The position numbers and the translations under genes are program-made. This document shows, piece by piece, positions 1 through 64,000 of a DNA stretch of 64,000 bases. The stretch is from Acidimicrobiia bacterium (GTDB lineage: Bacteria > Actinomycetota > Acidimicrobiia > Spongiisociales > ZC4RG35), in contig JANQRA010000022.1 in the NCBI GenBank assembly GCA_028284765.1, forward strand, positions 1-64,000. The letters run 5' to 3'. The notes under the pieces are model-generated. The model was not told where the DNA came from. It saw only the letters and a list, made by a program, of their open reading frames with translations, and searched no databases. Positions within the stretch are counted from its first letter, which is position 1. Every line of letters begins with the position of its first letter.

Positions 1-14
1 TGGCAAACTCCGAC

Positions 15-1337
15 TTGGTGACTGAGAACCCATACCGAGACCTACCGCCGGTTGATGGCCTTGCCGACATGACCGATTCGGATTTGCCACGTCCGATTCT
101 TTTGACGATCGCGCGGCAGGCCCTCACTGAAGCAAGAAGTGGCATCGAGAGTGGAAAGCAGATTGACCCGGTCTCAACAGCAGCAAGCATCGCCAGGGCC
201 GTGGAGAGATCGGCCGGGACCCCCGTGATCAATGCCACCGGTGTCATGCTCCATACCAACCTTGGCCGGGCGCGTTGGTCGGATAGAGCGGTCGACAGAG
301 CGCGAATCGCCGCCCTCCAGCCGACCAATCTCGAAATGGACCTTTCCGACGGCTCGCGAAGCAAGCGTGGGGCCTATGTGGCGGAACTGCTCCGACATCT
401 GACGGGGGCGGAGGCTGCTCTGGTCGTCAACAACAACGCTTCGGGGCTGCTTCTCAGCCTTGCCGCCGCTGCCGCAGGCCGGTCGACTCTGGTATCGCGC
501 GGCGAGCTGATCGAGATTGGAGGCTCATATCGCCTGCCGGCGGTGATGGCTGCTTCGGGGACCCGAATGGTCGAAGTAGGGACGACCAACCGGACACGCC
601 GAGACGACTATCTGACAGCGACCCAGCTCTACGACGTTGGGGCGATCCTCAAAGTGCACCCGTCCAACTACGCCATCAGCGGGTTCACGTCCGAAGCCTC
701 TCTCGAATCCCTCAAAACTGTGGCAGGAGATGCGGTCGTGATACACGACACCGGTTCCGGGCTATTGGACAGATCGGCCAGTTGGGTACCCGACTGGCTC
801 GCAGACGAGCCGAACGCAAAGGAGTCGGTTGAGCAGGGGGCCGACCTCGTCCTGTTCAGTGGCGACAAGCTCCTCGGGGGGCCTCAGGCGGGAATCATCG
901 TCGGGAATCTGGAAACCGTTCAACTCCTCTCATCACATCCCCTGGCCAGAGCGCTCCGTGTGGACGGTGTCGTCTATGCAGCGTTGGCTGCGACTCTCGA
1001 GGCATATGCGGAGGGACGACCGGAAGAGCTTCCATTTTGGCAACAGGCCCTAGCCACAGAGTCCGAGTTGGAGGAAAGGGCCAAAACCATCGCCAAGGCA
1101 GTCGAGGGCATTGTCGAGGCCGGTTCGTCGGCTGTTGGTGGTGGCAGCGCACCAGACGCCTCAATTCCGACGTCCCTCGTACGCATTCGCGACCGGGACG
1201 ACCTGTTCGATGACCTCCTGGACCTCGAATCACCGATCCTGTGTCGCCGCGAATCGGGGGACCTGGTAATCGACCCAAGGACTGTCTCGCCGGCAGAAGA
1301 CGAGATTCTCATCAACGGCATCTCCAAGTGCCTCTGA
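15..1337 (+). CDS. selA: L-seryl-tRNA(Sec) selenium transferase
   Basis: SelA is a PLP enzyme that converts Ser-tRNA(Sec) to Sec-tRNA(Sec) using selenophosphate. The 440 residues match the family length (about 460). The N-terminus carries the RDLPPVD signature near residue 8, and the PLP lysine lies in SGDKLLGGPQAG (Lys about 285). The C-terminal IDPRTV segment is also typical. The reading frame stays open to the left window edge (codons GCA AAC TCC GAC before TTG 15/GTG 18), so the true start may lie just outside. The stop overlaps the GTG of selB by 10 bases, which indicates translational coupling. selD and the Sec tRNA are not visible in this window. Confidence 0.93.
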   Translation: MVTENPYRDLPPVDGLADMTDSDLPRPILLTIARQALTEARSGIESGKQIDPVSTAASIARAVERSAGTPVINATGVMLHTNLGRARWSDRAVDRARIAALQPTNLEMDLSDGSRSKRGAYVAELLRHLTGAEAALVVNNNASGLLLSLAAAAAGRSTLVSRGELIEIGGSYRLPAVMAASGTRMVEVGTTNRTRRDDYLTATQLYDVGAILKVHPSNYAISGFTSEASLESLKTVAGDAVVIHDTGSGLLDRSASWVPDWLADEPNAKESVEQGADLVLFSGDKLLGGPQAGIIVGNLETVQLLSSHPLARALRVDGVVYAALAATLEAYAEGRPEELPFWQQALATESELEERAKTIAKAVEGIVEAGSSAVGGGSAPDASIPTSLVRIRDRDDLFDDLLDLESPILCRRESGDLVIDPRTVSPAEDEILINGISKCL

Positions 1338-3082
1338 TCGGGACGGCGGGTCACGTCGACCACGGCAAGTCAACTCTCATCCAACGCCTCACAGGTCGGG
1401 ACCCTGATCGCTGGGAGGAGGAGAAGAAGCGAGGTCTCACAATCGACCTCGGCTTCGCATGGACAACCTTGCCTTCGGAGACCGAGGTCTCGTTCGTGGA
1501 TGTTCCCGGACATGAGCGGTACATGAAGAACATGCTCGCCGGCATCGAGGCGATCGACATTGCGCTGCTGGTTGTGGCCGCCGACGAATCATGGATGCCC
1601 CAGACTGAAGAACACCTCGCTGTCCTCGACCTCCTGGGAGTTTCGACTGGGGTGGTCGCGCTGACGAAGACTGATGCCGCCGATTCCGATCTGGTTGAGC
1701 TGGCTGCTCTCGATGTGAGCGAAAGACTGGTGGGGACCAGCCTCGCGGAGGCACCAATCGTTCCTACTTCGGCAGTCACCGGCGATGGAATCGAGACCCT
1801 GATAGCGGAGTTGGACAAGGCCGTCCTGGCGCTCCCCGAGAACCCCGCTGACCGACCCCGGATGTGGATCGATCGAGTATTCCCGATCGCAGGGGCCGGA
1901 ACAGTGGTCACCGGGTCCCTTCTGGGTGGCGCCCTGGAAACGGACCAGACCCTGGAGTTGCTACCCGGACAGCGACCGGTGCGGGTGCGCGGACTTCAGG
2001 CCCACGAGCGAGACCTCGCGCAGGTCAATCCAGGCCGTCGTGTGGCGGTGAACCTCGCCGGGATAGAACACCAAGACGTGCAGAGAGGCGACATGCTCGG
2101 TCGCCCCGGACAATGGGACACGACCACCCGGTTCCTAGTTTCGGTTCGAACCCCCAGATTCATCGATGAGCTCTCGCACCGGGGTGCCTACACGTTTCAC
2201 GTAGGAGCGGATGCGCAGCCAGCAACGATCGTGGGGATGAGCTCGACTCACGCCCTCGTCACGGTGGAACACCCCCTTCCGCTCAGCGCAGGAGACAGGT
2301 TCATACTTCGCGACACAGGCCGTCGACTGGTCGTCGCCGGAGGTGTCGTGATCGACGTCGCACCCGGATCAACCAAGGCAGCGCTTAGCTTTGGCGAGAG
2401 GCTGGGCACCGAAGTATCGGCCAACGATCTAGCCGCAGCGCTTCTCCGCCTGAGAGGGCACGAGAGCCTCGCAACCCTCGAACGCCACACCAACGGCGGC
2501 GAGCCACCCGATGCCTTCCTAGTAGGTGACATCGCTCTGGACCCCGAGACAGCCGCGAAGATGACGGAACATGCTGAAGAGTTGGTTGCGTCGGCCCACC
2601 AACAGTTCCCTTTGAGGCCGGGACTTGCCCAGGCCACACTGTCTGAGCAACTCGGAACCTCCGCAGACGTGGCAGAGGCGATCGTCGAGAGGACCACCCT
2701 CATCAGAAGTGGGCCGTATGTCGCACACCCGCAATTCGAAGCGACACCATCTCCTGACCAATGGGAATCCTGGACGTCAGCGAAGAGTCGCCTGAGCCAA
2801 GGGCTTGCTGTACCCCGAGATTCGGAACTGGGGGTTGATTCCGAGATGCTGGCCCATCTGATCAGAAGTGGAGAGTTGGTCCGGATCGCTCCCGATCTCG
2901 TGTTTCTCCCGGATCAAATCCAAGAACTCACCGACGCTGCCAAAGAACTGAAGGACGGCTTCACTGTTGCCCAGTTCCGTGACTCCACCGGGCTCACAAG
3001 GAAGTACGCGGTTCCGGTTCTCGAGTGGATAGACAAGGAAGGGCTCACCGTCCGCCACGGGGAGACCCGCAACTTCAGATGA
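1328..3082 (+). CDS. selB: Selenocysteine-specific elongation factor SelB
   Basis: SelB is a GTPase that brings Sec-tRNA(Sec) to UGA codons marked by a SECIS hairpin. I place the start at GTG 1328 because the G1 loop (GTAGHVDHGKS) begins four residues later, as in EF-Tu-like factors; a longer reading from 1241 would only read through selA. G3 (DVPGHE) and G4 (TKTD) are present, followed by EF-Tu domain II and III type beta segments. The C-terminal half contains the winged-helix region that in known SelB reads SECIS RNA. 584 residues, close to E. coli SelB (614). It overlaps selA by 10 bases and clearly forms an operon with it. The host probably makes at least one selenoprotein. Confidence 0.93.
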   Translation: MPLIGTAGHVDHGKSTLIQRLTGRDPDRWEEEKKRGLTIDLGFAWTTLPSETEVSFVDVPGHERYMKNMLAGIEAIDIALLVVAADESWMPQTEEHLAVLDLLGVSTGVVALTKTDAADSDLVELAALDVSERLVGTSLAEAPIVPTSAVTGDGIETLIAELDKAVLALPENPADRPRMWIDRVFPIAGAGTVVTGSLLGGALETDQTLELLPGQRPVRVRGLQAHERDLAQVNPGRRVAVNLAGIEHQDVQRGDMLGRPGQWDTTTRFLVSVRTPRFIDELSHRGAYTFHVGADAQPATIVGMSSTHALVTVEHPLPLSAGDRFILRDTGRRLVVAGGVVIDVAPGSTKAALSFGERLGTEVSANDLAAALLRLRGHESLATLERHTNGGEPPDAFLVGDIALDPETAAKMTEHAEELVASAHQQFPLRPGLAQATLSEQLGTSADVAEAIVERTTLIRSGPYVAHPQFEATPSPDQWESWTSAKSRLSQGLAVPRDSELGVDSEMLAHLIRSGELVRIAPDLVFLPDQIQELTDAAKELKDGFTVAQFRDSTGLTRKYAVPVLEWIDKEGLTVRHGETRNFR

Positions 3083-3109
3083 GCCCATCCGCTGTCTCTT
3101 AGGGAACCG

Positions 3110-3358
3110 TCAGCCAGCTACGGGAATACCTCTCCGCTCGACTTCGGTGAGCCCACCCCATATTCCAAACGGCTCACGGATGTTCAAAGCGTGGTCGGAG
3201 CAAGAGACTTGCACCGGGCACACACCGCAGATCGCTTTTGCCTTCATTTCGCGTCGCTCCCTCTCGTCCTTCCGTTCAAAGGTCGGAGGGGGAAAGAAGA
3301 GATAGGCATGGTTCCCACGACACAGCGCGTCCAGCTGCCATTCATCTGAGTGGGCCAA
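3110..3358 (-). CDS. WhiB-family iron-sulfur transcriptional regulator
   Basis: A small (82 residue) WhiB-like protein, a family restricted to Actinomycetota and their phages. The four cluster-ligating cysteines are visible: one in DALCRG near residue 13, then the CGVC pair and a fourth in VSCSDHA. The GIWGG beta-turn motif follows, with a short basic tail (VERRGI). Known members bind a [4Fe-4S] cluster and act with the primary sigma factor, often sensing redox state or NO. The start is a TTG at 3358 with a good Shine-Dalgarno (GGGAGGAAATAGC) eight bases ahead; no ATG or GTG fits. It converges with selB with only 27 bases between stops. Confidence 0.92.
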   Translation of the reverse strand: MAHSDEWQLDALCRGNHAYLFFPPPTFERKDERERREMKAKAICGVCPVQVSCSDHALNIREPFGIWGGLTEVERRGIPVAG

Positions 3359-3446
3359 GCTATTTCCTCCCGCTTGCTTGCGACAACCTGGACGAAGCTA
3401 ACGAAGGAGCGCCCAGCCTTCAAGGGAGAATCTGGAAACGAAGACC

Positions 3447-4670
3447 TTATGTTTCGCGTTCTGGGTCCACGGGGCCGACCTCGAGGAACAACCCGTCGAC
3501 TCCGTTGACTTCGATCACATCACCCTCGCCAATTCCAGCCTCTCTGTGCGCCGTGGCTCTCCATCGCGCACCGTTGACCTCGACCATCCCATCGGGATCA
3601 AACCCGACCAGGGCCACACCCATGTGCCCCACGAGACTCTCGCGACCAACCGTCTCAGTCGACAGCCGAGCACGCTGCACAGTCGGCATCGCGAGCAGGA
3701 AGAAGAACAGGACCGTGAGGACCGATAGCAACACCAGCCACCACCTGGGGTCGATTTGACCCCCTCCATTGATCAAGAACATGCCCGCAATCTGGAGGAC
3801 GGCCGCGCCCGCCATGGTCAAGCCGAACAAACCCCCTCGTTGATGACCGGCAATGAGAACGACGAAAGCAAACAGCATCAGCAGGACAGCCCACCAGTTC
3901 GTAGGGAGGGTCAACAAGCCCCACACCCCCGGCACCAGCGAGAAAGCAGCCACACCAGCCGCAACACCAGGGCCGAGTGCGTAAAACTCGAAGATCGCCA
4001 TCGTGAGTCCGATGGTGACGAAGAAGAAGGCCGCTTCGGGCGTGACCCCCAACCTCAGAAACCGCGTGATCAGGCCTGGCTTACGGAACGTCGTGTCCTT
4101 AGTTGTGATGCCTCCATCTTGTGTATCGCGCAAGGTCTCCACGACAACAGGCCCTTCCGAGGTCCTAAACGTCTCGCCATCGAGGTCCTGCAGGTACTGA
4201 CGCAACGTCGGCTGAAGATCGAGACCGGTTTCCTCGGCCTCGGTTATTGCATCGACCCGCGCCTCGTCCTCCCCAAGGATCCTTGGTTCTTCGTGCCCGA
4301 GTTCCGAACCGGGCGCGATGGCGCCACGACTTGCGAGGAATGCCCAGTCAGCAGCCGCTCCGTAGGCAAAGGATGGAGCGGGTCCTATCCACACGGCTAC
4401 AGGCAAAGGTGGTGACTCAATGAGGGACTCGACAGTGTCCGCCAATTCAGCGTCGAGCACGGCTTTGGAGTTGATCTGGACAACGACCAAGTCCTTGCTC
4501 TGTTGGTCGGCCAAATCAATGGAGTCTGCGATGAATGAAAGCGCATTGGCATCGAGGGGACCAGACACATCCACCACATCGATGCCTCCATTGTCCGAAC
4601 TGGTTGTGGTGGTTGCACACGCAGAAAGAAGCGTGACGAGTCCAATTGTCATCAGCAGAAGGCGACGCAC
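3447..4670 (-). CDS. NfeD-like membrane lipoprotein with degenerate ClpP-class protease domain
   Basis: Reading from GTG 4670 gives 407 residues beginning with a lipoprotein signal (MRRLLL..., lipobox LLSAC, Cys 18). I prefer this to the in-frame ATG at 4748, which only adds a charged tail and overlaps the divergent gene. Residues about 35-180 resemble the ClpP-class (SppA/1510-N) fold of membrane NfeD proteins, followed by four or five hydrophobic helices (about 240-350) and a C-terminal OB-fold NfeD domain (VGHMGVALVGFDPDGMVEVNG). Known relatives cleave stomatin-type membrane proteins. The expected catalytic serine segment (ASA-type) reads FAYGAAAD here, so I infer it may be inactive. No stomatin gene is adjacent. 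Divergent from the receiver gene at 4715. Confidence 0.75.
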   Translation of the reverse strand: MRRLLLMTIGLVTLLSACATTTTSSDNGGIDVVDVSGPLDANALSFIADSIDLADQQSKDLVVVQINSKAVLDAELADTVESLIESPPLPVAVWIGPAPSFAYGAAADWAFLASRGAIAPGSELGHEEPRILGEDEARVDAITEAEETGLDLQPTLRQYLQDLDGETFRTSEGPVVVETLRDTQDGGITTKDTTFRKPGLITRFLRLGVTPEAAFFFVTIGLTMAIFEFYALGPGVAAGVAAFSLVPGVWGLLTLPTNWWAVLLMLFAFVVLIAGHQRGGLFGLTMAGAAVLQIAGMFLINGGGQIDPRWWLVLLSVLTVLFFFLLAMPTVQRARLSTETVGRESLVGHMGVALVGFDPDGMVEVNGARWRATAHREAGIGEGDVIEVNGVDGLFLEVGPVDPERET

Positions 4671-4714
4671 GAACCCGGAGGTTAGGTGTCGGCCGAGCGC
4701 TATCGTCCTCGCCG

Positions 4715-5092
4715 ATGTCCACTGTGCTGGTTGTAGCTGACGCCTCATGGGTCACCAATGAAGTCCGATCCGCACTGACACTCGGCACATGGCAGATCGA
4801 GGAGCTCTCGGAGCCACGGGCCATCGTGGAGCGGCTGGAGAAGTCGAAGGTCGAATGCGTCGTGGTCGACATGCAAGTTGGCTCAAAGGGCGGCATGGCC
4901 ATAATCCGGTCCATCCGCCAGGCGACTGATCCACTGGAGAGACCACGCACCGTTCTCCTTCTGGACCGCTCGGCAGACCGTTTCCTGGCAGGTCGGGCAG
5001 GGGCCGATGCCTCGGTCCTCAAACCAATCAACGCCGCACAATTGCGCGTTGCGATCGACCCACCCACCTCTGCCTCCGACGAAGAGGAGTAG
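4715..5092 (+). CDS. Single-domain receiver-like protein
   Basis: 125 residues forming one CheY-like fold with no output domain. The putative phospho-acceptor is Asp 52 (VVVDMQ), with a conserved Lys-Pro near 103-104 (VLKP). The acidic pair normally found after beta-1 is reduced to a single Asp (VVADAS), so metal binding and phosphorylation may be impaired. The start is ATG 4715 (MSTVLVVADAS); longer in-frame starts would run into the divergent NfeD-like gene. No histidine kinase is adjacent. Ends in an acidic tail (SDEEE). Confidence 0.7.
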   Translation: MSTVLVVADASWVTNEVRSALTLGTWQIEELSEPRAIVERLEKSKVECVVVDMQVGSKGGMAIIRSIRQATDPLERPRTVLLLDRSADRFLAGRAGADASVLKPINAAQLRVAIDPPTSASDEEE

Positions 5093-5119
5093 GCCTCCTA
5101 CCGTCGGTAACCTTCTGGT

Positions 5120-5458
5120 ATGCCACGGACCGCGGCGTGGATCCTCCTGATCGCAGCGACTGCCTTCGCCTACACCCTGGCCTTCACCCCGTTTGAGCAC
5201 ACCACCGACCGCTATCGGTCCAACGACGAGGGAGGGCTCGATCGAGTCAAGATCGAATGCCCGTCGCCGGTTTCGGTGCTGTTCTTTGACGAAGACACCG
5301 ACTCAGGGAGAGATGCCGGTTCTTGTGAGCTCCCGGCTCGGGGTCATCTGATCGAGTCCGTGCTCGTCTTCGGGGTCGGTCTTCTCTTCGCTTGGAAGCC
5401 CATCATCAGAGCCAGGCCAACTCCGATCGGACCCATTTCGGACAAGCTCGACATATAG
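5120..5458 (+). CDS. Small two-helix membrane protein, unknown function
   Basis: 112 residues. Hydrophobic helices at about 5-22 and 79-93 flank an extracytoplasmic-looking loop that contains two cysteines (IECP and GSCEL), which could form a disulfide. I recognise no family. It lies 27 bases after the receiver gene and 51 bases before the large membrane protein on the same strand, so co-transcription is possible. The GC-rich third codon positions support it as a real gene. Confidence 0.6.
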   Translation: MPRTAAWILLIAATAFAYTLAFTPFEHTTDRYRSNDEGGLDRVKIECPSPVSVLFFDEDTDSGRDAGSCELPARGHLIESVLVFGVGLLFAWKPIIRARPTPIGPISDKLDI

Positions 5459-5509
5459 ACGAACCTAGGCTCAGCCGAGTCATGAGAATCGGATGGAGCG
5501 TTTAGTCGA

Positions 5510-7924
5510 GTGAGCGACGTGGAAAGCCGATTCTCTCTAGCTCGCAAGCTCACCAGCCGTTTCCGGATTCCTGCGGCGTCCTACTTCGTGTTCATGGGCG
5601 ACGAGGGCCGGGTACGCCGACCCCGCGACGTCATCCTCGTTGTCCTCGGGGGGCTGCTGACGCTCTCAACGGTCTTTGCCGTCGATCGCGCCCCGGAGTG
5701 GGCCGTGGCCCTGGTTGAACTGATCGCCGCCAGCCCCGACTGGGTGATCGACCTGTTCCGAATCGGCTACCTGATGAGCCTCGTCTATGTCTTGACGCTG
5801 ACAGCTCTGCTTGTCTCTGGCCGGGGCGCAAACGTCGGGCGCACTCGGGACGTTCTCCTCGTTCTCGGCGGTGTGGCAGCGCTCGCAATAGTGCTGTCCT
5901 TCCTGATCAACTCGAGCTGGCCGTATTTCTTTCCTGAAATCGGGCTGTCCGAGGCCGTTCCGCGTTTCCCGGTCCTTCGAGTCGCTTTGGTCAGTGGGCT
6001 CCTCGTGGTTGCGACCCCGTATGTGACAAAGCCGCTGCGACGCCTCGGTTGGTCAGCAATCGCTTTGACGTTCATAGCCGCGATCGCGCTGGGATACGGC
6101 ACTCCGTTCCACGTTGTCGGTTCTCTTGGCGTGGGTATCGCCGTGGCAGGAACGGTGATGCTCCTATTCGGAACGCCTCGAGGCTATCCCTCGCCGGAGG
6201 TGGTGTCTGCCGGTCTGGAAGCTTTGGGTGTACCCAACAATGGCCTCTCCCCCACAGCCGATCAGATCTGGGGGTTGGTTCGGTTCGCCGCCGAGGACAA
6301 GACCGGCAATCACATCGACGTCAAGGTCCATGGCCGCGACTCGTTCGACTCTCAACTGGCCGCCAAGCTGTGGCGAACGCTCATGTACCGAGAGGTCGGG
6401 AGGACTGTCAGCTACAGCCGCGGTCAGGCTGTCGAACGCGAAGCGCTGGTGTCTTTGCTCGCAGCTCGAGCGGGAGTCAACGTGCCCGAGCTGGCTGCCG
6501 TCGGCAGTGCATCGTCCGAGATCTCTCTCATCGCTTTCACCGGGTCGGGCATACCTTTCAGCCAACTCGATGCCACCGAACTGAGCGACGCACTCCTGCG
6601 CAAGGCCTGGAAAGAGATCGACACCCTCCACGGGTCATACATAGCCCACGGTGGACTCAGCTGTGACACCGTCAAAGCCGACGCAGGCTCCGTTGCCATC
6701 ACCGACTTCGACCTCGCCACCCTCTCCGCCGAAGAGGACCTGATAGCGGCGGACATCGTCGGGTTCATGTTCTCGACAGCCACAGTCGTTGGCGTCGAAC
6801 GGGCCGTATCTGCCGCTGTCGACGAGTTGGGGAAGGACGCAGTGATAGCCGCCATGCCCTACCTGCAGCTCCCTGCAATTGCCTCTCGAGTGCGCAAGAC
6901 GACCGACAAGCCCAAGGTGTTGATCGAAGAGTTGAGGGAAGAGTTGCTGACGGTCACGGAGACCGAACCGCCGGAGCCAGTCGAGATCCGACGAATCACA
7001 GTCAGGAGCCTGCTCCTGCCGGCGATGGTCTTGCTTCTCGGCTGGGCCCTGATTCCGGCTCTGACTCAGATCAACTACGCCGAGATCTGGGAAGTCCTGC
7101 AAGAGGCGGACTGGTGGCTGGTGGGAGTCGCCTTTCTCCTCGGCCACATTCAATACCTCCCTCAGGCGACGGCAGTCATGTTCGCCGTCCCGGCCAAACT
7201 CCAGTTCGGTCCGTTGCTCGCTTTGCAGGCTGCAAGTCAGTTCATAACTCTCGCAATCCCCAGCTCCGCCGGCCGGGTAGCGATGAACGCGGCGTTCCTG
7301 CACAAGTTCGGAGTTCCAGTGACGGTGGCAATCGCCCAGGGCGCGATCGATGGATTCAGTGGGTTCCTCGTCCAGGCCGTAATCCTCATTGCGGTGCTGC
7401 TGACTGGAGAGGTCGATCTGGGCCTCGAAGTCGACCCGTCGACGGTGCCTTGGCTGGTCCTTCTTGGCATCGTCGCACTACTGATTGTGGTGGTCGTGAC
7501 GGTGATCCTGACCGTGGAGTCGGTCCGAAGCCGGGTTGTTCCCATCCTCAAGGACGCGTGGGGCGCCTTGTCGGCCGTCCTCAAGGAGCCGAGCCGGGCC
7601 TTCGGACTGCTCACCAGCAACTTCATCTACTGGAACGTGCTTGGACTCACCTTGTGGTTCCTCACGTCGGCTGTGGGTGTGGATCTGAGCTACAACCTCG
7701 CCTTGTTCGTGGCCGCAGGAACCAGCTTGTTCGCAGGGTTCATGCCTATTCCGGGAGGGATAGGTGTGGCAGAAGCCACCATGACAGCGCTACTCGTCGC
7801 ATTCGGCCTCGAGCAGTCCGTGGCCTTCGCTGTGACGATGGTCTACCGCGTCCTGACCTTCTACCTGCCTGCGTTCGAGGGTTTCTTCACAACCCGTTGG
7901 CTGGAGAAGAACGGATACATCTAG
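5510..7924 (+). CDS. Membrane protein: kinase-like domain fused to lysylphosphatidylglycerol-synthase-type transmembrane domain
   Basis: 804 residues starting at GTG 5510. About six N-terminal helices (residues 40-225) are followed by a soluble segment (about 235-480) resembling a RIO/ABC1-like kinase fold: an IDVKVHGRD strand, a GGLSCDTVKA loop and an ITDFDLA segment that could be the metal-binding DFD. The C-terminal 300 residues contain seven or eight helices of the LPG_synthase_TM/UPF0104 type (MprF flippase half), including SAGRVAMNAAF and PIPGGIGVAEA. The MprF synthase domain itself is absent. Known relatives move or modify lipids; the actual substrate is unknown. The kinase-like portion has an unclear glycine loop, so catalytic activity is uncertain. 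Confidence 0.75.
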   Translation: MSDVESRFSLARKLTSRFRIPAASYFVFMGDEGRVRRPRDVILVVLGGLLTLSTVFAVDRAPEWAVALVELIAASPDWVIDLFRIGYLMSLVYVLTLTALLVSGRGANVGRTRDVLLVLGGVAALAIVLSFLINSSWPYFFPEIGLSEAVPRFPVLRVALVSGLLVVATPYVTKPLRRLGWSAIALTFIAAIALGYGTPFHVVGSLGVGIAVAGTVMLLFGTPRGYPSPEVVSAGLEALGVPNNGLSPTADQIWGLVRFAAEDKTGNHIDVKVHGRDSFDSQLAAKLWRTLMYREVGRTVSYSRGQAVEREALVSLLAARAGVNVPELAAVGSASSEISLIAFTGSGIPFSQLDATELSDALLRKAWKEIDTLHGSYIAHGGLSCDTVKADAGSVAITDFDLATLSAEEDLIAADIVGFMFSTATVVGVERAVSAAVDELGKDAVIAAMPYLQLPAIASRVRKTTDKPKVLIEELREELLTVTETEPPEPVEIRRITVRSLLLPAMVLLLGWALIPALTQINYAEIWEVLQEADWWLVGVAFLLGHIQYLPQATAVMFAVPAKLQFGPLLALQAASQFITLAIPSSAGRVAMNAAFLHKFGVPVTVAIAQGAIDGFSGFLVQAVILIAVLLTGEVDLGLEVDPSTVPWLVLLGIVALLIVVVVTVILTVESVRSRVVPILKDAWGALSAVLKEPSRAFGLLTSNFIYWNVLGLTLWFLTSAVGVDLSYNLALFVAAGTSLFAGFMPIPGGIGVAEATMTALLVAFGLEQSVAFAVTMVYRVLTFYLPAFEGFFTTRWLEKNGYI

Positions 7925-7939
7925 GTCTGGGGTCGCTGA

Positions 7940-8434
7940 TCAGGCGAGTGACTCGATGTAGTCGACCAGGTCGTTGATCTCTTCTTCCGTGAGCTTTTCC
8001 TCGTAGTCGGTCGGCATCACTGCGTCGAAGCCTTCGACTATCTCAAACGCCGGATCCACGATTGATCGAATCAGATAGTCCTCATCGGCAAACACGACGT
8101 CGCCCGTGTCCATGGTTCGGTCCGTCTCGAATATCCCTTGCCAGGTTGGACCGGCCAGCGTGGAGCCGTCGATGGAATGACACCCCACACAACCTTGGTC
8201 CAACGCGACTGTTGCACCTGGGAGTTGGTCCGGGCTCTCTCCGCCGCTTCCGGCGGAAGCCTGAACACCAATCGAGTTGGCGATTCCGACCATTGTGAGC
8301 CCACCCACCAGAAGCACGGCGACGCCCAGGGCAAGCCCAACCACGCCAAAACTTGCCTTCAGGATGCGGTCGACACGCTGTGTGTCTTCCGTCTCGTCGA
8401 CATCGTTGGCGGGGTCGTAGATCATTTGGTTCAT
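7940..8434 (-). CDS. Membrane-anchored mono-heme cytochrome c
   Basis: 164 residues from ATG 8434, which follows GGGAGGAG; an ATG three codons downstream (8425) is an alternative with a longer spacer. One helix at about 27-52 anchors a periplasm-facing class I cytochrome c domain: heme motif CVGCH (Cys 82, Cys 85, His 86) and a likely distal Met 140 (AVMPTDY). The C-terminal segment (SIVDP... DYEEKLTEEEI) is closely similar to the end of the fusion protein encoded at 10237-12387. Last gene of the respiratory cluster; it probably carries electrons to the CuA centre of the ba3-like oxidase. Convergent with the kinase-like membrane protein gene. Confidence 0.9.
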   Translation of the reverse strand: MNQMIYDPANDVDETEDTQRVDRILKASFGVVGLALGVAVLLVGGLTMVGIANSIGVQASAGSGGESPDQLPGATVALDQGCVGCHSIDGSTLAGPTWQGIFETDRTMDTGDVVFADEDYLIRSIVDPAFEIVEGFDAVMPTDYEEKLTEEEINDLVDYIESLA

Positions 8435-8502
8435 TCTCCTCCCTGGCGGACCATCAGACCTGAGCACAAATACCATTCCCAGGGCCGAAAGTCCTTATGC
8501 CA

Positions 8503-9147
8503 TCAGCTCTCCAGAAGCGCAGTCAAGTCGGCGGCCAGATCGGAGGCGGTAACTCCCGGCTGGAAGGTCAACCGCAACGAGCCCGCAGGATCGATCGCGA
8601 ACAAAGAGGCGGTGTGGGCTACGTCGTAGAGGCCCTCATCGTCAGGCTCGGTGTAGTCGAAGAACACCCCATACTGGCTTGCCACCTCTCTCACGTTCTC
8701 GGTCTCACCCCAGACACCCCGGAACTCCGGGTTGAAACGCCGAACATAGGTCGCAAGAGAGTCGAGGTCGTCGCGTTCAGGATCAACGGTGACCATCAGC
8801 ATCTTCACCTTCTCCCCATCTTCACCCATTTCCGAAAGAGCACGATTGACAGAAGCCAACATTGTTGGACAGAGATCTGGGCAGTAAAGGAAACCGAAGT
8901 ACACCAACACGACATCGCCCTGAAGTGCCGCAACATCGACCGACTCTTCGTTGTCGTAGATCAAACCTGTCATTGGAGCTGCCGGAAGATCGGACTGAAT
9001 GACGGTCCCCGTGTAGATGTGAGGTCGGAACATCATCCCCGCGATCACTCCGAGGGCCAACGCCACGACCACGCCTACGGCGATCAACAGCACCGTGCGT
9101 CGCGGTTTCGGTTGAGTCGCTTGGGCCGTGTCGGTGTCGGGAATCAT
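8503..9147 (-). CDS. SCO1/SenC-family copper chaperone
   Basis: 214 residues from ATG 9147, whose first bases form an ATGA overlap with the stop of the preceding SCO-like gene; this decides the start over an upstream TTG. One N-terminal helix (about 17-40) anchors a thioredoxin-like domain. The copper ligands of the family are present: CPDLC (CxxxC) and the conserved His in VAHTAS. Known SCO proteins deliver copper to, or keep reduced, the CuA site of oxidase subunit II, and a CuA subunit is encoded 5 kb upstream on the same strand. Confidence 0.92.
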   Translation of the reverse strand: MIPDTDTAQATQPKPRRTVLLIAVGVVVALALGVIAGMMFRPHIYTGTVIQSDLPAAPMTGLIYDNEESVDVAALQGDVVLVYFGFLYCPDLCPTMLASVNRALSEMGEDGEKVKMLMVTVDPERDDLDSLATYVRRFNPEFRGVWGETENVREVASQYGVFFDYTEPDDEGLYDVAHTASLFAIDPAGSLRLTFQPGVTASDLAADLTALLES

Positions 9148-9773
9148 GGATAGCAAAGGAAAACGTGGGCAGCTTCGTACAGCAAAGCTGTGTTGCCGTC
9201 TGAGTTGCGAATCTCTTCGAACAGCAGACCCATGTGTCTGGTGATTCGGTCTGCGTCCGACGCAATCGTCGAATACGTGTACTCGCCGCGAATGAGGCCT
9301 TCGCCATCGACAATCACAAAGGTTCTGTCGAACTCCACGGACCCTGTCGGTAGGACATCAAAATAGACCCTGAACCCGTCGCCGACCGTCGACCTGAGCT
9401 GCTCTTCGTCCGCCGTCACCCATCGCCATCGTTCTCCGTCTGCTCCTGCCGCGAGTGCTGAAGCACTCAGCTCGTCAGAGCTTGGTGAGTCGAGGGCCAC
9501 CGTGACCATGTTGAACTCGGGGTCACCCTCACCAGCTTGGGTATCCAATCGCGTTTGAACGTCGCGCATCGTCTGGTTGATGTCGTCGCACTCAGGTCCA
9601 CAGTCCGACGGCATGAAGGCATAGAGAGTGACCGCGCCACGGCCGTCCTCTGACGTCAGGGCCGCCCCAGCCTGATCGGACAAAGAGAAACCCGGAGCAA
9701 CTCTGAGTCGCGGAAGCACCTGGACCGGTTCAAAGATTGCGAAGGCCATCACTGCAGCGACGAGGCCAGCCAC
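9144..9773 (-). CDS. SCO-like thioredoxin-fold protein lacking the copper-ligand histidine
   Basis: The thioredoxin-like domain carries a CxxxC pair (SDCGPEC), but the position equivalent to the SCO histidine reads FDRTF, so His is replaced by Arg. It may act in thiol reduction rather than copper donation (inference). The N-terminal helix (WVVAGLVAAVMAFAIF) is preceded by basic residues. The start is uncertain: GTG 9773 avoids the divergent lipoprotein gene, but TTG 9893 would include the basic residues. The frame even stays open to an ATG at 10244 that overlaps the fusion-gene stop. I reject the long form because codon bias in 9828-10214 favours the other strand. Stop overlaps the next SCO gene (ATGA). 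Confidence 0.75.
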   Translation of the reverse strand: MAGLVAAVMAFAIFEPVQVLPRLRVAPGFSLSDQAGAALTSEDGRGAVTLYAFMPSDCGPECDDINQTMRDVQTRLDTQAGEGDPEFNMVTVALDSPSSDELSASALAAGADGERWRWVTADEEQLRSTVGDGFRVYFDVLPTGSVEFDRTFVIVDGEGLIRGEYTYSTIASDADRITRHMGLLFEEIRNSDGNTALLYEAAHVFLCYP

Positions 9774-9827
9774 GACCCAGACCAGTGCTTTGAGCCAACG
9801 GTACGACTTGCCCGTAGAATCGGTTAC

Positions 9828-10214
9828 GTGAAGCGGACCCTCCCCTTGATACTCCTCCTCACCGCGTGCTTCCCTACCGCCGAGCTCCAGCAAGGTCCCG
9901 GGATCGTTGGCAGCTACGTCGTGAACGGCGTCGACCCCATCGGCACCGAGTACACCGGTCGGGTCGAGATCCGACCCGGAGACGGCGTCGACCTTGTCGA
10001 CATCGAATGGATCGTCACCGGAGCGATTCTCCAGGGGAACGGCGAGATCAACGGCGACGAGCTCGCCGTCGTCTGGTCGTCGATAAACGCTCCTGCCGGA
10101 CCCACGAGGGGAACTGCCACGTACACCATCATGAGCGACGGTCGCATTGTTGGCACCAGAACCGTCGAAGGGTTCGACGAAGTCGGGACCGAGACCATCT
10201 TCCCGGATCCTTGA
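9828..10214 (+). CDS. Small secreted lipoprotein, unknown function
   Basis: 128 residues starting at GTG 9828. The first 15 residues form a lipoprotein signal with lipobox LLTAC. The mature part is beta-rich with repeated Gly-Asp motifs (VGSYVVNGVDPIGTEYTG, GNGEINGDELAV), which suggests a lipocalin- or FIVAR-like barrel, but I recognise no family. Third codon positions are overwhelmingly G or C, whereas the opposite strand, which is also open, shows weaker bias; hence this strand is the coding one. It is the only plus-strand gene inside the minus-strand respiratory cluster. Confidence 0.75.
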   Translation: MKRTLPLILLLTACFPTAELQQGPGIVGSYVVNGVDPIGTEYTGRVEIRPGDGVDLVDIEWIVTGAILQGNGEINGDELAVVWSSINAPAGPTRGTATYTIMSDGRIVGTRTVEGFDEVGTETIFPDP

Positions 10215-10236
10215 TTGTCCCTTCGAATCGCTCATC

Positions 10237-12387
10237 TCATCCATCCAACGTCAATAGATACTGCACGAGAGCCTCGATCTCGTCATCGCTGAGCCTCTCT
10301 TCGTAGTCAGACAACATCTGACCTGCCGGATATCCATCCACAACATAGGCGTCGGGATCGACAATCGACTCAAGTAGATACTCCGCTGCGTCCAGGCCAG
10401 GAACCCTCTCCGCAGCCAGCAGTGCCACTGACGAGAGGTTGGGACCCACCAGTTCGACCCCCGGTGTCACTGAGTGACATACATCACATCCGGCAACCTG
10501 GGACTCAAACACCCGGCGCCCGGTCTCCGCGTCGGCCACGGTGGCGTCGGATATTTCGACCACCAACCGCTGACCTTGGCCGATGGCCACGTCGTCATCG
10601 ACCAACGCATTCGAGTCGCCACCCTCGATCAAGGACACCACAACACGGCTGATTCCTGGCTCGACCGGGGCCTCGATGACCGCCGAAGCAAAGCCGCCGT
10701 CTCCCACGACGTGGGTCGTTTCAACGCCGTCGATGCTGACCAGCACAGAAGTTGGAGTGCCCGGAGCGCCAGACGTTTGTTCTAGACCCTCGACCTCGGC
10801 TCCCGGCTCATGGTGCACGACTATCAGCACTGAGGCATCTGGCCTGGAAACGGCGAACTGCCAGGTCGTTACCACGGCGACAACAAGTACCGAAAGCAGG
10901 ACCACCGCGCCAGCCCGAACCCAGCGACGGCGTTCCGAAGGTATGTCCGAGGGATCGGCAGATAGATGTGTCCCCGGTCGCGTGAGAGCTTCCTCGAGGG
11001 CGGTGGGAGCGACGAAATCCCTGGTGGTAGCAGGGGCAAACCTGTTTGCCACTCGGGGTCGGCGCTCGCCTGTCAGACGCTCCTCAGCCAGTCGGTTGCC
11101 GACACCGTACGAACAGTCACCCGGAGGGCAGCCCACGATCTGCACGGAGCTAGCACCATCCGACACCATCCGACCGATCGTCGTTGGGGCTATCACGCCC
11201 ACGCAGCGAACCGACAGAAGAGTCTTGCCGTCCCCAACCTCGACCGAGCCGTGCCGCTGGCAAGCGACGACGAAGCTCTGGCCGGCGGCGTCGAGATCCT
11301 TCGGAACCGTCGCCCCCTCCAGCTCGATCGCGTCAAACACGCACGAGCCAACACAGATACCGCAGGCGACACACAGATCCGCATCAAGCACAGCTATCGA
11401 CCGACCAGCGACCTCTTCCATCCGCAACGCCTTGTACGGACAGTCGACGACGCACAGCTCACACCCGACACACGCATCCTCGTCGATCTCCACGACTTTG
11501 GTCTTCGAACGGTCGAGCAACCAGGGCAAGGAGGCGAAGAAGCCAGTCACCAAGACGAAGGCGCCGAACACGACGAGACCTCGGAAGCTCTCGAAACCGG
11601 GCAGCAGGAACAGGAAGAACGGGTCGACCGGCACCGACTCGACGATGCGAGCCGGATCGGCTGCGCGCAGCAGCTCTGCGGGAAAGGCGATCGAGACGAC
11701 AACGAGTGACCCCAGCATGAGACCGGTCCACAGGCGGGGTGGAAGCCACGGCAGATTGGAACGCCGCAGGTGCCGCCAGAGGAAATAGCCGATCAGGACG
11801 GTGACCAACACGTGTCCTAGCCAGATGAGAAGTATGACCTGCCAGCCGGACCCGTCGCTGGTGAGGACGGAGGTCACAACCCTCGAACCGACGGCGGAAA
11901 CACCAACAGTCGACGCGATGGCCTCGTTGATGAGCTGGGCGCGTTGGTCCCACAGCATCCAGTAGCCGGTGACCCCTGCAGCAAGAACCGAAACCAGTGC
12001 AGCCCACCCGGTGAGCCACGCCCATCGGCGCGGCCCGTTGAACCGGTGTGCAACGAAGATCCGCCATGCGTGAATCACCACCGTCACTACCAGTGCGGCC
12101 GAGGCGTATCTGTGCAACGACCGCATCAGCCTCTGAATCGGATGATCCGTCAGCTTCTCTATCGCACGCGGCGTCGCCTCGAAACCGAATTCGAAGAAGA
12201 AGGTGAGGTAGATCCCGGTCAACACCACGATGATGAACAGGACCGACGAGATCGTCCCCGCGTGCGGCAGCGGGTTGAGTCTTCCTGAGCCGACAATCCG
12301 CCGGACCGGCTTCTCAGCTACGAAATTGACCCGATCAAGTCGCGCGAGCGGGTCAGCTTCGGGTTTGCTCCCGTCCTCGTTGGACAT
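10237..12387 (-). CDS. Fusion electron-transfer protein: cytochrome b + 2[4Fe-4S] + MvhD-like + cytochrome c
   Basis: 716 residues, four modules in order. (1) Cytochrome b N-terminal domain, residues about 35-290: His 92/His 106 and His 192/His 206, each pair 14 apart on helices 2 and 4, the spacing of diheme b of bc1/b6f. (2) Ferredoxin domain: Cys 306/309/312/316 and 339/342/345/349. (3) MvhD-like domain: Cys 376, 395, 420, 425 (GCPPGDC), as in the delta subunit of heterodisulfide-reductase-linked hydrogenases, where it holds [2Fe-2S]. (4) A helix near 490-510, a beta-rich spacer and cytochrome c (CDVCH, Cys 634/637, His 638; Met 691). The ATG lies six bases after oxidase subunit I. No Rieske gene is present. 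I infer a quinol- or ferredoxin-to-oxidase conduit; direction of flow is unknown. Confidence 0.9.
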   Translation of the reverse strand: MSNEDGSKPEADPLARLDRVNFVAEKPVRRIVGSGRLNPLPHAGTISSVLFIIVVLTGIYLTFFFEFGFEATPRAIEKLTDHPIQRLMRSLHRYASAALVVTVVIHAWRIFVAHRFNGPRRWAWLTGWAALVSVLAAGVTGYWMLWDQRAQLINEAIASTVGVSAVGSRVVTSVLTSDGSGWQVILLIWLGHVLVTVLIGYFLWRHLRRSNLPWLPPRLWTGLMLGSLVVVSIAFPAELLRAADPARIVESVPVDPFFLFLLPGFESFRGLVVFGAFVLVTGFFASLPWLLDRSKTKVVEIDEDACVGCELCVVDCPYKALRMEEVAGRSIAVLDADLCVACGICVGSCVFDAIELEGATVPKDLDAAGQSFVVACQRHGSVEVGDGKTLLSVRCVGVIAPTTIGRMVSDGASSVQIVGCPPGDCSYGVGNRLAEERLTGERRPRVANRFAPATTRDFVAPTALEEALTRPGTHLSADPSDIPSERRRWVRAGAVVLLSVLVVAVVTTWQFAVSRPDASVLIVVHHEPGAEVEGLEQTSGAPGTPTSVLVSIDGVETTHVVGDGGFASAVIEAPVEPGISRVVVSLIEGGDSNALVDDDVAIGQGQRLVVEISDATVADAETGRRVFESQVAGCDVCHSVTPGVELVGPNLSSVALLAAERVPGLDAAEYLLESIVDPDAYVVDGYPAGQMLSDYEERLSDDEIEALVQYLLTLDG

Positions 12388-12393
12388 GCCCGG

Positions 12394-14058
12394 CTAGGGC
12401 GAGATACCCGGTGAGTTCAGTTGGATATTGCCGATCTGGTCGATCAGTTGAGGCCCATACGCTATGAGTATCAGCGCGATGGTTGCGATCATCCACGGCT
12501 TGAAGTTGTCGAGCCAAGCCGGTGTCAGCTGCGGGTCTCTGATCGACTCGGCGACTGGGATGTCAGGCACATCTTCCGGGTCCGCCTTCGGGCCCCGCAT
12601 CGTCTTCCACATGAGATAGACGTACATGAGGACCGAGATGAAGAGGATCGTCCCGCCAATGCTCACCCGAAGCAGGTGACCCGACCACTCCTCTGGAACG
12701 TATGGGGCTTGGCCCAAGGGTGTCCGTCTCGGGGCGCCCAGCAGACCAAGTACGTGCATTGCGTTGGAGAAGATGAGCATCCCAACGAACCACACCCATG
12801 CTTGAGCGAGAGCCAGTTTCGGACTGTGCAGCTTCTTGCCCGTCAGGTGCGGGACCAACCAGAAGCTGATACCCATGAACGAGAGGGTCACTGCGCTTGC
12901 CACCGTCAGGTGGAAGTGTCCGGGCACCCAGGTCGTGTTGTGGATGACGGTGTTGATGTTGTACGAGGCGTTGACGATGCCGCCGATTCCACCGAAGAAG
13001 AAGAGGATTCCGGCAAGCAGCTGGGCGGTCACTGAAGCGTCACGCCACGGCAGGGCCTTCATCCACCCGAACACACCTTTGCCGCCGTTCTGCTTCGCCG
13101 AGTACTCGAGAGATGCGATAACGGTGAACGCAGTCAGCATCGATGGGAAGAAGACGCCATAGGTGAGTCCTGCGTGGATGAACTTCCAACCGCTAGGCAC
13201 ACCCGGATCGACGAACTGGTGATGGAACCCGACGGGGATGGAGAGGAGCAGGAACAGCCAGAAGGCCAGTCGTGCCAGTGAGTCGCTGAAGAGCTTGCCG
13301 CCCGCCTGCTTGGGCAGCATCCCGTACCAAGAGAGGTATGCAGGAAGGAGCCAGAAGTACACCAACGGGTGCCCTGTGAACCAGAAGTAAGTCCGAGCCA
13401 GCTGAGGGTCGGTGGCTTCGATGATCCCTAGTGACCACGGGAGAAGCATCGTCAGGATCAGAACGGCAACACCCAGTGTCGCGATCTGCCACATCACAGT
13501 GTTGATCACGCCGGCGAAGGCGATGAACGGGGACCGAACGCCCGGGTTGTCTTTGCGCCAGGCGCGGAAGGTGAGGATGAATCCCCACCCCTCGATCCAG
13601 CTTCCCACGACGACGAGAGTCAGGCCGAGGTAGAACGCCCAGCTTGCTTTGAGCGGTGGATAGAAGGTGAAGAGCACCGTGGCTTCGCCGATCAGCAGCG
13701 GCACGGCGGTAGTGAAGACACCAACGACCATCGTCCAGAAACCGAAGCGGTTCAGCCGCGGTGTCGCCAAGGAGCGGCCGAGACCTTTGACGGTGGTCAG
13801 GTAGGTGAACCCGACGATGAAGAATGTGGTCCATACCAACGCATTCAGAACACCGTGGATCGTGAGCCCTTGGTAGTAGTTCTCCAACAGTGGAGCGATG
13901 TACTGATAGAGGTCCAGACCCGAGAATTCGAGGGCCTGAAGTGGGCCGAAGAGACTCCCTACGAGTAGTGAGGCGATCGCCACAAAGATGTGCCAGCCGA
14001 TGAACTTCTTGTCCTCTGGCGTGACCTGATAGCCAGTTCTCTCCGCGGAGATGGTCAT
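12394..14058 (-). CDS. B-family (ba3-type) heme-copper oxidase subunit I
   Basis: 554 residues, about 13 transmembrane helices. Visible ligands: His 68 (TIHG) and His 383 for the low-spin heme, His 381 for the high-spin heme (VPGHFH), and His 230, 279, 280 for CuB. His 230 and Tyr 234 (HPLVY) would form the His-Tyr cross-link of active oxidases. The HPLVY form and the overall pattern match the Thermus ba3/CbaA branch rather than mitochondrial-type aa3, so K-channel-only proton pumping and high oxygen affinity are expected from the family. The ATG overlaps the subunit II stop (ATGA). Confidence 0.95.
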   Translation of the reverse strand: MTISAERTGYQVTPEDKKFIGWHIFVAIASLLVGSLFGPLQALEFSGLDLYQYIAPLLENYYQGLTIHGVLNALVWTTFFIVGFTYLTTVKGLGRSLATPRLNRFGFWTMVVGVFTTAVPLLIGEATVLFTFYPPLKASWAFYLGLTLVVVGSWIEGWGFILTFRAWRKDNPGVRSPFIAFAGVINTVMWQIATLGVAVLILTMLLPWSLGIIEATDPQLARTYFWFTGHPLVYFWLLPAYLSWYGMLPKQAGGKLFSDSLARLAFWLFLLLSIPVGFHHQFVDPGVPSGWKFIHAGLTYGVFFPSMLTAFTVIASLEYSAKQNGGKGVFGWMKALPWRDASVTAQLLAGILFFFGGIGGIVNASYNINTVIHNTTWVPGHFHLTVASAVTLSFMGISFWLVPHLTGKKLHSPKLALAQAWVWFVGMLIFSNAMHVLGLLGAPRRTPLGQAPYVPEEWSGHLLRVSIGGTILFISVLMYVYLMWKTMRGPKADPEDVPDIPVAESIRDPQLTPAWLDNFKPWMIATIALILIAYGPQLIDQIGNIQLNSPGISP

Positions 14059-14594
14059 TCGTCGGATCCTCCCTCTTCCTCTTCTTCGAGCTCTTCGACA
14101 ACCTGCACCGTCCCGAACATCGCGGCGTGACCCAGACCGCAGTACTCGGTGCAGATATACGGGAACTCACCAATCTCCTCGAAGGTGTAGGTCAGCTTCG
14201 AGACCTGACCGGGCACGATCTGCATGTTGATGTTTGTGTTCTGGATCTTGAATCCGTGTTGGACGTCCGGTGCCGTTACGTAGATAGTGACCGTCGAGCC
14301 GACCGGAACCACAAGCTCGCGGGGCTGGAACAGGAATTGCCGGCTGATCACATAGGCCTCGTACTCACCTGGAGCTATCTCACGCAACCCAGGGTTGGCA
14401 AACGGCCCGGAGTCTTCGAGGGTTTGAGGGTCGACCCGAACTTCGGCGTCGGGAACCTGGATGCCCAAGGCAAACCCTGCTGCAGTGACCAAACCGAAGA
14501 ACAGGACAAGGATGAAGATCGACACGATCATCCAGTTGCGCTCGTAGGGGTCAACCCCCATCGACTCTTTGGTCTGTGTCGGTTTGTCCGTCAC
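14055..14594 (-). CDS. Heme-copper oxidase subunit II, CuA-containing
   Basis: 179 residues from GTG 14594, preceded by AGAGGG; this start also overlaps the stop of the upstream small gene (GTGA). One N-terminal helix (about 21-44) anchors a cupredoxin domain. The complete CuA ligand set is present: His 113, Cys 148, Glu 150 (backbone), Cys 152, His 156 and Met 159 in CTEYCGLGHAAM. The single helix is the ba3-type layout; A-family subunit II usually has two. An acidic tail (EEEEEGGSDE) ends the protein. It accepts electrons from a c-type cytochrome, here plausibly the fusion protein's heme c or the one at 7940-8434. Confidence 0.94.
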   Translation of the reverse strand: MTDKPTQTKESMGVDPYERNWMIVSIFILVLFFGLVTAAGFALGIQVPDAEVRVDPQTLEDSGPFANPGLREIAPGEYEAYVISRQFLFQPRELVVPVGSTVTIYVTAPDVQHGFKIQNTNINMQIVPGQVSKLTYTFEEIGEFPYICTEYCGLGHAAMFGTVQVVEELEEEEEGGSDE

Positions 14595-14746
14595 GTAGTC
14601 ATCCCTCTGCTCACCAGGATGAGATATACGGAGCCCCAAAGGACGAGCAGGAGAACCACAAATATCGCCAACAGTGTGGCGGTGCCCACAGGTTTGAAGT
14701 GCTCAGGTTCTGCTGCCTCAGATTCAGATGGGCGGCCGTCAGTCAC
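14591..14746 (-). CDS. One-helix small subunit of ba3-type oxidase (subunit IIa-like)
   Basis: 51 residues from GTG 14746 with a strong AGAGGAG Shine-Dalgarno. A charged N-terminus (TDGRPSESEAAEPEHFKP) is followed by one long hydrophobic helix (about 25-46). Its last bases overlap the GTG of subunit II. The position at the head of the operon and the single-helix layout fit the 34-residue subunit IIa (CbaD) of Thermus ba3 oxidase; sequence similarity cannot be judged at this size. First gene of the operon, so the promoter should lie in 14747-14953. Confidence 0.65.
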   Translation of the reverse strand: MTDGRPSESEAAEPEHFKPVGTATLLAIFVVLLLVLWGSVYLILVSRGMTT

Positions 14747-14953
14747 AGTTCTCCTCTCGAACTGGGTCCATGTTGGCCGCGACGCTACCCACCTGAATAG
14801 GGACTTTCGTCCCCAAAGGTGAAAAGAACTGAATACTTCGACGGATCGGGATGTCCGTTGGTCACTTCCGGGGCCGCAGGTAAGACCCATGTGACCTCGT
14901 CTGTGACCTCGTCGAATCTGTTGAACGCCTTCGTCCGCAAGGAGTAAAGTCAA
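14747..14953. promoter_or_regulatory. Divergent promoter region between oxidase operon and SARP regulator
   Basis: About 207 bases separate two divergent starts. The plus-strand gene has AAGGAG nine bases before its GTG (14954). I see no unambiguous -35/-10 pair and no clear long palindrome. The geometry suggests that the giant regulator could control the oxidase operon, but nothing in the sequence proves this. Confidence 0.4.
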
Positions 14954-17900
14954 GTGGTGGAACCTCTACGGATCCACCTGCTGGGTGGCTTTTTGTTGGA
15001 ACGCGGCGGCATCACCTTGCCTCCGATAGCCTCCCTGCGCGGCCGCTCTCTTCTCGCCTACCTGGCCACCAACAAGGGTCGCCCCATCCAAAGAGATCTC
15101 CTGGCCGGAATGTTCTGGCCTGACAGCCCCGAGGGCCGTTCTCGTCGCAGGCTGTCGCACACCCTGTGGCAGATCCAGGACGTTGTGAACACGCCCGCCA
15201 GGTCGTACATCCGATCGAATAGCCAAACGATCGAGTTGGACCCGACATCGCCGCTTTGGCTGGACGTCGAAGAATTCGACGAGAACTTCATCGCCACATC
15301 ATCGCCTAATGAGCCCGATCGAGGGACCAAGCTCCGCAGGTGCGTTGACCTATATCGAGGAGACTTCATGGCGGGCCACTTCGATGATTGGGTCATGGTC
15401 GAGCAAGACATCTACCGCCAGCGCTTCTTAGCTGCGCTCCAACGTCTGATTGGAGTTACGAAGGCGACCGGGTCATACGACGAGGCCCTGGACTACGCCA
15501 AAAGGCTCACTCACCACGATGCGTTAAACGAGGAGGCGCACCGTGAGGTGATGCGACTCAACGTTCTCCTGGGCCGAACGTCACAAGCCGTCGAACAGTA
15601 CGAGCGGGTGCGATCGGTGCTCGAAGAGGAGATGGGAGCGGAGCCCTCTCCCGCGACGCACGACATCTTCCAAAAGATCCTGCGCCAGCGGAGATCCGGA
15701 ATCCATCCACCGCTGACTTCCAAGCCTGCGATGCTGCTGGGGGGCAGCTCCGAAGCGCCTTTCGTGGGCCGAGACGATGAGCGCCGACTGGTGGTTGACG
15801 CAATGGAGAGGGTCCTTGGCGGCAGTGGTGGTGTCGTGCTGATGGAGGGCGAGCCAGGTGTTGGCAAGACGCGTCTTGCGTTTGAGCTGGCCGAAGATGC
15901 GCGCTGGCGGGGTTTTGAGGTTTCCTGGGGCGCCTGTACCGACGGGGCGGTTCGGCCGTTTGCGCCGCTCGTTGAGGTGCTGGGATCTCTGAACCCATTG
16001 AGAGTGGAGCAGTTGGCCGAAGTGATCGAGCCTGTGTGGCTTGGAGAAGCTGGCCGCATCGCTCAAATCACCGACCACGAAAACAGTGAACCAGAGACCA
16101 CGCTCAGGCCCTCTGAAGGTTCAGACCGAATGATCGAGGCTCTGGTGCAGACACTGGAGGCACTCGGCCGGATATCGCCACATCTCATATTCATCGACGA
16201 CGTTCACTGGGCAGACCGGGACACACTCACCGTCTTGCGTCAGGCAAGCACCCGTCTCGCGGGTTCCCGCGTGCTGCTCGTACTGATCTATAGAAGCGAA
16301 GAAGCGCGAGGGGATCCCTACGTATGGGACACGCTTCGGGATCTCGACAAAGGCTCGGGGCTGGGCAGGGCGGTCCTGTCGCCACTATCAGTCTTCGAGC
16401 TGGAGAACATGGTTCGAAGGATCCTGGGCACCACGCGTTTGGAGCCGTCGGTCTCGGCCAGCCTCCACCGCCAAACCGGAGGCAACGTCCTGTTCACGAT
16501 CGAGACGTTGCTGGCAATGCGAGACGAAGGCCTATTCGAGACCGAAACGGATCCGGTATCGGTGCTGGCGACGCATATAGAAGACCGCCAGATTCCTGTC
16601 GCTCCCCGTGTCAGATCGATTATCGAATCAAGGCTGGCGTTGCTGAAAGACGAAGTGACTTCGATATTCGAGCTCGTTGCTCTCGTTGGAAACAGAATCA
16701 CGATCGAGCTGCTCGAGACAGTCACCAAGCTTGACCGATCCGAAGTGCTCCATGCCGTGGACGAACTCCTCTATCGAGGACTGGTGAGAGACGAAGGCGA
16801 CGGTCGATATAGGGTCGCCCACGATCAAATCAGACAAGTCGTGGTCGAAGTCATCGACCCCGACCGCCGGATCGTGCTCCACAAACGAGTTGCCTCGGCG
16901 CTCATCGCCTTGGACCCCGATCATGTAGAAGCAATAGGGCATCACTTCAGAGCCGGCGGCGAGGAAGCCCAGGCCATCCACTATCTCCATGCCGCCGGGA
17001 GGCGTGCGGTCGAACTGAACGCCTTCGCCACGGCACGTCACCATCTCCGAGCCGCCACAGCCACTGCGGATGGCATCGATCTTGACGAGGCGCAGCTGTT
17101 CGAGATGTTCGGAAGCCTCTTCGATGTTCTGGACGTGCTGGGTCGCCGCGACGAACAGCATGACGTGCTCGGCCGCCTCCACCAGCTCGCCCACTCGCTA
17201 CCCAATCGCCGAAGTGAGGTAGCTCGAAGGCGGGCCTGGCTCTTGGCGCAAGAAGCCTCGTTCGCTCAAGCCGAGGAGAGTGCCGAACTCTCTGTCCGTC
17301 TAGACGAGAAAGACCAACCGACTGAGTCCTTGTCGAGATCACTGGTGATACTGGGAACAATTCGACGGTGGTCAGGCAGACCGCTCGAAGCAATAGAGCC
17401 TTTGCATCGAGCAGCGACGATCAGCAAGAGCGACGAAGAGCGAGCAGAAGCTCTGACAGAGCTTGCGAGCACCCTCGTGGAGGTTCAACAGGTCGCCGAA
17501 GCTCTCGAGCATCTGAGTGATGCAAGCGCCATTTTCATCGAAACCGAGGATCTGAGAGGCCAGGCAGAAGTCGCTGGGATCGAAGCTCGAGCTTTGCGTA
17601 CCTCCGGTGATCGCGATGGCGCCGTCGAGAGGTACGCGTCGGCAATCGCGCTGTGTCGACGTATCGGCTATCGGCACGGGGAGGGCATGAACCTCACGAA
17701 CCTCTCGAATCTCCATCAGCTAGTGGGAGACGTGGCCCAATCACTGGCTGGCTACGACAGGGCCGCAAGCATCTTCTCCGACATGGGCAACACCCGAGGT
17801 GAGGCGATGGTTCTCGTCAACTCCGCGTCAGCTCGACACAACGTTCTCGGTGAGGATGACCGGGCACGGAAAGATGCCCTGAGAGCGATGACCCACTTCG

Positions 17901-18787
17901 ACGCCATCGGAGACAAAGCCAGACACGCACAGTGTCTGGAAATCGTCGCGGGAACTGAAGCGCGAGCTGGTCATCGAGAAGACGCCCGCCGGTTGCTCAG
18001 AGAGAGTCTCCATGAGCTCGAAGGAGTTGGCAACACATCGCTCGAGGTGCAACACCTCCGTTCAAAGGCCCTGCTGTGGGCGGAAGACGGCGACCTGGAA
18101 CGAGCAATCGGAGTGTTGGACGATGCCGAAGCCCTGAGCGAAAAGGCAGGCTTGGGTGACCTGTCGATCGACCTCATGTCCATCCGGGGCTGGGTCGAGT
18201 TCCGGCGCGGCAATCCAGAATCAGGCTACGACCTCGCGGCAACAGCTGCCCTGAACGTCTCGCCCGGCGTTGGCCGACCGTATCTCATCCATCACAGGCT
18301 GAGCGTGATCGCTGAGGCTGAGAATCTCACCGAAGTGGCGCGTGCGGCGGCGATCGAAGCTGACGCCCTATTGAGGACCGCCCTGCGAGGGCTTGACCCG
18401 GACACCGTGGAAGCTGCCATCGCAAGAGTGCCGGAGCACTTGGCCATCGCTGAACGGGCCCGGCGCTTCGCCCCCAAGAAGGTACGTGTTCAGCTCCCGT
18501 CGAGCGACGCACCCACCGGAAGAGCTCTCGAGACCGATGAGCTCGTGCCAGTCGTTTGGACAGTGACTGACCCTGAGGACGATCAGGTTTCAGACGCACA
18601 AGAGGTTCGCAAGCTCCGGGTGCTCCGATTGCTGGCGGAGGCGGAGGAACAGGGTGCGACGCCATCCGTTCGCCAACTTGCCGATGCGTTGTGTGTGAGT
18701 GAAACCACCATCAGGCGAGATATCAACGCCCTGCGCGACGAAGGGCATTCAGCGCATACAAGGGGCCACCGACAAACGGGCAGCTGA
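14954..18787 (+). CDS. SARP/BTAD regulator with AAA ATPase, TPR repeats and C-terminal HTH
   Basis: 1277 residues. The N-terminus (1-95) is an OmpR-like winged helix of SARP type, followed by the bacterial transcriptional activator domain (about 100-245). A STAND/AAA ATPase comes next: Walker A GEPGVGKT at 299-306 and Walker B LIFIDD at 411-416, then WHD-like and arm segments. TPR-like helical repeats fill about 680-1150. The last 60 residues form a DeoR-like helix-turn-helix (RQLADALCVSETTIRRD). Two DNA-binding domains at opposite ends are unusual. Family members integrate signals by nucleotide-dependent oligomerisation. GTG start with AAGGAG; divergent from the oxidase operon. Confidence 0.88.
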   Translation: MVEPLRIHLLGGFLLERGGITLPPIASLRGRSLLAYLATNKGRPIQRDLLAGMFWPDSPEGRSRRRLSHTLWQIQDVVNTPARSYIRSNSQTIELDPTSPLWLDVEEFDENFIATSSPNEPDRGTKLRRCVDLYRGDFMAGHFDDWVMVEQDIYRQRFLAALQRLIGVTKATGSYDEALDYAKRLTHHDALNEEAHREVMRLNVLLGRTSQAVEQYERVRSVLEEEMGAEPSPATHDIFQKILRQRRSGIHPPLTSKPAMLLGGSSEAPFVGRDDERRLVVDAMERVLGGSGGVVLMEGEPGVGKTRLAFELAEDARWRGFEVSWGACTDGAVRPFAPLVEVLGSLNPLRVEQLAEVIEPVWLGEAGRIAQITDHENSEPETTLRPSEGSDRMIEALVQTLEALGRISPHLIFIDDVHWADRDTLTVLRQASTRLAGSRVLLVLIYRSEEARGDPYVWDTLRDLDKGSGLGRAVLSPLSVFELENMVRRILGTTRLEPSVSASLHRQTGGNVLFTIETLLAMRDEGLFETETDPVSVLATHIEDRQIPVAPRVRSIIESRLALLKDEVTSIFELVALVGNRITIELLETVTKLDRSEVLHAVDELLYRGLVRDEGDGRYRVAHDQIRQVVVEVIDPDRRIVLHKRVASALIALDPDHVEAIGHHFRAGGEEAQAIHYLHAAGRRAVELNAFATARHHLRAATATADGIDLDEAQLFEMFGSLFDVLDVLGRRDEQHDVLGRLHQLAHSLPNRRSEVARRRAWLLAQEASFAQAEESAELSVRLDEKDQPTESLSRSLVILGTIRRWSGRPLEAIEPLHRAATISKSDEERAEALTELASTLVEVQQVAEALEHLSDASAIFIETEDLRGQAEVAGIEARALRTSGDRDGAVERYASAIALCRRIGYRHGEGMNLTNLSNLHQLVGDVAQSLAGYDRAASIFSDMGNTRGEAMVLVNSASARHNVLGEDDRARKDALRAMTHFDAIGDKARHAQCLEIVAGTEARAGHREDARRLLRESLHELEGVGNTSLEVQHLRSKALLWAEDGDLERAIGVLDDAEALSEKAGLGDLSIDLMSIRGWVEFRRGNPESGYDLAATAALNVSPGVGRPYLIHHRLSVIAEAENLTEVARAAAIEADALLRTALRGLDPDTVEAAIARVPEHLAIAERARRFAPKKVRVQLPSSDAPTGRALETDELVPVVWTVTDPEDDQVSDAQEVRKLRVLRLLAEAEEQGATPSVRQLADALCVSETTIRRDINALRDEGHSAHTRGHRQTGS

Positions 18788-18789
18788 AT

Positions 18790-18813
18790 CGATGGCGCAC
18801 AGCCGAGCCATCG
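18790..18813 (+). terminator. Weak hairpin after the SARP gene
   Basis: A 7-bp stem (CGATGGC/GCCATCG) with a 10-base loop begins three bases after the SARP stop. No T-run follows, so intrinsic termination is doubtful. Confidence 0.3.
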
Positions 18814-18877
18814 GTTGAGACATCCGATAGACGCTGATCCTCCATATTGACCTCAACGGACCCCAAAGGAGGATCAC

Positions 18878-18970
18878 ATGCGTCGTCGCCTTGCAGCTCT
18901 CGTCATCACGGTACTTGCCAGTCTTGCGGTGGCAGCCCCAGCGCTGGCTTCCGTGAGCGACATGAGCTGA
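18878..18970 (+). CDS. Putative 30-residue secreted micro-peptide
   Basis: ATG 18878 lies five bases after a perfect AAAGGAGG Shine-Dalgarno, the best ribosome site in the region. The 30 codons encode three arginines, a hydrophobic core and an APALA signal-peptidase-I motif (cleavage after Ala 24), leaving only SVSDMS as mature product. It is therefore either a signal-peptide-like micro-protein or a leader peptide. The stop codon sits inside a hairpin (18964-18986), and a second, stronger one follows. It lies between the SARP gene and the pseudo-kinase gene on the same strand. No known family. Confidence 0.55.
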   Translation: MRRRLAALVITVLASLAVAAPALASVSDMS

Positions 18971-18986
18971 ACCCGTCGCTCAGCTC
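18964..18986 (+). promoter_or_regulatory. Hairpin spanning the micro-peptide stop codon
   Basis: GAGCTGA (18964-18970) pairs perfectly with TCAGCTC (18980-18986) around a 9-base loop. The stem includes the TGA stop of the 30-residue ORF, an arrangement compatible with translation-coupled attenuation. Function is inferred only. Confidence 0.35.
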
Positions 18987-18996
18987 GTGGCGAACG

Positions 18997-19024
18997 TCGA
19001 GTCGGGCCATTGTGCCCGACTCGA
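18997..19024 (+). terminator. Strong GC-rich hairpin before the pseudo-kinase gene
   Basis: TCGAGTCGGGC pairs perfectly over 11 bp with GCCCGACTCGA around the 6-base loop CATTGT. The tail (TTAAGTCTTT) is moderately T-rich but lacks a continuous U-tract, so it could be a weak terminator or an RNA-stability element. Confidence 0.5.
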
Positions 19025-19070
19025 TTAAGTCTTTGGAGGATAGAGAATAGACACGCGAATCACCCCCGCG

Positions 19071-20063
19071 ATGTTCGATGAGATTCTGGCTTCCGTACCG
19101 CAGACGATCATCGAGGTGGACACCGACTTGATCATCAAGTTCGTGAACCGCCCTGTCGCGTCGTTCTTCACACGACAGGTGGCAATTGGAGACCAGCTGC
19201 TTGATGTTGTGTCGACGACGGCCGCAGATGCCCTAGTCGACGCCATCGACAACGCCCAAAGGATTGGCCGCTCTTTGAGTGAGTACCGCACGACGAGTGC
19301 GGTGTATGGGGTCTCAGCCAAACCGCTCGAGTCGGCCGACGGCACCTTGGTCATTGTGGAGAGCGCCAGCCAATTCGATGGCAGTGGAGCCACAGTTCGA
19401 GAGCTCCTGCGTGACCACAAACGCTTCCTTTCTGCAGTCCGCTACGACCTGGCCAACCCTCTGTCCGCGGTCACTGGTTGTGCGTCAGTGCTGCTCGAGG
19501 GTGGCCGCAGCCTCAATGAAGAGACCCGATCAACGCTGCTTCGCCACATGTCCGACGAGGCCTACGACCTCAACGCAACACTCGACGACCTGCGGACTGC
19601 TATCACCATCGAACTGGGTCAACTCGAATTGGCCAGCGTTCTCTTTGACGCAGCTGGCACGGTAACTCAGGTTGTCGAAGGCCTCGCCCCTCGCTCCGCC
19701 GTGATCGAGGTCGAGGCAGACCCGGGGGTAACTGTGTTAGGTGATCCCGTCCACTACCGACAGATCGTCCGAAGTCTCCTGATCAACTCACTCAGCCACG
19801 CCAGTGGGCGTATACGGGTGTCCATCGCGGAGGAGGACGATCTTTCTGTGGTATCAGTCCGGGACAAAGGCGAGTTGGTTTCTGCCGAATGGTCTCGCCC
19901 CAGAGAACGCAAACCGGCCAACTACCCAACCACGCCCCGCAAGGTGGGATTGGGGCTCTGGGTGTCGCGCGAACTCGCTGCAGCGATGGGTGGTGATCTC
20001 AAGTTCGATCACATGGACAGCGAGACGAAGTTTCGCCTGACTGTTCCGAGCGGCAGACAGTAG
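19071..20063 (+). CDS. PAS-containing pseudo-histidine kinase
   Basis: 330 residues. A PAS-like sensor (about 1-100) is followed by a DHp-like helix and a HATPase_c domain. The H-box reads VRYDLANPLSAV, so Tyr 125 stands where the phospho-accepting His normally is. The N-box (RSLLINSLSHASG), G1 (VRDKG) and G2 (GLGLWVSRELAAAMGG) motifs are recognisable but abbreviated. No transmembrane helix: a cytoplasmic protein. It probably acts as an allosteric partner rather than an autokinase. The only start is ATG 19071, without a good Shine-Dalgarno; TTTGGAGGA lies about 30 bases ahead. Stands alone on this strand, convergent with the glycosyltransferase gene. Confidence 0.75.
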   Translation: MFDEILASVPQTIIEVDTDLIIKFVNRPVASFFTRQVAIGDQLLDVVSTTAADALVDAIDNAQRIGRSLSEYRTTSAVYGVSAKPLESADGTLVIVESASQFDGSGATVRELLRDHKRFLSAVRYDLANPLSAVTGCASVLLEGGRSLNEETRSTLLRHMSDEAYDLNATLDDLRTAITIELGQLELASVLFDAAGTVTQVVEGLAPRSAVIEVEADPGVTVLGDPVHYRQIVRSLLINSLSHASGRIRVSIAEEDDLSVVSVRDKGELVSAEWSRPRERKPANYPTTPRKVGLGLWVSRELAAAMGGDLKFDHMDSETKFRLTVPSGRQ

Positions 20064-20068
20064 AGAAC

Positions 20069-21472
20069 TCAGTCGGCGAGGCTTCCGACTCCCCGTCGCT
20101 CCATGTTGCCCCAGGTCATCGTCGACTTTCCCCCGAAGATCGCCCGAATCCTCCAAGCAACTGTCATCTGTCGCAAGCCGAGGTTCTCAATCAAAGCGAT
20201 AACCAGTAGTCGAGACGTGTCCCGGGGAGAATTGAAGTAGCCAAAGGCTTCGTCGAGCATCAGGGCCAGAAGAGAGTTGAGAAGTCCGATCCCGAACGCC
20301 AACGCAAGCAGTGCGAGAAGCGAAGCCGTGTTGAGGGCACCCAGTAAGAACGCAGTTGGGATGACGATCCAACCGACAAACTCGACTATTGGTGCCAGGT
20401 ACTCGAACAGGACCATCCCCGGCCACGTCACGATGCCTAGCTTTCCGTAGCGGCGCTTGAAGGTGAGGGCTCGAAAGTCGCTCACCACCGACATCAGCCC
20501 CCGGTGCCATCGGATCCGCTGTCTCCTGAGCACGCGTGCCGTCTCAGGAACCTCCGTCCAGATGACTGCCGAAGGATCGTAGGAAATCCGGTAGGGGATG
20601 CCCTTCTCCAAGTGATAGCGATGGAGCTTCATTGTCAGGTCCATGTCCTCACCGAAATGGCCAGGCGTAAAACCGCCAACCTCCACCATCGCGGAACGTT
20701 TCCAGATACCGAACGCACCAGACACCAGCGGCAGCGCCTCAAGAGAAGACCATGCCGGGCGGCTGGCAAGGAATGTCCGCACATACTCAAGTGACTGCAT
20801 CCTCGGGATCATCGACTTGGGGACGCTGGCCTCAACCAGATGCCCAAGCTCAACCCGACTGCCGTTCAGCGGCCGGATGTTCCCTCCGACGGCCACGGTC
20901 CTCACCCGATCTTCTACAACCTTTCGCATCGAGGCGAGCAGGCAGTCAGCATCGAGGATGACATCTGCGTCCGTGCATAGGACGTAGGGGTAGCGGGCAG
21001 CGTTGACGCCTGCGTTCAAGGCATCCGCCCGACCACCGTTTTCCTTTTGTACGACGGTGATGTCTACAGGACTGTGCCCCCGATAAATCGCCTTGATTGG
21101 CGCCGTCGCTATGTCCGGGCGATATGGGATCTGAACGATCTCGAGATCGAACGCTTCGATCATGCGATCGAGCGTCTCGTCAGTCGAGCCGTCATCTGCC
21201 ACAACGATTTCAAACCTCGGGTAGCGCACGATCGACATGGATCGGATCGAATCGACGATGCCTTGGGCCTCGTTGTAGGCGGGGATCACTATCGATATGG
21301 GTGGAGTGCTATCACTGGCGAGCATCTCCCAGAATCTTCCGAATCGATGCAAGAACCAACTGTTCCTGAGGACAAGCGCGGATCGAATTCCGAGGAAGAT
21401 GAGATACGCCTGCATCACAATGAAATAGAGGAGCGTCAGATATCCAACCCAACGGAGGATGTCGAAAATCAG
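20069..21472 (-). CDS. Processive GT2 family membrane glycosyltransferase
   Basis: The GT2 core reads SIVIPAYNEA, VVADDGS, CTDADV (metal-binding DxD type), EDMDL (base) and QRIRW, the QxxRW motif of processive beta-glycan synthases such as PgaC/IcaA and hyaluronan or cellulose synthases. Helices flank the core: one or two at the N-terminus and four or so after it. The product is unknown: a beta-linked polysaccharide by family analogy. The start is uncertain. CTG 21472 overlaps the HEAT gene stop as CTGA and keeps the first helix; GTG 21418 or ATG 21415 would truncate it, and ATG 21703 would overlap the upstream gene by 235 bases. Third gene of a receiver-HEAT-GT2 operon. Confidence 0.85.
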   Translation of the reverse strand: MIFDILRWVGYLTLLYFIVMQAYLIFLGIRSALVLRNSWFLHRFGRFWEMLASDSTPPISIVIPAYNEAQGIVDSIRSMSIVRYPRFEIVVADDGSTDETLDRMIEAFDLEIVQIPYRPDIATAPIKAIYRGHSPVDITVVQKENGGRADALNAGVNAARYPYVLCTDADVILDADCLLASMRKVVEDRVRTVAVGGNIRPLNGSRVELGHLVEASVPKSMIPRMQSLEYVRTFLASRPAWSSLEALPLVSGAFGIWKRSAMVEVGGFTPGHFGEDMDLTMKLHRYHLEKGIPYRISYDPSAVIWTEVPETARVLRRQRIRWHRGLMSVVSDFRALTFKRRYGKLGIVTWPGMVLFEYLAPIVEFVGWIVIPTAFLLGALNTASLLALLALAFGIGLLNSLLALMLDEAFGYFNSPRDTSRLLVIALIENLGLRQMTVAWRIRAIFGGKSTMTWGNMERRGVGSLAD

Positions 21473-22608
21473 AATCCCGGTACCCCCGATCCCCTCATAT
21501 GGCGAAGCAGTCGAGCTTCGTCTCGTGTTGCTCTCTGCTCTCGATGATTCGTGACGGCCTTGGCTAACTCGCCAGAATCTTCCAGGGCTTCTGCGGCAGC
21601 ATCCCTTGCGAAGGGATCCACGGAGCTCAATGCGCGGTACAACGCCTCGACTCCCCCGGGTAGCCGCACGAGAGCAGCGGCTGAGTTGCGACGTACCCAC
21701 CATGCTCGATCTCGCAGTGAGGCAACCAAATCATCGACGTTCTCGGCTAGGCCGACTTCCCCAATGGAGGTAGCTGCCTGAGCCCGCACACGCCAGTCGC
21801 TGGAGGCAAGCGCATCGATGAGCGATGGGATAGCGAAGCCTCCCCCCACCCCTCCAAGTGCACCGGCGGCTGCAATCTGGACTTCTGGGTTTGATGACAG
21901 GTCGAGAACTTGTGCGATCCGAGGCCCAACGGAGTAGTCGCCGATGGCAGCCAGTGTGCGGATTGCCTGGACGATGGCACTCGTGTCTCCATCTGCGTGG
22001 TTGACGATCACAAACGCCATCAAGGGAGCGCTCGCATCCTCCCCAAACTCCGCGAGGGCATCGCCGAACCGGGCCCGAACCCAATCACTCTCTTCTCCCA
22101 GTCTGCCAACTATGCGGTCGATAGCCGGGGTATATCCCATGCGCGCCAAACCGCGGGCTGACTGGACGCGTATCTCGTCGTCGGAATCGTCTAGATGCTC
22201 CATCAGGATTGGTGCGGATGCCTCGTTGCCCAACTCGGCAAGTGAGACGGCTGCCCTGAGTCGGCGAAGCCCACCGAATCTCTTGCGAAGGAGACCCTCC
22301 TGTCTGGATACGAGATCGTACGTCGTAGCGATCTCTGACAGCCTTTCTATTTCCGATCCGGCGATGGTGTATCTGAGGTCGATCACCGCGTCGAGGAACG
22401 CCTCATCTTCTGCGGCGTTTGAAGGAATCGGATCGACAGCATTCTCGTATGTCAGGTGACGGCTGAGGAGTGTCAGATATTGAGTGCGTCGCTCTGCGTC
22501 TCGGCGCATCCGCACACGATGGACTGCTTTGAGGATGATCAAGCCCACCAACATGACGACGTCGATCGCGAAAACTGTGAGCACTGCCCACAGAACAAGG
22601 TCAGGCAT
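21469..22608 (-). CDS. Membrane-anchored HEAT-repeat protein
   Basis: 379 residues. A single helix at about 5-26 is followed by a cytoplasmic segment with at least five HEAT/PBS-lyase-type repeats (for example DEIRVQSARGLARMG, DWRVRAQAATSIGEVG, RAWWVRRNSAAALVRL). Such repeats form scaffolds for protein interaction. The gene is three bases downstream of the receiver and overlaps the glycosyltransferase start, so the three products likely work together. I infer a scaffold or signal relay controlling polysaccharide synthesis. Confidence 0.8.
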   Translation of the reverse strand: MPDLVLWAVLTVFAIDVVMLVGLIILKAVHRVRMRRDAERRTQYLTLLSRHLTYENAVDPIPSNAAEDEAFLDAVIDLRYTIAGSEIERLSEIATTYDLVSRQEGLLRKRFGGLRRLRAAVSLAELGNEASAPILMEHLDDSDDEIRVQSARGLARMGYTPAIDRIVGRLGEESDWVRARFGDALAEFGEDASAPLMAFVIVNHADGDTSAIVQAIRTLAAIGDYSVGPRIAQVLDLSSNPEVQIAAAGALGGVGGGFAIPSLIDALASSDWRVRAQAATSIGEVGLAENVDDLVASLRDRAWWVRRNSAAALVRLPGGVEALYRALSSVDPFARDAAAEALEDSGELAKAVTNHREQRATRDEARLLRHMRGSGVPGF

Positions 22609-22611
22609 GCA

Positions 22612-22980
22612 TCAGCTGTGGAGTCGTCGACGTATGCGAGCCACCAGCTCGGGGATCCTGAACGGCTTTCGAACGAAGTCTTCGGCACCGAGTTCGATAC
22701 TTTCAACGGCCGTCGATTCGTCTTTGATCGCCGACAGAACGATCACCGGTAGAACAACGCCCTCCTCGTGCCATTTCTTGATGATCTCGAGCCCGAGCAG
22801 ACCCGGCATGAGTTGGTCGAGGATCGCCAGGTCAAAGGACTCGCTCCGACCCAGCTCATAAGCCGAATCCCCGTCCGCGGCAGATTCGACTTCGAAGCCT
22901 TCCTTCTCTAGCGCCGCAACCAACACAGCGGTGACGACCTTTGAGTCGTCAGCGAGCAGGATGCGGTACTTGGTTGCCAT
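22612..22980 (-). CDS. Single-domain response regulator (CheY-like)
   Basis: 122 residues, a complete receiver: acidic pair Asp 11/Asp 12, phospho-acceptor Asp 55 (LDQLMPG), switch Ser 83 (LSAIKD) and Lys 105 (RKP). No output domain. First gene of the operon with the HEAT scaffold and the GT2 synthase, so phosphorylation may gate glycan export. ATG 22980 is preceded by a 195-base divergent region shared with the DUF1254 gene. Confidence 0.9.
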   Translation of the reverse strand: MATKYRILLADDSKVVTAVLVAALEKEGFEVESAADGDSAYELGRSESFDLAILDQLMPGLLGLEIIKKWHEEGVVLPVIVLSAIKDESTAVESIELGAEDFVRKPFRIPELVARIRRRLHS

Positions 22981-23175
22981 GGTCGACTCCGACGTGTCGG
23001 CTCAATTTGTGAACGGCCCGTCGCACCGATTCGACGAACACATCATATGCCGGGGACACCCAGCTCGGCGGCACTCCAACTAGGGGCCTGGATCGGACAC
23101 AAGAGGACGAAGGTCCCCTGGTCCTAGGGTTCGCGGGCGTCGTATGCTCAGCTGCAGGGGTCAGTCAGGAGAGCC

Positions 23176-24120
23176 ATGCCCGAGAAAGTGAACGTTGACA
23201 ACTTCATTCGAGCCGAAACGGCACGGATGTTCGATGGAGCGGTCGGCCTTGCCGGCGCGACCAACATCTGGAAGCACAACCGGGTTCCCACGCCACTCGA
23301 CAGCCAGGTCGTTATCAGGATGAACCGTGACACTCTTTACAGCTCGGCAATCGTCGACATCAGTGAGGGCGCAACCCTCACCATCCCGGAGACAGACGGA
23401 CGCTACCTGTCGGTCATGGTGATCAACGAAGACCACTACATCAACGAAGTCCTCCGAGAGCCGGGAGACCACGACCTGACTATCGATCGTTTCGGCACAC
23501 CTTTCGTAGCGGTGGTGCTTCGAGTGTTCATGGACCCAGCCAACCCCGAAGACGTAGCAACAGTCCATGCAATTCAGGACGGGCTGGAGCTGGCGACCAA
23601 CAGTTCGAGGCAGTACTCACATGTCGTCTACGACGAAGAGACTCGAAGCCAGACCGCCAAGTCCCTGCTGGAACTATACGAAGGTGTCCCGGACGCCAAG
23701 CTGACATTCGGACCAAAGGCAGAGGTCGACCCCGTACGTCATCTGTTGGGCACCGCTGCCGGATGGGGAGGTCTCCCGGAGGCTGAGGCGTTCTACCTGA
23801 TCGAATCGGAGCCCAGAAGCGAGGGCCAATACACGCTCACCCTCGACGAGGTTCCGGTTGACGGGTTTTGGTCAATGAGCATCTACAACAAAGACGGGTT
23901 CTTTGAAGAGAATCCATACGACTCCTACAGCATCAACGGTGTCACAGCGGTTGCGGACGACGACGGGTCCATAACCCTCAACCTGTCTCCGGAACCCAAC
24001 GGAATGAAGAACCATCTCTATGTGATGGATGGCTGGAACTATGCCTTTCGCCTATACCGGCCGCGACCTGAAGTGCTCGATGGGTCGTGGCAGCTGCCGG
24101 AGATCAGGTGTCGGGATTGA
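23176..24120 (+). CDS. DUF1254/DUF1214 domain protein
   Basis: 314 residues from ATG 23176 with AGGAGAGCC ahead. The N-terminal part (VNVDNFIRAETARMF..., NRDTLYSS) has the DUF1254 pattern, and the C-terminal part (DGFWSMSIYNKDGFFEENPYDSYSI) has the DUF1214 pattern. No signal peptide is visible, unlike many relatives that are secreted. The biochemical function of the family is not settled; I make no specific claim. Followed by a GAP-family gene 22 bases later. Confidence 0.8.
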   Translation: MPEKVNVDNFIRAETARMFDGAVGLAGATNIWKHNRVPTPLDSQVVIRMNRDTLYSSAIVDISEGATLTIPETDGRYLSVMVINEDHYINEVLREPGDHDLTIDRFGTPFVAVVLRVFMDPANPEDVATVHAIQDGLELATNSSRQYSHVVYDEETRSQTAKSLLELYEGVPDAKLTFGPKAEVDPVRHLLGTAAGWGGLPEAEAFYLIESEPRSEGQYTLTLDEVPVDGFWSMSIYNKDGFFEENPYDSYSINGVTAVADDDGSITLNLSPEPNGMKNHLYVMDGWNYAFRLYRPRPEVLDGSWQLPEIRCRD

Positions 24121-24142
24121 GGATCAGGGAAACGACAAGGAA

Positions 24143-24817
24143 GTGAGCATCGGCGACGCCGTTGGGCAATCCCTCCCCTACGCCGTTGGTATCGCAGTCA
24201 GTCCTGTACCCATCGCAGCGCTGTTGCTGATGCTGGTCACCAAGAAGGCTCGAACCAATGCTCCACTGTTCCTCTTGGGATGGATCGCCGGATTGTCGCT
24301 AGTGGGCGGAATCGTCTTGCTGATACCGGGCTTTGAGACATCCGAAGGCGGCCCTTCCTTCGCAGCAGGTGTCGTCAAGGGAGTTCTCGGCTTGCTGCTT
24401 CTTGTGATGGGTGCAAGAGCATGGCGAAGTCGTCCTAGACCGGGCGAGACGGCCGAGCCCCCAGCCTGGATGGATCGTGTGGACGGTCTGGGCGGCGGCG
24501 GTGCACTAGGACTCGGACTCCTGCTGAGTGGGGCGAACCCCAAGAATCTGCTTCTCGCAGCCGCCGGCGCTGCCACCATCTCGAGTGCCGGACTGATGAC
24601 CGGTCAGAAATCCGGGAGTCTCGCCATATTCGTCCTTGTCGCCTCGCTAACGATCCTCGTCCCCGTCGTGCTCTATTTTGTGCTGGGAATGAAGGCAGAA
24701 AGTGCGATGAGCGAAACCAAGGAGTGGTTGATACAGAACAACCAAACAGTGATGGCTGTCTTGATCCTCGTGATCGCAGTCTCCCTCATTGGCGACTCGA
24801 TAGAGATCCTGTTCTGA
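24143..24817 (+). CDS. GAP-family (Sap-like) multi-pass membrane protein
   Basis: 224 residues from GTG 24143, just after AAGGAA; upstream in-frame starts would overlap the DUF1254 gene. Six hydrophobic segments can be counted, with the characteristic LLSGANPKNLLLAAAGAA motif of PF11139, whose mycobacterial members take part in lipid (sulfolipid, glycopeptidolipid) export. The related SulP-type gene follows after 13 bases. The cargo is unknown. Confidence 0.75.
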   Translation: MSIGDAVGQSLPYAVGIAVSPVPIAALLLMLVTKKARTNAPLFLLGWIAGLSLVGGIVLLIPGFETSEGGPSFAAGVVKGVLGLLLLVMGARAWRSRPRPGETAEPPAWMDRVDGLGGGGALGLGLLLSGANPKNLLLAAAGAATISSAGLMTGQKSGSLAIFVLVASLTILVPVVLYFVLGMKAESAMSETKEWLIQNNQTVMAVLILVIAVSLIGDSIEILF

Positions 24818-24830
24818 GACGTATGGAAAG

Positions 24831-26549
24831 GTGTCCGGCATAGCGACGCAGATAGGCACGCGTTGGGGCGCAATCAAGGCCCACATGGCTGGACGATTCA
24901 ATCGCAAGACTCTGAAAGAGGACGGCATCGCCGGAGTCGTCCTCGGCATCGAATCCATCCCCGATGGCCTAGCGGCCGGCCTGCTTGCAGGGGTAAACCC
25001 AGCTTTTGGTCTGTACGGCTACCTGTATGGGACGATGACCGGGGCCCTGTTCACCAGCGCCACCTTCATGGCCGTCCAGGCGACGGGGGCAATGGCGATC
25101 GTCGTGGCCGACATCCCGATGGTTCACGAGGGCGATCGAGCCGAAACGGCCCTCTTCACCCTCGCTGTGCTAACCGGCGTGATCATGCTGGTCGCAGGCC
25201 TGTTCAAGCTGGGAACCGTGCTCCGATGGGTGTCGAACTCGGTGATGGTCGGATTCATGAACGCTGTCGGGGTCAACATCATCCTCGGACAGCTCGACAA
25301 TTTCTCGGGGTACGAAGCTGAGGGAGCAAACCGTGTGGCGCGGGCTCTCAACCTTCTCTTCAACCTCGCTGAGGCCCACTGGCCATCCATGATCATCGGC
25401 GCCGCGACTATCGCTCTGATCGTGGTGCTCGAGCGCACCCGACTTGGCCCGCTCGGCTTGGTGGTGGCCGTGGTCATCACCTCAGCGGTCATCCCACTTC
25501 TTGGATGGGAAGTTGCGATTCTCAATGACATCACGGAGATCCCGAGCCCGATTCCGATCCCAAGCCTGCCCGCACTCGACCTCGTACCCCCACTCCTGAT
25601 TCCAGCCGCCGCCCTCGCTTTCGTTGGGCTGGTGCAGGGCGCAGGAATCTCAGCGAACTTCCCGAACCCGGACGGCGAGTACCCAAACACGTCCCAGGAC
25701 TTCATCGGACAAGGTGCCGCCAACATCGTGGCCGGGATCTTCAACGGCATGCCAGTAGGCGGATCGACTTCGGCGAGTTCACTGGTGAAGGAGGCGGGAG
25801 CCAGGTCAAGCCAAGCTCTCGTATTCGCCGGAATCGTGATGATCATCGCCATCGCAATGCTGGGCGATCTCGTTGGCTTCATCGCCATGCCGGCCCTGGC
25901 GGGGCTGTTGATGTTGATCGGCTTCCGGACCATCAAGCCTCACCAAGTCGAGGCCGTTTGGAAGACGGGCTTGACGAACGCCACGGTCATGACGGTCACG
26001 TTCGCGTTGACGATGCTGATACCACTCCAGAACGCGGTCCTGGCCGGTGTGGGTATCTCAGTGATTCTCTTTGCGGTCGGGCGATCAAATCGGGTGGTCA
26101 TCAACCGATGGATCATCGAAGAAGGGAAGATGCGCGAAGTCGACGCACCGGAGGTGCTTCCGGGCGGCGAGGCGGTGGTGCTCCAGCCCTACGGCACGTT
26201 GTTCTTTGCCATGGCACCCAAGTTCGAAGAGGCTCTTCCAGAGATCCACAACGAGTCAGCTGGATCCGTTGTTCTGCTCCGACTCAGAGGCAGGAGCGAC
26301 CTTGGAACCACTTTCATGGAGGTCCTATCCCGATACGCGAAGCGTCTTCAGGCTGTCGATTCGAAACTCGTCCTCGTGTCGGCCGATGAGCGTGTCATTG
26401 AGCAGTTGAGTGTCACCGGAGTGGCTGATGTAGTTGGTCGGGACAACATCTACCCGACCGATGAGTGGCTGGGCGGGACGCTGACACGCGCTCACGGCGA
26501 AGCCTTGGAGTGGATTGCCGCAAACACTCATCCAGACCAGACGACATGA
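24831..26549 (+). CDS. SulP-family anion transporter with STAS domain
   Basis: 572 residues from GTG 24831 (GGAAAG immediately ahead). Residues about 30-440 form the SulP transport core (GIESIPDGLAAGLLAGVNPAFGLYGYLYG; NIVAGIFNGMPVGGSTSASSLVKEAGA). The C-terminus (about 455-570) is a STAS domain beginning AVVLQPYGTLFFAMAP, with RGRSDLGTT in the regulatory loop. Family members carry sulfate, bicarbonate or dicarboxylates; the sequence alone does not tell which. No carbonic anhydrase lies next to it. Confidence 0.88.
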   Translation: MSGIATQIGTRWGAIKAHMAGRFNRKTLKEDGIAGVVLGIESIPDGLAAGLLAGVNPAFGLYGYLYGTMTGALFTSATFMAVQATGAMAIVVADIPMVHEGDRAETALFTLAVLTGVIMLVAGLFKLGTVLRWVSNSVMVGFMNAVGVNIILGQLDNFSGYEAEGANRVARALNLLFNLAEAHWPSMIIGAATIALIVVLERTRLGPLGLVVAVVITSAVIPLLGWEVAILNDITEIPSPIPIPSLPALDLVPPLLIPAAALAFVGLVQGAGISANFPNPDGEYPNTSQDFIGQGAANIVAGIFNGMPVGGSTSASSLVKEAGARSSQALVFAGIVMIIAIAMLGDLVGFIAMPALAGLLMLIGFRTIKPHQVEAVWKTGLTNATVMTVTFALTMLIPLQNAVLAGVGISVILFAVGRSNRVVINRWIIEEGKMREVDAPEVLPGGEAVVLQPYGTLFFAMAPKFEEALPEIHNESAGSVVLLRLRGRSDLGTTFMEVLSRYAKRLQAVDSKLVLVSADERVIEQLSVTGVADVVGRDNIYPTDEWLGGTLTRAHGEALEWIAANTHPDQTT

Positions 26550-26601
26550 GATTGAGGCTGCCTCTAGGTTGATCAAACGAAGGCTGGCTTAGGAGCTTCC
26601 A

Positions 26602-26874
26602 ATGGGATGTCTGTTTCTGATCCTGATCGGAGTGAGCCCGCGTCTTGGGGTGGTGGCGCTTTGGTGGCTAACGGATTGGATAGATCGAGCGTTCGACGGT
26701 GGATGGGTGTTGCCCGTTCTCGGCATCATCTTCCTTCCCTGGACCGTGGCTCTCTATAGCGTCGGCTACATCATCGGAGATGCAGCAGCTCCCTGGGGGA
26801 TTCTCGGACTGATCATCGGGCTCTTCCTCGATGTGGCGCTCCACGCCGGGTCGGCAGCGATGCGTAGGAAGTAG
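26602..26874 (+). CDS. Small multi-pass membrane protein, unknown function
   Basis: 90 residues from ATG 26602 with GGAG ahead. Three hydrophobic segments (about 3-23, 36-57, 62-83) and a basic C-terminus (MRRK). No recognisable family. It lies in a same-strand run between the SulP and Bax-inhibitor genes. Confidence 0.6.
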   Translation: MGCLFLILIGVSPRLGVVALWWLTDWIDRAFDGGWVLPVLGIIFLPWTVALYSVGYIIGDAAAPWGILGLIIGLFLDVALHAGSAAMRRK

Positions 26875-26914
26875 TGCCTGTCCACACCCTGACAACGTCG
26901 TAGGTCCCGGGGTC

Positions 26915-27481
26915 ATGCCAAATCCGCTACTGACAAGAGGGTTCGCCGGCGAGGAAGCGATCATCGACGCCGCAGCGCAGAGCCGAGACCTGCCGATGGA
27001 GACCACCCCGGGAGAAACGATGACGATGGCCGGTGTTCTTGGGGCCACCAGTGTGCTTCTTGTCCTGGTGCTCGTGGGAGCAGCTTTCGGCTGGCAAACC
27101 TCAGAGTCACAGACAGTCGTCCTGTGGGTCTCGACAGCCGTGATGCTGACAGCCGCTCTAACCACAGTCTTCAAACCAGAGTGGGCAAGAATCACCGGGT
27201 CCGTGTATGCGCTCGCCGAAGGGGTGGCCTTAGGTGCCATTTCTCGGATGTTCTCCGACATCTACGAGGGGATCGTCTTCCAAGCTGTCATGGCCACCCT
27301 CGCAGTCTTCTTGGCCATGCTCCTTTTGTACGTGGGTCGAGTGATCAAAGTTACCGAGAGAGGCATGACCGGCAAGGCTCCTGCATTTATGTCCTGGTAT
27401 GCGGCATTCGCACTGATGGTGACGATTGTCTGGCTCTACCTGGAGATGTTGCGGCATATCGCCCTCATCCGCAACCGCTAG
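26915..27481 (+). CDS. Bax inhibitor-1/YccA family protein, internally shortened
   Basis: 188 residues from ATG 26915 versus about 250-280 in actinobacterial relatives. The N-terminus (NPLLTRGF..., ETMTMAGVLGATSVLL) and C-terminus (APAFMSWYAAFALMVTIVWLYLEMLR) both match the family. The middle jumps from RVIKVT directly to ERGMTGKAP around residue 147. In relatives, about 60-70 residues with two helices separate these two segments (recalled from the family, not aligned here). The frame is intact, so this is a clean in-frame deletion rather than a frameshift. Function (ion leak or stress tolerance in the family) may be altered. Confidence 0.75.
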   Translation: MPNPLLTRGFAGEEAIIDAAAQSRDLPMETTPGETMTMAGVLGATSVLLVLVLVGAAFGWQTSESQTVVLWVSTAVMLTAALTTVFKPEWARITGSVYALAEGVALGAISRMFSDIYEGIVFQAVMATLAVFLAMLLLYVGRVIKVTERGMTGKAPAFMSWYAAFALMVTIVWLYLEMLRHIALIRNR

Positions 27482-27610
27482 ATCAACGCACCGACTCACG
27501 GTGAGACTTCGCCCACTTCGCTGAGCACGATGAGGGCTGCCGAAGCCTCGACAAGGGTCAGTACGCATATCCGCGTTCGCCTTTGTCCCACCGCTGGCAG
27601 AATTGGAGCT

Positions 27611-28651
27611 GTGTCGAAGTCACACCTCGAAGATGGTGACGCCGCAACGGTGCTCGACATCGTCGAATCACTGACAGGGGCCCAGAATCTCGACGAGTAC
27701 TCGCGTCTTGCCATGATCGGCATGCGAAACCTGATCCCGTGCATCGACGCCTCCTACAACGAGATGAACCCAAGTGCCGGACGAATTGAATGGGCGTCAG
27801 AGCCCGCAAATTCGAAGATGGATGAGTTCGCTCCGCTGTTCGCTCGCCTTATGAGGCAGAACCCTCTCGTCCAGCACTTTGAGGACACTGCGGACACCAG
27901 AGCGATGATGTGGTCGGACCTCGTATCCCGCGCCGACCTGCAACAGACGGAACTCTGGCAGGAGATGTTCCGACCCCTTGGCGTGTATGAGCAGATGGCA
28001 CTGGTGGTACCGACGCCGCCGGGGATCGTGGTCGGGTTCGCAGTCAATACGGGCCCCGAAGGGTTTTCGGAGAGGGATCGGGCAGTCTTTCACGCACTTC
28101 GTCCCCATCTGGCACACATGTATCGCTCGATACAGCTGCAAGACAAAGCCCGAACCGCACTCGGCTGGACTGGAGCCTTGGCAGACTCCAAAGGCGTGGT
28201 CACGGCCGTTACTGAAAACGCCGCTGCGCTCGAGGAAGCCACTGGCATAGAACTGACGCAAGGCGAGCTTCTTCCAAAATCGATTCGATCGGCCTTCCGG
28301 CAAGGGGTCAACGGATACAGGCCTTCCCAACCTGCGGTGCGCTCGCAATCGACGAGGATATCGGGGGATGCTGACGGCGTTGAAGGTTGGCACGTGCCGG
28401 GCCCGATCGGCCCACACGTTGTCGTGGTGCAGACCGGTGTCGACTCGATGAAGCGACGATTGGCCGAAGCAGGTCTCACTGACAGACAGAGCGAAGTTGC
28501 GATGCAGTTGGCCGAAGGAGGCACAAACGCCGTGATTTCTCAACGAATGGGTATCGCGGAAGGCACGCTGCGAAAGCATCTCGAGAACATCTACCGGGCC
28601 TTAGACGTCACCGATCGCGCAACAGCAATAGCCCGAATCCGAGGCTGGTAG
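27611..28651 (+). CDS. LuxR-family transcriptional regulator
   Basis: 346 residues from GTG 27611 with GGAG ahead; the longer frame from 27530 lacks a ribosome site. Residues about 15-270 form a GAF/PAS-like sensory part, and the C-terminus is a LuxR helix-turn-helix (LTDRQSEVAMQLAEGGTNAVISQRMGIAEGTLRKHLENIY). The ligand is unknown. It stands alone between the Bax-inhibitor gene and a lipoprotein gene. Confidence 0.82.
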   Translation: MSKSHLEDGDAATVLDIVESLTGAQNLDEYSRLAMIGMRNLIPCIDASYNEMNPSAGRIEWASEPANSKMDEFAPLFARLMRQNPLVQHFEDTADTRAMMWSDLVSRADLQQTELWQEMFRPLGVYEQMALVVPTPPGIVVGFAVNTGPEGFSERDRAVFHALRPHLAHMYRSIQLQDKARTALGWTGALADSKGVVTAVTENAAALEEATGIELTQGELLPKSIRSAFRQGVNGYRPSQPAVRSQSTRISGDADGVEGWHVPGPIGPHVVVVQTGVDSMKRRLAEAGLTDRQSEVAMQLAEGGTNAVISQRMGIAEGTLRKHLENIYRALDVTDRATAIARIRGW

Positions 28652-28707
28652 GCCGTACGCGGATCTGCGTATTGCCGGTGGCCTCCTCCCTCAGTTAGAT
28701 CAGTCCC

Positions 28708-29244
28708 ATGACACCGAAACGCCTGATGGCAGTGATGTTTGCCCTTGTACTGGTGCTCGCGGCTTGTGGTGGTGATGACAGTGGTGATTCCGATTCCGAC
28801 GAAGACTCAAATCAGTCGTCGCAGGATGGAACCGGTTCTGACAATGGGGGCAATAGCGATGGCGATGGCAATGGCGCATCTTCCGGAGGAGATAGCTCCG
28901 GAGTCGATGGCACAGGCTTTCCCCAGGGTGCAGATGAGGACTTTCCGATTCCGGTCCCTGAGGGCTGGGAAATCGACGTCTACGCAGAGCTGGCCGAAGA
29001 AGGAGTGACTCTCACCGGAGGCGTGCAGGTCTACTACCCGCAGGACGAGTTCGATGAGATCGTCGCGTTCTATGACGAGTGGTATGACAATGTCCCAGAC
29101 CCCGACCAGTGGGCGCGATCCGAAACGGTTGGAACGGTCGTCTACACCAGAGTGTCACCTCTCGCCCAGATCAGCATCAGCCAGGACGTAGAGGAACGCG
29201 GAGAGCTCAGGACTTTCCTCACTATCTCAGCGGCAACCGAATAG
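28708..29244 (+). CDS. Lipoprotein with acidic low-complexity linker
   Basis: 178 residues. Signal peptide with lipobox LAACG (Cys 20), then about 45 residues almost entirely of Asp, Ser, Gly and Asn, and a compact C-terminal domain (about 75-178: PIPVPEGWEIDVY, VQVYYPQDEFDEIVAFYDEWY) typical of small actinobacterial lipoproteins. No known function. 56 bases after the LuxR gene. Confidence 0.75.
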   Translation: MTPKRLMAVMFALVLVLAACGGDDSGDSDSDEDSNQSSQDGTGSDNGGNSDGDGNGASSGGDSSGVDGTGFPQGADEDFPIPVPEGWEIDVYAELAEEGVTLTGGVQVYYPQDEFDEIVAFYDEWYDNVPDPDQWARSETVGTVVYTRVSPLAQISISQDVEERGELRTFLTISAATE

Positions 29245-29318
29245 ACGACAACGGAACACCCGCTTGCGTGAGCAGACGGCGCGACACGTCCGCATCATCT
29301 ACTCACGCTTAGGTCAAA

Positions 29319-29395
29319 TGGTCGGGACGGCGGGATTTGAACCCACGACCTCATCGTCCCGAACGATGCGCGCTACCAAGCTGCGCCACGTCCCG
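29319..29395 (-). tRNA. tRNA-Pro (anticodon CGG)
   Basis: 77 bases including an encoded CCA. The acceptor stem CGGGACG pairs with CGTCCCG. The D-arm is GCGC-AGCTTGGTA-GCGC, the anticodon arm CATCG-TTCGGGA-CGATG gives anticodon CGG (reads CCG), and the T-arm GTGGG-TTCAAAT-CCCGC is standard. All stems are perfect. Confidence 0.97.
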
Positions 29396-29514
29396 ATCAA
29401 TGCGGAGTGTATCCGGCGCATCGGCTGAAGGCACAACAGGAATTTCTTCCTTCCCCCTGAAGGGTGCAGCGGATAATCTGTATAGAACCGAACCAGGAAA
29501 TTCGGAGGTGTCGA

Positions 29515-29817
29515 ATGACGAACTATGACGCTCAGCTCAGAATCGAAGGCGAAGACACCGCCCCACTCGCCGTCGAAGTGGACCTGACCGACGAGAGGCT
29601 AAAGATGAGCCTCAGTGGACAGGAAGTGGCCGACTGGAACCGTTCAGAGATGCGGATCAACGCTTTGCCTGACGGATTCCACATCCGAGCCGAGGGAGAA
29701 TCGGTCATCCTCGACGTCACCGAGGACGCGAGATTTGCCCTCGAGTTGGGACTGCGAAACGCTCATCCCCACCTGCGTCGGAAGATGTCGGCGCTGATGC
29801 GCGAGAACGAGATCTAG
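29515..29817 (+). CDS. Small conserved-looking soluble protein, unknown function
   Basis: 100 residues from ATG 29515 with GGAGG seven bases ahead. No signal or helix; alternating beta-like segments (LRIEGEDTAPLAVEVDLTDERLKMSLSG, FHIRAEGESVILDVTEDARFALELG) suggest a small beta-sandwich. Charged C-terminus (LRRKMSALMRENEI). Function unknown. Convergent with asd, two bases apart. Confidence 0.65.
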   Translation: MTNYDAQLRIEGEDTAPLAVEVDLTDERLKMSLSGQEVADWNRSEMRINALPDGFHIRAEGESVILDVTEDARFALELGLRNAHPHLRRKMSALMRENEI

Positions 29818-29819
29818 AC

Positions 29820-30821
29820 CTAGACCATAAGCTCCGCAATCTGGACGGTGTTCAACGCCGCACCCTTGCGGAGGTTGTCGCCGACTACCCAGAGATTGAT
29901 CCCGCCCGGCTCCCCGACGGTTTCCCTGACACGACCAACGAGAACCTCGTCAATACCGGCGCTGTCCAACGGGGTTGGAGTCCGGTCCTTCCAAACAGAA
30001 ACACCTGGAGCCGCGTTCAAGATTGCGAACGCTTCGTCGGCGGTCACCGGTCTGCTGAACCACATCGTCGCACTGACACCGTGGCCGGTCATCACCGGAA
30101 CCCGGACGCAGGTCGGCTCCACCCCCAAACCAGCCTGACCGAGGATCTTCCTCGACTCGTTGACCAGTTTCATCTCCTCGTCGGTGTATCCAGATTCGAC
30201 CACCGACCCGGCCATCGGTAACACGTTGAACCCGATCGGTCGCTCGTAGATCGATGTTCCCGGCTCTCTCCATCCACCCCTGACCAAGGAGTCGGGGTCT
30301 TCGATGAGTCCCTGTTGACCGAGAAGCTCATCAACCCCCTGCTGGCCTGATCCAGATACCGCTTGGTAGGAGCTGGCAACCAAAGACTCCAGCCCGGCCG
30401 CCTCGTGAAGTGGCCCGGCGGCCATCATCAGCGTCATGGTGGTGCAGTTGGGATTGGCAATGATCCCCTCGTGGGCTTTGGCGTCTGCGTCGTTGACGCC
30501 AACCACGACCAGTGGGACCCGGGACTCCATCCGAAATGCCGAAGAGTTGTCGACGACCACTGCGCCGGCGTCGACGAAACGCGGAGCATGTCGCCTCGAC
30601 CGATCACCTCCCGCGGAAAAGAGAGCCACATCAAGACCAGTTGGATCGAAACTGTCCAGATCTTCCACAACCTTGGTGCCGAATGGAGTTTCGATCTCTT
30701 TCCCCGATGACCGAGATGAAGCCACGACCTTCAGATCTGAGACTGGGAAGTTCCTTTCACCGAGGATCGAGAGCATCGTCGATCCCACGGCGCCGGTTGC
30801 ACCGACTACAGCAATCCTCAT
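29820..30821 (-). CDS. asd: Aspartate-semialdehyde dehydrogenase
   Basis: 333 residues, full length. NADP-binding [12 protein letters not shown] at the N-terminus, catalytic Cys 126 in NPNCTT, and the conserved [11 protein letters not shown] and [11 protein letters not shown] segments (His as acid/base). It makes L-aspartate-4-semialdehyde for lysine, DAP, methionine and threonine. The ATG overlaps the stop of lysC by four bases, so the two are translated together. The gene order lysC-asd is common in actinobacteria. Confidence 0.95.
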
Positions 30822-31723
30822 TTGGTTGGCTCCACTCGCACAAGTCTTCCATGAAGTGAACCCATCACCTCGTCAAGACGTTCCCGATCGACCTCGATTC
30901 GTTCATTGTCGACCTCTGAGCCAACCACCGTTATCGCCATCGTCTCACCGTTCGGAGTTGCAGCCAGACCGGCGAACGCGAGGTCGTCGCAGTCGCTGTG
31001 GACCATGGTGCCCGGCGCTTCGCTGAATGAGGATCTGACATGGACGGGCACGTCGTGGGCAAGTGCGAACTCGACCGAATGGGGCATCAGCACCCCCGCA
31101 CCTCCCACAGCGAGAGCCAGCATCTGCTGATGGTTGATGCAATCGATCTTCTTGGCGTCAGCGACGATGCGGGGGTCGGCGGTGAACACACCATCGACGT
31201 CGGTCAGAATCTCGCAAACGTCGGCTTCGAGAGTTGCAGCTAGCGCCACAGCAGTCGTGTCCGAGCCACCGCGCCCCAGCGTCGTGACCTCCTTGGACAC
31301 CGGGTCAACACCTTGGAAGCCAGCAACGATGACCACCTTGTGCTCCTCCAAAGCGGCGCGGACCCGCTCTCCTGTGATCCGGGTGATCCGGGCTTCGCCA
31401 TGCGCGGAGTCGGTGTGAATCCCGGCCTGCGAGCCGGTGAAACTCACTGCAGGGACGCCCCGATCATGCAACGCCATGGCGAGGAGGGCCATCGTTATCC
31501 TCTCGCCAGCGGTCAGAAGCATGTCCATCTCACGGGGATGAGGCAGATCGCTCACTTGCTTGGCCAGGTCGAGAAGGGTGTCTGTGGTCTGACCCATGGC
31601 CGACACAACAGCAACCACATCGTGGCCAGCAGACTTGGTCGCTACCACCCTGTCAGCAACGGCACCGATCCTGGACGGATCCGAGACCGACGTGCCCCCG
31701 TACTTCTGGACGACTACGGACAT
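30818..31723 (-). CDS. lysC: Aspartokinase, short form without ACT domains
   Basis: 301 residues versus about 420 in usual aspartokinases. The catalytic domain is complete: KYGGTS at the N-terminus, [22 protein letters not shown] and [11 protein letters not shown]. After about residue 245 there is only [19 protein letters not shown] and some 40 further residues, at best a vestige of one ACT domain. The second is absent. The stop is tied to the asd start, so this is not a frameshift at the end. Lysine/threonine feedback through ACT domains should therefore be missing (inference). First step of the aspartate pathway. Confidence 0.88.
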
Positions 31724-31806
31724 GACCCACAGTTTGGAGGCAAGACGACCCGAATACGAATACCGTCTGACGGTTGCAGATGCAGCTTGCCTAGAGTTTC
31801 GCCCCG

Positions 31807-32595
31807 ATGTCAGACCGACGACAAAGACAAAAAGAGCAACGAGCAGCCAAACGTGAGGCTGAGCGCAAGCAGGAAGCGCGCCGTGAACTCGGAAGACGAA
31901 TCACCACGGCAGTGGTCTTCGGCTTGGTAGTTGTCGGAATCTTCGTTGTGGGAGGTCTCTTCGGTGGCGAGAGTGGCGACTTGCCTGACTCCTATGAGGG
32001 CTTCCGAGACCAGCCGACCGCTTGCGGAGCAGAGCAACCCGAACCGCTGACCCTGATGAGCTTCGAAGCTCCGGTCTCTCAGTCGGACATCACCGCTGAC
32101 TCCACGGTCACAGCCACGCTGGCTACCAGCTGTGGCGAAATCGTGATCGATCTCAACAACTCTGAAGCTCCGGAAACGGTGAATTCTTTCGTGTTCCTCG
32201 CAAGGGAGGGCTTCTACGACGGTCAGGTGATCCACCGGATCTTCGAGAACTTCGTTTTCCAAGGGGGAGACCCGGAAGCCCGTGGTACCGGTGGGCCGGG
32301 GTATGTGGTGCCTGACGAGCACCCGGACGACGACTTCGCCTATGACGAAGGTGTCGTCGCCATGGCAAACCGGGGGGCGCGCAGCACCGGATCTCAATTC
32401 TTCGTCATCGTTGGTGACGATGGTCGTTTCCTCACCAACAGCTTCAACGTGCTCGGCACTGTGGTGTCAGGTCAGGAAGCGATAGACCGGATAATGGCCA
32501 TCGAAGTGACGGCCGCTCCAGGTGGGGGCGAAAACAGCCTTCCCCTCGAGTCCGTCTACATCGAGTCGATAGAAATCGACGTTTCCGGTTCTTGA
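31807..32595 (+). CDS. Membrane-anchored cyclophilin-type peptidyl-prolyl isomerase
   Basis: 262 residues. A basic N-terminus ([22 protein letters not shown]) precedes one helix (about 33-50), then a cyclophilin domain from about 100: [63 protein letters not shown]. The catalytic Arg lies in VIHRI, and QGGD is typical. It faces outside the membrane and probably assists folding of exported proteins. Divergent from lysC (83 bases). Confidence 0.9.
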
Positions 32596-32628
32596 CGGTC
32601 AGAGCAGGCATCATCTGATGCTGAGCCC

Positions 32629-33471
32629 ATGACCGTCGACCTCCATACCCACTCAACTGCCTCAGACGGCAGCGATTCTCCGACCGAATTGGTCGAACGG
32701 GCCGCGCGCTACGGGCTGGAGGCGCTCGCTCTGACAGATCACGACACGCAGTCCGGAATCGCCGAAGCCAAGGAAGCAGCGAACCAAGTGGGGATCCGCC
32801 TGATACCTGGTGTCGAGCTTTCGCTCGAGGTCGACAAGGGAGGAATGCACCTGGTGGTTCTCTGGCTCGAGCCCGGTAGCGGGCCTCTCCAAGACCGGCT
32901 GGCCGAGCTGCAAGACGGGCGGACCGACCGCAATCGATTGATCCTCGAAAGGCTGGAATCGTTGGGCATGCCTATCACGGCCGAAGAACTCGAAGAGGAG
33001 GCCGGAGGGGGGTCGGTTGGTAGACCCCACATCGCGGCAGTGATGATGGCCCGTGGATATGTGCCGGACATCCGAACCGCATTCGATGAGTGGCTGGGCA
33101 CCGGCAAGCCGGCCTACGTTTCTCGCGTTCGCTTGTCTCCCGAAGAAGCAATCCGGCTCTCATCAGACTCTGGAGCTGCAACGGTCCTCGCTCATCCGCA
33201 CACGCTCGAGATTCACAGCTCGCACGAAATGGCTGAGCTGCTCGAACGCCTGAAGGGTGCTGGCCTTACCGGTATTGAGTCCTACTACGGAAGCTATCGA
33301 CAACATGAGCGGGATGGATATGCCGCCTTGGCCCGTCGGTTTGGCCTGGTCCCCTCAGGGGGATCTGACTATCACGGCCGCTACAAGCCGGGCCTCGACC
33401 TGGGTATCGGATACGGCGACCTCAGGATTCCAATCAGCATTCTCGAGGAACTGGAGCTGCGTCGACCGTGA
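32629..33471 (+). CDS. PHP-domain phosphoesterase (TrpH/RNase AM type)
   Basis: 280 residues. Metal ligands are visible in VDLHTHSTASDGS, LALTDHDTQSG, GVELS, and later LAHPHT and SDYHG. Relatives hydrolyse 3',5'-nucleotide bisphosphates or trim 5' ends of RNA. The last bases overlap the GTG of murJ (GTGA), so the two are co-translated. Confidence 0.88.
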   Translation: MTVDLHTHSTASDGSDSPTELVERAARYGLEALALTDHDTQSGIAEAKEAANQVGIRLIPGVELSLEVDKGGMHLVVLWLEPGSGPLQDRLAELQDGRTDRNRLILERLESLGMPITAEELEEEAGGGSVGRPHIAAVMMARGYVPDIRTAFDEWLGTGKPAYVSRVRLSPEEAIRLSSDSGAATVLAHPHTLEIHSSHEMAELLERLKGAGLTGIESYYGSYRQHERDGYAALARRFGLVPSGGSDYHGRYKPGLDLGIGYGDLRIPISILEELELRRP

Positions 33472-35000
33472 GCCAGCCAATCCGGATGAGAACCGCTGCC
33501 CTTGTCGTCGCCGGAAGCGTCTTGCTCAGCCGGATCCTTGGGCTGTTTCGTGAGGCACTCCTCGCTGCGCTCTTGGGGTCGAGTGCCGAAACTGACCTGT
33601 ACTTCCAGGCTTTCCTGCTCCCGGACATCCTCAACTATCTAGTAGCCGGGGCGTTTCTGACCATCACCCTCGTTCCGATTCTGGCCAGACACGTCGAGCA
33701 GGGAGATGAGGAAGCAGCGAATCGTGCGTTTACCTCGGTATTCCGATTCGTCGCCTGGGCGGTGGTGGCCCTCACGGTCCTGATGTGGGTCCTAGCTCCG
33801 CGCATCGTCAGTTTGGTCTGGCCGGATTCAGCCGACGCGGATCGCCTCGTAGACATGACGAGACTTGTCTTGCCGGCGCAATTATTCCTGGTTTTGGGCG
33901 CCCTGTTCATGGCAGTCCAATACACGAAGAAGAAGTTCGTGGTCCCTGCGGCCGCCCCACTCATTTACAACCTGGGAATCATCGCCGGCGGGTTGGTTGG
34001 ATTGGCTGTGGACGACCCAAAGCCGGAGTTCTTCCTGATAGGGGCTGTGGCTGGTGCCTTCGTGGGCAACTTCGCCCTTCAGTGGTGGGGTGCCCGTCGC
34101 ACCGGACTCGAGTTCCGCAGGCCACAGAAGGGCGACTCGGCGATTGGCGAGTACCTGACCCTCGCGATTCCGTTGATGGTCGGTCAATCCATCGCAGTTC
34201 TCGACGAGCAATTCGTCCGCATCTTCCCTCAGGAAGATGTGGCAGCAACTACCTATCTAACGTTCGCACGGCGCCTGACGATGGTGCCGATCGGGGTCAT
34301 CGCGCAGGCCGCGGGCATCGCCGCATTCCCGTTCCTTGCAGGTCTCCACGCTCGCGGGGCTCGCGAAGAGATGATCGAGACGACCGGTCGTGCCGCCCGG
34401 AAGACACTCTTCGTCGCGGGGCTTGCTGCGGCCGGATTGATCGTCCTGGCTCGACCCGCAGTGAACCTGATATACGGCTACGGCGAGTTCACCACCGAAG
34501 ACGCCGACGTCGTGTCCGGTCTGGTCGCGATCTACGCGTTCACGATTCCAGCGTGGGGGATGCATCAGCTGTTGGTGCGCCACTTCTACGCGAAACGGAA
34601 GATGTGGACTCCCGTGCTGATCGGAACCATCTTCACTGTGATCGCAGTCCCAACCTGGCTTCTGCTTGGCGATGCACTCGGTGTCGGTGGCTTCGCTCTC
34701 GCATCCACCCTGGTGATCACCGCCTACGCACTTGGCATGCTGATCGCCTGGGGCTACGACTCGGGCCAACAGGTCGTACGAGATCTGGCCCCAGCGTTCT
34801 TCCGGGCTCTGGTCGCGGCTGGCTTCGCAGCCCTCGTTGGAATACCACTTGTCAACGCAATGGCCGGTACCGGCGATGTAGAGAACTTGGAGTGGCTCGG
34901 GATCGCCCTCGTCGGTGGGATGACGTCGCTGGCCGCATATCTCGGAGCGTCGTGGGCGATGCGATCTCGCGAGATGTCCGAGGTTCTCACTCGGTCCTGA
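33468..35000 (+). CDS. murJ: Lipid II flippase MurJ-like
   Basis: 510 residues, about 14 helices, MviN/MATE superfamily. The N-terminus (VLLSRILGLFREALLAALLGSSAETDLYFQAF) is the MurJ signature. It moves lipid II across the membrane for peptidoglycan synthesis. No C-terminal kinase extension as in mycobacterial MviN. Start is GTG 33468, coupled to the PHP gene. Confidence 0.9.
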   Translation: MSQPIRMRTAALVVAGSVLLSRILGLFREALLAALLGSSAETDLYFQAFLLPDILNYLVAGAFLTITLVPILARHVEQGDEEAANRAFTSVFRFVAWAVVALTVLMWVLAPRIVSLVWPDSADADRLVDMTRLVLPAQLFLVLGALFMAVQYTKKKFVVPAAAPLIYNLGIIAGGLVGLAVDDPKPEFFLIGAVAGAFVGNFALQWWGARRTGLEFRRPQKGDSAIGEYLTLAIPLMVGQSIAVLDEQFVRIFPQEDVAATTYLTFARRLTMVPIGVIAQAAGIAAFPFLAGLHARGAREEMIETTGRAARKTLFVAGLAAAGLIVLARPAVNLIYGYGEFTTEDADVVSGLVAIYAFTIPAWGMHQLLVRHFYAKRKMWTPVLIGTIFTVIAVPTWLLLGDALGVGGFALASTLVITAYALGMLIAWGYDSGQQVVRDLAPAFFRALVAAGFAALVGIPLVNAMAGTGDVENLEWLGIALVGGMTSLAAYLGASWAMRSREMSEVLTRS

Positions 35001-35201
35001 TCAGTCGGGCCTCACCTGCTCCAGTGGGACATCGAGGGGTTCGGGATAGACAGCTCGGACCCAAGCCGGTAGGCGCGCATCGCGCACCGGGCGACGTCCC
35101 ACGCGGGCCTCGGCCTCCTGTCGGCTGATGTGGTCCAAGACGACCGCAATGACGGCCGCTTCGAACTCGCCTGCTCCGCCCTTGATCTCCACGCCATCCA
35201 T
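35001..35201 (-). CDS. 66-residue protein, possible acyl-CoA carboxylase epsilon-like subunit
   Basis: ATG 35201 overlaps the stop of the epimerase gene (TGATG). The protein has a short helical start (MDGVEIKGGAGEFEAAVIAVVLDHI) and a Trp/Pro-rich tail (LPAWVRAVYPEPLDVPLEQV). The size and coupling to methylmalonyl-CoA metabolism recall the epsilon subunits (AccE/PccE) of actinobacterial acyl-CoA carboxylases. The similarity is faint and I am unsure. Convergent with murJ. Confidence 0.55.
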   Translation of the reverse strand: MDGVEIKGGAGEFEAAVIAVVLDHISRQEAEARVGRRPVRDARLPAWVRAVYPEPLDVPLEQVRPD

Positions 35202-35608
35202 CAGTCGGCCAACTCGACGAGCTCAATAAGGGTCCCAGCGAGATCGGCTGGATGCACGAAAGCGATCTTCGCCCCCCGTCCGCCCACACGAGGCTCCGTG
35301 TCGATGAGTCGCGCTCCCTCTGCCTCTAGATGCGCCAAGGCATGCTCAATGTCGGTCACGGCGTACGCGACGTGGTGGAGACCTTCACCGTTCTTAGACA
35401 AGAACTTGCCGACCGGGGTTTCATCCCCCAAAGGCTGCAGTAGTTGGACGAAGGAGCCGCCGACCGGAATCATTGCCTCTTCGACTCCTTGGGACTCGAC
35501 AGTTTCGCGGTAGATTGGGCTGGCCCCGTATCGCGTTCGGTATCCCTCCAGAGCCTGGTCCAGGTCTCTGACAGCTATGGCGACATGGTCGAGATTGAGC
35601 AGTTGCAC
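35201..35608 (-). CDS. mce: Methylmalonyl-CoA epimerase (VOC family)
   Basis: 135 residues from GTG 35608. Two beta-alpha-beta-beta-beta repeats with metal ligands in LDHVAIAV (His), EGLHHVAY (His) and TLIELVE (Glu), the usual VOC set. It interconverts (S)- and (R)-methylmalonyl-CoA in propionate/odd-chain/branched-chain catabolism. Coupled to the 66-residue gene downstream. Divergent from the thiolase gene with 62 bases between them. Confidence 0.9.
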   Translation of the reverse strand: MQLLNLDHVAIAVRDLDQALEGYRTRYGASPIYRETVESQGVEEAMIPVGGSFVQLLQPLGDETPVGKFLSKNGEGLHHVAYAVTDIEHALAHLEAEGARLIDTEPRVGGRGAKIAFVHPADLAGTLIELVELAD

Positions 35609-35670
35609 GAGGCAAGAGTATTGGCCACGTTGGGAGCTGTCACCCGCTCCCAAGTACCATCAACGTCGTT

Positions 35671-36855
35671 GTGAAGAACTCAGTGATAACCGGCATTGCC
35701 CGGACTCCGATCGGCCGATACGGCGGCGCTCTCCAACCGCTGAGGGCGGTGGAACTCGGTGGTGCTGCCATCGAGGCGGCCATTGATCGATCCCAAACCG
35801 ATCCGGCGGCGGTCGACGAAGTGATCTTTGGCCACGTGCTGCAAGCCGGAGAAGGTCAGATCACCGCACGTCAGGCAGCAGTCCGGGGTGGGTTGCCGAT
35901 GACGGTCCCCTCCCTGACCGTCAACAAGGTATGCCTCTCGGGCATGTCCGCGATCGGCCTGGCTGACCGGGCGATCAAGCTCGGTGACTCGAAATTCGTT
36001 CTAACCGGCGGCATGGAGTCGATGTCCAATGCGCCGCACGTGATGAGAGAACTGCGATGGGGAGCCCGCATGGGTGACGTGAGCGCAGTCGATGTCATGC
36101 AGCACGATGGGTTGTTCTGCGCATTCGACCAATGCACGATGGGCGAGTCATCCGACCTCAAGAACGAGAAGCTCGGCATCAGCCGGGAAGCGCAGGATGA
36201 GTGGGCGGCGCGAAGTCACGAGCTAGCTCAGGCCGCCACCACCAATGGGCAATTCTCTTCTGAGATCACGAGCGTGCATGTACCTCAACGCAAAGGCGAC
36301 CCGGTGGAATTCACCACCGACGAGGGCATCCGACCGGAGGCCTCACCAGAGTCGATGGCAAAGCTCCGACCCGCATTCAATCCCGAAGGGACGATCACCG
36401 CCGGCAACGCATCGCAGATCTCAGACGGGGCAGCCGCCGTCGTCGTTGCCGACGCCAACGCCGCAGAAGCTGCCGGATCACCGGTCCTCGCCGAGATCCT
36501 CGCCTACGGCCAGATCGGCGGTGCCGACGCAACGCTTCATGAACGGCCGGCAGAAGCTCTACTGGTCGCGCTGAAGAAGGCCGGGCTGGAGGCCTCCGAC
36601 CTCGATCTCGTCGAGATCAACGAAGCATTTGCTGCTGTGTCGATGTGGTCGGCCAAGATGCTGGATATCCCTGAGTCGAAGGTGAACGTCAACGGTGGGG
36701 CCGTCGCCCTCGGGCATCCCCTCGGAGCCACCGGCGCAAGAATCGTGGTGACACTGATCAACGCACTCCGCCATCGCGGCGGTGGTGTCGGTGCCGCGGC
36801 GCTGTGCGGCGGGGGCGGCCAGGGCGACGCGATCATCGTGAGGGTGACCGGCTGA
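35671..36855 (+). CDS. Acetyl-CoA acetyltransferase (thiolase)
   Basis: 394 residues from GTG 35671. Nucleophile Cys in [19 protein letters not shown] (His) and C-terminal [10 protein letters not shown] (Cys) complete the thiolase triad. EINEAFA is also present. Degradative or biosynthetic direction cannot be told. The stop overlaps the glpX start (TGATG), giving an operon pairing fatty-acid and gluconeogenic steps. Confidence 0.94.
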
Positions 36856-37847
36856 TGGCGGAGCCCATCGAGCGAAACCTGGGTCTCGACCTAGTCCGAG
36901 TCACTGAGACGGCTGCTCTTGGGGCGGCCAGATGGTTGGGAAAGGGCGACAAGGAATCTGTCGATCAAGCCGCGGTCGACGGAATGCGCCTGCATCTTTC
37001 CACGATCGACATCGACGGCAAGGTCATCATCGGTGAGGGCGAGAAGGATGCCGCTCCCATGCTCTTCAACGGGGAGAAGGTGGGCACAGGAACCGGAATG
37101 ATCGTCGACGTTGCCGTCGACCCAGTTGATGGGACAACTCTCACCGCTTCCGGCCTGCCCAACGCGATCGCCGTCATCGCCTTGTCGGAGGGCCGAGGAT
37201 CGATGTATGCGCCCGGGCCCCTCGTCTACATGGACAAGATCGCCGTGGGGCCCGAGGCCGCCGGCTCTATAGATCTCGAAGCTCCGCTCGAAGACAACCT
37301 CAAGAAGGTCGCAAAGGCCAACGGCAAGGAAGTCGGCGACCTGCGCCTGCTGGCTCTCGACAGACCCCGCAATCAGCCTTACATCGAAACCGCACGGAAG
37401 GCTGGTGCCCGAATCAGCGTCATCCGCGACGGTGACGTGGCGGCCGCAATAGCAACGGCCCAGGAGCAGCACGAGGCCGACATGCTGGTGGGCATTGGCG
37501 GGTCCCCAGAAGCGGTGATTGCTGCTGCAGCTCTGGCGTGTGTCGGCGGCGAGATTCAAACGAGGCTGTGGCCACGGAACGACGAAGAGCGAGAACTGGC
37601 TCTAGAGGAGGGTCTCGACCTCGACCAGGTGATGACCACCTCCGACCTCGTCGCGTCAGACAATGTCTTCTTCGCCGCTACAGGTGTGACCAACGGAGAG
37701 TTTCTCAAAGGCGTGTACTTCGCCGGGGAGGACAAGGCAGTTACTCACTCGGTGATCATGCGGTCGAAGACCGGGTCTGTGCGCTACATGGACGCCATCC
37801 ACGACCTGGGTCGCCTGAGAGCCATCTCCGCCTTGACCCTCGACTGA
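36855..37847 (+). CDS. glpX: Fructose-1,6-bisphosphatase class II
   Basis: 330 residues from ATG 36855. GEGEKDAAPML and DPVDGTTL are the metal-binding motifs of the lithium-sensitive phosphatase family; GGSPEAVI and LKGV follow. It catalyses the gluconeogenic dephosphorylation of fructose-1,6-bisphosphate. Actinobacteria usually rely on this class alone. Coupled to the thiolase; convergent with the HAD gene, three bases apart. Confidence 0.95.
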   Translation: MAEPIERNLGLDLVRVTETAALGAARWLGKGDKESVDQAAVDGMRLHLSTIDIDGKVIIGEGEKDAAPMLFNGEKVGTGTGMIVDVAVDPVDGTTLTASGLPNAIAVIALSEGRGSMYAPGPLVYMDKIAVGPEAAGSIDLEAPLEDNLKKVAKANGKEVGDLRLLALDRPRNQPYIETARKAGARISVIRDGDVAAAIATAQEQHEADMLVGIGGSPEAVIAAAALACVGGEIQTRLWPRNDEERELALEEGLDLDQVMTTSDLVASDNVFFAATGVTNGEFLKGVYFAGEDKAVTHSVIMRSKTGSVRYMDAIHDLGRLRAISALTLD

Positions 37848-37850
37848 GCG

Positions 37851-38498
37851 CTAGAGAGAAAGTGCGGTCTCGATTGCCTCAACCAGCGAGTTGACCACCG
37901 GGACGCCAACCTCATCCAGCTGCTCACGATGATGTGATCCGCTGTCGTAGAGAATTGCGACGGCGCCAACCGCCTTCGCGGCTGTCACGTCATCGGGCGT
38001 GTCGCCGATCACCGCCACCTGAGGACCAACGAGGTTCTGTCGGTCCAGGTGCAACTCCATGTGTTCTGCTTTCAAGCCACCTGTCTGTCCCGGAAGACCG
38101 GTGACCGGCTGCAATCTGTCGAAAAGCCCATGGTCCGCGACCACCCACTCCAACCGCGCCTGAGGGGTCATCGACAACAGCGACTGGTTCCAACCGAGAC
38201 CATCGACCCGTGCCAAGGCATCGAGAGCATCAAAGGCAAGAGGCGCGTCATGTACCTGCGAGTAGTAGGCCTCGTGATAGGTGTCGTTCAACAGGTGCCA
38301 CTCGCTCTCTGAAATCGAGCGGCCCAGGAGGCCTTCATAGAAGTGCTGGATAGGACGGGTGAAATGAGTGCGGTAGATGTCGCCGTCGACCGGCGGGCCA
38401 TCCAGGGTTGCCATCGCCACGTTCACCGCTCCCAGAACGACCTCTAGATCGTCGAGAAGGGTCCCGTTCCAGTCCCAAACAACATGTTGAACACTCAT
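37851..38498 (-). CDS. HAD-superfamily hydrolase
   Basis: 215 residues, HAD-IA cap type. Motif I reads WDWNGTLLDD: the nucleophile is Asp 9, and the usual second Asp is Asn 11, as in several phosphatase subfamilies with DWNGT. Motif II is LLSMT, and motif III/IV is VIGDTPDDV. Likely a phosphoglycolate-like phosphatase, but the substrate is unknown. Separate from recR by 11 bases on the same strand. Confidence 0.8.
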   Translation of the reverse strand: MSVQHVVWDWNGTLLDDLEVVLGAVNVAMATLDGPPVDGDIYRTHFTRPIQHFYEGLLGRSISESEWHLLNDTYHEAYYSQVHDAPLAFDALDALARVDGLGWNQSLLSMTPQARLEWVVADHGLFDRLQPVTGLPGQTGGLKAEHMELHLDRQNLVGPQVAVIGDTPDDVTAAKAVGAVAILYDSGSHHREQLDEVGVPVVNSLVEAIETALSL

Positions 38499-38509
38499 TG
38501 AGTCAGGAG

Positions 38510-39103
38510 TCAGAGTTCAGAGCGACCCGTGAGGGCTCGGCCGAGAGTCAACTCGTCCGCGTAGTCGAGGTCTCCGCCGACGGGGAGCCCTGACGCCAGT
38601 CGGGTCACCTTCATCCCAAGCGGCTTGAACTCACGGGCGATGTACATCGCAGTGGTGTCACCTTCGACCGTTGGATTCGTTGCCACGATCAGCTCGGCTA
38701 TGCCCTCAGGTTCGAGGCGGCCTTTCAACTCGTCGAATCGAAGTTGCCCAGGACCGATCCCGTTGATCGGAGAAAGAGCACCGCCCAACACGTGATAACG
38801 ACCCCGGAACTCCTGGGTCTTCTCGACGACAACGATGTCTTGTGGGCGCTCGACGACAACTACCAGACTGTCGTCACGTTTGACGTCCCGACAGATTGCG
38901 CAGAGTTCGCCCGCCGCGACGTTGTAGCAGCGCTCACACTGCCCGACCTGGTCCCTCATGTCGACAATTGCAGATGCCAGACGGCGAGCATCGGCCTCCT
39001 CTCCGGTCAGGAGATGGAACGCCAGACGTTGGGCCGACTTGCCTCCGATTCCGGGAAGCCGACTCAGCTCATCGATGAGACGTTGGACCGGGCCTTCGAA
39101 CAT
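38510..39103 (-). CDS. recR: Recombination protein RecR
   Basis: 197 residues, full length. N-terminal helix-hairpin-helix (LSRLPGIGGKSAQRLAFHLL), zinc finger (CERCYNVAAGELCAIC) and Toprim domain (VVVVERPQDIVVVE...). The ATG at 39103 overlaps the ybaB stop (TGATG); a TTG one codon earlier is less likely. Works with RecFO in gap repair. Part of the conserved dnaX-ybaB-recR block. Confidence 0.96.
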   Translation of the reverse strand: MFEGPVQRLIDELSRLPGIGGKSAQRLAFHLLTGEEADARRLASAIVDMRDQVGQCERCYNVAAGELCAICRDVKRDDSLVVVVERPQDIVVVEKTQEFRGRYHVLGGALSPINGIGPGQLRFDELKGRLEPEGIAELIVATNPTVEGDTTAMYIAREFKPLGMKVTRLASGLPVGGDLDYADELTLGRALTGRSEL

Positions 39104-39420
39104 CAACCGAGCAGCCCGCCGAGACCACCAGTCAAACCTCCAAGTTCCTCGTTGGCAGTGTTGACGGCTTCTTCCATCGCCTGTCTGACTGCCGCAACGA
39201 CGAGGTCCTGGAGCATCTCGATGTCTTCGGGGTCGACGACTTCAGGCGAGATCTCAATCTCAACCAGCTCGGGCCCTCCGGTGACTACGGCTTTGACCAT
39301 CCCACCACCTGACGTCCCCTCAAAACGCCTCTCAGCGAGGTCGGCCTGGGTCTTGGCGAGTTGCTCTTGCATCTGCTGCGCCTGCTTCATGATCTGGCGC
39401 ATATCGGGCTGGCGATTCAT
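39103..39420 (-). CDS. ybaB: YbaB/EbfC nucleoid-associated protein
   Basis: 105 residues from ATG 39420. A coiled N-terminus (MRQIMKQAQQMQEQLAKTQADL) is followed by GGGMVKAVVTGGPELVEIEISPEV and a Gly/Leu-rich tail. Family members bind DNA as dimers. Longer in-frame starts read through the hairpin region after dnaX and are rejected. Conserved neighbour of dnaX and recR. Confidence 0.93.
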   Translation of the reverse strand: MNRQPDMRQIMKQAQQMQEQLAKTQADLAERRFEGTSGGGMVKAVVTGGPELVEIEISPEVVDPEDIEMLQDLVVAAVRQAMEEAVNTANEELGGLTGGLGGLLG

Positions 39421-39502
39421 ATTCGAAAGGGTACTAGCGGGGTGTGACTGGAACGCGAACCCCACGCTGGGATAGTCCGCAGAATTGTCCAGGTTGATTT
39501 CG

Positions 39503-39523
39503 GGAGAATCCGGAGGATTCTCC
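39503..39523 (-). terminator. Perfect hairpin, dnaX-ybaB intergenic (first of pair)
   Basis: GGAGAATCC and GGATTCTCC pair over 9 bp around a 3-base loop (GGA on the plus strand). It lies between dnaX and ybaB, which are transcribed on the minus strand. There is no clear T-run, so it may be an RNA-processing or attenuation element rather than a terminator. Confidence 0.5.
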
Positions 39524-39526
39524 AAC

Positions 39527-39545
39527 CTGATTCCGGAGGAATCAG
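39527..39545 (-). terminator. Perfect hairpin overlapping the dnaX stop (second of pair)
   Basis: CTGATTCC and GGAATCAG pair over 8 bp with the same 3-base loop as its neighbour, only three bases away. The dnaX stop codon lies in one arm. Together the two make a tandem structure that could set the ratio of dnaX to ybaB-recR message. Confidence 0.5.
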
Positions 39546-41239
39546 GCGCCGTCGTCAACGACCTTGGCCCCGAGCTCATTCTCGAGCAGGGTGGCTGGAT
39601 CATGTGACTGGTCGGGACGTTCTTCGAGTTGAGACATGTCGACTCGATCCTCGGATTCGGCGGCTTCCGTCTGGCTCTTCAGCCTGAACTCGACCTGCAC
39701 CTGACTCTCGAGGAGGTCACTTGCCTTCGTCCCGACAATTCGGCTGACTGCGTCGTCTTGAGTCAACGAAGTGAGGTGAAAGTCGTGCGCAACCTCGAGA
39801 ATGATCTTGTTGCCCTCCACTGCCGCCGGAACCGCTTCTCTGAAGAACGCCCAGCGACGTGCCCCGAGGACATCCCTGAGACTCCCGAAGAGTCCGGGCC
39901 AGATGCGTTGCAGGGCCGAAAACTCGATGTCGACCTTGGGGAGATCGGGTGAGACTTCCTCGGCCTGTTCATCAACCACAGGCTCACTATCCGACGTTTC
40001 TACTTCGACAGTTGCCGCTGGCGCAGGCTCAGGAGTTGTCTCCTTGGCAGCTGAGGGAGACCCAATCGGCGGGACTGGTGCCGGCTTGCCGATTCGGCGT
40101 TCGAGCCGATCCATTCGGGCGATCAGTGCCTCAGGGTCGGATGCCGTCTCCGGACGGGTCAGTTTGATGAAGGCAAGCTCCGTCATGAGACGTTCCTCGC
40201 GGCCCTCACGTAGACGGACCAACGCTTCTGACAGGAGATCCACAGCTCGAAGAACCTCGGTGGCAGGGATCACCTTCGCTGCATTGATCCAGCCTTCGTA
40301 GACCTCCGGCGGCTCGTCGGCGATTTCCGCGAGGTTCGGTGCGTAGTGGGCGAGGAACACCCCGCGGAAGAAGCCAAGGCAGTCGGAAACGAACCGGCGA
40401 AGGTCAACACCCGACGCCGTGAGCTCCGAGACGAGCTCGAGGGCCGCCTTTGCATCCTGGCCTGCAATCGCATCGGTGAGCCTGCGGAAGGCGTCAGAGT
40501 CGGCCAGACCCAGCGCCCTTTGCACCCCGGCGGTGTCTGCCTTTCCGGCGCCAAGCGCAGCCACCTGCTCCAAGAGCGATAGCGAGTCCCGAACCGATCC
40601 CCCCGCGTGACGCGCGATTGCGATCAGGGCAAGTGGATCCGTCTCATAGCCTTCGCGATCGGCAATGGCACTCAGATATCCCGCCAGCTCTTCGACGGGT
40701 ACAGGGTGGAAGTCAAAACGCTGGGTTCGGCTTCGAATCGTGTCGAGGAGCTTGTAGGGCTCGGTTGTCGCAAGGACGAAATGCACATGTTCAGGTGGCT
40801 CTTCGAGAGTCTTCAACAACGCATTCCCTGCGGCCTTCGACAACATATGAGCCTCGTCGAGGACAAAGACCCGTTTCGATGTCGCGGCCGACGCGACCGT
40901 GGTGACGCTCAACTTGATGTCACGAATATCGTCAACGGAGTTGTGTGAGGCTGCATCGAGCTCGAGTACGTCGAGGCTGTTGCCGTCGACAATCGAAGCG
41001 CAGCTTCCACAGTCGTCACAAGGTGAACCATCGGAGTGCCTGTTTTCGCAGTTCAGTGCTTTGGCAAGGATGCGCGCTGTTGTCGTCTTTCCCGTCCCGC
41101 GGGGACCGGTGAACAGATAGGCGTGTGCGACCTTTCCTTCTGAGACTTCTCTAGCGAGTGTGGTGGTCACGTGTCCTTGACCGATCACGTCGTCGAAAGT
41201 CTGTGGCCGGTATTTGCGGTAGAGGGCCTGATAATCCAA
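39542..41239 (-). CDS. dnaX: DNA polymerase III subunit gamma/tau
   Basis: 565 residues. Walker A GPRGTGKTTTAR, zinc module (CENRHSDGSPCDDCGSC), Walker B VFVLDEAHML, sensor 1 LATTEP and sensor 2 GSVRDSLSLLEQ define the clamp-loader ATPase. An acidic, Pro/Glu-rich linker (about 375-420) and a C-terminal domain follow, so the tau form is encoded; I see no slippery A-run that would produce gamma by frameshifting. First gene of the dnaX-ybaB-recR block. Confidence 0.97.
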   Translation of the reverse strand: MDYQALYRKYRPQTFDDVIGQGHVTTTLAREVSEGKVAHAYLFTGPRGTGKTTTARILAKALNCENRHSDGSPCDDCGSCASIVDGNSLDVLELDAASHNSVDDIRDIKLSVTTVASAATSKRVFVLDEAHMLSKAAGNALLKTLEEPPEHVHFVLATTEPYKLLDTIRSRTQRFDFHPVPVEELAGYLSAIADREGYETDPLALIAIARHAGGSVRDSLSLLEQVAALGAGKADTAGVQRALGLADSDAFRRLTDAIAGQDAKAALELVSELTASGVDLRRFVSDCLGFFRGVFLAHYAPNLAEIADEPPEVYEGWINAAKVIPATEVLRAVDLLSEALVRLREGREERLMTELAFIKLTRPETASDPEALIARMDRLERRIGKPAPVPPIGSPSAAKETTPEPAPAATVEVETSDSEPVVDEQAEEVSPDLPKVDIEFSALQRIWPGLFGSLRDVLGARRWAFFREAVPAAVEGNKIILEVAHDFHLTSLTQDDAVSRIVGTKASDLLESQVQVEFRLKSQTEAAESEDRVDMSQLEERPDQSHDPATLLENELGAKVVDDGA

Positions 41240-41302
41240 TTCACTCTCACCGTACCGTCCGGGTGAGACTGATTCATCAGTGACTTGGATAAGTTGGACG
41301 TC

Positions 41303-41875
41303 ATGGATCGGAGGAACCTCGGTTTGGGGCTGGTGGTGGGTGGCTGCCTGCTGATTGTTTTGTCTTTGGTGATGCTCTTTGGGCCCGACGCCACCGATTC
41401 TGAGGCGGTCTCCAGCACCACCACAACTGAACTGGTGCCAATCACGTCGGCGACCACGACGACATCGCTACAGCCGACAACCACCACCCAACCGTCGACG
41501 ACCACGACCATTCCGATGGTGAGCACGGCGGTCAGAGTGGCTGGATTTGTGGGTCAGTTTGCGGCCGCCATCGAGCAACAGGATGAGAGCTTCCTCCTGG
41601 ACAGCCTGCATCCTGAAATCATCGAAGGATTCGGTGAAAGCGAGTGTCGGCTTTGGATACAGACACGGGTGATGGCCCTCACCGACTACTTCCCCATCAG
41701 CACGCCACGCGGGCCGTCAGCTGGGACGCTGGTGTCACCAGGAGGAACGATCGAGTTCGAGAACCGCTACACCGTTGACGTATCGTTTGTCTTCGACGGC
41801 GAGCCAATCGAGGACACAGCCGATTTCGTGGTTGAAGACGAACGGATATTCTTCACGGGGCCCTGCGAGACCTAA
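41303..41875 (+). CDS. Single-helix exported protein with Thr-rich linker
   Basis: 190 residues from ATG 41303 (weak Shine-Dalgarno; TTG 41285 is an alternative). One N-terminal helix (about 7-26) anchors it. A Thr/Ser/Pro stretch (about 36-70) forms a stalk, and a C-terminal domain of about 110 residues with two cysteines (ESECRLW, TGPCET) follows. Unknown function. Divergent from dnaX, 63 bases apart; upstream of the ABC exporter. Confidence 0.65.
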   Translation: MDRRNLGLGLVVGGCLLIVLSLVMLFGPDATDSEAVSSTTTTELVPITSATTTTSLQPTTTTQPSTTTTIPMVSTAVRVAGFVGQFAAAIEQQDESFLLDSLHPEIIEGFGESECRLWIQTRVMALTDYFPISTPRGPSAGTLVSPGGTIEFENRYTVDVSFVFDGEPIEDTADFVVEDERIFFTGPCET

Positions 41876-41915
41876 GGGTTCATTTACCGGGCAAAGCCGT
41901 CGATACTTCCCTCCA

Positions 41916-42728
41916 GTGACTCAGCCTCTCATAGAAACCGACGCTTCAAGCGCGGACACAACTCCCCCTGCGATTTGGACCAAAGGCCTCTCCCGCCGAT
42001 TCGGGAAGATGCACGCCGTCGACAGCGTCGACCTGGCGATCAAGCCGGGAGAGTTCTACGGACTGCTCGGCCAGAACGGTGCAGGGAAGACGACAACCAT
42101 CAAGTGCATAGTCGGTCTGCTCCGTCCCTCCTCGGGGACCGTTGGCATCGGCGAGTTCGACACGTGGCAGTCGCCTACCGAGGTGAAGGCTCGTATCGGA
42201 GTGCTACCGGAGGAGTTCAATCTCTACGAACGTCTGACCGGCGCAGAGTTACTCGACTTCACCGCCGCAATGCACGGACTCACACGGACCGAGGCGGCCA
42301 CGCGAAGAAACGAGCTGTTGGAGATGCTCGACCTGACCTCGGCCAGCTCCAAACTCGTGGGCGACTACTCCCGCGGAATGCGCAAGAAGGTGGCGCTCGG
42401 TGCAGCCATCATCCACCGACCGCCCGTCCTCTTTCTCGACGAGCCATTTGAGGGTGTCGACGCTGTCTCGGCGCGACTCATTCGACAACTCCTCCAACAA
42501 GCGGCGGCGGGAGGGACGACGATCGTCTTCTCCTCGCATGAGATGCACCTCGTGGAGAAGCTCTGCACGAGGATCGGGATCATGGTCGACGGACGATTGA
42601 CCATCGAGGAGACACCGCAAGGCCTGTGCGACGTCACCGGCAAAGACAACATCGAAGATGCCTTCATCGCAGCTGTTGGCGGTGAGGGACTCGAGGGCCA
42701 GTCGTGGTACGAAACCTCGTCTGGCTGA
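41916..42728 (+). CDS. ABC exporter ATP-binding protein
   Basis: 270 residues from GTG 41916. Walker A GQNGAGKTTT, Q-loop VLPEEFNLY, signature YSRGMRKK, Walker B PVLFLDEPF, H-loop SSHEMH. It overlaps the permease gene by 25 bases, so the two clearly form an exporter. The signature (YSRGM) is typical of ABC-2 type exporters of antibiotics, lipids or sodium. Substrate unknown. Confidence 0.9.
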   Translation: MTQPLIETDASSADTTPPAIWTKGLSRRFGKMHAVDSVDLAIKPGEFYGLLGQNGAGKTTTIKCIVGLLRPSSGTVGIGEFDTWQSPTEVKARIGVLPEEFNLYERLTGAELLDFTAAMHGLTRTEAATRRNELLEMLDLTSASSKLVGDYSRGMRKKVALGAAIIHRPPVLFLDEPFEGVDAVSARLIRQLLQQAAAGGTTIVFSSHEMHLVEKLCTRIGIMVDGRLTIEETPQGLCDVTGKDNIEDAFIAAVGGEGLEGQSWYETSSG

Positions 42729-44299
42729 AGGCCAGACTCACCTGGAACGGCATCCGAACCGACCGGCAGCGCCGGGTTGGGTTCCCTGTCGCCCTGATCC
42801 TCCTGTCCATTGCGGGTTGGTACCTGGCCACAACCCTCATCCGGACGGCGGACACCTTGTCTGCGAACGCACTGCCTCACTTCATGACCTGGGCGGCGTT
42901 GCTCTTCTTTGTGGTGTGGATCAGCCTGCCGGTCATCATCTTCCCCCTGGATGAGAACCTGGACCCTCAGCAGCTCGGGGTACTCCCCATCAGCACTCGA
43001 GAGATCATCACCGGCCTCGGCGCAGCAAGTCTGGTCGCCCCGGCGATCGTCGTGCCGCTCCTTGTTCTCTCGGCAAATGGGATTGCCCTATCGAGCGGGT
43101 GGTGGATGGTTCTACCGGCGTCGGCGGTGTTCATTGGGCTCTTGGCGGTGGGCGCTCAGCTGTTCTCGGCGACCATCTCATCGATCCTCCGCACTCGGAG
43201 GGGCCGCGACGTTGCCACCTTCCTGATCCTCGGCATGGCGGCCGGTGGCTTCTTCGCCTATCGGTCAATAGATCAACTGCTCAGAATCGACTCGCTCGAG
43301 GAAGTAGTCACCCGATACGCCCTCGACGGGGGTTGGTCGCTCCTTCCTCCAGTCGCTGCACAACGCGCGATCACCGATGCATCCAGTGGCGAGCCGATTT
43401 CCGCCGCCATCTATCTGGCCATTGCGACCGCAGGCCTGCTGCTCATGGCCTGGGTGTGGGAGAGGTTGATGGCCTGGATGCTCACCACTCCGCAGGAGGG
43501 AAGCCGCCCCGCAGCGAGAGCACGTAGATCAGGGTTCAGCACCGGACCGTGGGGACCGATCTCGACCCTCGCCCGTAAGGAGCTTCGCTTCTATGTTCGA
43601 GATCCCCGACAGCGACTCGTCTGGACCGGAACGGTGATCTTCGTCGGCCTTGCGGTCGCCGGAACGATCATGGGAACCACGGGTCTGTTCGATATCTCTG
43701 AGCGGGAGTGGGCCCCGTTGGCTGCACCAATCCTGGTTCTGTTCGTGGGCTTGCCCATCGCCCTGAATCTCTTCGGCTGGGAGAGGAACGCCGCCAGCTT
43801 CCTGTTCGTCCTTCCGGCCAAGCCGCGGCAACTGCTTCTGGGGAAGAACCTCGCCGTTGCGATCGCCCTCGTCGTCGAGACTGCACTGCTTGCCGTAGGC
43901 CTGTCGCTGTTCACAGGTTTCTGGGGGTGGGCATGGCTCGTCCCGGCCCTGACCATCGCCGCAGTCGGCTGCCAGCTTGCAGTCGGAAATGTCGTCTCGG
44001 TGTTAGCACCTTTGCGGCTACCCAGAGAAGGGACCGATGTCTTTGCCCAATCGACCGAACAGGGTTGCCTGGCAATCGTCAGTCAGCTGATCAGCTTCAT
44101 GACGATCGGTTTTCTGCTCGTGATTCCCGCGTCGATTGTTGTCTTGACCGTCGCGTTCGGACAGGCAATCGAGCCATGGCAGGCAGCCATTGCGTGCACC
44201 TTGTGGGGGACCGTCATATACGCGATCTCCCTATGGATTGCGTCCGCCATTTTGAAGCGGCGCCTACCCGAAGTGATGGCCTGGGTCCAGATCGTCTGA
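42704..44299 (+). CDS. ABC exporter permease, multi-pass
   Basis: 531 residues from GTG 42704 with GAGGG eight bases ahead. About 12 hydrophobic helices in two sets, separated by a soluble stretch around residues 260-290 that carries basic residues. Layout matches large ABC-2-like permeases such as the ABC exporter of the YwjA/Rv type rather than six-helix DrrB. The partner ATPase precedes. Substrate unknown. Confidence 0.8.
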   Translation: MVRNLVWLKARLTWNGIRTDRQRRVGFPVALILLSIAGWYLATTLIRTADTLSANALPHFMTWAALLFFVVWISLPVIIFPLDENLDPQQLGVLPISTREIITGLGAASLVAPAIVVPLLVLSANGIALSSGWWMVLPASAVFIGLLAVGAQLFSATISSILRTRRGRDVATFLILGMAAGGFFAYRSIDQLLRIDSLEEVVTRYALDGGWSLLPPVAAQRAITDASSGEPISAAIYLAIATAGLLLMAWVWERLMAWMLTTPQEGSRPAARARRSGFSTGPWGPISTLARKELRFYVRDPRQRLVWTGTVIFVGLAVAGTIMGTTGLFDISEREWAPLAAPILVLFVGLPIALNLFGWERNAASFLFVLPAKPRQLLLGKNLAVAIALVVETALLAVGLSLFTGFWGWAWLVPALTIAAVGCQLAVGNVVSVLAPLRLPREGTDVFAQSTEQGCLAIVSQLISFMTIGFLLVIPASIVVLTVAFGQAIEPWQAAIACTLWGTVIYAISLWIASAILKRRLPEVMAWVQIV

Positions 44300-44337
44300 C
44301 AGGCGCTGTTCGGGATCCAAGTGGCGAGGGCAACGCT

Positions 44338-46020
44338 TTAGGGAGCTAATACTTCTATGTCTTTCCAGGAGACCCATGACGGGCTGGCGAGCGTGGTTAT
44401 TCGTATGACCTGCCCGACGGTCGGAGTCATTCCATCGAAACTCACGAGGTCGTTGTCGTCGGTTTCTGCCGACACCGTGTCGACCACGATCCCATCGATC
44501 GAGAGTTGGTGCGTGGTCGGACCCGACGGGAACTGGCCGACCAGGGCGCGCACTACGCCTATCTCTTGCGGCGAGCCGAGATCTATCTCCAACCATTGAA
44601 CTGGTTCGTCTCCGGACCCCCATTGGGTCGTCGGATCGCCATCGACTGCGTTGGCCGGGGGCTCATTCGGAAGGGATTGAGACGCATTGACCTGAGCGTT
44701 CAGAGCGAGATTCGGATCCTGCAGCGTGGTTGTGCATGGATCAGGTTGTGCTGCCGGAGCCAGGGTGTCCATCAGCAGATTTTTGGCCTGGGTAAAAGCC
44801 CATGTCGCATCGCCGACCTCAACACTCGCCTCGTCGTACTCCCAATAGAGCCATCCGTCCCATCCCACTTCGCAGGATTCAGCGATCCAGTTCTGAACCA
44901 CCAACGCCGCTCGTTCAATGTCCGGGAACAGATGGACAAAGGCTCCGATCTCTCCCATTACGACCGGTTTCTCGTTTGTGATCCCGAAGTTCTCCGCCTG
45001 CTCGGCCACCGACAGGCCGACTCCGGGATAAGCATGGAAGTCGAAGAAGTCCAGGTCTGACTCTTCGACCAAGGGCTGAGTGTCCACGTACCAGCCGCCA
45101 CCGATTTCTGTCGGGTTCGGAAACTGCGGAGCGAAGAAGCCGGACGTCACCAGACCACCCGGATCAAACCTCTTTATCGTTTCGGCAACCGCGTTCATGT
45201 AGCTCCGGACACCATCGATCACCATCTGGCGCTTCTCTTCAACGTCGGCCATGTCATACGTTCCGGTCTTGGTGGAGACCGATCCTTCTGCAAGGTTCAA
45301 CGGCGGTTGGTCGCGCGGAATCCACTGTTCGTTGAGCACGGACCAGCCGAGCACGGCATCAAATGGTGCACGCAATCCAACCAGCCCGCCCATTAGATCA
45401 GTCCAGTACCGGACGGCCGCCTCTTCGCCAGATGGTGTGAAGTAGTGGCCGGCGCGGTAGTTGCCAAGTTCCTCGCTGACATCGCGATCACTCAACTCCC
45501 AATAGCCACCTCCATCGGGAAGGTCGTTCGAGGTCAAGATCAAGACGAGTCCGTGCTCTTTGGCCACCTCCATAACCTCGACGATCGTCGCCAGATAGTC
45601 GGGGTTGAGACCGTCAGAAGTGGCCAGGCAATCGGGCGAGCCGTTGCATGTGTCGAGGAAGATCCGCACTGTGTTGTAGCCACGGCTCGCAAGTGCGGCG
45701 AAGTCCGATTCGACCTCCCCACGGTCAAAGATCGAGGGCCGGAAGGTTTGGTCTTCCCAGTATGACTCCAGCCGAACTCGCTTCAAGTAGTTGACTCCGC
45801 GCGGAACGAAGAGTTCGCCCGTGCGGATGTCGATGAATTGTCCGTTTTCAATCTGAATCGGATGCCCGGGTGGAGTCCATTGCTCGGCTTCGCCTGTCAA
45901 TGTTGAGCTACCTGCTGGGACTGTCGTGGTCACAGGTGGAGCCGTCGACGTGGTAGCGGGCCCGGCGTCTGATGCCGTGCATGCGGCAAACAGCACGGCC
46001 AGCAGGAAGATTCTCCTCAT
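44338..46020 (-). CDS. GH5-like glycoside hydrolase lipoprotein with F5/8 type C domain
   Basis: 560 residues from ATG 46020 with GGAGG seven bases ahead. Lipobox LFAAC (Cys 14), then a Thr-rich linker (about 20-48). Catalytic (beta/alpha)8 barrel from about 55-420: RGVNYLK, acid/base Glu 231 in VLNEQW, and likely nucleophile Glu 357 in VVMGEIGAF. DFHAYPG is also typical. The C-terminus (about 440-560: NLALNAQVNASQSL, NAVDGDPTTQWGS) is an F5/8 type C carbohydrate-binding domain. It probably degrades beta-mannan or beta-glucan at the cell surface; the exact substrate is unknown. Single gene, convergent with the ABC permease. Confidence 0.85.
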   Translation of the reverse strand: MRRIFLLAVLFAACTASDAGPATTSTAPPVTTTVPAGSSTLTGEAEQWTPPGHPIQIENGQFIDIRTGELFVPRGVNYLKRVRLESYWEDQTFRPSIFDRGEVESDFAALASRGYNTVRIFLDTCNGSPDCLATSDGLNPDYLATIVEVMEVAKEHGLVLILTSNDLPDGGGYWELSDRDVSEELGNYRAGHYFTPSGEEAAVRYWTDLMGGLVGLRAPFDAVLGWSVLNEQWIPRDQPPLNLAEGSVSTKTGTYDMADVEEKRQMVIDGVRSYMNAVAETIKRFDPGGLVTSGFFAPQFPNPTEIGGGWYVDTQPLVEESDLDFFDFHAYPGVGLSVAEQAENFGITNEKPVVMGEIGAFVHLFPDIERAALVVQNWIAESCEVGWDGWLYWEYDEASVEVGDATWAFTQAKNLLMDTLAPAAQPDPCTTTLQDPNLALNAQVNASQSLPNEPPANAVDGDPTTQWGSGDEPVQWLEIDLGSPQEIGVVRALVGQFPSGPTTHQLSIDGIVVDTVSAETDDNDLVSFDGMTPTVGQVIRITTLASPSWVSWKDIEVLAP

Positions 46021-46084
46021 CGCTGTTCCTCCGCCTCGGGTCAGTGAGTGATTATGTACCCGATGTGCGCATTGGCGGAGGTGA

Positions 46085-47326
46085 TCATGGCGCAACGGCC
46101 GCATCACCAGCGACGTCTGACTCAACCTCCCGAACGCCTTTGAAGAGCCAGAACGAGAGGACCCCGGTGGCAACCACGAGGACTCCAGACGCCAGGAAGA
46201 CGTTCCGGGTGCCGATGGCCGCGGCGGCCACACCAGCGAGGCCCATCGAAACCACATTGGCGGCGGAGATGAGCGTGGTCAGCACCCCACCTACGCGGCC
46301 CCTCATCCGATCTTCAACCAGGGTTTGGCTGAGAGTGTTTGCACCCGCCTGGGTGGGCCCAACCGCCAGGCCTACCAGGAAGAGGAACGCCATCACGTGC
46401 CAAACGGACTGGGCCCAGGAGATCGCTCCGACGAAGACGCCTATCCCTATCAATCCCGTCCACACCATCGACGATGGTCGCAATCGAACAGCAAGCATCG
46501 CCACAACAGTTCCGGAGATGACCATCCCGGCCACCTGGCTCGCTTCGATTGCGCCCAGGAAGGCCTCAGACACCATCAAATCTTCGAGGAGGAACGGGAT
46601 GAATAGGACGTTCACAGCGCCGAGTCCGAGCATCGTCATCGACAAGGAAATCAAGACCGCACGCAGCGGACGGCTGGAAATCATCACCCCGAAGCCCTGC
46701 TTCATCTCGGCCCATACTTTGGCCGGAGCCTCACTTCGCTGAGGTCGGCCGTCGACCCGGATCCGGGAAATGAGTAGGAACGACGCGAAGAAGGTTGCCG
46801 AGTCGAGGATGAAGGCCGGCGCGAGGGTGTCCGCTACACCCGCGAGTATCCCGGCTGCGGCAGTGCCCAAGAGGTTGAAGATGATCCGCGAGGTCTGGGA
46901 GACCGAGTTGGCCGCCAGGAGTTTGTCCGTTCCGACAACCGCTGGCAGATAAGCCGCACGAGCGGGATTGTCGATTGTGCCCACCCCGGCCTGGAGGAAG
47001 GCAAGGATGAAGATCAGAGGAACCATCTCGACGCTGCGAACGAAAAGGAATCCGAGCACCAGAATCGCCCGGACGAAGTCAGAAACCAGGATCACCCGCC
47101 GACGGTCCAGGCGGTCTACATAGACCCCGGCCACGGTCCCGAAGATGAGTGTCGGCAGAGCGATGGCTACGAGCAAACCGGCTATCGCCACCGTCGAGCC
47201 GGTCAAACGCTGAATGAGGATGATCAGCGTTATCGCAGCCAGGTTGTCGCCAAAGTCGGACACGACTTGGGCAGTCCACAGGTACCGAAAGTCCCTGATC
47301 TTCAGCAGGTCCCTGAGTTGGCTCAT
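46085..47326 (-). CDS. MFS transporter
   Basis: 413 residues with 12 predicted helices. Motif A-like VYVDRLDRRRVILVSD between helices 2 and 3, typical of the enterobactin exporter/macrolide (MefA-like) family with RVRG variants in the central loop. Starts at ATG 47326, overlapping the HTH stop (TAATG). The adjacent HTH gene suggests ligand-induced export of a small molecule; substrate unknown. Confidence 0.86.
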   Translation of the reverse strand: MSQLRDLLKIRDFRYLWTAQVVSDFGDNLAAITLIILIQRLTGSTVAIAGLLVAIALPTLIFGTVAGVYVDRLDRRRVILVSDFVRAILVLGFLFVRSVEMVPLIFILAFLQAGVGTIDNPARAAYLPAVVGTDKLLAANSVSQTSRIIFNLLGTAAAGILAGVADTLAPAFILDSATFFASFLLISRIRVDGRPQRSEAPAKVWAEMKQGFGVMISSRPLRAVLISLSMTMLGLGAVNVLFIPFLLEDLMVSEAFLGAIEASQVAGMVISGTVVAMLAVRLRPSSMVWTGLIGIGVFVGAISWAQSVWHVMAFLFLVGLAVGPTQAGANTLSQTLVEDRMRGRVGGVLTTLISAANVVSMGLAGVAAAAIGTRNVFLASGVLVVATGVLSFWLFKGVREVESDVAGDAAVAP

Positions 47327-47904
47327 TAGGAGTCGCTCAACGGGAAGAACACAAACGTGAAGCCATATTCGGTTCCGTCTTCGTCCTCAGAGGAGTCGAA
47401 CTCATCTTCAACCAGCCCCTCGAGCTTTTCTGCGAACTCGCGCGCCCGATCCTCAGTCATGAAGGACACGGACCGACCGATCGCTCCAAGAGGTTCGCTT
47501 TCTTCACCTCGACGAACGAGCTCGAAGTGCTTGGCCAACGCGTTCTCCGCATCAAGACGCGCTCCATCCAGCACGGTCGCTGCGATCTTGGCCAACTCGG
47601 CAGGATCGTGGTCTCCGGCAGCGAGACTCGGCGAAGGACGGAACGACCTGGCCACCGCATGAAAGACCTTCTGCAACATGGCCCCGACCTTGCGAGTCTC
47701 CACCACCCTGATGACCCCAGCCTCTTCCAAGAGATTGAAGTGGTAGTAGAGCCGGGTCGGAGGGACACCGAGAGACTCCGCAACCTCGCGAATGGAATGC
47801 GGCTCACTGAGTCTGCGAAGGATTCGGAGACGGGTTGGGTTGTTGAGCACATCGAATACTTCGATGCTGTCGACCTCGAATGTGTCGAGCTGTGGTTCCG
47901 TCAC
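47326..47904 (-). CDS. ArsR-like winged-helix regulator of the MFS operon
   Basis: 192 residues. N-terminal winged helix (about 15-80: EVFDVLNNPTRLRILRRLSEP, IREVAESLGVPPTRLYYHFNLLEEAGVI), then a C-terminal domain with an acidic patch (DEFDSSEDEDG). No metal-binding cysteine pair, so probably not a metal sensor. The gene overlaps both the micro-gene upstream (ATGA) and the MFS gene downstream, so it is likely a local regulator. A cluster of TTCAA/TTGAA repeats lies in front of the operon (see 48111-48184). Confidence 0.82.
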   Translation of the reverse strand: MTEPQLDTFEVDSIEVFDVLNNPTRLRILRRLSEPHSIREVAESLGVPPTRLYYHFNLLEEAGVIRVVETRKVGAMLQKVFHAVARSFRPSPSLAAGDHDPAELAKIAATVLDGARLDAENALAKHFELVRRGEESEPLGAIGRSVSFMTEDRAREFAEKLEGLVEDEFDSSEDEDGTEYGFTFVFFPLSDS

Positions 47905-48074
47905 GTGGATGTCCGGAGGCGGGCGGACTGCGGCGCGCTGCGGAGTGTCTCTCCGAGCAGGATCAATGCCGAACCCAGCACGTGCCGAAACGTGTTACCC
48001 CGAGGCTCACTAGACCGTATCAACTCCTCAGCGCGATGCCGGTTGTAGGAGTCAATCATCTGTGGGGTGTACAT
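47901..48074 (-). CDS. 57-residue leader-type protein of the HTH-MFS operon
   Basis: ATG 48074 is preceded by AAAGGACCCCGAC, a fair Shine-Dalgarno. The sequence (MYTPQMIDSYNRHRAEELIR, then RHVLGSALILLGETLR) has a basic helix and a short hydrophobic helix. The stop overlaps the regulator's ATG by four bases. A longer reading from 48158 would cross the operator region and is rejected. Family unknown; possibly a small membrane-associated protein. Confidence 0.6.
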   Translation of the reverse strand: MYTPQMIDSYNRHRAEELIRSSEPRGNTFRHVLGSALILLGETLRSAPQSARLRTST

Positions 48075-48110
48075 GTCGGGGTCCTTTCTTGGTGCCGTAC
48101 TCACCATTAT

Positions 48111-48184
48111 GTTCAAACGATTTGAATGTTCAAGCGATTCAAACAAGATCCCCTTCAATTGAATGCAGCCTGAGTTGAATCGCT
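48111..48184. promoter_or_regulatory. Operator cluster of TTCAA/TTGAA repeats between divergent units
   Basis: Two 17-base direct repeats adjoin: GTTCAAACGATTTGAAT (48111-48127) and GTTCAAGCGATTCAAAC (48128-48144), 14 of whose bases match. The first contains the inverted repeat TTCAAA-CGA-TTTGAA. A further palindrome TTCAATTGAA lies at 48154-48163, and TTGAATCGCT at 48175-48184 is an inverted copy of part of the second repeat. The site sits between the divergent micro-gene (48074) and nucleotidase gene (48196), a probable binding site for the HTH regulator (inference). Confidence 0.65.
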
Positions 48185-48195
48185 ACGTTCCTCGG

Positions 48196-48759
48196 ATGCG
48201 GTTAGGGATCGATCTCGATGGCGTGGTCGCCAATTTCACCAAGGGCTGGATGACCTTCTACAACCGGGATTATGGGACCGACCTCAAGGTCGAGGACTCG
48301 GAGACCTGGCACGACCTGGTCAATCTGACTCACTTCGACGACATCGGAGAGTTCTGGGAGTGGTCTTCGGATCTCGACGGCCATTCTGTGTTCTGGCATC
48401 TCGAGACCTTCCCCGGAGCCGTCGAGGCGCTGGTCGACCTCGACTCCGACGGACACGACATCGTCGTCGTGACCACCAAACCGCATTTTGCACACGACGA
48501 CACCTACGAGTGGATCGACCGCAATGGCCTGCCGGCCAAGGAGGTCCACATCACCGCAAAAAAGTGGACCGTCGCCTGCGACGTGTACCTCGACGACGGG
48601 CCTTACAACCTTCCTGGCCTGGTCAGGCACCGACCCGAGGCCACCGTGTGCCGATACGTGCGCCCCTGGAACGACCCTGTTGTCGGCGTACATGACATCC
48701 ACGACTTCGATGAATTTCGCGGTCTAGTCGGTCGGCTCGCAGAGACTCGTGAGATGTAG
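48196..48759 (+). CDS. 5'(3')-deoxyribonucleotidase-like HAD phosphatase
   Basis: 187 residues from ATG 48196. Motif I LGIDLDGVVANF (nucleophile Asp and second Asp) is of the NT5C type, motif II VVVTTK, then KKWTVACDVYLDDGPYNL as motifs III/IV. The family dephosphorylates deoxynucleoside monophosphates. The upstream region holds the TTCAA operator cluster, so it may share regulation with the divergent HTH-MFS operon. Confidence 0.78.
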   Translation: MRLGIDLDGVVANFTKGWMTFYNRDYGTDLKVEDSETWHDLVNLTHFDDIGEFWEWSSDLDGHSVFWHLETFPGAVEALVDLDSDGHDIVVVTTKPHFAHDDTYEWIDRNGLPAKEVHITAKKWTVACDVYLDDGPYNLPGLVRHRPEATVCRYVRPWNDPVVGVHDIHDFDEFRGLVGRLAETREM

Positions 48760-48859
48760 CTAGATTCGCAACCGATCTCTGATCACCTCTGGGAAGCGGG
48801 CGCGTTCAACAGTGGGTGATCCGGATTGACCCCACTGGGAATCAAGGAGAAAGAAACCT
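48760..48859 (+). promoter_or_regulatory. Leader of the phnD-type gene with overlapping stem possibilities
   Basis: GATCACC (48781-48787) can pair with GGTGATC (48815-48821), or AGTGGG (48811-48816) with CCCACT (48831-48836). The two share bases 48815-48816, so they are mutually exclusive. AAGGAG precedes the ATG at 48860. I recognise no known riboswitch class. Confidence 0.3.
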
Positions 48860-49978
48860 ATGAAACGCAGAGCCCTCTGGGCTTTGGTCGCAGTGCTTGC
48901 ACTGGTGATCGCAGCTTGCAGCCCCTCTGATACCGAGGACACAACCACGACCTCGGAGGCAGCGGAAGCCACGACCACAACAGAAGCACCCGCTGAAACC
49001 ACAACAACCGAAGAAGAGATGGTGGATACACCCGGATCTTCACCGGACAACCCGATCAACGTGTTGTTCGTGCCGTCGGTGACGGCAGAGGAGATCATCG
49101 CCGGTGGAGATGTCCTCAAGCAGAACCTCGAGGCAGAGACCGGTCTCTTCTTTGAAGTGAACGTTCCGACTTCGTACGCCGCAGTTCTCGAAGAAATGTG
49201 TGCTTCGCCAGACAACACCATGGGATTCATTCCCGCACAGGCCTATGTGCTTGGTAGCGACAAGTGCGGCATTGAAGTCGCCCTCAAGTCGCTCCGGTTT
49301 GGCTACACCGAATACTGGACTCAGTTCATCGTTCCACGTGACTCCGACATCGAATCCATTCAGGATCTCGAAGGCAGAAGTTGGGCGTACCCGGACACCG
49401 GTTCAACCTCCGGTTTCCTCGTACCGTCGGGCATCTTCGAGTCGCTTGGGATCACACCCGGTGAAACAGTTGAGGCCGGTGGTCACAGTGCCACCGCACA
49501 GGCCGTTTACGACGGTTCAGCTGACTTCGGAACCACGTTCTTCAGCCCGGCAGTAGATTCCGAAAGGACACCTCTGTGGGATGGAGACCCGAACAACGCC
49601 GACGTTCCGACCGATCTGGTCGAGTCCTGCGCACTTGACGCCGACGGCGAGATCGTCTGTGGCGACGACTTCTACCCGAGGGACGCACGTCGCAACATCC
49701 GTGAGGGTGCTCCAGACGTGATCCAGCAGGTTCGCATCGTCACCCTGTCCGATCCGATTCCGAACGACACACTGTCGTACTCACCGGAGTTCCCGGCTGA
49801 GCTCAAGGACACAATCAACGCTGCGTTGATCGCATTTGCCGACAACGACCCCGAAGGCTTCGAAACCGCATTCGACGCCTACTCGTGGTCCGGTGTTGCC
49901 TCGACCAACGATGCAGAGTTCGACTCGATTCGCGCCCTGCTCGATGCTCTTGGCTTCGGCGAAGACGACCTGGGCTAA
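48860..49978 (+). CDS. phnD: Phosphonate-type ABC transporter substrate-binding lipoprotein
   Basis: 372 residues. Lipobox IAACS (Cys 20), a Thr/Glu-rich linker (about 25-60), then a PhnD-like type II binding domain (INVLFVPSVTAEEIIAGG, YAAVLEEMCA, GFIPAQAYVLG, WAYPDTGSTSGFLVPSGIF). Two cysteines (DKCG, ESCALD, VCGDD) are extra. PhnD relatives bind phosphonates, phosphite or 2-aminoethylphosphonate; the exact ligand is unclear. AAGGAG start. A GC-rich hairpin follows before phnC. Confidence 0.85.
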   Translation: MKRRALWALVAVLALVIAACSPSDTEDTTTTSEAAEATTTTEAPAETTTTEEEMVDTPGSSPDNPINVLFVPSVTAEEIIAGGDVLKQNLEAETGLFFEVNVPTSYAAVLEEMCASPDNTMGFIPAQAYVLGSDKCGIEVALKSLRFGYTEYWTQFIVPRDSDIESIQDLEGRSWAYPDTGSTSGFLVPSGIFESLGITPGETVEAGGHSATAQAVYDGSADFGTTFFSPAVDSERTPLWDGDPNNADVPTDLVESCALDADGEIVCGDDFYPRDARRNIREGAPDVIQQVRIVTLSDPIPNDTLSYSPEFPAELKDTINAALIAFADNDPEGFETAFDAYSWSGVASTNDAEFDSIRALLDALGFGEDDLG

Positions 49979-49993
49979 GCAATCCGACCATTG

Positions 49994-50020
49994 AGTGCGG
50001 GGCCATCACGGCCCCGCACT
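49994..50020 (+). terminator. Hairpin between phnD and phnC
   Basis: AGTGCGGGGCC pairs perfectly over 11 bp with GGCCCCGCACT around the loop ATCAC, followed by TTCTT. It lies 16 bases after the phnD stop and 16 bases before the phnC ATG. Such partial terminators typically let the binding protein be made in excess over the membrane components. Confidence 0.7.
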
Positions 50021-50035
50021 TCTTGGCACATATCC

Positions 50036-50788
50036 ATGCTGAAGGTCGAACACCTAACCAAGGTCTATGACAATGGGACCGTTGCTCTCGAGGATGTCTC
50101 TTTCGAGGTGCCCGACGGCCAGTTCCTCGCCGTCATTGGACTGTCCGGTTCAGGGAAGTCGACCTTGCTTCGCTGTATCAACCGGCTGATCGACCCCACC
50201 GAGGGGCGGATCATCTGGAATGGTGAGGACATAACCAACGCCGGGCAAGAGGAGCTCCGGCGCATCCGCCGACGAATCGGCATGGTCTTCCAGCACTTCA
50301 ATCTCGTAGGCCGCTCGAAGGTCGAGACCAATGTTCTCGCCGGGAAACTCGGCTACACCAACCCCGCACTGAGCCTCCTCAACCATTTCGCAGCCGCAGA
50401 CCGGGAACAGGCTTTCAGTGCCCTGGAGCGGGTCGGACTCGACGAGAAGATCGACTCTCTCGCCTCCGAGCTTTCTGGCGGCCAGCAGCAGCGAGTCGGG
50501 ATCGCGAGGGCCCTGGTGCAAGATCCTGAGATCCTCTTGGCCGACGAGCCGGTCGCCAGCCTCGACCCGGTGCTCGCACATTCGATCATGCAGCACCTCG
50601 AGTCCATCAACAAGGACGACGGTGTGACAGTCCTCTGCTCGCTTCACTTCCTCGACCTGGTCCACCGCTACTCAGATCGAGCAATAGCACTGCTCGACGG
50701 CAAGCTCGTTTTCGACGGGTCGCCGAAGGGCATCGACGACGAGACCTTCAAAGACATCTATGGCCACGAGGCCGAGCGCGTTGGCTGA
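50036..50788 (+). CDS. phnC: Phosphonate-type ABC transporter ATP-binding protein
   Basis: 250 residues from ATG 50036. Walker A GLSGSGKST, Q-loop MVFQHFNL, signature LSGGQQQRVGIARAL, Walker B ILLADEPVASLDP, H-loop CSLHFLD. The NVLAGKLGY segment is PhnC-like. It overlaps phnE by 29 bases. Couples ATP hydrolysis to import; the neighbours define the system as PhnDCE-type. Confidence 0.92.
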   Translation: MLKVEHLTKVYDNGTVALEDVSFEVPDGQFLAVIGLSGSGKSTLLRCINRLIDPTEGRIIWNGEDITNAGQEELRRIRRRIGMVFQHFNLVGRSKVETNVLAGKLGYTNPALSLLNHFAAADREQAFSALERVGLDEKIDSLASELSGGQQQRVGIARALVQDPEILLADEPVASLDPVLAHSIMQHLESINKDDGVTVLCSLHFLDLVHRYSDRAIALLDGKLVFDGSPKGIDDETFKDIYGHEAERVG

Positions 50789-52970
50789 GAAGAAATCACC
50801 CCGCAGGCGGATCACGGCGATCTTCGGGATCATTCTCGGAATCGTCATATACGCACTAGCCGTGGACGTCACGGGCGTCAGCCTCGACGAGATCACCTCT
50901 GATACCCGTCAGGCCCAGCTGGTTCGCATCATCCGCTCGCTGGCCCGACCTGAACTGGTCACCTACGACTTCGAGGACGACAACACGGACGTCGAGTTCT
51001 TCATCCCTTGCGGAGACGAAGGTCCCGCAACAGAAGGAGGCGTAACAGTCACTCCAGGGTGTGGGGAGGGAGGGGACACGGTCACGGTCTCAGGGACCGG
51101 TTTCGATGCGTTTGTGGAAGGACGCATTCAGTTCATCCCGGACTCCGAGTTCGATGTGAGCTTGCCCTTGACGTTGTTCCAAGCCGACGAGAACGGTGAG
51201 TTCAGCGAGGAAGTAGAGCTACCCGACCGGCCATCTGACATCGCACAGATCATCCGGGTGCAAGTCCCCAACCGCCTCGGGTCTTGGGGTGACCGTCAAG
51301 AGGTGTGGACAGACACCAACGAGAACGGCATCAGGGATGACGGGATAGTCACTGCCGACGGCCTGACTGTCGCGGTGGAAGGGATCTCACCGGACGTCCC
51401 GGCCGCAGCACTACTCAACGCTGTCAACCAAGTCGTCGAGTTTGTCACCACCGGAGAATCAGTAGTTGCCGTCGACGGCCCGGCCAATGGACTACCGGCC
51501 GTGCCAATCGACGAGGTGACCGGAGACGTACGCATCGTGGACATCACGACCGAGGGAAACTCGACGAGTGTCACCGTCGAGGCGTCTGAGGGGACAGACC
51601 TCTCATCCTGGCGTGTTGCCATCTACGAGGGAACCACCGGGGCCGTTTTGGGCACCGAGCCAATGGGAGACCAGATAGAGCTGTCCCCGCGGGTGTCAGA
51701 GCAAGCTGAGCTGACACTCGAGAAGATCATCGCCACGGTCTTTCTCGCCCTGGTGGCGACGACCGCTGGCTTGACGGTTGCCTTGCCGCTGAGCTTCGTT
51801 GCGGCCCGAAACCTGATGAAGGACGTCTCGACCACAGTGGTCGGTCTTGGGTTTGGGCTGATCGCCATTCCGATAGGGGTGTTCGCAGGTCTCTCATACA
51901 TCGACTTCCAGCGTTGGGTGTTGGCTGACCTGCTGTCGAACAACGCGGTTCGCCTGCTGATGATCGTCGGCGGCGGAATCGTCACCTATTTCCTTGCGCG
52001 TCAGATCTTCTTCGGAGCCGAACTCCGCTCGACAACAATCAGAACCGCCCGGTCAATCGCCACCGTCGTTTCGACGACCCTCGCTCTCGAGGGTCTATTC
52101 GCCCTGCTGACCGCGGGAGGTGACGCCCTCGAATCGTCATTTGGAGCATTTGGCTTCGTTCCTGCATTGTTCGCAACGATTGGAGAAGTCGGAACCGTCC
52201 TCCTGCCATTCGTCGTCGCGTTGATGGGTGCTTCCATAGTTTTGGGGGTTGCCAGACGGTTGGCCTTCTGGCTGATCACGACTCTCTCACCAGGATTACG
52301 TGCAGTGGTGGGCTACCTCTCGATGGCCGTCGCCGGCGCGGTTGTTGCAGCTCTCATCGGTTGGTTCATCGACTGGCTCTATCAGATAGCCAATCCGACA
52401 GCCACAAGACTCATTCCGGCCCTCGTTGGCGCTGTCCTCGGCCTGGTTCTGGCCTGGTTCGGACGACGCCGCGGCGAGGTCAAGATCGGCCTCACGATCT
52501 ACTACATCGCCAGGACGATCTTCAACACCCTGAGATCCATCGAGCCGCTGGTGATGGTCATTGTCTTCGTCGTCTGGGTCGGCTTCGGTGAATTCGCCGG
52601 TTCGCTTGCTCTGGCGCTCCACACGGCGGCAGCCTTGGCCAAGCTCTACTCGGAGCAGGTGGAATCGATTTCTGATGGTCCACTCGAAGCGGTCAAAGCC
52701 ACCGGTGCCAACAGACTGCAGTCGATCATCTATGCAGTGGTGCCGCAGATCGTTCCCCCTTACATCGCGTTCACGATGTATCGCTGGGATATCAACGTTC
52801 GAATGTCCACCATCCTCGGTTTCGCCGGCGGTGGCGGTATTGGGTTCCTCCTCAACCAGAACGTCCAGCTGGGTGACTATCGAGCGGCCTCAGTCCAGAT
52901 GTTGGCGATCGCGATAGTCGTGGCGACCATGGACTACCTGTCCAGCCGCCTCCGTCAGCGGTTCACCTGA
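50760..52970 (+). CDS. phnE: Phosphonate-type ABC permease with large extracytoplasmic domain
   Basis: 736 residues versus about 270 for ordinary PhnE. One helix (18-36) is followed by about 280 residues of soluble, probably extracytoplasmic sequence (40-320). This part has an Ig/IPT-like patch (GDTVTVSGTGFDAF), a DTNENGIRDDG segment (185-195) resembling a calcium-binding loop, and two cysteines (84, 101). Helices then resume at about 324. The C-terminal part contains the EAA-type coupling motif (EAVKATGANRLQSIIYAVVPQIVPPYI). The middle also has a second, diverged permease-like stretch. It might recognise substrate or partner proteins outside (inference). Confidence 0.82.
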   Translation: MATRPSALAEKKSPRRRITAIFGIILGIVIYALAVDVTGVSLDEITSDTRQAQLVRIIRSLARPELVTYDFEDDNTDVEFFIPCGDEGPATEGGVTVTPGCGEGGDTVTVSGTGFDAFVEGRIQFIPDSEFDVSLPLTLFQADENGEFSEEVELPDRPSDIAQIIRVQVPNRLGSWGDRQEVWTDTNENGIRDDGIVTADGLTVAVEGISPDVPAAALLNAVNQVVEFVTTGESVVAVDGPANGLPAVPIDEVTGDVRIVDITTEGNSTSVTVEASEGTDLSSWRVAIYEGTTGAVLGTEPMGDQIELSPRVSEQAELTLEKIIATVFLALVATTAGLTVALPLSFVAARNLMKDVSTTVVGLGFGLIAIPIGVFAGLSYIDFQRWVLADLLSNNAVRLLMIVGGGIVTYFLARQIFFGAELRSTTIRTARSIATVVSTTLALEGLFALLTAGGDALESSFGAFGFVPALFATIGEVGTVLLPFVVALMGASIVLGVARRLAFWLITTLSPGLRAVVGYLSMAVAGAVVAALIGWFIDWLYQIANPTATRLIPALVGAVLGLVLAWFGRRRGEVKIGLTIYYIARTIFNTLRSIEPLVMVIVFVVWVGFGEFAGSLALALHTAAALAKLYSEQVESISDGPLEAVKATGANRLQSIIYAVVPQIVPPYIAFTMYRWDINVRMSTILGFAGGGGIGFLLNQNVQLGDYRAASVQMLAIAIVVATMDYLSSRLRQRFT

Positions 52971-52972
52971 TC

Positions 52973-53974
52973 GTGAACCAGATGCTCGACCGTCGCCGGG
53001 AAGAGCGTGAACGCCTCGAACACAAGCTGCTCGCGCCGGCGGCAACCAAAGCCGACCGGTCTCGCGGTCGGATGGAGGAGGAAGACCAGGACGAATACCG
53101 AACTGTCTTCGAGCGGGACCGTGATCGGATAGTCCACACCAAGGCGTTCCGCCGGTTGAAACACAAGACCCAGGTCTTTCTCAACCCAGATGGCGACCAT
53201 TTCGTCACCCGGATGACACATACCATTCACGTCACGCAGGTGGGTCGGGCGATGGCGAGGGCCCTCGGTCTCAACGAAGACCTGACAGAGGCGATCTGCT
53301 TGGCTCACGACGTCGGCCACTCCCCCTTCGGTCATACCGGAGAAGACGCAATCAGCCCACTGATCGGCGAGGATTGGCTTCATTCGGCGCATGGGGTGCG
53401 GACCCTGAGCCTCCTGGAGCCGCAGAACCTCACATATGAAGTCCTCGACGGCATCAGGGCTCACTCTTGGAAGATCGACCCACCGCCGGGGACTCCTGAA
53501 GGATGGCTGTGCCGCTTCGCCGATCGAATCGCCTACCTCACGCACGATGTTTCAGATGCGCTACGGGCAGGGGTCCTCGAGTATCACGATCTACCAGTCA
53601 AAGCGCTGACGACGTTCGGCGCGACCAGCCGGGAATGGATTGGCTCGATGATCACCTTCGTGGTCAAGGCCTCACATCGCGAGGGCAGGGTGGTGATGGA
53701 CGAAGAGCAACTCGAGATCATGGGAGAGCTCAGAGATTTCATGTTCGAGCGGGTGTATCTGAGCCCTGAATCCGAGGCGCAGAAATCGAAGGCCGTGATG
53801 GTGATCCAGGACCTGGTGAAGTACTACGAAGACCACCCCCACGAAGTCCCCGACTCCTACACGGTCGTAGAGGCTGACAGCCTCACCAAGGCGGTCGACT
53901 ACGTAGCCGGGATGACCGACCGCTACGCCCTCTCCACCCACGACCGTCTCTTCCGCCCCACCCTCCTCGACTAA
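52973..53974 (+). CDS. dgt: Deoxyguanosinetriphosphate triphosphohydrolase-like HD protein
   Basis: 333 residues from GTG 52973. HD-domain ligands: FRRLKHKTQVF, RMTHTIHV (His), AHDVGHSPFGHTGE (His-Asp) and RFADRIAYLTHD (Asp). It cleaves dNTPs to nucleoside and triphosphate in the family. Two bases after phnE, but the functional link is probably accidental; it may share transcription. Convergent with the MocR gene. Confidence 0.9.
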   Translation: MNQMLDRRREERERLEHKLLAPAATKADRSRGRMEEEDQDEYRTVFERDRDRIVHTKAFRRLKHKTQVFLNPDGDHFVTRMTHTIHVTQVGRAMARALGLNEDLTEAICLAHDVGHSPFGHTGEDAISPLIGEDWLHSAHGVRTLSLLEPQNLTYEVLDGIRAHSWKIDPPPGTPEGWLCRFADRIAYLTHDVSDALRAGVLEYHDLPVKALTTFGATSREWIGSMITFVVKASHREGRVVMDEEQLEIMGELRDFMFERVYLSPESEAQKSKAVMVIQDLVKYYEDHPHEVPDSYTVVEADSLTKAVDYVAGMTDRYALSTHDRLFRPTLLD

Positions 53975-54001
53975 CGACAGGAGAACCCAGGGGTCGTTGA
54001 T

Positions 54002-55294
54002 TCAGGTGATCGAAGCCGCGATTGCGTCGGCGAGGTCGGGGATGGCCTTCGGGTCGAGCTGGGAGATGGTGATTCTGATGCCCGGTCCGGATTCGATCCT
54101 GAACCGCTCCCCTGGCGCTGAAACGTATCCACGTTGGGTCAAGGCGGCCCAGGTTTCCGTCTCGCGCTTGACCGGGATCCAAACGTTGAAGCCAGACGGC
54201 GCCGTCGCGGCGACGCCCCGATCTTCGAGTGCCGAGATCAGCCCTTCGCGCCTTTCTCGGTAGGAGGCCTCGGCAAGGTCGAGAGCTTCCAGGCAAGAGG
54301 TATCGGAGAGGCCGCGAAGGACGAGATCTTGAAGAATCTGCGAAACCCAGCCGGTTCCAGCCAGTTGCTTCGCTGAGATCCGGCCAATGGTCAGGGCGTC
54401 ACCAGCAACGATGGCAACCCTCAGGTCTGGAGCCAGATACTTGCCAAACGACCTGACGACGATCCAGCGTTCTCTCCCGGACCGGGCGGTGGTGTGAAAA
54501 CTCGCACCGCTGACAGGGCCGGCGTGGTCGTCTTCGATGATCAACACGTCGGAAAAGCGGTCGAAGATGGAGCTCAGTTCTCTCGCGCGCCTCGCGGTAA
54601 GGGCGGCACCTGTCGGGTTCTGCGCCCGGTTCGTGATGACAACAGCCTTGACACCTGCTTCGAGAACGGCTGTCGCTGAACCCGTGGTTGGCCCCTCCGC
54701 ATCGATAGCCATCGGGACCGCCACCAACCCCATCGCGCGGACCAGGTCTTGGGTGCTGGCATAGCCCGGGTCTTCGAGAGCAACTCGGTCGCCAGGTCGG
54801 AGATGAGCAGCCAGAGCACGCTCAACACCGTCGTGAGAGCCTCCGACCACGACCAGGTTCTCAGCTGGAACCCCGTCCGAGGCGAGGGCGGACCCGGCGA
54901 AATCGGTTAGCCCTGTCATCTTCTCTGCTTGGCCATATTGGAGTTGATGAACACTGGGAGCTATGTGCCCCAAGTCGGGCAGCAGCCGCATGTCTGGGTT
55001 GCCACCCGAGAGATCGACGCCCTCAATGGACTCGAGACCTGCATTGCGCCCAGGAAGGTCCGGAAGTGGAGCGACCACGGTGCCACTTCGATCGGCAACG
55101 ATCAGGCCCCTCGTCCGCAGCTTTCCGTAGGCAGCTGAGACTGTCGCCGGACTGACGCCTAATTCGGTGGCGAGGGCCCTTATCGATGGCAGACGCTCGC
55201 CTTCCGGCAGATCGCCAGAGCGGATCCTCAGCTCGAGGTTCTCAGAAATCGAATTTGCCCCTTGACGGGTCTCCGTTGTATGTGTACTGTTCAC
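54002..55294 (-). CDS. MocR-type GntR/aminotransferase regulator
   Basis: 430 residues from GTG 55294. N-terminal GntR winged helix (LPSIRALATELGVSPATVSAAYGKLRTRGLI), then a fold-type I aminotransferase domain: NPTGAALT, IIEDDHAGP and the PLP lysine in VRSFGKYLAPDLR. Members use PLP (or aminated ligands) as effector and activate or repress neighbouring genes. A perfect palindrome (55304-55317) lies 10 bases before the start, and two micro-ORFs lie on the other side. No SD is seen: the message may be nearly leaderless. Confidence 0.88.
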   Translation of the reverse strand: MNSTHTTETRQGANSISENLELRIRSGDLPEGERLPSIRALATELGVSPATVSAAYGKLRTRGLIVADRSGTVVAPLPDLPGRNAGLESIEGVDLSGGNPDMRLLPDLGHIAPSVHQLQYGQAEKMTGLTDFAGSALASDGVPAENLVVVGGSHDGVERALAAHLRPGDRVALEDPGYASTQDLVRAMGLVAVPMAIDAEGPTTGSATAVLEAGVKAVVITNRAQNPTGAALTARRARELSSIFDRFSDVLIIEDDHAGPVSGASFHTTARSGRERWIVVRSFGKYLAPDLRVAIVAGDALTIGRISAKQLAGTGWVSQILQDLVLRGLSDTSCLEALDLAEASYRERREGLISALEDRGVAATAPSGFNVWIPVKRETETWAALTQRGYVSAPGERFRIESGPGIRITISQLDPKAIPDLADAIAASIT

Positions 55295-55303
55295 TTCATC
55301 ACA

Positions 55304-55317
55304 CTGTACTAGTACAG
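55304..55317. promoter_or_regulatory. Perfect 14-bp palindrome, probable MocR operator
   Basis: CTGTACTAGTACAG is identical on both strands. It lies 10 bases upstream of the MocR GTG and 39 bases upstream of the first micro-ORF, in the only divergent gap of this locus. The position fits autoregulation plus control of the micro-ORFs. Confidence 0.65.
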
Positions 55318-55356
55318 ATGAAATAGCGCAAGCGCACCAAAGGAAGAGAGACAGAA

Positions 55357-55455
55357 ATGAACCCGCTACTGAACGAGTACATGTACCTGAAGACCGAGAG
55401 AGTGCATGTCAACCGCCCCCATCGTTGGTGGACTATTGGAAGGAACGAATCATGA
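55357..55455 (+). CDS. 32-residue micro-ORF (Trp/His/Arg-rich)
   Basis: ATG 55357 follows AAAGGAAGAGAGACAGAA (Shine-Dalgarno GGAAGAG-like). The peptide begins MNPLLNEYMYLKTERV and ends with an aromatic, basic patch (RPHRWWTIGRNES). The stop overlaps the ATG of the next ORF (ATGA), so both are probably translated. It could be a leader or a genuine micro-protein; no maturation enzyme is nearby. Confidence 0.5.
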   Translation: MNPLLNEYMYLKTERVHVNRPHRWWTIGRNES

Positions 55456-55595
55456 TCGTCGTCGAATGCAGCACTTGCCGCAAGAGAAGGCTCCTCAGCC
55501 TCGACGCAATAACCGGCCTTCGCTCGAACGGCGCCGGCATCTCCGTCACCTACACCTGCGACTGTAGGGCCAGCGGCGATATGACCTTCGCCTAA
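55452..55595 (+). CDS. 47-residue Cys-pair micro-protein (zinc-ribbon-like)
   Basis: ATG 55452 overlaps the previous stop. It has CSTC (Cys 6, Cys 9) near the N-terminus and CDC (around 37-39) near the C-terminus, in short beta-like contexts (MIVVECSTC, ISVTYTCDCR), so it could bind a single zinc ion. No known family. It is followed by a hairpin terminator. Confidence 0.55.
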   Translation: MIVVECSTCRKRRLLSLDAITGLRSNGAGISVTYTCDCRASGDMTFA

Positions 55596-55607
55596 ACCCT
55601 CCTTGCG

Positions 55608-55654
55608 AACCCAGGGTTCGACGACTCGCTCAGCGGGTTCTCGAACCCTGGGTT
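55608..55654 (+). terminator. Probable rho-independent terminator
   Basis: AACCCAGGGTTCG (55608-55620) pairs over 13 bp with CGAACCCTGGGTT (55642-55654), with a 21-base loop and a following TTGTGATTT. It begins 12 bases after the micro-ORF stop and so ends that unit before the ABC exporter. Confidence 0.75.
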
Positions 55655-55699
55655 TTGTGATTTAGGGGAGGGGGTCGGATTACCTAACGTGGTTCGCTC

Positions 55700-56587
55700 G
55701 TGCTTCACGTTGACGACCTACACAAGTCTTTCGGGGATATTCACGCCCTGCAGGGGTGCTCTTTCCAGGTAGCCAAAGGCTCGATGCTTGGGTTCCTCGG
55801 ACCCAACGGTGCCGGAAAGACGACAGCCATGCGGTCGATCTTTCGCTTGATCAACCCGGATCGCGGTGAGGTCACTTGGAACGGAGAGCCAATTCGCCCC
55901 GACGACCTTCTCCGCTTCGGGTACATGCCCGAACAGCGCGGCCTGTACCCGAAAATGAAAGCCCGGGACCAGATTGCCTACTTCGGGCGGCTGCACGGCA
56001 TGGACAAGTCCGCGGCTATCGAATCGGCGGAACAATGGCTTGCCGTGTTTGACCTCGAGGATCGGTTCGACGATCCCCTGGAGTCGCTTTCCCACGGCAA
56101 TCAGCAACGCGTCCAGCTGGCCGCAGCTTTGGTTCACGATCCAGAGCTTCTGGTTCTAGACGAGCCATTCAGCGGACTGGACCCCATCGCCGTCGAAACG
56201 ATGTCCAATGTGCTGCGGGAACAGGCGTCAAGAGGGAAGGCAGTTGTCTTCAGCTCACATCAGCTGGACCTTGTCGAAGACCTTTGCGAAGACGTTGCGA
56301 TCATCAACGAAGGGGCTGTAGTCGTATCGGGTGAAGTTGATCAACTCAAGGATGCAGCGCCCATCCGTCACCTGGAGCTTGACATCGACGGCGATGCCAC
56401 CGAGCTCATCGACCAACTGGAAGGTGTGATCAGCACTGAGGCCAAGGGCGACCATCTGATCGCAATCATCAGCTCTGAGACTGACATTCGAGGCTTCATC
56501 GCTCGGGCTCAAGAAGCGGGAAGGCTCCGCCACTTCTCCTACACGTCGCCGTCTCTGACCGACCTGTTCCGGGAGGCCGTCAAATGA
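55700..56587 (+). CDS. ABC exporter ATP-binding protein (NatA-like)
   Basis: 295 residues from GTG 55700. Walker A GPNGAGKTTAM, Q-loop MPEQRGLY, signature LSHGNQQRVQ, Walker B LLVLDEPF, H-loop SSHQLD. C-terminal extension of about 80 residues as in NatA. No Shine-Dalgarno is seen; TAACGT about 11 bases ahead suggests a leaderless message. Ends with an ATGA overlap to the permease gene. Confidence 0.9.
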   Translation: MLHVDDLHKSFGDIHALQGCSFQVAKGSMLGFLGPNGAGKTTAMRSIFRLINPDRGEVTWNGEPIRPDDLLRFGYMPEQRGLYPKMKARDQIAYFGRLHGMDKSAAIESAEQWLAVFDLEDRFDDPLESLSHGNQQRVQLAAALVHDPELLVLDEPFSGLDPIAVETMSNVLREQASRGKAVVFSSHQLDLVEDLCEDVAIINEGAVVVSGEVDQLKDAAPIRHLELDIDGDATELIDQLEGVISTEAKGDHLIAIISSETDIRGFIARAQEAGRLRHFSYTSPSLTDLFREAVK

Positions 56588-57795
56588 CCGGCTTCGGAGC
56601 GATGTGGCAGGTGGCCTCGCGAGAGATCCGTGAGCGCGGCAGGTCCAAGGCATACCTGATCGCATCAACGGTCACACTGCTGATAGTGGCAGCCATCGTG
56701 GTGCTACCAAGCCTGTTGGATGACGGTGTCGACGAGATCCCGGTCGGATCCCTGGGCGACGGGAACGAAGTGATCATCGAGACGGCCGAGGAGCTGGCGA
56801 CGGCCGACGACGAACCCGGTGAGCCGGCGAGCGTGGTCTACGAAGTCACGGAGTACGAAACCCGAGGTGAAGCCGAAGCGGGCCTCGAAGCCGGAGAGGT
56901 CGACGCTGTTCTGGTGGATGGCAGCGAGGTGATCGTCCAATCCAACACCGGGATTGGGGGGAACTCAACGGTAGGTCGACTACAGCGGGCAGCGGCCACG
57001 GTCGAGATCGAAATGGTCGTCGCGACCGAGGGACAGGCCGCAGTAGACATCATCGAAATCCTCACTTCTGACCCACTGGAGACAACATCTCTGAGCGGTG
57101 ACGATGAGCAAACGGACGAACAAACGATCATCGCTTACGCCGGGATGATAATGCTCTACGTGGCGATTCTCCTCTACGGCACGTGGATCCTCAGCGGCGT
57201 CACGGAGGAAAAGGCCAATCGGGTGGTGGAGATTCTGCTCTCGAGCATCCGACCATGGCAGATCCTCGGAGGGAAGATCCTTGGCATCGGGTTATTGGCA
57301 TTCGCCCAGGTGGCAGCTGTCCTGGTAGTGGCCTTCGTCGGCCTTCAGGCGACGGGTGGGATCGAGCTTCCCGATCTCGGGCCGAAGGTTGTGATCAACC
57401 TCCTGGTTTGGTTCATTCTCGGGTTCTTCATCTATGCGGTTCTCTTCGGAGCAGCTGGATCGCTCGTTAGTCGAATGGAGGATGCCCAGAGCGTGGCGCT
57501 GCCGATGACGATGTCGGCGGTTGCTGGCTTCTTCGTCTCTGTGCTCGCTCTTGACGACCCGACAGGCACCGTCGCCGTCGTCGGTACGTTCGTTCCCGTG
57601 ACAGCCCCGTTCGTCGTGCCGCTTCGCTCGGCACTCGACGCGATTCCCCTCTGGCAATACGGCGCCGCTGTTGTCATCGCCTTGGTCTCGATCGCCGCAC
57701 TCACGGTGGCGGCCGGTCGTATCTATGCGGGTGGGCTTCTCAGGTTCGGGACCCGAGTCAAGCTCCGCGAAGCGTGGCGAGGCGGCCTCGAATAG
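56584..57795 (+). CDS. ABC exporter permease (NatB-like)
   Basis: 403 residues. First helix at about 22-42, a large extracytoplasmic segment (about 45-180) rich in acidic residues, then five or six helices. VTEEKANRVVEILLSSIRPWQILGGKI is the signature of ABC-2/NatB permeases. Coupled to the ATPase by a 4-base overlap. Family members extrude Na+ or small organic compounds; the substrate is not known. Confidence 0.88.
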   Translation: MTGFGAMWQVASREIRERGRSKAYLIASTVTLLIVAAIVVLPSLLDDGVDEIPVGSLGDGNEVIIETAEELATADDEPGEPASVVYEVTEYETRGEAEAGLEAGEVDAVLVDGSEVIVQSNTGIGGNSTVGRLQRAAATVEIEMVVATEGQAAVDIIEILTSDPLETTSLSGDDEQTDEQTIIAYAGMIMLYVAILLYGTWILSGVTEEKANRVVEILLSSIRPWQILGGKILGIGLLAFAQVAAVLVVAFVGLQATGGIELPDLGPKVVINLLVWFILGFFIYAVLFGAAGSLVSRMEDAQSVALPMTMSAVAGFFVSVLALDDPTGTVAVVGTFVPVTAPFVVPLRSALDAIPLWQYGAAVVIALVSIAALTVAAGRIYAGGLLRFGTRVKLREAWRGGLE

Positions 57796-57811
57796 GCCCT
57801 ACCCTCAGCGA

Positions 57812-58621
57812 ATGAGCTACCAACACGTCGAGGTCGAGTCGTCCGAGCACATTGGGACAATATGGCTGAACCGCCCCGACAAGCTCAACGCTATGTCGGA
57901 AGACATCTGGGAAGACCTCCCGAAGGCAGTCGCCGACCTCGATAATGACGACAGTGTCAGGGTGATCGTCCTCGCCGGCCGAGGCCGTGCGTTCTCCGTC
58001 GGAATAGACGTCGGCCTGTTGGCATCGATCAGACCCTCAGGGAACTCGCATGCCGCGAACTCCAAAGAGGTCAACGCAACCATCAAGCGTCTTCAAGGCA
58101 CTATCAGCTGCCTGGCAGAGGCCAACAAGCCGGTGATCGCAGCGGTGCACGGCTACTGCCTCGGTGCGGGCGCAAACCTGATCTCGTCAGCTGACATCCG
58201 CATTGCATCGGCTGACGCAGTCTTCTCGATTCGGGAGACCAAGATGGGACTGGTCGCGGACATTGGAGCGCTACAGCGCCTACCGGCCATCGTCGGCGAT
58301 GCTGTCACAGCAGAGATGGCGTTGACCGGTGATGACTATGGGGCGGATTGGGCGCTCGATCGAGGCCTGGTCTCCCGAGTCTTCGATGATCAAGAAACCC
58401 TGATGGCCGGGGCCTATGACCTGGCGAACCGGATCGCAGTCAACAGTCCACTGGTGACTCAAGGGATCAAGACGATCCTCAAAGCCAACGACGGACGAAC
58501 CATGGACCAGAGGCTCGACTACATGGCCCAATGGAATTCCTCCCATCTCTTGTCCTCGGACCTCAACGAGGCGATCGCTGCCTTTCTCGAGAAGCGTGAC
58601 CCCGAGTTCAAAGGCGAATAG
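57812..58621 (+). CDS. Enoyl-CoA hydratase/isomerase (crotonase)
   Basis: 269 residues from ATG 57812. Crotonase signature HGYCLGAGANLISSADIRIAS, oxyanion-hole strand GRGRAFSVGIDVG and a likely catalytic Glu/Asp in KMGLVADIGALQRLP (the ECH1/dienoyl-CoA isomerase pattern with Asp). So a dienoyl-CoA isomerase is likelier than a hydratase. Follows the ABC exporter by 16 bases. Confidence 0.86.
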   Translation: MSYQHVEVESSEHIGTIWLNRPDKLNAMSEDIWEDLPKAVADLDNDDSVRVIVLAGRGRAFSVGIDVGLLASIRPSGNSHAANSKEVNATIKRLQGTISCLAEANKPVIAAVHGYCLGAGANLISSADIRIASADAVFSIRETKMGLVADIGALQRLPAIVGDAVTAEMALTGDDYGADWALDRGLVSRVFDDQETLMAGAYDLANRIAVNSPLVTQGIKTILKANDGRTMDQRLDYMAQWNSSHLLSSDLNEAIAAFLEKRDPEFKGE

Positions 58622-58680
58622 GCCTCCAGACACCCCGCGTCGGCTCAAGGATTCGGCTGAGCCCGCCGAAACAGTCAGTG

Positions 58681-58944
58681 ATGACCACGGCTACCTACTA
58701 CGAGCTGATGGACCGACCGCTTGGCAAGACGGCGCGACTTGGCATGGCTTTGGCAGGTATGGCTGTTGCAACGCTGCTGCTGATGACAGCCACCGTTGCG
58801 ACCGCCGGCCGACCAGTGGTTGTCGCCGCCGGTCTGGTGGTGGCGGCAACGACGGTTCGGGCGGCCGTGCATCCGAGTCCCGGACGCCTGGTCTGGATGG
58901 TCGCAGGATTGCTGACCGTCCCGGCAGCCGGACTCCTCATCTGA
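58681..58944 (+). CDS. Small membrane protein, unknown function
   Basis: 87 residues from ATG 58681 (GTG 58678 adjoins). Hydrophobic helices at about 20-40 and 42-60 and a third near 70-85, separated by short basic patches. No recognised family. 59 bases after the crotonase gene; followed by a long hairpin. Confidence 0.55.
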   Translation: MTTATYYELMDRPLGKTARLGMALAGMAVATLLLMTATVATAGRPVVVAAGLVVAATTVRAAVHPSPGRLVWMVAGLLTVPAAGLLI

Positions 58945-58981
58945 ATATTCCACCGGCGCCCGTTAAGGGCACCGCACGTCA

Positions 58982-59010
58982 CAACGGCCACCGGCTAACG
59001 GTGGCCGTTG
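58982..59010 (+). terminator. Perfect 12-bp hairpin before the hydrolase gene
   Basis: CAACGGCCACCG pairs with CGGTGGCCGTTG around the loop GCTAA. No T-run follows, so termination may be incomplete. It lies 37 bases after the small membrane protein and 19 bases before the hydrolase start. Confidence 0.55.
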
Positions 59011-59029
59011 GCCGTATAGGGCTTCGAGA

Positions 59030-60172
59030 ATGACCTTTCTCCTGGCCGTCGCTGGCGGGCTCCTTCTGTTCGTGCTCATTCATCTCACGATCGGATGGTT
59101 CCTAGCCAGCGGTCTTCACAAGTCAGCACTTCGAATTGGCGGTCGCGAGATCGAGGAGCCCGGTATCTGGGTTCGGGCTTTCGATGGTCGCTCGGTGACC
59201 CTCGCTGCGATGGAACCAAGGCGAGACATCGGCCACCCTGGCCAGACCACAATGGTCTTCGAAGGCGGAACTGCGAGGCTCGGAGATGTCACGGCCGCAG
59301 AGAACCTGGAGATCACCCGAAAGGTCCTCGAAAGCGTTGGGCAACCGCCCGTCTGCACAGATGTCCTCGCCGAATGTGCGCCTGTCGAACTCAACCCTTA
59401 CGTTTTCCTCAACGATCCCTCCGACGTCGGGCTCGACTTCGAAGAGGTCACCTACGACTCAGAGCTGGGAGACATGGGAGCGTGGGTAGTGCCCGGAAGC
59501 GAACCGTCGTCATGGGTGGTGATGGCACACGGGTGGACAGCACACCGCCAGGAGTTGCTGAGGATGCTCCCGACATTCAATCGCGCGGGCTTCAACGCCT
59601 TGATCATCGACTATCGGAACGATGTTGGAGCACCTCGAGATCCGAGTGGAATGTATCGATTCAGCCTGACCGAGTGGAGAGACTTGGAATCCGCCGTGGA
59701 GTTCGTCGAGAACCGGGGAGCTGAGAGAGTTGCCCTTGCGGGGTGTTCCACTGGAGCGGCACTTGTCATGGGCTTCATCGAGAACTCGAATAGGACAAGT
59801 TCCGTGACTGGACTGGTTCTCGACTCGCCAAACATCGTTCTGTCCGAAGCCATCCGCCACGGAACCAAACACGTGAGAGCAACGCCACTCATGATCGAGG
59901 TCGGTCTCTGGATCGCGGACCTGAGATGGGGCGTCGATTGGGAGACAACCAACTACGTCGAACGCTCAGACCAGTTTCTCGACCTTCCCACCCTCGTCTT
60001 TCACGGCACGTCGGACCATCGGGTGCCCATTGCCGTCAGTCGACGCCTCGAAGCCAAAGTCCCCAACCACGTCGACCTGGTTGAGTTTCCGGCTGCAGGT
60101 CATGTGATGAGTTGGAATGCGGACCAGGCGCGATACGAGAGTTATCTGGAGGCGTTCCTACGCCGAATCTGA
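59030..60172 (+). CDS. Membrane-anchored alpha/beta hydrolase
   Basis: 380 residues from ATG 59030. N-terminal helix (about 3-22), then an alpha/beta hydrolase fold from about 130: oxyanion HGWTAHRQ, nucleophile Ser in GCSTGAA, acid Asp in GTSDHRVP, and His in AAGHVMSW. The first 120 residues form a separate unrecognised segment. Substrate unknown. Convergent with fabH, stop to stop. Confidence 0.82.
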   Translation: MTFLLAVAGGLLLFVLIHLTIGWFLASGLHKSALRIGGREIEEPGIWVRAFDGRSVTLAAMEPRRDIGHPGQTTMVFEGGTARLGDVTAAENLEITRKVLESVGQPPVCTDVLAECAPVELNPYVFLNDPSDVGLDFEEVTYDSELGDMGAWVVPGSEPSSWVVMAHGWTAHRQELLRMLPTFNRAGFNALIIDYRNDVGAPRDPSGMYRFSLTEWRDLESAVEFVENRGAERVALAGCSTGAALVMGFIENSNRTSSVTGLVLDSPNIVLSEAIRHGTKHVRATPLMIEVGLWIADLRWGVDWETTNYVERSDQFLDLPTLVFHGTSDHRVPIAVSRRLEAKVPNHVDLVEFPAAGHVMSWNADQARYESYLEAFLRRI

Positions 60173-61168
60173 TCAGAACTGGACTGCAGCTGCGGACCAG
60201 TGGAAGCCAGCGCCGAAGGCCGTGAGAACCACGAGGTCACCCTCGTTGATCCGTTCGTCACGCACGGCTTCGAACATCGCATAAGGAACGGTTGCTGATC
60301 CCGTGTTCCCGAAGCGGTCGACGTTCACATACACCGCTTCTTCGGACAGGCCCATTTTCTTCCGTACCGCCTCGATGATTCTCTTGTTGGCTTGGTGGGG
60401 GATGACGAGTTTCACATCATTGAGGGAACGCCCGACCTTCGACAAGACATCGCCGGCTGCCTCGGACATTCTCCTGACGGCTTCGGTGAACACCTTCCGA
60501 CCGTCCATGACAAGCCGGTTGTAGTCGCCGCTGAGCAGAGATTTTTCGTTGAAAGGGTTCCTGGTGCCTCCAGCTGCCAAGGTGAGAATCTCGGCGGCCG
60601 AACCATCGGTGCCGGATACAACACCGAGGACCTCAGCACGGCCTTCATCCGGTCCCATGACCACAGCCCCGGCACCGTCGCCAAACAACACAGCGGTGGC
60701 GCGGTCTTTCATTGAGATCATCCGACTGATCAGTTCGACCCCGACGACCAGGATTCGCTTCGGTTCGACGGCGATCCGGCTACCTGCCACATCGATTGCT
60801 TGGACGAACCCAGCACAGCCACTTCCGCCTAAGTCATAGGTTGGGACATGACGACATCCGAGTCGATCCTGAACCAGCGCCGCCGTGTCGGGAGTCATCA
60901 TCTCAGGAGTGTCGGTCGCGACCACGATCTCGTCGATGTCGTCCGGTGTCAGGTCGGCGTCCTTGAGGGCCACAGCCGCAGCATCTGCGGCCAAGGTCAT
61001 CGTCGATTCATCGTCGGCGGCAAAGCGCCGCTGTTTGATACCTGTCCGCTGCGTGATCCATTCGTCCGACGTGTCGACCCATTCGGCCCAGTCGTCGTTG
61101 GTGATCACACGCTCAGGTGCGTACCCGCCAAAACCAAGGAGATATGCCACGGGCCGGACTGTACCCAC
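60173..61168 (-). CDS. fabH: 3-oxoacyl-ACP synthase III
   Basis: 331 residues from GTG 61168; GTG 61150 (VAYLLGFGGY) is an alternative that matches the usual start of FabH better. The Cys-His-Asn triad is Cys 118 (GGSGCAG), His 258 (IPHQAN) and Asn 288 (GNTGSA). It starts fatty-acid chains, or makes a product from a special acyl-CoA starter. Not in a fab operon here; alone next to the M16 peptidase. Confidence 0.92.
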   Translation of the reverse strand: MGTVRPVAYLLGFGGYAPERVITNDDWAEWVDTSDEWITQRTGIKQRRFAADDESTMTLAADAAAVALKDADLTPDDIDEIVVATDTPEMMTPDTAALVQDRLGCRHVPTYDLGGSGCAGFVQAIDVAGSRIAVEPKRILVVGVELISRMISMKDRATAVLFGDGAGAVVMGPDEGRAEVLGVVSGTDGSAAEILTLAAGGTRNPFNEKSLLSGDYNRLVMDGRKVFTEAVRRMSEAAGDVLSKVGRSLNDVKLVIPHQANKRIIEAVRKKMGLSEEAVYVNVDRFGNTGSATVPYAMFEAVRDERINEGDLVVLTAFGAGFHWSAAAVQF

Positions 61169-61170
61169 AG

Positions 61171-64000
61171 TCAGGGCCGCGGGACCTGCCGAACCTCGAT
61201 TCGTTGCGCCGGGTCAAATGCCCTTTTAGCCAACTCAGTCACGTCCTCCGGGGTAATGAGATCAATAGTTGGGTACCGCTCGGCAAGCTGAACCACCGGC
61301 TGGTCCGGGTAGAGATGGGCCGTGATCAGCCCGACTGCCAGCAGTTCGTTGTCGATCAGCTCGTATTCGTCTCGGAGCTGCTCGAGAGCGGTGGCGAACT
61401 CTCCGTCGGTCGGGCCGTTGTTCTGAAGGTCTTCGATGTCGATCAAGATCTCCTCGGAGATGATGTCCAGGCCCTCCGGCGGTCCCGTCGAGATGACGGA
61501 TGCCTCGATGAAGTCATCTGGATCTCGTTGCAGTTGGAGCGAAGACGAGATGGAGTAAGTCGACCCCAACTCCTCCCGAATCCGATCCCGCAATCGAGCG
61601 TTCAGAATCAACTCAGTAAGCCGGGCCGTCACGCGATCTTCGAAAACGGGAGACATCTCATTGGTGAAGAACATCCCGAGCTGACCTTGCTGCCCCACAC
61701 CAGCTTCGACAGTGGTCAGCTGGATCTCCCTCGGCGGGAAGGGCTGATTGTCCACATAGCCAGGGCCCGGGCTCGATCCCGGGAGGGATCCGATGTAGGA
61801 CGAAGCCAGTTCGATCATCTCGTCCGTCTCAAAGTCACCGACGAACGCAAACCCAAAGTCTGCGGCGTTGCCAAACAGGCGGGTGTACAGAGAAAGGGCC
61901 AGGTCGGGGTCAAGATCTGCGATATCGGCTGCAGTGGGAACGACGCGGTATCGGGGATCGGGCCCGTAGTAGGCGTCGTTCACGGCCTCCGCGAAGAGAA
62001 TCTCTGGCAGCTCGTCCTTTGAGGTGATGAGGGTCTCGTATTCGGAGACCACCGAGTCGACTACCGCAGCTTCGATGCGCGGTGCAGTCATGTGGAGATT
62101 GATCAGCTGGAACATCGTCTCGGCGTCGTCGACAGCTGCTTCCACTTCCAGTCCCTGCCGCGTTTCGGTCACGAATGGTTCTACAAACGCCAACTCATCA
62201 GAGAGCACCCTTTGCAAGGCCGCGGTGTCGAAGTCCCTTAAGCCACTCCTTGATACCAACTCCACCATCAGTTCGGCCTCCGTTATGTCACCGACCGGGA
62301 ATACCGACGTCCCACCGAACCCCTCCACCAGCCCATAGATGCCACCGATGGCTATGTCGCTTTCCCACAGATACACAGTGGCACCGTTTTCGTAGGTGAC
62401 GGTTGTGAACTCGAATCTGGGGTCCCTTTCTTGGCTGACGACAGAAGAGCCTGGTGGACGGGCCATCAAGTCTTCCGGTTCATCGTCGGGCGTGGACCGT
62501 CTCTCGAGCGTCAGGTTGGGAACGGTCTGGTAGATCTCAGCAAGGGTCAGTTCGTCCGGTATCTCGACATCCGAATCGTCGGGTCCCACGGCGAATATGA
62601 CTGGAACCCCGTCCAGGACCTGCACAAGAGCCTCAGTCAGATCGTCTCTCGTCAGTCGCGTCGCAATCCCACGTTCGAGTTCGAATCGCTGGTCGGGACT
62701 GAGCAAGTCACCGCCACCCAGATGATGAGATGTGATCTGATCCGCAATGTCGAGGTCTTGACGACTCTCACGCTGACTGTGGACCTGTTCGGAAACGGCC
62801 GTGTACCCACCCATCGCCCTCTCGAATTCGGCCGTGGTCACGCCAAACTGCCGCATCCTCTCGATTTCGATGAGAGTTGCCTCGATCCCTTCACGGGCTC
62901 GATTCGCCCTGACTTCCACATCGAGCCCCAGAAGCCTCACGGCTCGAGCCCAGGAGACATCCGCGGCGGTAGCGCGAACCAGGGGACTGTCATCGGTCAA
63001 AGAGTCCTCGTTGAGGCGATCGGCAAGAATCTGCAATGCGAGACCAAGCGCCGCGCGATTCTGATAGTCACCCGCCGTCAGCAACTCACGCGACGCTATG
63101 GGCCAAACCGCGGTCAGCGATGCAGCTGCGGCCTCCGCGTCCACCAGCGAGCCGTAGCGCGGCTCGAGAGGCGGGCTGTAAACGGGGTCCTCCCACAATC
63201 GTGAATCACCCTCTGCAACTAGGTCAGAGAAGGTTTCCCTGATTCGTTCCTCGAACTCATCGACATCGAAGTCCCCGACGGCGACGACGGCCATCCTTTC
63301 TGGCCGGTACCAGTCTTTGTAGAAACGACCCAAGGCGTCGGGCGTCGTCGTCGATATCGAATCCGGCGTTCCGATGGGCAACCGACCCTCATAGGCAGAC
63401 CCCTCCAGAACCAGTGCCTGCAGTTCGTCGAACACACGCGCCGAGAATCCCTGGGCCCGGAGCCGCCACTCGTCGAGAACAATTCCCCTCTCCTCAACCA
63501 CGTCGGTTTCGGTGAGGGTCGCCCGAGACGCCCACTCCCTAAGTACCGCCAGACCAAGATCGATCAGCTCGTCTTCGGTGGTCAGGCTGAGCTCGTAGAC
63601 GGTCTCGTCGAAACTCGTGTAGGCGTTGATGTCAGGACCGAACCTCGGTCCGAACGCTTCCAGGACATCAGTGAGCTCGTTTCGGGGGAACCTTTCCGTC
63701 CCGTTGAACATCATGTGCTCGAGGAAGTGGGCCATGCCAGATTGGTCCGCGTCCTCCTGGACGGAGCCGGCGTCAACCAGAAGGCGGAGCTCTACGCGTT
63801 CGCCGGGCGAATCGTTTGATGCGACGTAGTAGGTGAGTCCGTTGTCGAGAACACCCCTCTTGATGTTGGGGTCGAGCGGAAGAGCGAGATTGAGCGCCGA
63901 GTCGAGGGTTGTGGATGTCGTGCCCGGCACCAATGACCCAACTGGTTCCAGAGTCGTGGTGGTATCCGCTGTCGACTCAGTGCAAGCGGCCGCTATGACC
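61171..64000 (-). CDS. M16 (insulinase-like) peptidase lipoprotein, 5' end off the window
   Basis: The reading frame runs past the TTG at 63933 to the right edge, and its first visible codons give VIAAAC then a Thr-rich stretch, a lipobox plus linker. So the true start lies beyond the window. The zinc motif HxxEH is in GMAHFLEHMMFNGTERFPRNEL (codons near 63729-63715), with a downstream acidic stretch. Two M16 halves follow, as in PqqL-like single-chain proteases of about 930 residues. It is probably surface-bound and degrades peptides. Confidence 0.9.
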   Translation of the reverse strand, partial: VIAAACTESTADTTTTLEPVGSLVPGTTSTTLDSALNLALPLDPNIKRGVLDNGLTYYVASNDSPGERVELRLLVDAGSVQEDADQSGMAHFLEHMMFNGTERFPRNELTDVLEAFGPRFGPDINAYTSFDETVYELSLTTEDELIDLGLAVLREWASRATLTETDVVEERGIVLDEWRLRAQGFSARVFDELQALVLEGSAYEGRLPIGTPDSISTTTPDALGRFYKDWYRPERMAVVAVGDFDVDEFEERIRETFSDLVAEGDSRLWEDPVYSPPLEPRYGSLVDAEAAAASLTAVWPIASRELLTAGDYQNRAALGLALQILADRLNEDSLTDDSPLVRATAADVSWARAVRLLGLDVEVRANRAREGIEATLIEIERMRQFGVTTAEFERAMGGYTAVSEQVHSQRESRQDLDIADQITSHHLGGGDLLSPDQRFELERGIATRLTRDDLTEALVQVLDGVPVIFAVGPDDSDVEIPDELTLAEIYQTVPNLTLERRSTPDDEPEDLMARPPGSSVVSQERDPRFEFTTVTYENGATVYLWESDIAIGGIYGLVEGFGGTSVFPVGDITEAELMVELVSRSGLRDFDTAALQRVLSDELAFVEPFVTETRQGLEVEAAVDDAETMFQLINLHMTAPRIEAAVVDSVVSEYETLITSKDELPEILFAEAVNDAYYGPDPRYRVVPTAADIADLDPDLALSLYTRLFGNAADFGFAFVGDFETDEMIELASSYIGSLPGSSPGPGYVDNQPFPPREIQLTTVEAGVGQQGQLGMFFTNEMSPVFEDRVTARLTELILNARLRDRIREELGSTYSISSSLQLQRDPDDFIEASVISTGPPEGLDIISEEILIDIEDLQNNGPTDGEFATALEQLRDEYELIDNELLAVGLITAHLYPDQPVVQLAERYPTIDLITPEDVTELAKRAFDPAQRIEVRQVPRP

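Follow-up and report, generated by a model that had tools for sequence, protein, structure and literature searches.

A predicted fusion of bc1-type cytochrome b, ferredoxin, MvhD and cytochrome c modules in a ba3-type oxidase operon

MvhD domains belong to electron-bifurcating complexes, and the known structures of bc1 complexes provide a topology rule by which the cytoplasmic and outer sides of a related cytochrome b can be set. In CcoG, a membrane part is followed by two [4Fe-4S] clusters and then, at the C-terminus, by an Ig-like domain in the periplasm. This cupric reductase has its gene behind the cbb3 genes and has been described as a membrane protein with two [4Fe-4S] clusters, having iron-sulfur and copper sites and no haems (PMC7558416). 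Another precedent comes from anammox complexes with a gene set of a GltD-like NAD(P)H module, b6, subunit IV and Rieske protein, which are proposed to make NAD(P)H by bifurcation (PMC12954380). In this paper we analyse a single protein with modules comparable to those of several such systems. It is encoded behind a ba3-type oxidase in the window, by which we mean the whole stretch of 64,000 nucleotides that was studied.

Modules, predicted fold and operon

The fusion gene occupies positions 10237-12387 of the minus strand, which is also the strand of all modules and operon genes given below. Its product of 716 residues starts with a bc1-type cytochrome b of helices A-F (11506-12288, residues 34-294). 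This is followed by a ferredoxin domain for two [4Fe-4S] clusters (11317-11493, residues 299-357), an MvhD/FlpD domain (11068-11280, residues 370-440), a last transmembrane helix (10864-10932, residues 486-508), an Ig-like beta domain (10543-10860, residues 510-615, pLDDT mostly 73-89) and a cytochrome c domain (10240-10542). The Pfam matches are all above their curated cut-offs: Cytochrome_B at 42-207 (1e-10), Fer4_21 at 300-356, FlpD at 389-438 (6e-9; 36.5 against a cut-off of 22.3 bits) and Cytochrom_C at 621-714. The ligands named by the sequence-only reading are present as described, namely four His in the bc1-type spacing (92/106 and 192/206, paired as H92/H192 and H106/H206), eight ferredoxin Cys (C306/309/312/316 and C339/342/345/349), four MvhD-type Cys (C376/C395/C420/C425) and a CxxCH haem c site (C634xxC637H638), to which M691 can be added as the candidate axial Met. 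Our alignment has 25 rows with 27-62% identity, including 23 full-length homologues (34-62%) and one shorter distant paralogue (27%). Within the 23 full-length homologues every ligand is kept. The four His are invariant in all rows, as are D255 and His526 of the Ig-like domain. The Fe-S Cys are invariant too, except that C309 is replaced by Asp in the distant paralogue L032, from which the CxxCH cytochrome c is missing. This conservation and the order of the operon exclude a chance open reading frame or frame artefact.

The structure model built from the 25 rows (mean pLDDT 75, pTM 0.69) supersedes a preceding one from 13 rows (pLDDT 59), whose top Foldseek matches were MvhD chains. It shows the cytochrome b helices A-F with cd and ef helices, the ferredoxin, MvhD, the helix at 486-508, the Ig-like domain and cytochrome c. 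Helices E-F and the Ig-like domain between the last helix and cytochrome c were absent from the earlier interpretation. The model aligns to mycobacterial QcrB with a Z score of 20.1 (3.1 A over 254 residues, VIA-align). In many rows of VIA-align, fusion residues 34-513 are matched to bc1 residues ending at about 342-346, which we take to be the helix G region, and the last transmembrane helix is superposed near helix G. From the bc1 cytochrome b fold and the order of the helices we infer that the Fe-S modules would stand in for the F-G loop on the cytoplasmic side, with the Ig-like domain and cytochrome c placed outside.

The HdrA2 profile matches the ferredoxin and then the MvhD part, collinear with the HdrA2 C-terminus, so that the cytoplasmic half of the fusion looks, in its predicted domains, like an HdrA2 tail minus the flavin part. 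A profile search also matches the MvhD part to the MvhD chain 9sw2_D (E 7.5e-10). For the Ig-like domain, Foldseek returned fibronectin-type background matches only, and few rows cover it in VIA-align. The best NCBIfam match of the cytochrome b part is the b-type cytochrome ExtP (NF040969, 8e-20), at 71.5 bits against a cut-off of 290.

The fusion gene is part of a co-directional operon running from 14953 down to 7940 in the order IIa-like, COX2, COX1, fusion, SCOa, SCOb and cytochrome c. The assignment to a ba3-type oxidase, made earlier from the letters, holds up well. Subunit I (COX1, 12394-14058, Pfam) is nearest to the B-family, matching Thermus ba3 chains (1ehk/1xme) with E values of 1e-145 to 1e-148 where A-type enzymes reach 1e-18 at best, and subunit II (14055-14639, start codon uncertain, Pfam) contains the CuA motif CTEYCGLGHAAM. 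The spacing is likewise as given before, with COX1 ending at 12394 and the fusion six bases behind it; the fusion in turn overlaps the next gene by eight bases. The small IIa-like protein (14591-14953, start codon uncertain) reaches 20.0 bits with CoxIIa, just below the cut-off of 20.7, and its homologues sit upstream of COX2 in relatives. Behind the fusion lie two genes recognised by Pfam and as conserved neighbours, the SCO-like copper chaperone a with a CGPEC motif (9144-10244) and the SCO copper chaperone b with a CPDLC motif (8503-9156). The operon ends with a separate membrane-anchored cytochrome c (7940-8476, Pfam), which in the tree is divergent from the stand-alone cytochrome c of relatives. 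On either side of the operon, genes on the plus strand encode an LPG-synthase-like membrane protein (5510-7924, PF03706) and a long divergent protein (14954-18787) that, from reading its sequence, may be AfsR-type regulator-like. The window has no Rieske gene, as had been noticed before, and the Rieske motif is absent from all six frames.

Distribution and history of the fusion

A full-length homologue is found in 14 of 98 relatives, the genome of the window itself not counted. The fusion gene is present in 32 of the 395 genomes sampled from the class (a few of these being contig-edge fragments), all from one order and from five families, and in a phylum sample of 396 genomes the homologues are confined to that same order. 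There the full architecture is conserved next to a ba3-type subunit I on intact contigs, in agreement with the link to the oxidase that had been proposed. When named genomes were searched with the single fusion protein, the sole match was a ferredoxin stretch in Hakubella, and that contig stretch shows no such fusion. Phages gave no match to the fusion.

A COX1 with at least 63% identity occurs in 34 genomes, and the fusion in 29 of these, where all examined loci have it adjoining COX1. Another three fusions come from very short contigs, 3.6-5.2 kb in length. The fusion gene is accessory, since the five remaining close relatives keep the oxidase genes without it. COX1, cytochrome c, SCOa and SCOb are kept in order at four of the five fusion-less loci, and the fifth, in G039, is rearranged and without the downstream genes. 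The sequence-only reading had named absence of the fusion from close relatives with intact oxidase operons as evidence against itself, and such absence is seen in part: in these five, with 29 of the 34 carrying the gene. On the COX1 tree the presence and absence of the fusion needs at least four changes, on well-supported branches, which we read as losses because the clade of fused cytochrome c domains is old. The near-identical operons of G049 and G042 differ by the presence of the fusion in the former, which shows that its absence in this pair is recent.

The fused cytochrome c domains share ancestry with the stand-alone cytochrome c encoded in their own operons, and in the tree they group in one clade (100/99), with the stand-alone domains outside it; the row L033, labelled as stand-alone within the fused clade, comes from a truncated contig that retains a fusion's end. 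This single clade points to a single duplication and fusion event as their likely origin. The stand-alone gene is missing in five intact fusion operons (L020, L023, L024, L026 and L029) and present in four of four fusion-less operons with SCO genes. This suggests that the fused and stand-alone forms are interchangeable, with numbers too small for a firm test.

Two cousins of the fusion have no cytochrome c domain. A Defluviimonas plasmid carries COX2, COX1, cyoE and SCO followed by two adjacent genes, one for cytochrome b-ferredoxin-MvhD and one for the transmembrane helix with the Ig-like domain. The second locus of G041 (L032) has COX2, COX1, DsbD_2, a copper ATPase and a single gene for cytochrome b-ferredoxin-MvhD-helix-Ig. 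Since neither cousin has the cytochrome c and both have the Ig-like domain, the core is cytochrome b-ferredoxin-MvhD-helix-Ig. At least two distant lineages have this core beside heme-copper oxidases, and the addition of cytochrome c probably took place within the present order. An open reading frame of 1621 residues at L032 is not one giant fusion, its upstream part being a spurious open frame over the copper ATPase and DsbD_2 gene. The distant paralogue at this locus (4809-6809) has an Asp for the second Cys of its first ferredoxin cluster (CHGDGRC), as in Asp-ligated ferredoxins.

Electron conduit and competing explanations

The sequence-only reading proposed that the fusion either replaces the bc1 complex as a quinol:cytochrome c reductase or links an electron-rich soluble partner to the oxidase. 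A replacement would suit the bc1 fold and the fused cytochrome c, but as the sole such enzyme the fusion is contradicted by the same genome (G000, 98% complete). Its contig C1 has one complete operon of ferredoxin, b6, subunit IV, Rieske protein (CVHLGC...CPCHGS) and dihaem cytochrome c, in kind the qcrABC genes whose presence elsewhere in the genome that reading had named as evidence against itself. Among relatives, several also encode b6-IV-Rieske next to the fusion. In many relatives a divergent operon adjoins COX2-COX1-fusion, with genes for cytochrome c, a GltD-like FAD/Fe-S protein, b6, subunit IV, Rieske and a second cytochrome c. We consider the replacement of bc1 very improbable; the fusion acts beside a normal Rieske/cytochrome b complex. 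The link from a soluble partner stays viable, and is near to the explanation we find best.

The divergent cluster of cytochrome c, GltD-like FAD/4Fe-4S protein, b6, IV, Rieske and cytochrome c is seen beside the ba3 oxidase at L020 (3516-8366), L021, L022, L023, L024, L067, L068, L070, L073 and L074. These are the genes that make up the NAD(P)-reductase-type Rieske/cytochrome b complexes of Kuenenia, in this case in the surroundings of an oxidase. Although adjacent in many relatives, the GltD-like NAD(P)H protein is absent from the genome of the window. In that genome the b6-IV-Rieske-dihaem c operon (locus L019 on contig C1) opens with a two-cluster ferredoxin (8255-8704) that is similar to the Fe-S region at the C-terminus of the GltD-like protein, as though the flavin part had been lost from the complex and the Fe-S adaptor retained. 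Divergent to this operon there is a third, divergent COX1-family protein of 492 residues with two cytochrome c genes (L019, 4298-7543); a stronger COX1 match than this protein is on contig C6. In two relatives, nitrate reductase beta and gamma genes are found a few kb from the oxidase-fusion operon (L020, 16238-19001; L024, 14275-17281).

Our leading explanation, with a probability of roughly 0.45, is that the fusion is an accessory electron conduit dedicated to the ba3 oxidase, which would run across the membrane from a cytoplasmic Fe-S port (and/or quinol) to the oxidase and deliver to CuA. Its architecture would be a bc1-type cytochrome b with an F-G loop carrying the HdrA2-like tail (two [4Fe-4S] and an MvhD [2Fe-2S]-type cluster), ending in an Ig-like spacer and a c-type cytochrome. 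A soluble reductant would feed electrons into the Fe-S/MvhD port in the cytoplasm, and/or quinol would supply them to the b haems; they would cross the membrane via haems bH and bL and pass by way of the fused cytochrome c to the CuA site in subunit II, in parallel to the normal Rieske/cytochrome b complex. The ligands for all predicted redox centres are conserved, and the fused cytochrome c, as a homologue of the one encoded separately in the operon, speaks for delivery to CuA. The cofactor loading, the donor, the direction of flow and the role of CuA as acceptor are what we infer in this explanation. The operon has no gene for a dedicated cytoplasmic donor. The FlpD of the fusion is the only one in the genome, and no HdrA was found over the cut-off in the genome, where there are short Fe-S or flavin-fold stretches only. 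Because cousins without cytochrome c exist, the ancestral function may have been other than delivery to CuA. The assembly neighbours (SCO, CyoE, copper ATPase) also fit an assembly role, which we count against a conduit. A more far-reaching proposal, on balance unlikely, is that the fusion, as a single-chain relation of the bc1 cytochrome b that does without Rieske, connects the cytoplasmic MvhD/ferredoxin port with the O2 side (cytochrome c, CuA), so that the oxidase would either drain a low-potential cytoplasmic pool directly or drive the formation of low-potential reductant.

The main rival, possible though in our view doubtful, is an assembly reductase like CcoG/FixG, which would bring cytoplasmic or quinol electrons to the outer face and reduce Cu(II), SCO or CuA thiols, or c-haem in oxidase maturation. 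The order of membrane part, two [4Fe-4S] clusters and C-terminal Ig-like outer domain is comparable to CcoG, and assembly genes adjoin in all three contexts (two SCO genes here, CyoE and SCO in Defluviimonas, DsbD_2 and a copper P-type ATPase at L032). The invariant His526 in the outer domain and the lack of a FixG_C hit in the genome of the window also count for such a role. However, the fusion-less genomes lack FixG_C as well, giving no hint that it replaces the fusion, and a profile search found no FixG_C (PF11614) or other assembly-family match in the fusion protein, its Ig domain included. The fusion has ligands for two b haems and one c haem, unlike CcoG, and an assembly reductase would not need the cytochrome c tail. 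Moreover, the fusion has been lost repeatedly while COX1, and mostly SCO, stays.

A Rieske-free bifurcating quinol oxidase would instead oxidise quinol in the retained outer pocket, passing one electron to O2 by way of the tethered cytochrome c and driving the other uphill via bL and bH to the Fe-S/MvhD port, making low-potential reductant. The cytochrome b retains helices E-F, the cd motif GYWxxWDQ and, near the PEWY position, xVDPF with the invariant acid D255. The MvhD domain is of the kind found in electron-bifurcating complexes, and the GltD-like module that relatives encode with b6/IV/Rieske next door is part of the gene set of the anammox complexes, the nearest precedent. PEWY itself is not kept, though, and region 200-300 aligns with subunit IV in a collinear but weak manner (HMM probability 8%, E 0.004). 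With no Rieske protein belonging to the fusion and no known cytoplasmic acceptor, we regard bifurcation as improbable.

Comparison with known systems

We rate the fusion as a variant within the bc1-type cytochrome b, in a combination undescribed in the literature searched. No paper found there deals with MvhD domains attached to a cytochrome b or next to a heme-copper oxidase, absence there being no proof. The fusion brings together a terminal O2 reductase and the MvhD port known from the bifurcating complexes of anaerobes, two worlds so far apart. It is a compact natural case of a cytochrome b that, with no Rieske protein, is wired to Fe-S clusters in the cytoplasm. Sister operons with and without it, such as those of G049 and G042, offer a natural comparison of what this wire adds to a ba3 oxidase.

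With the cytochrome b of bc1 and b6f complexes (QcrB, PetB/PetD) the fusion shares helices A-F, a G-like helix, the four His in their spacing and the cd-loop motif. It differs by the Fe-S/MvhD insert in the F-G loop, the degenerate PEWY with D255 and the C-terminal cytochrome c, and its operon has no Rieske partner, the Rieske protein of the genome being in the separate b6/IV operon. It is also unlike ExtP, falling far below that family's cut-off and lying in another operon. Like the HdrA2 tail and MvhD (FlpD) of methanogens, it has a ferredoxin followed by MvhD with conserved cluster Cys, but it has no flavin domain, its genome has no HdrA and its setting is an aerobic oxidase operon. The likeness to the cupric reductase CcoG/FixG/RdxA lies in the membrane helices, the two [4Fe-4S] clusters, the Ig-like outer domain and a place behind oxidase genes, whereas the fusion has a cytochrome b for the haem-less helices, an extra MvhD and cytochrome c, and no FixG_C match. 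The Kuenenia-type Rieske/cytochrome b complexes with NAD(P) oxidoreductase consist of separate subunits with Rieske protein and flavin, whereas the fusion is one chain without either; what the two have in common is a cytochrome b coupled to a cytoplasmic Fe-S module and to outer c-haems.
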